From a virus, in the IMG/VR virus record IMGVR_UViG_3300030104_000307, positions 1-21,635 of that record: a stretch of DNA of 21,635 bases; one strand, given 5' to 3'. Shown one piece after another: positions 1 through 21,635 of the stretch. The notes under the pieces are model-generated. The model was not told where the DNA came from. It saw only the letters and a program-made list of their open reading frames with translations, and did not search any database. Position numbers and translations under genes: made by a program. The stretch's first letter is position 1. Each line of letters begins with the position of its first letter.

Positions 1-1236
1 CAAGAAATACATGAATTGTATGTTGATCTATGTACGTTTGGTACAGCGTGCATGATGATTGAAGAAGATGATGATAAATTTATTCGTTTTTCAACAAGAC
101 ACATAAAAGAAATTTACATTTCAGAAAATGATAAAGGATATGTAGATAGTATTCATCGTGAATTTAAAATGACAGCAAGAGCTGCGTATTTACGATTTGG
201 CGAAAAATTATCTAAAAGAATTTTAAAAATATACGAAAAAACTCCGTATGATGAAGTAACCATTAACCAATGTGTTAAACCTAATGATCAATCTAATCCA
301 TATAAGATGGATAATAAATCAATGCAGTATGTATCGATTTATTATGACAATGAAGATCAAAAAGTAATTAGTATATCTGGTTTTAACGAATTTCCTTTTG
401 TTATTCCTAGATGGTTAAAATCATCAAGCGAAGTATATGGTCGTTCTCCAAGTATGACAGCGTTACCTGACATTAAAATGTTAAATAAAATGTCAGAAAC
501 AACAATTAAAGCTGCACAGAAAATGGTTGATCCACCATTGTTAGTACCTGATGATAGTTTTGTTTTACCAGTTAGAACACAGCCAGGGGGATTAAATTAT
601 TATAGATCTGGTACAAGAGATAGAATTGAACCATTACAAATTGGTGCAAACACACCAGTTGGATTAAATTTAGAAGAACAACGAAGAACAGCAATACGCC
701 AAGCATACTTTGTGGACCAATTATTAATGTCGCAAGATGTACGAATGACAGCCACCGAAGTTATGCAGCGTAACGAGGAAAAGATGAGATTGTTGTCGCC
801 AGTTTTAGGCAGACTACAAGCAGAAATGTTACAACCTTTAATAACAAGATGTTTTAATATTCTTCTCAGAAAACAATTATTACCTGAGCCACCAGTATCA
901 TTACAAGGTCAAACTGTTGATATTGAATATGTATCGCCATTAGCAAGATCACAAAAAACTGGGGATGTTCAAGCAATATTACGTTCATTAGAAATTATAA
1001 CTCCATTATCACAAATGATGCCAGTTATGGATTACCTAGATTCAGATAAACTTGTTAAACATATTACTGATGTGTTGGGTGTTCCTAGAAAAATTTTACG
1101 ATCTGATCAAGAAGTTGCGAGCATACGACAACAACAAGCGGAAGCTCAACAGCAACAAGCACAAATGGATCAAGCATCACAGATGGCGGAAGCTGGAGGA
1201 AAGGCAGCACCGCTATTAAAGGAACTTAATGCCTGA
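1..1236 (+). CDS. Portal (head-to-tail connector) protein, 5'-truncated by the window edge
   Basis: The reading frame is open from base 1 (residues QEIHEL before the first possible TTG start at 16), so the gene begins outside the window. 411 residues are present against roughly 500-540 in T7-like portals, so about 100 N-terminal residues are missing. The text matches the Bacteriophage head-to-tail connecting protein family (T7 gp8): an HELYVDLCTFGTACM segment, a central EVYGRSPSM-TALPDIKMLN segment, and the late helix MTATEVMQRNEEKMRLL-SPVLGRLQAEML. In this family the protein forms the dodecameric ring at one capsid vertex through which DNA is packaged and ejected, and it anchors the tail. 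The last ~40 residues are Gln/Ala-rich (QQQAEAQQQQAQM), typical of portal tails. It overlaps the next gene by 8 bases and precedes scaffold and capsid genes, as in T7. Function is confident; exact start is not visible. Confidence 0.93.
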   Translation, partial: QEIHELYVDLCTFGTACMMIEEDDDKFIRFSTRHIKEIYISENDKGYVDSIHREFKMTARAAYLRFGEKLSKRILKIYEKTPYDEVTINQCVKPNDQSNPYKMDNKSMQYVSIYYDNEDQKVISISGFNEFPFVIPRWLKSSSEVYGRSPSMTALPDIKMLNKMSETTIKAAQKMVDPPLLVPDDSFVLPVRTQPGGLNYYRSGTRDRIEPLQIGANTPVGLNLEEQRRTAIRQAYFVDQLLMSQDVRMTATEVMQRNEEKMRLLSPVLGRLQAEMLQPLITRCFNILLRKQLLPEPPVSLQGQTVDIEYVSPLARSQKTGDVQAILRSLEIITPLSQMMPVMDYLDSDKLVKHITDVLGVPRKILRSDQEVASIRQQQAEAQQQQAQMDQASQMAEAGGKAAPLLKELNA

Positions 1237-1462
1237 TAAACAAGAACAAATTATAAAAGAATTACGACAAGCATATCAAATTACCTTTAGCACCAAAGAG
1301 GGTGCATTAGTTTTAGCTGATTTAGAAAATAGAACAGGAATACATAATTCAACATTTGATCCTGATCCATATAAAGCAGCAAATTTAGAAGGTATGCGAG
1401 CAGTTACTTTGTGGATTAAGACAATGTTAAAACCACAATTAAAGGAGAAAAAGAATGGCTGA
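1229..1462 (+). CDS. Bbp19-like small phage protein between portal and scaffold
   Basis: A 77-residue protein starting at an ATG with AAAGGA five bases upstream, overlapping the portal stop by 8 bases and the scaffold start by 8 bases, so it is probably translationally coupled. The pattern Y..TFST-x-EGALVLADLE...GI..S.FD.DPY..A..EGMRAV-LWI resembles the Bbp19-like phage domain, a short helical domain seen in the head gene cluster of many podoviruses; its molecular role is not established. The location between portal and scaffold supports a head-assembly accessory role, but that is inference. Family assignment is by pattern recall, not by a search. Confidence 0.75.
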   Translation: MPDKQEQIIKELRQAYQITFSTKEGALVLADLENRTGIHNSTFDPDPYKAANLEGMRAVTLWIKTMLKPQLKEKKNG

Positions 1463-2285
1463 TGAACAGACAACTGCACAAGAAGTGCAATCTGAACAGA
1501 CTATAAACGAACAACCGCAAGAAACATCATTTATTGATACCTTGCCAGAAGATATACGAGCAGATGCCTCGTTACAAAATTTTAAAGATGCTGGACAACT
1601 AGCTAAAAGCTATGTTCATGCACAACGAATGGTAGGTGCAGATAAAATGCCAGTACCAAATAAAAATTTTACGGAAGATGATTGGAAACAAACATTTTCT
1701 AAGTTAGGTGTACCAGAAACACCTGATGATTATAATATTAATTATACTTTACAAGAAGGAGCAGATCCGCAACCAGTTAAAAACTTTGTTTCTCATGCAC
1801 ATAAATTAGGAATGTTACCCCAACAAGTGCAAGGAATACTAGATTACTATGGTAATTTGGAAAGCCAAGGAAATGAAGAAATGCAAAAACAAGCAGAATT
1901 AAATAAACTTAATTCTGAACAAGAATTACGCAAAGAATTTGGTTTAGCTTATGATAAAAAAATTAATCAAGCCAATAATGTTTTTGGTAAATTTTTTGTT
2001 GATGATTTAAAAGATGTTAAACTACAAGATGGTAGTGATATATTAAATCATCCTGGCTTTATTAAAGCTCTTAGTAAATTATCTGATAATTTTTCTGAGG
2101 ATAATTTAGGTGCAGACCAAACAGAGAGTGGTGGATTTACACCTAATGAAGCACAAAAAGAAGTTTCAAAAATCATGGGAGATCTTAACCATCCATATTG
2201 GATAAAAGATCATCCAGGTCATGCTGCTGCTGTTAAAGAAGTAGCTGATTTGCAAAACATGATACATCCGAATTTAGAAGGGTAG
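1455..2285 (+). CDS. Capsid scaffold / assembly protein
   Basis: A 276-residue acidic, Gln/Glu-rich protein starting at ATG 1455 with a strong AAAGGAG site. It matches the T7 gp9-like scaffold type: a low-complexity acidic N-terminus (1-25), a segment 'FIDTLPEDIRADASLQNFKD' region (about 26-45) followed by LAKSYVHAQRMVG (about 49-61), and a mainly helical C-terminal half. Scaffolds of this type guide coat assembly into procapsids and leave before maturation. Its position directly before the capsid gene and after the portal is the usual one. The stop codon and last codons sit in the 5' arm of an RNA hairpin described separately, so translation termination here could influence folding of the capsid leader. 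Confidence 0.88.
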   Translation: MADEQTTAQEVQSEQTINEQPQETSFIDTLPEDIRADASLQNFKDAGQLAKSYVHAQRMVGADKMPVPNKNFTEDDWKQTFSKLGVPETPDDYNINYTLQEGADPQPVKNFVSHAHKLGMLPQQVQGILDYYGNLESQGNEEMQKQAELNKLNSEQELRKEFGLAYDKKINQANNVFGKFFVDDLKDVKLQDGSDILNHPGFIKALSKLSDNFSEDNLGADQTESGGFTPNEAQKEVSKIMGDLNHPYWIKDHPGHAAAVKEVADLQNMIHPNLEG

Positions 2286-2401
2286 TGCGAAAGCATCCTT
2301 CTTGACCATCTGAATAGTAGAGCAACTAACAGTTGTAAAATGCAGACGAACCTACCTGGTAGATAATTCTTCGAAATTTTAACCTTAATTTGAATAGGAG
2401 G
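2276..2401 (+). promoter_or_regulatory. Candidate structured 5' leader RNA of the capsid gene
   Basis: A 121-base gap in a genome whose genes otherwise overlap. Three hairpins can be drawn directly. (1) AGAAGG 2276-2281 pairs with CCTTCT 2297-2302; inside it GTGC 2285-2288 pairs with GCAT 2293-2296 (one G-U) around a GAAA tetraloop (2289-2292), with a three-base bulge (2282-2284). (2) GCAACT 2322-2327 pairs with AGTTGT 2331-2336 (one G-U) around a three-base loop. (3) CTAC 2352-2355 pairs with GTAG 2359-2362; an A+T stem 2365-2368/2375-2378 follows. A strong ribosome site AGGAGG (2396-2401) ends the element 5 bases before the capsid ATG. It could be a stability/processing element (T7 uses RNase III sites here) or a translational regulator. 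Pairings are seen; function is inferred. Confidence 0.55.
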
Positions 2402-2406
2402 ACATT

Positions 2407-3282
2407 ATGTCTAATCAAATTACAACAGCTTTTGTACAGCAGTATGGTTCTAATGTACAAATGCTTTCACAACAAATGGGTAGCCGTTTGCGTGAAGCTG
2501 TTGATGTGGAAACTATTACTGGGAAAAATGCATATTTTGAACAAATAGGTTCTGTCGCTGCACAAGTGAGAACTTCTCGCCACGCTTCGACTCCACAAAT
2601 TGATACTCCACATTCTAGACGTAGAGTTAGTTTAGCAGACTACGAGTGGGCTGATCTTATTGATGATGCCGACAAAGTAAGAATGCTAATTGATCCTACA
2701 TCTAGTTACGCAAAAGCAGCAGCTAATGCGATGGGTAGATCAATGGATGATGTTATCATCACAGCTTTGGGTGGCACAGCTTACTCAGGCGAAACTGGAG
2801 GAACTTCAGTTGCGTTACCTAGTACTCAAAAGTTTGCAACATCTAACCAATCAGATGGTTTAACTGTTGCTAAATTATTAGATGCAAAGAAGAAAATGGA
2901 TTTAGCTGACGTAGATCCAAGCATAGCGAGATATATCGTATGCGGAGCAACTCAAATAAGTGATTTGCTTAACACAACAGAAGTAAAATCTTCTGACTTC
3001 AATACAGTTAAAGCTCTAGCACAAGGTCAAATTGATTCTTTCTTAGGGTTTAAATTTATTATGTCAAATAGATTGAGCTTCGATGCAAGTAATACTGACG
3101 ACAGATTAGTTTTTGCTTTCACAAAAGATGCTATCAAACTTGCCATTGGTAAGGATGTTACAGCAAGAATATCTGAGAGGGATGATAAATCATACTCTAC
3201 TCAGGTGTACTACTGTATGTCAGTTGGTGCAACTAGAATGGAAGAAGAAAAAGTTGTTCAGATTCCTTGTCATGAAGCATAG
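2407..3282 (+). CDS. Major capsid protein
   Basis: 291 residues, starting at ATG 2407 with a near-perfect AGGAGG site, the strongest in this half of the window, as expected for the most abundant virion protein. The sequence looks like podovirus/pelagiphage coat proteins: N-terminal arm to about residue 35, then RTSRHASTPQIDTPHSRRRV (about 56-75), SLADYEWADLIDDADKVRML, and a central region with ARYIVCGATQISDLL (about 174-190) and the late stretch RLSFDASNTDDRLVFAFTKDAI. Coat proteins of this kind (HK97 fold) assemble on the scaffold around the portal into the icosahedral head. Position after scaffold and before a strong terminator matches T7 gene 10. No frameshift-derived longer form (as T7 10B) is evident. 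Exact Pfam family is not checked. Confidence 0.9.
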   Translation: MSNQITTAFVQQYGSNVQMLSQQMGSRLREAVDVETITGKNAYFEQIGSVAAQVRTSRHASTPQIDTPHSRRRVSLADYEWADLIDDADKVRMLIDPTSSYAKAAANAMGRSMDDVIITALGGTAYSGETGGTSVALPSTQKFATSNQSDGLTVAKLLDAKKKMDLADVDPSIARYIVCGATQISDLLNTTEVKSSDFNTVKALAQGQIDSFLGFKFIMSNRLSFDASNTDDRLVFAFTKDAIKLAIGKDVTARISERDDKSYSTQVYYCMSVGATRMEEEKVVQIPCHEA

Positions 3283-3294
3283 GAGGGTTAAGAT

Positions 3295-3738
3295 ATGGCT
3301 AGTGTAAAATCAAGTGCGATAACTAACTTAGATGCTGTACCAGCGGTTAATTCTGATGGTGGTAATCTATCTCCAATGATGGTATGGCATGATACTTATG
3401 AAGCATCTTCTTTAGCAAGTGGTTCTGACATCACTATCGCAAGAATACCAGCTGGATCTACGATCCATGATGTAGTCTTAAAATGTGATGCTCTTGGTGG
3501 TTCATCAACTTTAAAAGTTGGTACTGCTGCTGATGATGATTTATTCATCGCTGCAACTGGAACTTGGAATGCTGGAGGACAAACTCAGTCAATGCAAGCT
3601 GGCTCATCAACTGGTGCGCCAATAGCTACTGTAACTGGTTTAGCTAACAAAGTAAGTACACAAACAGATATTATTATTACTACTGGTGGAGCATCCATCA
3701 CAGGTACAATATTCTGTTGGGTTTACTATACTCAATAA
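3295..3738 (+). CDS. Probable head decoration / head fibre protein
   Basis: A 147-residue protein following the capsid gene by 12 bases, with an AGGAGGG site overlapping the capsid stop codon. It is rich in Gly, Ser, Thr and Ala and looks all-beta: alternating hydrophobic strands such as DITIARIPAGSTIHDVVLKC (about 43-62), STLKVGTAADDDLFIAA, and a closing TDIIITTGGASITGTIFCWV. Proteins of this size and composition next to the coat gene are commonly capsid decoration or minor head proteins in marine phages. It is co-transcribed with the coat gene and both lie before the terminator at 3747-3776, so it should be made in large amounts, which fits a protein that coats the head. The role is inferred from position and composition; no catalytic motif is visible. 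Confidence 0.6.
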   Translation: MASVKSSAITNLDAVPAVNSDGGNLSPMMVWHDTYEASSLASGSDITIARIPAGSTIHDVVLKCDALGGSSTLKVGTAADDDLFIAATGTWNAGGQTQSMQAGSSTGAPIATVTGLANKVSTQTDIIITTGGASITGTIFCWVYYTQ

Positions 3739-3746
3739 TTAATATG

Positions 3747-3776
3747 AGGGGGATTTTTGAATCCCCCTTTTTTTTT
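3747..3776 (+). terminator. Strong intrinsic terminator after the capsid operon
   Basis: A 9-bp perfect stem (AGGGGGATT 3747-3755 with AATCCCCCT 3760-3768), loop TTTG, and a run of nine T (3768-3776). It sits 8 bases after the decoration gene stop. By position it corresponds to T7 Tphi after gene 10, where termination is partial and lowers tail-gene expression relative to capsid. Confidence 0.93.
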
Positions 3777-3788
3777 ACAGGAGAAACA

Positions 3789-3923
3789 ATGGCTAAAAAA
3801 GGATTATACGCAAATATTAACGCAAGAAAAAAAGCTGGTACATCAAGACCAAAATCAAAATCAACAATAAGCTCAAAATCATATGCAAATATGAAAGCTG
3901 GGTTTCCAAAAAAGAAAAAGTAA
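3789..3923 (+). CDS. Small lysine-rich conserved phage protein (MAKKGLYANI type)
   Basis: A 44-residue, strongly basic protein starting at ATG 3789; AGGAG at 3779-3783 decides this start over the longer upstream frame, which would run through the terminator. It opens MAKKGLYANINARKKAG and ends FPKKKK; 13 of 44 residues are Lys or Arg. The opening KKGLYANI-x-A-(K/R)-K/R is a recurrent small-protein signature next to capsid/tail genes of podoviruses. Its function is unknown; such a basic peptide could bind DNA or acidic virion proteins, but that is speculation. Its stop codon directly abuts the ATG of the tail tubular protein A gene, so the two are likely coupled. Confidence 0.82.
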   Translation: MAKKGLYANINARKKAGTSRPKSKSTISSKSYANMKAGFPKKKK

Positions 3924-4511
3924 ATGGCATCAGAAGTAGAAATTTGTAACTCCGCATTAAATATGTTGGGTGGTAGTAATATTACATCCTTGACCGAGGA
4001 TAGTAAAAATGCAAGGTTGTTAAACCAACGCTATGAATCTGTGCGTGATGGAATATTTAGATCTCACACATGGAATTGTTTAATTAAGCGTGTTGAATTA
4101 GCACAAGACACAGATACACCAACACATGAATATACTTATCAATATACATTACCATCTGATTGTTTGCGTGTTTTAAAAATAGGTGGACACCATGACGGCA
4201 CATCATCTGATTTAGATGCTGGAATGAAATTTAAAATTGAACAACGAAAATTATTAACTGATGAAGCAACTATTTATTTAATTTATATTTCTAAAGTAAC
4301 AGATCCAAATGAATACGATACATTATTAATTGAAGCAATCGCATCCAAATTAGCAGCAGAATTATGTTATGCAATTACATCATCAACATCTTTAGCTGGA
4401 CAAATGTATGAATTGTATAATGAAAAATTAAGAGAAGCTCGTTTTGTTGATGCAACAGAAGGTACATCTGAAAATTTAGATTCAAGTACATTTATTAATT
4501 CGAGGTATTAA
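3924..4511 (+). CDS. Tail tubular protein A (T7 gp11-like)
   Basis: 195 residues, the same size as T7 gp11 (196). The N-terminus EVEICNSALNMLGG-x-I (residues 4-19) followed by L.QRYESVRDGIFRSH-WN (about 35-51), and the later YQYTLPSDCLRVLKI, is the signature of the tail tubular protein A / gatekeeper family. In T7 this protein forms a 12-subunit ring under the portal and joins head to the tail nozzle. The ATG follows the previous stop with no gap; the purine-rich 3' end of the lysine-rich gene serves as its ribosome site. The stop shares a base with the next start (TAATG). Identification is confident. Confidence 0.92.
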   Translation: MASEVEICNSALNMLGGSNITSLTEDSKNARLLNQRYESVRDGIFRSHTWNCLIKRVELAQDTDTPTHEYTYQYTLPSDCLRVLKIGGHHDGTSSDLDAGMKFKIEQRKLLTDEATIYLIYISKVTDPNEYDTLLIEAIASKLAAELCYAITSSTSLAGQMYELYNEKLREARFVDATEGTSENLDSSTFINSRY

Positions 4512-6511
4512 TGGCTAAAACAACTGTCGCCTTTACCAATTTTACGGCTGGCGAATTATCGCCAAGATTAGATGGTCGTACAGATTTAGGTAAATATTTT
4601 AATGGCACAAAGACATTAGAAAATATGGTTGTGCATCCTCATGGTGCAGCATCAAGACGACCAGGTACAAAGTTTGTGCATGAAGTAAAAACAAGTTCCG
4701 CACAAACACGATTAATTCCTTTTGAGTTTTCAACAACACAAACTTATATTTTAGAATTAGGAAATCAATATATTCGTTTTTTTAAAGACAATGGAATTAT
4801 TACCGAAAGTAATAAAACCATTAGCGGTGCAACACAAGCTAACCCTGGTGTTATAACCGCTACCTCCCATGGTTATTCCAATGGCGATCATGTTATTATA
4901 ACAAGCGTTGTTGGAATGACCGAATTAAATGGTAAAACATTTAAAGTTGCAAATAAAACCACTAACACTTTTGAAATACAAGATGTTGATGGAAATAATG
5001 TTAATACAACTGGTTATACAGCTTATGGTTCTGCTGGTGTTGCAAATAAAATTTATGAAATTGCATCGCCTTATGTAACAGCAGATATATCAACTATTAA
5101 ATTTGCGCAATCAGCCGATGTTATGTATCTAGTTCATCCAGGATATGCGATTAGAAAATTAACAAGATCAGGTCATACAAGCTGGACATTATCAACTCCA
5201 TCTTTATCTGGCTCTCCATCGCCTACGATTAATAATACAACAGACAAATATCCGAGTTCCGTTACATTTTTTGAACAAAGATTAGTTTTTGCTGGATCAA
5301 ATGATAATCCACAAACAATGTGGTTTTCAAAAAGTGCAGATTTAGAAAATTTTACAACAGGATCTAATGATACTGATGCGATGGTGTACACTATTGCGTC
5401 AAATAAAGTTAATGCTATTAGATATATGTCAGCACAACGATCGTTGATTGTTGGTACAGTAGGAGGGGAATTTGTTGTAAGTGCATCAGGTACTACGCAA
5501 CCAATAACTCCAACGAATGTGCAAATACAAAAACAATCAAGTTATGGATCAGCTAATGTTGATGCAGTTCAAATTGAAAATGTTACTATGTTTTTGCAAC
5601 GAGCAAAAAGAAAGTTACGAGAGCTTACATACAATTTAAACATTGACCAATATCAAGCAACGGATATGACATTACTTGCAGAGCATGTAACAGAAAATGG
5701 TATTACTGAAATGGCATATCAACAAGAGCCAGATAGTATTTTATGGTGTGTTCGTGGCGATGGTACATTATTAGGTTTTACTTACGCTAGAGCAGAGAGT
5801 GTTATGGGATGGCATCGTCATATTCTTGGTGGTGTTTTTGGAAGTGGTCAAGCTATTGTTGAAAGTGTTGCTAGTATTCCTACCGATAGTAATGAAGATG
5901 AATTTTACATGATTGTTAAACGCACCATTAATGGAGCAACAAGACGATATGTTGAATATTTAACTTTATTTGATTATGGCACAGATCAGAATGATGGTTT
6001 TTATGTTGATAGTGGATTGACGTATTCTGGTTCAGCAGCAACAGTTATTTCAGGATTAGATCATTTAGAAGGACAATCAGTTACTATATTGGCTAATGGA
6101 GCTACACATCCAAATAAAACAGTAAGTAGTGGTCAAATAACTTTAGATAGATCTTCGACAAAAGTACATATAGGATTATCATACACTTCTTTATTACAAA
6201 CTATGCGAGTAGAATTACAAGGAGAGGGTGGCACATCGCAATCTAAAGACAAACGCATACATGAAGTAACATTACGATTACATGAAACTGTGGGTGTTGA
6301 GGTTGGACCAAATTTAGATAATATGGAGAGAATACCATTTAGATCTAGTGCAGCAGCGATGGACACAGCCGTTCCTCTTTTTACTGGCGATAAGCAAATT
6401 GAATTTAGGGATGATTTTAATACTGATGGTTTTGTGTATGTTCGACAAACACAACCATTACCATTAACATTAATTTCAGCTTATCCTCGTATAACTGTTA
6501 ATGACGGCTAA
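4511..6511 (+). CDS. Tail tubular protein B / nozzle (T7 gp12-like) with an inserted FCCH-like domain
   Basis: 666 residues (T7 gp12 is 794). The start TAATG overlaps the previous stop by one base. The N-terminus shows the family signature FTAGELSPRLDGRTDLGKYF (residues 11-30) and ENMVVHPHGAASRRPGTKFV (37-55); further shared blocks are FFEQRLVFAGSNDNPQTMW and FLQRAKRKLRELTYN. The protein forms the hexameric tail nozzle below gp11 in T7-like phages. Residues about 102-178 (ISGATQANPGVITATSHGYS, then GDHVIITSVVGM and NTFEIQDVDG) look like a ubiquitin-activating-enzyme-E1 FCCH-type beta domain inserted into the N-terminal propeller region, as seen in a number of other podoviral tail proteins. 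The insertion could decorate the nozzle surface. Core function is confident; the domain label is from pattern recall. Confidence 0.9.
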   Translation: MAKTTVAFTNFTAGELSPRLDGRTDLGKYFNGTKTLENMVVHPHGAASRRPGTKFVHEVKTSSAQTRLIPFEFSTTQTYILELGNQYIRFFKDNGIITESNKTISGATQANPGVITATSHGYSNGDHVIITSVVGMTELNGKTFKVANKTTNTFEIQDVDGNNVNTTGYTAYGSAGVANKIYEIASPYVTADISTIKFAQSADVMYLVHPGYAIRKLTRSGHTSWTLSTPSLSGSPSPTINNTTDKYPSSVTFFEQRLVFAGSNDNPQTMWFSKSADLENFTTGSNDTDAMVYTIASNKVNAIRYMSAQRSLIVGTVGGEFVVSASGTTQPITPTNVQIQKQSSYGSANVDAVQIENVTMFLQRAKRKLRELTYNLNIDQYQATDMTLLAEHVTENGITEMAYQQEPDSILWCVRGDGTLLGFTYARAESVMGWHRHILGGVFGSGQAIVESVASIPTDSNEDEFYMIVKRTINGATRRYVEYLTLFDYGTDQNDGFYVDSGLTYSGSAATVISGLDHLEGQSVTILANGATHPNKTVSSGQITLDRSSTKVHIGLSYTSLLQTMRVELQGEGGTSQSKDKRIHEVTLRLHETVGVEVGPNLDNMERIPFRSSAAAMDTAVPLFTGDKQIEFRDDFNTDGFVYVRQTQPLPLTLISAYPRITVNDG

Positions 6512-6950
6512 TTTAGATTTAATAGAATTTAAAAAAGAACACGCACATCACATGGTTACATCCATGATGAATGATCCTTTAACGGAAATAGATGAAGCGT
6601 GGCATAGTCATTTAAACGGATTAGAAGTTAAAGATATGTCTTTTACAGCTTGTAGAAATAATGAAATTGTTTGTTCAGGAGGTATTATTCCTATTTGGGA
6701 TGGTGTCTATGAGGGATGGGTAATGGCATCACATCTAATTTGGCAAAATCAATTTGGTGGTGCAAGAATTATTAAAAAAGGCATGGAAATTTTAATTGAA
6801 GAATACAAAGTAGTACGATTACAAACAGCAATAAAAAAAGATTTTATTTTAGGTCAACGATTTGGTTCCTGGCTTGGAATGACGAATGAGGGATTAATGA
6901 AAAAATATCAAAACAACGAAGATTATTATAGATTTGCGAGGGTAAAATAA
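6501..6950 (+). CDS. Internal virion protein A-like, GNAT-fold (T7 gp13-like)
   Basis: 149 residues, close to T7 gp13 (138), and in the same place between gp12 and gp14. It overlaps the nozzle gene by 11 bases and the next gene by one base (TAATG). The text suggests a GNAT-like acetyltransferase fold: acidic opening helix, beta strand 'SFTACRNNEIVCSGGIIPIW' (about 46-65), a WVMASHLIW strand, helix RIIKKGMEILIEEY, a second strand VVRLQTAIKKDF and the late FGSWLGMTNEGLMKKY. The strict acetyl-CoA loop (Q/R-x-x-G-x-G/A) is not obvious, so enzyme activity is doubtful. In T7 gp13 is needed for proper virion assembly. Homology is inferred from position, size and fold pattern. Confidence 0.72.
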   Translation: MTANLDLIEFKKEHAHHMVTSMMNDPLTEIDEAWHSHLNGLEVKDMSFTACRNNEIVCSGGIIPIWDGVYEGWVMASHLIWQNQFGGARIIKKGMEILIEEYKVVRLQTAIKKDFILGQRFGSWLGMTNEGLMKKYQNNEDYYRFARVK

Positions 6951-7642
6951 TGGCTCCATTACCAATCGTAGCTGCTGGTGTTAGTGCTGGAGCAACTCTA
7001 CTAGGCGGTCAAGCAGCTATGGCTGCTGGTCGTTACCAACAATCCGTATCTGAACGAAATGCTGCGATGTATCGAATGAAAGCAGATGATGCATATCGTG
7101 TAGGCGAAAATAATATTAAAATTTTTAATAAAAATTATGAAACAGCCGAAGCACAAACAGAAATAGCGTACATGAAAGCTGGTGTAAAAATTGGCGAGGG
7201 TACACCAATGGAAGTTTTAAAATCACAAGCTGAACAAGCAGAATTGACACGCATGAATATTACTTATGATGCGGCAACAGAATCTTATAATTATAAAGAA
7301 CAAGCTATTGCAGAACAATATAAAGGTCAAATGGCGATGTACCAGGCAAGACAACAACGCGCACAATCCTACATTAGTGCTTTTGGTACAATGGTTGGTG
7401 CATATGCAACGCAAAGTTTAATAACAAGTCAAGCAGCTAAACAAGCAGAATTAATTAAAACTAATGCGGCTAACACAGCAAACTTAATTAAAAACAATGC
7501 GTTAAATCAAAAAATTATTATTGATACCTTAAATCAAAATAACATTAATATTCTCGATCAAATGAATAAAAATGCAACAACCATGATTAATAAAGGTTAC
7601 GATCTTGGTTTAAAGCACGCAAATGAATGGGGAGGTTTCTAA
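6950..7642 (+). CDS. Internal virion protein B (T7 gp14-like)
   Basis: 230 residues (T7 gp14 is 196). It opens with a hydrophobic, Gly/Ala-rich segment VAAGVSAGATLLGGQAAMAA (about 7-26), then long Ala/Gln-rich helices (NKNYETAEAQTEIAYMKAGV; AEQYKGQMAMYQARQQRAQS) and a second Ala-rich hydrophobic stretch ISAFGTMVGAYATQSLI (about 142-159). The segment KIGEGTPMEVLKSQAEQAEL is typical of this family. In T7, gp14 leaves the head first and forms a pore in the host outer membrane. Its C-terminus is Asn/Ile-rich (NLIKNNALNQKIIIDTLNQN), unusual but in line with the Asn-rich bias of the neighbours. Start and stop are both TAATG overlaps. Confidence 0.82.
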   Translation: MAPLPIVAAGVSAGATLLGGQAAMAAGRYQQSVSERNAAMYRMKADDAYRVGENNIKIFNKNYETAEAQTEIAYMKAGVKIGEGTPMEVLKSQAEQAELTRMNITYDAATESYNYKEQAIAEQYKGQMAMYQARQQRAQSYISAFGTMVGAYATQSLITSQAAKQAELIKTNAANTANLIKNNALNQKIIIDTLNQNNINILDQMNKNATTMINKGYDLGLKHANEWGGF

Positions 7643-10143
7643 TGGCAGAAATACCAGTTTATAGAGGAGAGGGAATAAAACAAAAAAATCTTCCTGGTGT
7701 TGCAGTACAAGCTCCTGATATTACTCGTGCCGCACAATTACCTTTTTTACAAATTGCACAAACAGCAGATAATTTACAATCTCTTGCTTTTAAAAAATAT
7801 GAAAGTGATTTATCTTTTGCTAATCAAAAATTAAATCAAAAATTAGAATTTAATAATAAAAATTTACAAAATCAAAAAAATATTGAAAATGAATTATATA
7901 AAATTGATAAAGATCATAATTTTCAAAAATATAAAATTGATGAAGATTTAAAAATTAAATCACAAGAACTTGAAACACAAGCTAAACTAAATTGGGAAAC
8001 AGCATCTATTGCTTTATCACGCAAAAATAATGTTCAAGCTGTTATGCAAGCTCTATATCCGAAAATTAATGAATTAAAATATAGTTTAGCATCATCGAGC
8101 AATATAGAAGATAAAGAAAATTTTAGATCAGAATCAGAAATTATTTTTGGCATGATATTAAATGATTTTGATATTGATGATAAAAGTAAACAAATAGCTT
8201 TATCTGAATTTCAACAATGGATTGTAAGAGAAGCTATTGATGTAGATCACACTATTAATACAAATTTACTTAATGTTTCAAATAATACTTATGAAAAAGA
8301 AATTGAACAATTAATTTACGATTATAATTTTTCTAACAATCCTATTAAATCACAACATACATTAGAAAGATTACTAGGTAACAATGGCATTGTTTATGAA
8401 ATGTCAAATAATGGTTTAATCGTTCAAGGTTCAGAACAATTTAAAATTGATGAAATAAAAAATAAATTATTTGGCATGGAATCTAATCTGATGATTGATG
8501 GCGAAAATGCAAATCCTCAAAAATGGTTAAATTTATTAGATCAAGGATATTGGGAAGATAGACTAAGTAATGACCAAATAACAAGTTTTGCTATTAAAGC
8601 TGATGCAGAAGTAACAAAAATAAATAATAATATTATTACATCACTTAACTCTATTGCTACAAAAATAAAAAATGAACTTAATTCACAAGAAACAATCTTA
8701 GAAAAAGTAAGTCGAGGTAATTTAGAATATTTAGAAAATTTAAAAATAGAAGCTGATAAACTTATAAACCCTATAACTAATCTACCTATTGATCCTAATT
8801 TATCCAACGAAATTCAAATCTTAATTGATATGGTGGACCAGGTAGATCAATTTAAGCGATTTCCTGAAACACAACAAGAGCAGACAATCGCTGATATTGA
8901 AAACCAACTATCGACACAAGAATTTATTTCTGAATCTGATGTTAAACGATTAGAAATTTTTAAAGCTATTCATGCAAATCACAAAACACAGAAACAAGAA
9001 GATGTATTAAATTTAGCTCAAAAAAATGATGTATTAGGCAACAACTCAAAAAGAAATTCAGTTTATCCTGATGATTCATTAGATCCTTTAAATTTTTATT
9101 CTAATAATAATAATGTTCCCCCTCCTGAAAGAGAAATGTTTAATTCTATTCAAAAAAGAATTGACCAGGCATTGTATGTTCAAAATCATTATGGACTAGA
9201 AGTGCCACAATTTTTAACTAAATCAGAAGCATTACAATTTAAAAATGCTTTTGCTAATGCGGATGCAAATGATTTATTAGATTTAGCAACAATGATTACT
9301 AGATCTTTTGGTAATCATGCAATCGATGTTTTTTCTCAAATAAATAAAGATGCTCCAGCGATGGCAGAAATTGGCGGTCATGTATTAAATGGTAATATTA
9401 ATTTTGCGATGGATATTGCACAAGGTCATAAAAGAGTACAATCAGCTAACCTTGTTCCTAATTTTAAAAACAATGCTGCTTACGGAGAAATTATCGTTAA
9501 TAGTATTGGCGATAGTTTAGTTGATAATATTGGATCTATGGACACAAAATTAGCAGCCATTGAAAATGTTATTATTAATAGAGCATTAGATGAGGGATGG
9601 TTATCAGCTAACTTCCAAGAATTAAAATCTGATACAACAATGTTTATTACTAACAATAAAGATAAAATTCAAAAAATTGTTAATGAATCTTTAGGTGCAA
9701 AATATGATGGCGATACATTAGTTTCTGGTGGCACAGCAGAATGGAATGGTAATCGTATTGTTTTACCATCAAACTTTACTCGCATACGAAAAGGAGATAT
9801 TTACGGCACAGAATTTTTAGAAGATGATGAATTAGGTATTGTTATGGAAAATAACATGACCGATGATCTACTTATAAAAGCTGGAGGTCAAGGTGTCTTA
9901 CCTGTTTCCTCGCCATATGTAGATTTAGAAAATAGAGAAGAAGTAACATTAAATGCAGATAATGTTTTTGGTAAAGAGGGAAAGCCATATTACTGGGATC
10001 AAATTGAGCCAGGTAAATATTTATTAGCATTACTAGATCCAACAACAGAAGAAAATCCTGATTACTTACATTACCCTGGCACAGATGATTTATTTATTTT
10101 TGATCTAAATAAAATAACAACAGATTTAAACTTTAAAAAATGA
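7642..10143 (+). CDS. Internal virion protein C (T7 gp15-like)
   Basis: 833 residues when started at ATG 7642 (T7 gp15 is 747). This start is preferred over the in-frame ATG 15 bases upstream because it makes the TAATG overlap used by neighbouring genes and has GGGGAGG at 7629-7635. N-terminus: EIPVYRGEGIKQKNLPGV, a common opening for this protein type. Residues about 55-115 are very Lys/Asn/Gln-rich and likely coiled; the rest is mostly helical. A block near 555-600, with RSFGNHAIDVFSQINKDAPA followed by a Gly-Gly-x-x-L motif, resembles the helical repeat region of podoviral internal virion proteins. In T7, gp15 with gp16 makes the periplasmic tunnel for DNA entry. No peptidase or lysozyme motif seen. 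Codon use is extremely A/T-biased. Confidence 0.75.
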   Translation: MAEIPVYRGEGIKQKNLPGVAVQAPDITRAAQLPFLQIAQTADNLQSLAFKKYESDLSFANQKLNQKLEFNNKNLQNQKNIENELYKIDKDHNFQKYKIDEDLKIKSQELETQAKLNWETASIALSRKNNVQAVMQALYPKINELKYSLASSSNIEDKENFRSESEIIFGMILNDFDIDDKSKQIALSEFQQWIVREAIDVDHTINTNLLNVSNNTYEKEIEQLIYDYNFSNNPIKSQHTLERLLGNNGIVYEMSNNGLIVQGSEQFKIDEIKNKLFGMESNLMIDGENANPQKWLNLLDQGYWEDRLSNDQITSFAIKADAEVTKINNNIITSLNSIATKIKNELNSQETILEKVSRGNLEYLENLKIEADKLINPITNLPIDPNLSNEIQILIDMVDQVDQFKRFPETQQEQTIADIENQLSTQEFISESDVKRLEIFKAIHANHKTQKQEDVLNLAQKNDVLGNNSKRNSVYPDDSLDPLNFYSNNNNVPPPEREMFNSIQKRIDQALYVQNHYGLEVPQFLTKSEALQFKNAFANADANDLLDLATMITRSFGNHAIDVFSQINKDAPAMAEIGGHVLNGNINFAMDIAQGHKRVQSANLVPNFKNNAAYGEIIVNSIGDSLVDNIGSMDTKLAAIENVIINRALDEGWLSANFQELKSDTTMFITNNKDKIQKIVNESLGAKYDGDTLVSGGTAEWNGNRIVLPSNFTRIRKGDIYGTEFLEDDELGIVMENNMTDDLLIKAGGQGVLPVSSPYVDLENREEVTLNADNVFGKEGKPYYWDQIEPGKYLLALLDPTTEENPDYLHYPGTDDLFIFDLNKITTDLNFKK

Positions 10144-12227
10144 ACTTATATGATACCGATAGTGCGTTAAAATCAAAACGCATTAAATCTAATTTTGGTA
10201 AAGGACAATTAGTACCATCACAAATGTCATCAAGTTTTGGTGCAGAGTTTAATCACTTAATAGAAACCGAACATTTTAATTCTAATTATTGGGGATTACT
10301 TGATAGTTACGATAAAGCAAATAAAGAAATAGAAGATCAATTTGGTCTAACATTACCTAATCCTCTTATTGATGATATGCGAGAAGAATTTGGAGGAAAA
10401 AGTAAACTAGATAACTTTCTTTATCGTCTTGTTGAAAGTACAAAAAGAGGTGCTGGTCAAACTAATATTTCTAGTTATAAAGAGCAAGTTGAATGGTGGA
10501 ATAAAGAAGTTGAAAAAATACGAAACGCCAATCCTAATGCAGAATTTAAAGACTTAAATTATTTTATAGACGAAAGAGCTAAAAAAGCACAAACAAACGA
10601 ATTTTTAATTTCCGAAATGAAACGAGCTGATCGTACATTTATGGAAAAGTACGGCAAAACAACTGGAGCTGCGGCTCTTAGTTATATGACCGATGCGTTT
10701 TTTTTACAAACCTTACCATTATCTTTTGCTTATTCCGTTCCTCGTTCCCTAGGTGGTGCGATGATTAAAACAGCTATAATGGAGGGAGCATTAGAAATGG
10801 GAAGAATGGGAATAATTCAAACAGCCGTTCAACCTTATAGAAAACAACTTGGCTTATCCTACGGATTTGACCAGGGGTTAATGAATACTTTAATGGCTGG
10901 TTTAGGTGGTGCAGTTTTTGCTCCAGCAACTTTAGGATTATTTCGTGCTGCTGCTAAAGGTGTTAAGGGAGTAAAGCCAGTTTATCTTTCTATTGATGAA
11001 ATGATAAGTAAAAAATATTTTCCAAAAAGATTTATTGGAAAAAAATTAAACCAATTATTAGATCAAAATCCTACATGGAAAAAACAACCTTTACATATTG
11101 TTTTATCAAAAATTAATGACAAAGATTTATTAGATATATTTGAAGATTTACCAGATGTTGTAAAAAACAATCCTGATTATCAAGCAGCATCGTATAATTT
11201 AAAACAAGCAATTATAGAAGCAAATCAAAATCCATACAAAAATACAGCTGCTGGACAACGACAACATTCTGCTAATACAAAAAAAGCACATGAACAAGCA
11301 GCAGTAGATGAAAAAATTGATGTTACTGATGGTCCTGATGTAGAAGTTAAGCAACCTGATTTAGAACAAGAAATAATAAATAAACAAGCAGAGATTGCAG
11401 CTAGGGAAGAATCTCTTGTTTTAATGCAAGAGGATAATGTACCCATTGGATTAAAAAAAGAAAATTTACAACCAGTAAAAGTTTTACAAAAAGAAATAAA
11501 TAAAAATAAAAAAGAATTAAAAAAATTACAAAAACAATTAGCTGATAGTAAAAAATTACCATCAAGTTTAGAAACACCTAAAGAGCCAAAGGTAGAGAGA
11601 TTTTTAAATTGGTTGCGTAAAAATAAAATTAAATCAGATGATTATAATATTGGCGATGTAAGAGCTATCCTTGATAAATCTATTTTAGGATTTATAAAAA
11701 AGGGTGGTTATTCTTTAGATGATCTAGTTACGAAAGCCAGGGAAGATGGTTGGCTACCGCCAAAACCAGAGGGTGTTGATGATGTATCAATTAATGATGT
11801 ACTTGATTTAATTAGCGAAAACCCATCCCACCCAAGACACGCACAAGAATTAGCTGAATTTGACATGAATGTTAATGCAAGAGATCAACAAATTGATATG
11901 TTAGAAAGTGCTGGTTATGATCCTTTTTCAATGTCTGATGTAGATGTTGAAATAGCATTACAAAAAATTGCGAATAAAGTCGATGACCAAGAAATAAAGT
12001 TATATAAAGATGAGAATTATCTTGATGAAGCATATGATAACAATTTTGATGAAGTAATGGATTTCTTTGATAGTAAAGCTATTGATGAAAATGCTGATGT
12101 TGTTTTAGCGATGGATGATGAGGGTAATGTTACTCAATCAGTTAAAGCTAAAGATATTAAAGAAGAAATACAAGCAGATAAAAAAGCATTGAATGAATTA
12201 AGTAAATGTAAAGGATTGGATGTTTAA
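10140..12227 (+). CDS. Internal virion protein, N-terminal part of a gp16-like ejection protein
   Basis: 695 residues, coupled to the previous gene by ATGA. Features in order: a charged helical N-terminus (1-170); three Ala/Gly-rich hydrophobic segments at about 175-200, 205-230 and 246-272 that could insert in a membrane; a lysine-rich part; a charged coiled-coil at about 405-475 (many Glu/Lys heptads); and an acidic C-terminal half with repeated DDV/DDE clusters. Together with the next gene (844 aa) it occupies the place of T7 gp16 (1318 aa), which spans the inner membrane during ejection. T7 gp16 carries a lytic transglycosylase domain at its N-terminus; I see no SLT catalytic pattern here. 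Likely a virion ejection protein; identity as a split gp16 is inference. Confidence 0.65.
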   Translation: MNLYDTDSALKSKRIKSNFGKGQLVPSQMSSSFGAEFNHLIETEHFNSNYWGLLDSYDKANKEIEDQFGLTLPNPLIDDMREEFGGKSKLDNFLYRLVESTKRGAGQTNISSYKEQVEWWNKEVEKIRNANPNAEFKDLNYFIDERAKKAQTNEFLISEMKRADRTFMEKYGKTTGAAALSYMTDAFFLQTLPLSFAYSVPRSLGGAMIKTAIMEGALEMGRMGIIQTAVQPYRKQLGLSYGFDQGLMNTLMAGLGGAVFAPATLGLFRAAAKGVKGVKPVYLSIDEMISKKYFPKRFIGKKLNQLLDQNPTWKKQPLHIVLSKINDKDLLDIFEDLPDVVKNNPDYQAASYNLKQAIIEANQNPYKNTAAGQRQHSANTKKAHEQAAVDEKIDVTDGPDVEVKQPDLEQEIINKQAEIAAREESLVLMQEDNVPIGLKKENLQPVKVLQKEINKNKKELKKLQKQLADSKKLPSSLETPKEPKVERFLNWLRKNKIKSDDYNIGDVRAILDKSILGFIKKGGYSLDDLVTKAREDGWLPPKPEGVDDVSINDVLDLISENPSHPRHAQELAEFDMNVNARDQQIDMLESAGYDPFSMSDVDVEIALQKIANKVDDQEIKLYKDENYLDEAYDNNFDEVMDFFDSKAIDENADVVLAMDDEGNVTQSVKAKDIKEEIQADKKALNELSKCKGLDV

Positions 12228-14761
12228 TGGTTAGTTTTCGTGAATGTATTATCGCTGCTGGTAAAAAAAATCTTTTAAGTAAAGATAAAGAAAAAGAATT
12301 GCTAGATATGTTTGATGATAAGTTGGAAGTTTTTTCCAAAACAATGTCAGAAATAGATGCAAAAAAAGCGGCAAGTAATGCCACATTTTTAGCACATAAA
12401 AGAATAGTTAAAAAGAAAGCTATTGAAAATGCTATTGCCTTAAAAAAATTTACAGAGCTTAAAGATCAACTTAGTAAGTATAAAAATAATAATGGCGAAA
12501 TAGATGAAGCCGAGGGTTTTAGATCTTTGCATGGAAAAAAAGACGGACCAGTTATTCCTACAAATTTAGAAATACGACATAGATCTATTTTTTCTTGGTT
12601 AATGTCTGATTTAAGTGAAGTAATGGAAGCATACGCAAATCCATTAATTCGTAAATGGAAAAGAGCATCGCCTGATAAAGTTATTCGTGAATTATTTGAG
12701 CCAGGATCAACTGGAAATAAAGGTGCTGAAATTATGGCAAAATCACTTTCAGAATCTTTTGAAAAAGCAAGAGTAATGTTAGCCAAACAAGGTGTTGTAG
12801 TTGCTAAAGATCCTAATTGGAAATTGCCAAATAAACATGATGTATCAAAATTAAATAGAGCAAAAAAAATTAATGGAAAATATAAAGCATTAAATCCTGA
12901 TGAATATTATGATTTTATAAAAGGTTTATTAGATAAAAGTAAAATGATTGATGATAAAACTGGTTTTACTTTTGATGTTTTACCAGAAGATGAATTTTAT
13001 AAAGCAATAATAGCATCGTATAGAAATATAATGACCGATGGTTTAGGCGTTGGAAAAAAAACTGGATTAAAAAAATTTGCTGAACATCGTTTTTTAGTTT
13101 TTAAAAATGCAGATAATTGGAATATTTATAATGATAGATTTGGTGGCGATCCCATTATTTCTATGTATGAACATTTTGATATGATGTCGAGAGCTATTGC
13201 GGAAACACAAATATTTGGACCAAAACCAAATGTAGTGCGTAATTCATTAAAAAAATATTTACAAGAAACAGCTTTTAATAAACAAAATATTGATAGAAAA
13301 AAATTTGCTGGCGTTATTTCTCGTCAAGCAGAATTAGCAAGAGTTAATTCAGCAATTAAAAAAGCAGATGTAGAATATGATTTATTTGTTGGTCGAGGTC
13401 ATTTAAGTGTAGATCAACTTGGTGCAAGAATTGGCAGTAATACTCGTCATGTTATAACTGGTACTTTGTTGTCAGGATCAGGTCCAACAGTTTTAATTGG
13501 AGATACCGCTACAACATTTCAAAATTCAGCGATGCGTGGATGGTCTCCATGGAAAGCCATTTTTAATAGTTTAAAAGAACAATTTAAAGGAAAACGAGGT
13601 CGCCAAGAAGCTGCTTATTTGCATTTAATTTTAGACGATTTAATTCAAAACAATATGGCGATGTCAAGATTTGTTGATGAAGTGGATAGTGGAGGATTAG
13701 CAAAAGTTTTTTCAACTACTTTTTTACGACTTGGTGGTGTTTCACGATTTACACAACAAGCGAGAAATGCTGCTGGTAAATATATTTTATCAGGAAATGG
13801 ATTAGGTAAATTTGTTACACATTCTATGGATGATTTAATTAGACTATCTAAAGGTAAATTTAATGATTACGGAAAAACATTAAAATTATTAGAACAATAC
13901 GGCATAACTAAAACTGATTGGGATATTATTCGTACTACAGAAATGTGGAATCCTAGAGGTAATTTAAAATTTATTGATGTTAAAGCGATAGCAAATCGTG
14001 CTGACATTAATCCTGATGAAGCATTAAATGTTTCTTTTAAATTAAAAGACCTTGTTCAAATGGAACAAGATTTTGCTGTTGTTGTTAATTCATTACGATC
14101 TCAATCTAAAACATCTGCCTTACCTAGAGGTACATTTGCTGGAGAATTTGGTTTATCTGCTTTTATGTTTAAAAGTTTTCCCATCAATGTTGTTATCCAT
14201 AATTTAATGCGTGCTTTTAGTGTACCTCCTGGAAAATTAAATAAAGCAAAATATGCAACAACATTAATAGGGGGAATGACATTAGCTGGCGCAACCATTA
14301 CTTTAATGTATGATTTAATGAATGGTCGAGATTTACAAGATGTTAATACAAAAGAATTTTGGTTACAAGCAGTAATGCGTGGTGGTGCATTTGGACCAGT
14401 TGGCGATATATTACTTGGCGATCCTGATGCAAGAGAATTTGGTTTATATGCATCTGGTCCAGTTATATCATTAATAGCTGATTTATTAGGAATAAGTGTA
14501 GGTGCATTTAATACGGCTTTTTTTAATGAAAATGAAGATTTGAATTATGGGGAGCGTATTGTAAGAACAACTAAAAATTGGACACCTAAACCTTGGTATG
14601 CAAAACTTATAGCACAAAGATATTTATTTGATCATTTAAGTAAACAATTAGATAAAAATCATCACAAAAGATTACGAAGTTATAATAAAAAATTATATCA
14701 AAAAGGAAGTGGTTTTTGGTGGAAACCAGGAGAATTAGCACCAGACAGATTACCAAACTAA
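12227..14761 (+). CDS. Internal virion protein D, gp16-like C-terminal part
   Basis: 844 residues, started by a TAATG overlap. The N-terminal third is helical and basic. The C-terminal third resembles the conserved end of podoviral gp16-type ejection proteins: GLSAFMFKSFPINVVIHNLM, a predicted membrane segment at about 676-700 (YATTLIGGMTLAGATITLMY), MRGGAFGPVGDILLGDP (717-733), a second hydrophobic run ASGPVISLIADLLGISVGAF (about 743-762) and the closing FWWKPGELAP (about 830-840). These proteins are stored in the head core and cross the inner membrane to form the DNA channel. The gene ends the long internal-protein operon, 51 bases before the second terminator. No catalytic motif seen. Confident as an ejection protein, less so about exact equivalence to gp16. 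Confidence 0.78.
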   Translation: MVSFRECIIAAGKKNLLSKDKEKELLDMFDDKLEVFSKTMSEIDAKKAASNATFLAHKRIVKKKAIENAIALKKFTELKDQLSKYKNNNGEIDEAEGFRSLHGKKDGPVIPTNLEIRHRSIFSWLMSDLSEVMEAYANPLIRKWKRASPDKVIRELFEPGSTGNKGAEIMAKSLSESFEKARVMLAKQGVVVAKDPNWKLPNKHDVSKLNRAKKINGKYKALNPDEYYDFIKGLLDKSKMIDDKTGFTFDVLPEDEFYKAIIASYRNIMTDGLGVGKKTGLKKFAEHRFLVFKNADNWNIYNDRFGGDPIISMYEHFDMMSRAIAETQIFGPKPNVVRNSLKKYLQETAFNKQNIDRKKFAGVISRQAELARVNSAIKKADVEYDLFVGRGHLSVDQLGARIGSNTRHVITGTLLSGSGPTVLIGDTATTFQNSAMRGWSPWKAIFNSLKEQFKGKRGRQEAAYLHLILDDLIQNNMAMSRFVDEVDSGGLAKVFSTTFLRLGGVSRFTQQARNAAGKYILSGNGLGKFVTHSMDDLIRLSKGKFNDYGKTLKLLEQYGITKTDWDIIRTTEMWNPRGNLKFIDVKAIANRADINPDEALNVSFKLKDLVQMEQDFAVVVNSLRSQSKTSALPRGTFAGEFGLSAFMFKSFPINVVIHNLMRAFSVPPGKLNKAKYATTLIGGMTLAGATITLMYDLMNGRDLQDVNTKEFWLQAVMRGGAFGPVGDILLGDPDAREFGLYASGPVISLIADLLGISVGAFNTAFFNENEDLNYGERIVRTTKNWTPKPWYAKLIAQRYLFDHLSKQLDKNHHKRLRSYNKKLYQKGSGFWWKPGELAPDRLPN

Positions 14762-14784
14762 ATAAAGAATTTAGTTGAACATTA

Positions 14785-14814
14785 TTGACATTTAATTTAA
14801 GAAATAACAATAAA
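14785..14814 (+). promoter_or_regulatory. Possible sigma70-like promoter upstream of the tail fibre gene
   Basis: A perfect TTGACA (14785-14790) is followed after 18 bases by AATAAA (14809-14814, 4 of 6 matches to TATAAT). A start near 14821 would fall in the loop of the terminator hairpin, so new transcripts would carry only its 3' arm and escape termination. The -10 is weak, and chance matches are common in A+T-rich DNA. Confidence 0.3.
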
Positions 14815-14840
14815 CTAGATATTTCTGTCTAGTTTTTTTT
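14812..14840 (+). terminator. Intrinsic terminator before the tail fibre cassette
   Basis: An 8-bp perfect stem, AAACTAGA (14812-14819) with TCTAGTTT (14828-14835), loop of eight bases, followed by T to 14840. The stem is A+T-rich and weaker than the capsid terminator, so read-through is likely. It lies in the 104-base gap (14762-14865) between the internal virion genes and the fibre gene; apart from this and a possible promoter the gap shows nothing else. Confidence 0.72.
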
Positions 14841-14865
14841 ATTTCCCAAAACATTAGAGGACTAC

Positions 14866-16521
14866 ATGACGATTTCTAGCACGACTACGAAAAATTCGTA
14901 TAGTGGAAATGGATCTACTACAACTTTTGCTTATGGGTTTTACATTTCAGCATCGACAGACATACAAGTAATTGTACGATCTTCGACAGGAACGGAAACT
15001 GTAAAAGCTGAGGGTTCAGGATCAACCAATTACAGCATAACAGGTGTTGGCAACGCCAGCGGTGGAAACATTGTATTTGTAACAGCGCCAGCATCAGGCG
15101 AAACTGTTGTACTTAGAAGAAATACAGCAAAGACACAAGCTACTGATTATGTTGCTAATGATCCTTTCCCAGCAGAAACACACGAAAGTGCATTAGATAA
15201 ATTAACAATTATAGGTCAAGATTTACAAGAACAAGTTGATCGTTCATTAAAACTATCAAGAACGAATACAATGACCTCAACAGAATTTACTGTTGGATCA
15301 TCTGATCGTGCATCAAAGATTTTAGCTTTTGATAGTACAGGAGAATTATCAGTTACCCAGGAGTTAGGTACAGTAAAAGGCAACTGGTCTGCATCAACAG
15401 CTTATGTGGTAAGAGATATAGTTAAAGACACAAACACTAATAATATTTTTATTTGTTTAACTGCTCATACATCTTCAGGATCAGTACCATTAACTACTAA
15501 CACCGATGCTGCTAAATGGAGTTTATTAGTAGATGCTGCATCAGCAACGACAAGTCAAACTGCTGCGGCTGCAAGTGCCACAGCAAGTGCCAATTCCGCC
15601 ACAGCTAGTGCTGCAAGTGCTTCAACTGCGAGTGGACATAAAGATACTGCGACTACAAAAGCCTCAGAAGCCGCTTCATCGGCAACAGCTTCGGCATCAT
15701 CAGCCACTTCTGCTGCTGCAAGTTATGATAATTTTGATGATAGATATTTAGGAGCAAAATCTTCTGATCCATCTAATGATAATGATGGAGATAGTTTAAT
15801 TACTGGTGCTTTATATTTTAATACATCAAACAATGTAATGATGGTTTACACAGGAAGTGCCTGGGTAAGAACAACACCATCATCTTCGGATCAAACAAAT
15901 ATTAATACTTTATCTGCTAGTGCAGTTGTAACCGATATGGATTTACTTGCTACGTCAGCGGTAATCGAAGATATGGGATTACTTGCAACGTCAGCTAATG
16001 TAACAGCTATGGGATTACTTGGTGTATCTGGTGTTATAACTGACATGGGATTACTTGGAACGAGTGCAGTTGTAACTGATATGGATTTATTAGGAACGAG
16101 TGCCAATGTAACAAACATGGCAACACTTGGAGCTAGTGGGGTTGTATCAAATATTGCAACTGTCGCTGGATCAATAGCAAATGTAAACACCACCGCATCA
16201 AATATTTCTGGAGTAAATAGTTTTGCTGAAAGATATAGAGTAGGTTCAAGCGATCCATCTTCTTCACTTGATGAGGGAGATTTATTTTATAACTCATCAG
16301 ATAATGCTTTAAAATATTACAATGGTAGTGCCTGGGCATCTATTGTTGCTGATACCGATGTTAAAGTTCTTGTAAGTTCAAATGACTCAACTGCTGGTTT
16401 TTTGAATGGTAAATTAGTTGCTGGTACAGCGATTACTTTTGCCGAAGCTAATGATGGCAGTAACGAAACACTAACAATTAACGCAACTGATCCTACGGCT
16501 CTTGCGATTGCGTTAGGATAG
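14866..16521 (+). CDS. Tail fibre protein (T7 gp17-like N-terminus)
   Basis: 551 residues (T7 gp17 is 553); ATG 14866 with AGAGG five bases upstream. Residues 1-135 match the T7 tail-fibre N-terminal domain that attaches to the nozzle: YSGNGSTTTFAYGFYISAST, VVLRRNTAKTQATDYVANDP and FPAETHESALDKLTIIGQDL. Residues about 171-222 (GNWSASTAYVVRDIV...AAKWSLL) look like a carbohydrate-binding module 5/12-type unit. Residues 223-287 are almost only Ala, Ser and Thr, a shaft or hinge. Residues 348-443 hold a 12-residue tandem repeat flanked by two copies of an 'SSDPS...GxLxFNxSxN...GSAW' module (293-335, 457-491). There is no S74 chaperone at its own C-terminus, so tips are probably supplied by the following genes. 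Base composition here is visibly richer in G+C than in the internal virion genes. Confidence 0.9.
   Translation: MTISSTTTKNSYSGNGSTTTFAYGFYISASTDIQVIVRSSTGTETVKAEGSGSTNYSITGVGNASGGNIVFVTAPASGETVVLRRNTAKTQATDYVANDPFPAETHESALDKLTIIGQDLQEQVDRSLKLSRTNTMTSTEFTVGSSDRASKILAFDSTGELSVTQELGTVKGNWSASTAYVVRDIVKDTNTNNIFICLTAHTSSGSVPLTTNTDAAKWSLLVDAASATTSQTAAAASATASANSATASAASASTASGHKDTATTKASEAASSATASASSATSAAASYDNFDDRYLGAKSSDPSNDNDGDSLITGALYFNTSNNVMMVYTGSAWVRTTPSSSDQTNINTLSASAVVTDMDLLATSAVIEDMGLLATSANVTAMGLLGVSGVITDMGLLGTSAVVTDMDLLGTSANVTNMATLGASGVVSNIATVAGSIANVNTTASNISGVNSFAERYRVGSSDPSSSLDEGDLFYNSSDNALKYYNGSAWASIVADTDVKVLVSSNDSTAGFLNGKLVAGTAITFAEANDGSNETLTINATDPTALAIALG
15742..15870 (+). repeat. First copy of the SSDPS/GSAW module of the tail fibre
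   Basis: Encodes residues 293-335 with RYLGAKSSDPS, GALYFNTSNN and YTGSAWV. A second, diverged copy (residues 457-491, bases 16234-16338: RYRVGSSDPS, GDLFYNSSDN, YNGSAW) lies on the other side of the 12-residue repeats. The motif is a common phage-fibre beta unit. Confidence 0.7.
15907..16194 (+). repeat. 36-bp (12-residue) tandem repeat in the tail fibre shaft
   Basis: Seven units plus one degenerate unit encode variants of LLGTSAVVTDMD (for example LLATSANVTAMG, LLGVSGVITDMG, LLGTSANVTNMA). The DNA units begin TTACTTG and diverge mainly at third positions, showing an old duplication held by protein selection. A 12-residue period with buried Leu-Leu, Val and Met suits a trimeric beta or coiled shaft. 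Confidence 0.85.
16234..16338 (+). repeat. Second copy of the SSDPS/GSAW module of the tail fibre
   Basis: Encodes residues 457-491 (RYRVGSSDPS, GDLFYNSSDN, YNGSAW), a shorter and diverged copy of the module at 15742-15870. The two copies bracket the 12-residue tandem repeat, suggesting internal duplication during growth of the fibre. Confidence 0.7.
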
Positions 16522-16531
16522 AAAGGAGAAT

Positions 16532-16897
16532 ATGGCTAACACATTTAAAACTGTCACTTTTGCAGCTGAACCAGCAAGTGCTGGAACTCCATATGTAATG
16601 TACACAGTAGCTGGTAGTACGACTACTGTTGTTCTCGGTTTGCGTTTAACTAATATTCATACTACTTCTATAACAGTTGAAGTGGAGCTTGTTAGTGATA
16701 CTGCAAATCGTAATGGAGCAAACAATGTCGCTAATGGTACTGCGTTTCTTGCAAAAGATGTTGTTATCCCAGCAAAATCTTCACTTGAAATTTTGGCTGG
16801 TAGCAAAATCGTTATGGAAACAACAGATGTATTACAAATTGATTGTTCAGTAGCAGATAAAGTATCTGGTGCATTATCAATCATGGAAATAACTTAG
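16532..16897 (+). CDS. Small beta-rich structural protein of the tail-fibre cassette
   Basis: 121 residues, ATG 16532 with a strong AAAGGAG site right after the fibre stop. The sequence is almost all beta strands: PYVMYTVAGSTTTVVLGLRL (about 20-39), SITVEVELVSDTANRNGAN, AFLAKDVVIPAKSSLEILAG (about 70-89), MTTDVLQIDCSVADKVSGAL. The strand-turn pattern 'T.Y.V....TTVV.GL.L.N......TV.V' with 'IP..SSLEIL.G' and 'DVL...CS' is one I associate with small conserved proteins beside tail fibres in marine phages. It is probably a virion component of the fibre or baseplate-like tip. No more specific role can be read from the sequence. Confidence 0.65.
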   Translation: MANTFKTVTFAAEPASAGTPYVMYTVAGSTTTVVLGLRLTNIHTTSITVEVELVSDTANRNGANNVANGTAFLAKDVVIPAKSSLEILAGSKIVMETTDVLQIDCSVADKVSGALSIMEIT

Positions 16898-16905
16898 AGG
16901 TTAAA

Positions 16906-18138
16906 TTGACTTATATTGGACAACAACCAGCTACTACTTTTGATAGTGGCATCCAGGATCGCTTTACTGGACTAACAACAAATACTGTCACACTTACGCA
17001 TGAAATTTCTGCGGAAGAGGATATACTTGTTGTATGGAATAATATTGTACAGGATAAGAATACTTATTCAGTAGGAGGCACAGGTAATAAAACTGTGACT
17101 TTAGGTGGCACATTAGTTTCGGCAGATGTCGTGACTGTGTATTACACAAATAAGGTAATGCAATCAATAAACCCAACTGCAAATTCAGTAGGGATAACAG
17201 AATTAAATTTATCTGATGGCTCTAATGGTCAAGCAATAACTACTAATGGAAGTGGCACTTTAGCTTTTTCTAGTGTTGGTGCAGACGCAGATAATTATTT
17301 TGCAACAAGTGGTTTATCTTCAAAAGATTTAGGAGTTGGACTTCATATTAAAACTGGCGATAGTGGTGGTAGTGTTCATGCTGATACTGACGAATTAGTT
17401 ATTGAAGGAGCAAGTGGTCATGTTGGAATGACATTTTTAAGCACAGGTGGCAACAAACAAACAATTAATTTTGGAGATGATGCAGATAATAATATTGGTC
17501 AAATTGAATATAATCATGGTGAAAATCAATTTAAATTTGTCACTAATACAAATTCACGATTGACTATTGCTGATGATGGAGCGGTAGCAATATCAAAAAG
17601 ATTAATTATAGGCGATGATGGAGATTCATCTTATGGATTAAACATTGTTAGAGGTGGTAATGCTGGAGAAAATGGAGTTTATTTTAATGATAAAGATGGA
17701 CAAACTTCTTACGAATTTTTTACTTTTAGAAGGCAAGGCACACAAATAGGACATATCAGAAGAAATGGCACAAACGATAGTATAAATTATACAACATCAT
17801 CTGATTACAGATTAAAAGATGGTATTGTAGATAAAACTGATGGAATAGAAAAATTAAAACAATTAAAACCTAAAAAATTTTATTGGAAATCAAATGCAGA
17901 TAAAACATTAGTAGATGGTTTTCTTGCACATGAAGTATCTGATATTGTACCAGAAGCAATTAGTGGTACTAAAGATGATGTTGATGAAAATGATAAAATA
18001 ATTCCACAAGGTATAGATCAATCTAAATTAGTTCCTTTATTGACAAGTGCCTTACAAGAAGCAATTACAAAAATAGAAACTTTAGAAACAGAAATGACAT
18101 CTCTTAAAGCAAGAGTTAAAACATTGGAGGATGCATAA
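16906..18138 (+). CDS. Tail tip/fibre protein with C-terminal S74 intramolecular chaperone, TTG start
   Basis: 410 residues from a TTG start at 16906, chosen because AGAGG (16896-16900) lies five bases upstream and because the product then begins MTYIG-x-x-P, the same opening as the gene at 18758. Residues 1-85 form an anchor domain; 86-130 a Gly/Ser linker; 130-290 a beta region with GDDGDSSYGL and ADDGAVAIS-KRLIIGDDG units. Residues about 296-400 are a Peptidase_S74 (endosialidase-type) chaperone: TSSDYRLKDGI with the expected Ser299-Asp300 cleavage pair and Lys304, FYWKSN, then GFLAHEVSDIVPEAISG. This domain helps the fibre trimerise and then cuts itself off. The last 25 residues are a coiled coil. 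Likely a receptor-binding component. Confidence 0.88.
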   Translation: MTYIGQQPATTFDSGIQDRFTGLTTNTVTLTHEISAEEDILVVWNNIVQDKNTYSVGGTGNKTVTLGGTLVSADVVTVYYTNKVMQSINPTANSVGITELNLSDGSNGQAITTNGSGTLAFSSVGADADNYFATSGLSSKDLGVGLHIKTGDSGGSVHADTDELVIEGASGHVGMTFLSTGGNKQTINFGDDADNNIGQIEYNHGENQFKFVTNTNSRLTIADDGAVAISKRLIIGDDGDSSYGLNIVRGGNAGENGVYFNDKDGQTSYEFFTFRRQGTQIGHIRRNGTNDSINYTTSSDYRLKDGIVDKTDGIEKLKQLKPKKFYWKSNADKTLVDGFLAHEVSDIVPEAISGTKDDVDENDKIIPQGIDQSKLVPLLTSALQEAITKIETLETEMTSLKARVKTLEDA

Positions 18139-18761
18139 TGGCATTTAGTAAAATAGCAGCTGAAAATTTAGGTGGCTCTACACTTCCAGCTTTAGCTGCT
18201 GGTAGTTTAACTGGGATTACAACTGGTGCAATGGTACTTGTTGAAACTAAAACAATTTCTAGTGGTGCAAGTACAGTAGATTTTACAAGTGGCATTAGTT
18301 CAACTTATAAAATGTATATGTGGCACATTATTAATGTTGATGTTTCGGCTAACTCTAATTTACAAATACAATATTCAACTGATGGTGGCTCTAGTTATGT
18401 AAGTGGTGGCGATAAATATGATTACGCAGTTAGAATGTATAATTCTAATAATTCTTTTGGAACAAATCCAAGTGTTGAGGATACTAAAATGGATTTAACA
18501 GTTGGTGGTAGTCAATTAGATGACTCAGATGCTCATAATTGCACTATGACAATTTATATGTCAGCACACTCAGATAATACTACAAGAACTAATTTACATT
18601 GGCACTTAGGATTATGTGGCACAGATAATGGATATGCTACTGCTGGTTATGGTGCTGGTGGTTTTAGAAGCACTTCTCATATTCCAAACGCAATTAGATT
18701 TAAATTAAGTAGTGGCACTTTTGATAGTGGTCATATTAGTATGTATGGGATAGCAACATGA
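18138..18761 (+). CDS. Tail tip protein, GTLP-type
   Basis: 207 residues, coupled by TAATG to the S74 gene and by ATGA to the next. The N-terminus AFSKIAAENLGGSTLPALAA resembles the short opening of the gene at 20011 (KLNIARGVTGTLP). Residues about 30-207 are a Ser/Thr/Gly-rich beta domain: VETKTISSGASTVDFTSGI, YKMYMWHIINVDVSAN, LQIQYSTDGGSSYVSGG and the closing IRFKLSSGTFDSGHISMYGI, a jelly-roll-like strand pattern. I read it as a receptor-binding tip or accessory fibre. Evidence is position inside the fibre cassette, composition and resemblance of openings; there is no direct evidence of binding specificity. Confidence 0.65.
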   Translation: MAFSKIAAENLGGSTLPALAAGSLTGITTGAMVLVETKTISSGASTVDFTSGISSTYKMYMWHIINVDVSANSNLQIQYSTDGGSSYVSGGDKYDYAVRMYNSNNSFGTNPSVEDTKMDLTVGGSQLDDSDAHNCTMTIYMSAHSDNTTRTNLHWHLGLCGTDNGYATAGYGAGGFRSTSHIPNAIRFKLSSGTFDSGHISMYGIAT

Positions 18762-19675
18762 CTTATGTAGGTGCAGTACCGACAACTGGCGACTTCAAGC
18801 TACTCGACTCGATTACAACTTCGAGTTCAAACACATTTAACCTTAGACAAGGGGGTGTTGCAGTATATCCTCAAAGTGCCAATCATTGTATTGTGCAACT
18901 TAACGGAGTAAATCAAGTACCTGGATCTTCTTTTAATATTGTAAATGACACAATAGTTTTTGCAAGTTCTCTTAGTAGTGATGATGTAATAAATCAAATC
19001 CTAGTATTAGGTAATGTTAATGATATTGGTGTGCCAAGTGATGATACAATATCAACTGCAAAAATACAAACAGATGCAGTAACACAAGCAAAAATTGCTG
19101 ATGAAGCAATAGATGAAGCTCGTATGCAAATTAGTAATGCTGGAAGTAATGGACAATTTCTTTCTAAACAATCTGGTAATACTGGAGGTTTAACTTGGGC
19201 TAGTGCAGGTGGAGATAATACTCCTTCTTTTATGTCTTACATGAGTTCAGTTCAAGCAATAAGCAATTCTACTAGAACAATATTAGCATTTAATAATGAT
19301 AGTGGAACAACTGGAGGTATTACAGCGTACGATACAGACAATGCTTTTGACACTAGCACATATAAATTTACTCCTCAAACAGCAGGTTATTATTTTGCTT
19401 TTATGTATTGTGGTTTACAAGATTTAAATAGTGGTAATAATTATACATTAAATTTATGTAAAAATGGATCATCTGATGGAGATAAATTTTCACAATTTTC
19501 AATTAGACAAAATGGTACTAATAATATTTATGGAAATACACAAGGTATAACTTATCTCAATGGTAGTTCAGATTTTCTATGTGCTGTTTTGCTTCATAAT
19601 CACGGATCAAACAGAAACACAGCAGACACTTACAATACAGGTTTTGGTGCTTGGAAATTAAATGGAGTTTCTTAA
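18758..19675 (+). CDS. Tail tip/fibre protein with C-terminal C1q-like domain
   Basis: 305 residues, ATGA-coupled to the previous gene. N-terminal anchor domain MTYVGAVP... with IVQLNGVNQVPGSSFNI-VNDTIVFASSLSSDDVI (about 45-82), parallel to residues 1-85 of the S74 protein. Linker: two helical 'AKIQTDAVTQAKIADEAIDE' stretches (about 104-123), then ISNAGSNGQFLSKQSGNTGG, a recurrent marine fibre motif ending in LTWASAG. Residues about 160-305 look like a C1q/TNF jelly roll: FMSYMSSVQAISN, TAYDTDNAFDTSTYKFTPQT, AGYYFAFMYCGL, LFLCAVLLHNH-type strands and the final TGFGAWKLNGV. C1q-like tips in phages bind surface glycans or proteins. Domain labels are by pattern; receptor unknown. Confidence 0.8.
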   Translation: MTYVGAVPTTGDFKLLDSITTSSSNTFNLRQGGVAVYPQSANHCIVQLNGVNQVPGSSFNIVNDTIVFASSLSSDDVINQILVLGNVNDIGVPSDDTISTAKIQTDAVTQAKIADEAIDEARMQISNAGSNGQFLSKQSGNTGGLTWASAGGDNTPSFMSYMSSVQAISNSTRTILAFNNDSGTTGGITAYDTDNAFDTSTYKFTPQTAGYYFAFMYCGLQDLNSGNNYTLNLCKNGSSDGDKFSQFSIRQNGTNNIYGNTQGITYLNGSSDFLCAVLLHNHGSNRNTADTYNTGFGAWKLNGVS

Positions 19676-20007
19676 TGAGTAATTTAGATAAAAAAATAAT
19701 AGCATACTTAGGTAGAACACCAGACTTTACATCAGAAGTAAAACTTCAAGATGATGGTAATGGTGTGGTTTATATTAAAGAGTGGAATATAACTTCTGAA
19801 AAAGCAAAGCCTACTGATAGTCAATTAAACGCATTATCTTCCCAAGCAACAGCTTTAGAAAACAATGCAAAGATAGACGCAAAAAGAAGAAAAGAATATT
19901 TGTCTTGGGAAGAACAATTAGAAATGATTTACAAAGACCAAAAGAATGGCACAACAACTTACAAAGATCACTGCGATAAAGTTCGTAGTGATAATCCAAA
20001 GGAATAA
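19675..20007 (+). CDS. Probable tail fibre assembly chaperone / tail-associated protein
   Basis: 110 residues from ATG 19675, preferred over the upstream ATG at 19651 because it makes the TAATG overlap seen through this operon. It has a beta N-terminal half (KIIAYLGRTPDFTSEVKLQD; GVVYIKEWNI) and a helical C-terminal half: PTDSQLNALSSQATALEN, a basic patch KRRKEYLSWEEQLEMIYKDQ and a closing CDKVRSDNPKE. The 'Y.SWEEQLEMIY.D..NGT..Y...(V/I)..DNPK' pattern is shared by small proteins that follow fibre genes in many phages and resembles the tail assembly chaperone/XkdW-type proteins. It probably helps fold or attach the neighbouring tips. Family assignment is tentative. Confidence 0.62.
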   Translation: MSNLDKKIIAYLGRTPDFTSEVKLQDDGNGVVYIKEWNITSEKAKPTDSQLNALSSQATALENNAKIDAKRRKEYLSWEEQLEMIYKDQKNGTTTYKDHCDKVRSDNPKE

Positions 20008-20010
20008 ACA

Positions 20011-20499
20011 ATGAGCTTAGTTAAATTAAATATTGCAAGAGGGGTTACAGGTACTTTGCCAACAAGTAATTATGTTCAAGGAAAAGTTTTACAAGTTCAA
20101 AGTTTTAACACAACAACATCTATAAGTACAACTTCTACAAGTTTTGCTTCAACTATACTTACAGACCAAATAACCCCTTCAGCAACTTCATCTAAAATTT
20201 TAATTTTTATTAATGGAGGTCGTTCATCTTATCAATCAGGTGCAGCTGAAGGTGTGCAAAGTTTATATGTAAGTGTAGGTGGTGGAGGTTATTCAGAAAT
20301 AGCGTCTATGATGGAAGGTCACAGAAATTCAGGTGCAGATGGTTATGGTAAACCAGCAACATCATTTAATTATTTACATAGTCCAAGCACAACTTCATCT
20401 TTAGACTATAAAGTTTACATTAAAACTAATGCTAATGGGTATGCATTAAATTCAAGCAACGCTAGAATTTCTATGACTTTAATGGAGATAGGAGCATGA
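20011..20499 (+). CDS. Tail tip protein, second GTLP-type
   Basis: 162 residues, ATG 20011, with AAAGGA eight bases upstream. N-terminus LVKLNIARGVTGTLPTSNYV (residues 3-22) then GKVLQVQSFNTTTSISTTST and ITPSATSSKILIFINGGRSS, a pattern I associate with marine phage tip proteins (G-K-V-LQV... SITPSSTSSKILI). The rest is Gly/Ser/Tyr-rich beta structure ending ARISMTLMEIGA. The opening matches the gene at 18138, making this the second member of that type. Likely a receptor-binding or virion surface protein. It overlaps the next gene by ATGA. Confidence 0.65.
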   Translation: MSLVKLNIARGVTGTLPTSNYVQGKVLQVQSFNTTTSISTTSTSFASTILTDQITPSATSSKILIFINGGRSSYQSGAAEGVQSLYVSVGGGGYSEIASMMEGHRNSGADGYGKPATSFNYLHSPSTTSSLDYKVYIKTNANGYALNSSNARISMTLMEIGA

Positions 20500-20708
20500 C
20501 AAATTTAGAAAAATTTTTTACAGCATTAAATACACTTAGAGCAAATACTGAATGTACTGTTAATGGAGATATTTTAACAGAAAATAATTTTAATAATAAC
20601 ATAGAATGGAATACAGGAGTAGATGGAGAAATGGCAATTACTACTAAAACAAATCCTCATTCAGAAATTACATGGACAAAAGTAAAAGCAGAAATGGATA
20701 AGCTATGA
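20496..20708 (+). CDS. Small hypothetical protein after the tip genes
   Basis: 70 residues, started by an ATGA overlap and ended by another ATGA that starts the 15-residue peptide gene. Acidic/Asn-rich: helix MTNLEKFFTALNTLRANTE, then VNGDILTENNFNNNIEWNTG and a closing TWTKVKAEMDKL. The pattern (short helix, polar turn, Trp-containing strand, closing helix) looks like a small soluble domain of under 75 residues. Not recognised. The coupled context suggests it works with tip or lysis proteins, but no function can be assigned. Confidence 0.7.
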   Translation: MTNLEKFFTALNTLRANTECTVNGDILTENNFNNNIEWNTGVDGEMAITTKTNPHSEITWTKVKAEMDKL

Positions 20709-20752
20709 TTAATCCTTGTGGCTGTAATGGAAGTTGTGTTTGTGGCAAATGA
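20705..20752 (+). CDS. Cysteine-rich 15-residue micro-protein (CxC...CxC)
   Basis: ATG 20705 overlaps the previous stop as ATGA, and its own TGA (20750-20752) overlaps the next ATG (20749) as ATGA, the same linkage used by every neighbour. The product is MINPCGCNGSCVCGK: four cysteines in two CxC pairs separated by Asn-Gly-Ser, like half of a small metal-binding (metallothionein-type) cluster. The 40-base stretch would otherwise be an unexplained gap in a genome with no gaps here, and without this frame the 20749 gene would lack its coupling. Cys is rare in the neighbouring proteins. It could bind Zn, Cu or an Fe-S cluster, or act on redox/disulfide partners; none of this is shown. Too short to score by coding statistics, so confidence is moderate. 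Confidence 0.55.
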   Translation: MINPCGCNGSCVCGK

Positions 20753-20979
20753 AAATAGAATTATCAATAAAGAATATTTTAATATTCTGTGGAATTGTTG
20801 CAACTATTAGTGGAAATGTTTTTATTGTAGGAAAAATATTTGCTGACTTTGAATTATTAAAAACAAACATAGAGGATGTCCAAGCTAATCAAAATGTGCT
20901 TGAATTAAAGAATGAAATTTTAGAAAACTCTTATAAGATTAAATCATTAAGATTAGAAATAGATGGCGATTTTGAATGA
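20749..20979 (+). CDS. Small single-span membrane protein, possible holin
   Basis: 76 residues from ATG 20749 (ATGA overlap with the micro-protein stop), preferred over an in-frame TTG 15 bases upstream. Residues about 8-32 are a membrane segment (NILIFCGIVATISGNVFIVG); residues 36-72 are charged, with an Ile/Leu/Val heptad-like spacing, so an N-in, C-out or C-in helix with a coiled tail. Size and place match T7 gp17.5 (67-residue class II holin, directly after the fibre gene). It could instead be an inner-membrane spanin-like partner, since the tail is coiled. No catalytic function expected. It is followed by an ATGA overlap to the secreted protein. Confidence 0.62.
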   Translation: MKIELSIKNILIFCGIVATISGNVFIVGKIFADFELLKTNIEDVQANQNVLELKNEILENSYKIKSLRLEIDGDFE

Positions 20980-21629
20980 GATTACTTTTTTTTTTGCTAA
21001 CTTTTATTATGATTGTTGCTGCTGTAACAAGTGCAAAATCCGATGATAATAATGCCACCAATACATCTGGCAGTAACACAATCATAGACGGAAATTACGA
21101 AACAACTAATAACAATACATATCAATCTGGATCATCTAATGACACGACTTCTACGACTACTAACAACACAACCAACTCTACAAGTAATAAGTCTAATATA
21201 CCACCTCCTAGTGCCAACGCACCATCGTATAGTTCTATGTCGCAAGACGTTTGTAGCATGGGTATTAGTGGTAGTGTTACTACCAGCCTTGTTGGGGTTA
21301 GTGGTGGTAAACATTTTGTAGATGAGAATTGTGAAAGAATAAAACTTGCAAAAGTAACAAAAGATTTTGGAATGTCTGTGGCAGCTGTGTCAATACTGTG
21401 CCAGGATGAAAGAGTGTTTGCAGCAATGATGATTTCTAATACTCCTTGTCCAGCACCAGGTGGATTGCTTGGCGATGCAGCTATTAATTTTTGGAAAAAA
21501 TATCCAAAACTAAGACCAGATTATGAAACATATATTAAAGATGAGGAATACATGGCATCCATTCGCATTCAAGAAATGTGTAAAGATTGCAACGATCCTT
21601 TTGAGCCTATCTCTCTCCACGACAGGTAA
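20976..21629 (+). CDS. Secreted Asn/Thr-rich protein with six cysteines, conserved phage type
   Basis: 217 residues, ATGA-coupled start. Residues 1-20 are a clear signal peptide (MRLLFFLLTFIMIVAAVTSA, likely cut before Lys21); no lipobox Cys follows, so it is not a lipoprotein. Residues 22-72 are a low-complexity Asn/Thr/Ser stretch, then PPPSANAPSYSSM. Residues 88-217 form the ordered domain, with Cys93, 119, 142, 158, 202 and 205: SQDVCSMGISGSVTTSLVGV, ENCERIKLAKVTKDFGMSVA, SILCQDERVFAAMM and a closing MCKDCNDP. I associate 'DVCS.G.SG...T...G.S.G......NCER.K.AK' with a conserved protein of unknown role in marine podoviruses. It probably acts in the periplasm or in lysis. The TAA is 6 bases before the window end. 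Confidence 0.82.
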   Translation: MRLLFFLLTFIMIVAAVTSAKSDDNNATNTSGSNTIIDGNYETTNNNTYQSGSSNDTTSTTTNNTTNSTSNKSNIPPPSANAPSYSSMSQDVCSMGISGSVTTSLVGVSGGKHFVDENCERIKLAKVTKDFGMSVAAVSILCQDERVFAAMMISNTPCPAPGGLLGDAAINFWKKYPKLRPDYETYIKDEEYMASIRIQEMCKDCNDPFEPISLHDR

Positions 21630-21635
21630 GAGTGA

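Follow-up and report, generated by a model that had tools for sequence, protein, structure and literature searches.

A conserved structured RNA ahead of the major capsid protein gene in pelagiphages and related tailed phages

The interval between genes 9 and 10 of phage T7 carries a promoter and RNase III sites, with a terminator located after gene 10, and a T7-like RNase III site is a long, near-perfect double helix of about two turns. In single-stranded RNA phages, each coat-protein operator of the MS2 type consists of one hairpin at the start of the replicase gene. In riboswitches that sequester the Shine-Dalgarno sequence and in operators of the ribosomal-protein type, the off state pairs the element with the ribosome-binding site (RBS) of the gene. 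The site of ribosomal protein S8, present in the spc operon and in 16S helix 21, displays a conserved asymmetric internal loop of seven nucleotides with an invariant adenine beside isosterically varying partners, and it lies in the mRNA near the translation start (PMC4176348). The putRNA of HK022 is about 70 nt long and is made of two bulged stem-loops, with putL just downstream of the promoter; its target is the RNA polymerase of early operons, where it suppresses termination (PMC9378689).

The window, that is, the whole stretch of DNA that was analysed, is an entire IMG/VR virus record of 21,635 bases and probably a genome fragment. Its head genes match those of HTVC010P-type pelagiphages and are ordered connector, small gene, assembly protein, major capsid protein (MCP), structural gene and tail tubular proteins; all features described below are on the + strand. 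The capsid-assembly or scaffold-type protein (1455–2285) matches PHROG 3742, with a weak match to the PHROG 458 protease, and its counterparts in isolates are annotated 'capsid assembly protein'. The MCP (2407–3282; Pfam PF19821 Phage_capsid_2, E 1.5e-92; PHROG 3437) is followed by a virion structural protein (3295–3738, PHROG 486) and by a strong intrinsic terminator (3746–3777), which closes the MCP unit and sits between the post-MCP gene and the next small gene. In HTVC010P-type phages (L086 at 2365–2414, also L082, L085, L087, L088 and L098) a second conserved hairpin, TAGGGGGTGAAAGCGAGAGTGGAAACCCCCTAGAGTGC, follows the MCP unit and is not a plain terminator. A previous reading of the window, made from the sequence only, had pointed to its largest gap as a candidate RNA leader, and this gap indeed lies between the assembly-protein and MCP open reading frames (ORFs), spanning 121 nt (2286–2406). 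The second-largest gap (14762–14865, about 104 nt) holds a terminator-like hairpin, AAACTAGATATTTCTGTCTAGTTTTTTTT, ahead of a long gene at 14866. The gap before the MCP gene occupies the same place in the head-gene order as the T7 gene 9-10 interval, and, as in T7, a terminator lies beyond the capsid unit. It differs from the T7 interval by having no helix of RNase III length, no promoter found in the window and a specific fold supported by covariation. The RNase III processing that had been suggested by analogy with T7 is at odds with the longest uninterrupted conserved helix, which is just 6 bp.

The conserved RNA element covers 98 positions (2276–2373), is made of four hairpin units and is represented by two models, R1 and R2; R1 matches the window with an E-value of 2.4e-19, the window itself being in the seed. 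P1 (2276–2302) is formed by the arms AGAAGG (2276–2281) and CCTTCT (2297–2302) with an inner stem TGC/GCA and a GAAA loop (2289–2292), and it has an internal loop in which GUAG (2282–2285) faces U2296. The scaffold stop codon TAG (2283–2285) had been placed in the 5′ arm of P1, where it does lie, but within the 4-nt bulge GTAG, so that it is unpaired. After the conserved joining segment GAC (J1/2, 2304–2306) comes P2 (2309–2321), which pairs TCT (2309–2311) with AGA (2319–2321) around the conserved loop GAATAGT (GAA(N)AGA in the family), and then P3 (2323–2335), CAACT/AGTTG with the triloop AAC. The single strand UAAAAUG (2336–2342), which carries G2342, leads to P5 (2345–2372; GA-c-GAA/TTC-t-TC), in which 86% of the cells are paired and whose strands GAcGAA (2345–2350) and TTCtTC (2367–2372) enclose P4 (2352–2362; CTAC/GTAG, loop CTG), with a 3′-side bulge AUAA (2363–2366) facing C2351. 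A spacer that is A/U-rich and G-poor (2374–2395; 75% A+T and 13% G in relatives) separates the element from the RBS, namely the Shine-Dalgarno sequence AGGAGG of the MCP gene (2396–2401). The hairpins named by the sequence-only reading (AGAAGG/CCTTCT with GAAA, CAACT/AGTTG and CTAC/GTAG) and AGGAGG are all where it had put them, while P2, P5 and the AUAA bulge were overlooked.

Folded as a single sequence, the element has an ordinary energy (MFE −22.4, z −0.07; a fold at least as stable is reached by 96 of 200 shuffled sequences), and beyond P1 the MFE fold no longer agrees with the conserved fold. With such an energy the hairpins by themselves prove nothing, and it is the evolutionary keeping of the shape that decides. 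Relatives were taken from about 280 gaps of viral contigs found by capsid searches, 18 annotated phage records, four more distant phages and 13 bacterial-genome contigs. In nearly all of the viral-contig gaps, 118–279 nt precede the MCP gene and the blocks recur with changed letters. As a first MAFFT alignment (A1) moved P5 between clades, A2 and the model-fitted A3 were used instead, A2 and RNAalifold being independent of the model fit. Among 15 relatives of the window type, 94.2% of the cells are paired as compared to 78.2% upon shuffling, both sides have changed in 14 of the 27 pairs, and the covariation score is 0.449, against 0.151 for shuffled alignments and at most 0.111 with the partners slid. 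RNAalifold recovered the P1–P4 hairpins with no structure supplied. Across 72 distinct matches, the model-fitted alignment, which is biased towards the structure of the model, displays compensatory changes on both sides in 26 of the 27 pairs (9/9 in P1, 4/4 family pairs in P2, 4/5 in P3, 4/4 in P4 and 5/5 in P5), with a covariation score of 0.774, which falls to 0.249 on shuffling and to 0.132 or less when the partners are slid.

Many of the contigs are close kin, with an effective number of sequences of about 19 and a mostly marine sampling. When changes were counted along the MCP tree, so that most of the effect of shared descent is taken out, 179 of the 290 events proved to be double compensatory changes, versus 5–12 when partners were slid by 1–2 columns. 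Besides, when 4753 column pairs were ranked by APC mutual information, 22 of the 27 helix pairs were found within the top 39. It is this combination of conservation and covariation that raises the stretch above chance. The proposal of a structured, conserved RNA is thus borne out by covariation across homologous gaps, the very check suggested for it, which the RNA-structure claim survives. As judged by comparison of the sequences, the same fold is kept in hundreds of related phages despite changing letters.

The mutual information also revealed a non-nested pair, ranked 7 of 4753, that joins base 3 of the P3 triloop to the base following UAAAU, and which in the window predicts a tertiary contact of C2330 with G2342. 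The counts at this contact are CG 46, AC 18, AU 4 and UA 1, and only 73% are standard pairs because A.C is scored as unpaired. The triloop AAC is found with UAAAUG, AAA with UAAAUC and ACT with UAAAUA, while the four-base loops ATGA and ACGA are found with U. Along the MCP tree, three fully canonical double changes were counted for this pair; the contact is thus well supported by association, while independent events lend it less support. In P1, the internal loop switches as a block between ACAA:C and GUAG:U, a change that fits an isosteric exchange of A.C and G.U. Loop position 3 is A in almost every relative, with neighbours that vary between A.C and G.U. The loop between P5 and P4 is composed in the same way but with the opposite strand order, and reads AGAA, AUAA, GGAA or ACAA mostly with C, and GGAG with U. 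From this we infer that a single motif may serve in both the P1 and the P5/P4 loops, turned round in one of them.

In order to describe the distribution of the element, we searched with both models, the E-values of which are rough. R1, seeded with window-type sequences, produced 75 matches across 100 sources with an E-value cut-off of 1. They lie in the gap before the MCP gene and include HTVC010P-type members outside the seed, many of which have E-values between 1e-6 and 1e-10. Cultured isolates carry the element, among them HTVC010P, HTVC203P, Greip and Lederberg. R1 had no match in HTVC028P and Baldr, R2 matched HTVC028P weakly (E 0.24), and R2 reached other kinds of phages (E 2.7e-5 and 0.003, plus weaker matches at the same place). 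In the corresponding gap of Vibrio phage CKB-S2, where R2 is silent at E up to 2, GTCG-C-CC-GCAA-GG-ATAA-CGAC and CGG-ATAA-TCAttttTGA-C-CCG can be seen by eye, and we consider these modules as a lead to a further relative. Of the 15 records searched whole, 13 hold just one copy of the element, setting aside a weak extra match (E 0.18) in HTVC100P. We also scanned independently of the MCP at least 80 loci collected by a DNA pattern in which the capsid gene plays no part and which favours HTVC010P-type members. Among the matches listed, R2 found the element in 47 of 80 loci, tblastn placed an MCP directly downstream in exactly those 47, and no other genomic context occurred. Host mimicry was considered and rejected, since a search of 197 SAR11-family genomes, with strict filters that lose weak matches, returned one copy only, on a contig also carrying a phage MCP.

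The position of the element follows the capsid gene. The distance from P5 to the MCP ATG is 30–43 nt, with two exceptions among the loci measured, and the upstream stop lies at +7, at −1 to −26, at about −76 or at +39 relative to the element, depending on the clade. The upstream ORF accordingly ends in the P1 bulge (window type), just 5′ of P1, about 76 nt earlier, or in the P2 loop (HTVC010P type, in which P1 and part of P2 are inside a small ORF). Because the distance to the MCP start is nearly fixed and the upstream stop varies, the element goes with the MCP gene rather than with the 3′ end of the assembly gene, and a coupling of scaffold termination to folding, as had been envisaged, does not hold with a stop position that varies between clades. 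One relative (L305) has the same kind of MCP with a gap of only 14 nt and no element, showing that the element is not essential to every such MCP gene. Two variants of the gap were observed: in L042 (1537–1624) about 60 element bases are missing between P3 and the RBS, through natural deletion or assembly error, and gaps of the L026 type (L026, L060, L065 and others) have an extra long hairpin, GATTTCTAGG...CTTAGAAAT, directly 5′ of P1.

We then compared the RBS-element pairing of native and swapped combinations. In pelagiphages there is no excess of such pairing, with permutation fractions of 0.88 (window type), 0.37 and 0.998, and a native element and RBS complement each other only as well as swapped ones do, or less well. 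A classical masking off-switch is consequently unlikely in pelagiphages, and Shine-Dalgarno sequestration was rejected for them. In L290-301, the RBS-element pairing reaches −18.45 kcal/mol in native versus −14.98 kcal/mol in swapped combinations (0 of 5000 permutations), and native beats swapped pairing in three other non-pelagiphage groups (p about 0.005–0.013). In these distant relatives the RBS is often complementary to the AYAA-containing 3′ strand of the last module; in L290-L301 and L315-L317 its complementarity to the upstream element extends up to 13 bp, as with GGATAACCTTTCC and GGAAAGGTTATCC in L292 or GGATAAGCCTC and GAGGCTTATTC in L315. P5 and the RBS-masking hairpin would be mutually exclusive there and likely constitute a translational switch, which is not directly transferable to pelagiphages because these have no excess RBS pairing. 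Upstream of the L315 MCP, the module GGC-C-CCGG...CCGG-RYAA-GCC is present in three copies. Another arrangement is found in a sister clade, the Baldr-type phages (L090, L179-L258), where an extended −10 promoter, TGNTATAAT, precedes the first hairpin and an additional hairpin lies near P5. In 22 non-redundant phages of this type the best extended −10 match is 12–20 nt before the CCC of the first hairpin; with this near-fixed distance, the capsid mRNA of these phages would begin with the RNA at its very 5′ end. No convincing promoter was found before the element in the window.

The RBS left open in pelagiphages, its complement in relatives and the Baldr-type promoter lead us to favour a cis-acting, structured mRNA leader that governs capsid output, probably by binding a protein, a reading to which we give roughly even chances. 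As the comparison shows, the RNA folds as P1, GAC, P2, P3, UAAAAUG and P5 enclosing P4, and its conserved unpaired letters could form the binding surface for a protein, which may be a component of capsid assembly or an RNA-binding protein of the host. Binding would then set the amount of capsid protein made from the mRNA. In distant relatives this may operate through a choice between P5 and the hairpin hiding the RBS, while in pelagiphages, including the window, where the RBS is open, control might be exerted by proximity or by stabilisation of the 5′ part of the mRNA. We put forward more tentatively a wider version, in which a three-dimensionally folded RNA of marine, soil and other tailed phages senses a capsid-assembly or host ribosomal protein via its internal loops and thereby gates MCP translation. 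If this is true, double-stranded DNA phages would possess a capsid-linked translational feedback acting via an RNA operator. A conserved regulatory RNA of the capsid gene would be an overlooked basic means of balancing capsid against assembly protein, and the cultured isolates carrying the element make its role directly testable.

The main rival is protection of the mRNA, antitermination and a ribozyme being minor ones. A compact 5′ RNA could shield, without any ligand, the capsid mRNA from 5′-end-dependent or phage and host ribonucleases, and with the terminator after the next gene guarding the 3′ end a single long-lived capsid message would result. The terminator at 3746–3777, which closes the unit of MCP and structural gene, is in line with this, as are Baldr-type promoters that would begin the transcript at P1 and an A/U-rich spacer to the RBS that is unpaired with the element. 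Moreover, a putative ribonuclease is part of a genomic island common to HTVC010P-like phages (PMC6487183). Stability alone nevertheless leaves unexplained the conserved unpaired GAC, GAANAGA, UAAAUG and RNAR:Y, the covarying contact between loop and strand, and the RBS complementarity of other clades, and we regard it as possible though rather doubtful.

An antitermination of the putRNA kind, acting on the nascent transcript, is improbable in our view: by analogy, the RNA would bind the polymerase and let it pass the post-capsid terminator into the tail genes. Baldr-type phages do have a bulged-hairpin RNA at a promoter, and downstream of the capsid unit there is a terminator; however, the 30–43 nt spacing to the MCP and the RBS complementarity of relatives favour translation and not elongation, and the architecture with four hairpin units is unlike putRNA. 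The compact fold, the many conserved unpaired bases and the loop-strand contact would also suit a self-cleaving ribozyme that generates the 5′ end of the capsid mRNA. This we hold to be quite improbable, as no Rfam ribozyme reached the gathering score in the window or the relatives searched, none matched the window gap (to E 5) or seven relatives (to E 2), and no cleavage-site-like junction was identified. Least credible by far is a mere spacer with chance hairpins, or a conserved DNA or coding signal, even with the ordinary single-sequence folding energy and with P1 and part of P2 lying within a small ORF in HTVC010P-type phages, because pair-preserving double changes dominate (179 versus 5–12) and the element of the window is non-coding from 2286 onward.

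We then compared the element with known RNA families. At the gathering score, Rfam 15 gave no match in the window or the related loci searched, and a permissive search gave none up to E 5 in 2240–2440 and none to E 2 in seven distant relatives; its absence from Rfam agrees with the suggestion of an undescribed phage RNA family. Our literature search, with incomplete coverage of subscription papers and of HTVC010P-type genomics, found no description of this RNA, which is apparently undescribed. The element resembles MS2 coat-protein operators in that a phage mRNA carries small hairpins with bulges close to a start codon, which could link expression to a capsid protein, but it has four hairpin units before the MCP start of a double-stranded DNA phage where those have a single hairpin, and this MCP is not known to bind RNA. 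The likeness to the S8 site consists of an asymmetric loop, a near-invariant A and A.C/G.U neighbours. In the phage loop RNAR faces a single C or U in most relatives, the short strand is shorter and the loop occurs twice, unlike in the S8 site. The conserved seven-nucleotide loop of an S8-binding site was not found here, nor was any Rfam leader match; the resemblance to a ribosomal-protein leader is a lead by analogy. With putRNA the element has bulged stem-loops in common, and its first hairpin adjoins the promoter in Baldr-type relatives as putL does, whereas it differs by four hairpin units instead of two stem-loops and by lying at a set distance from a single late structural gene. By working principle, ribosomal-protein leaders and putRNA are the nearest known systems, and we assign the element to neither.
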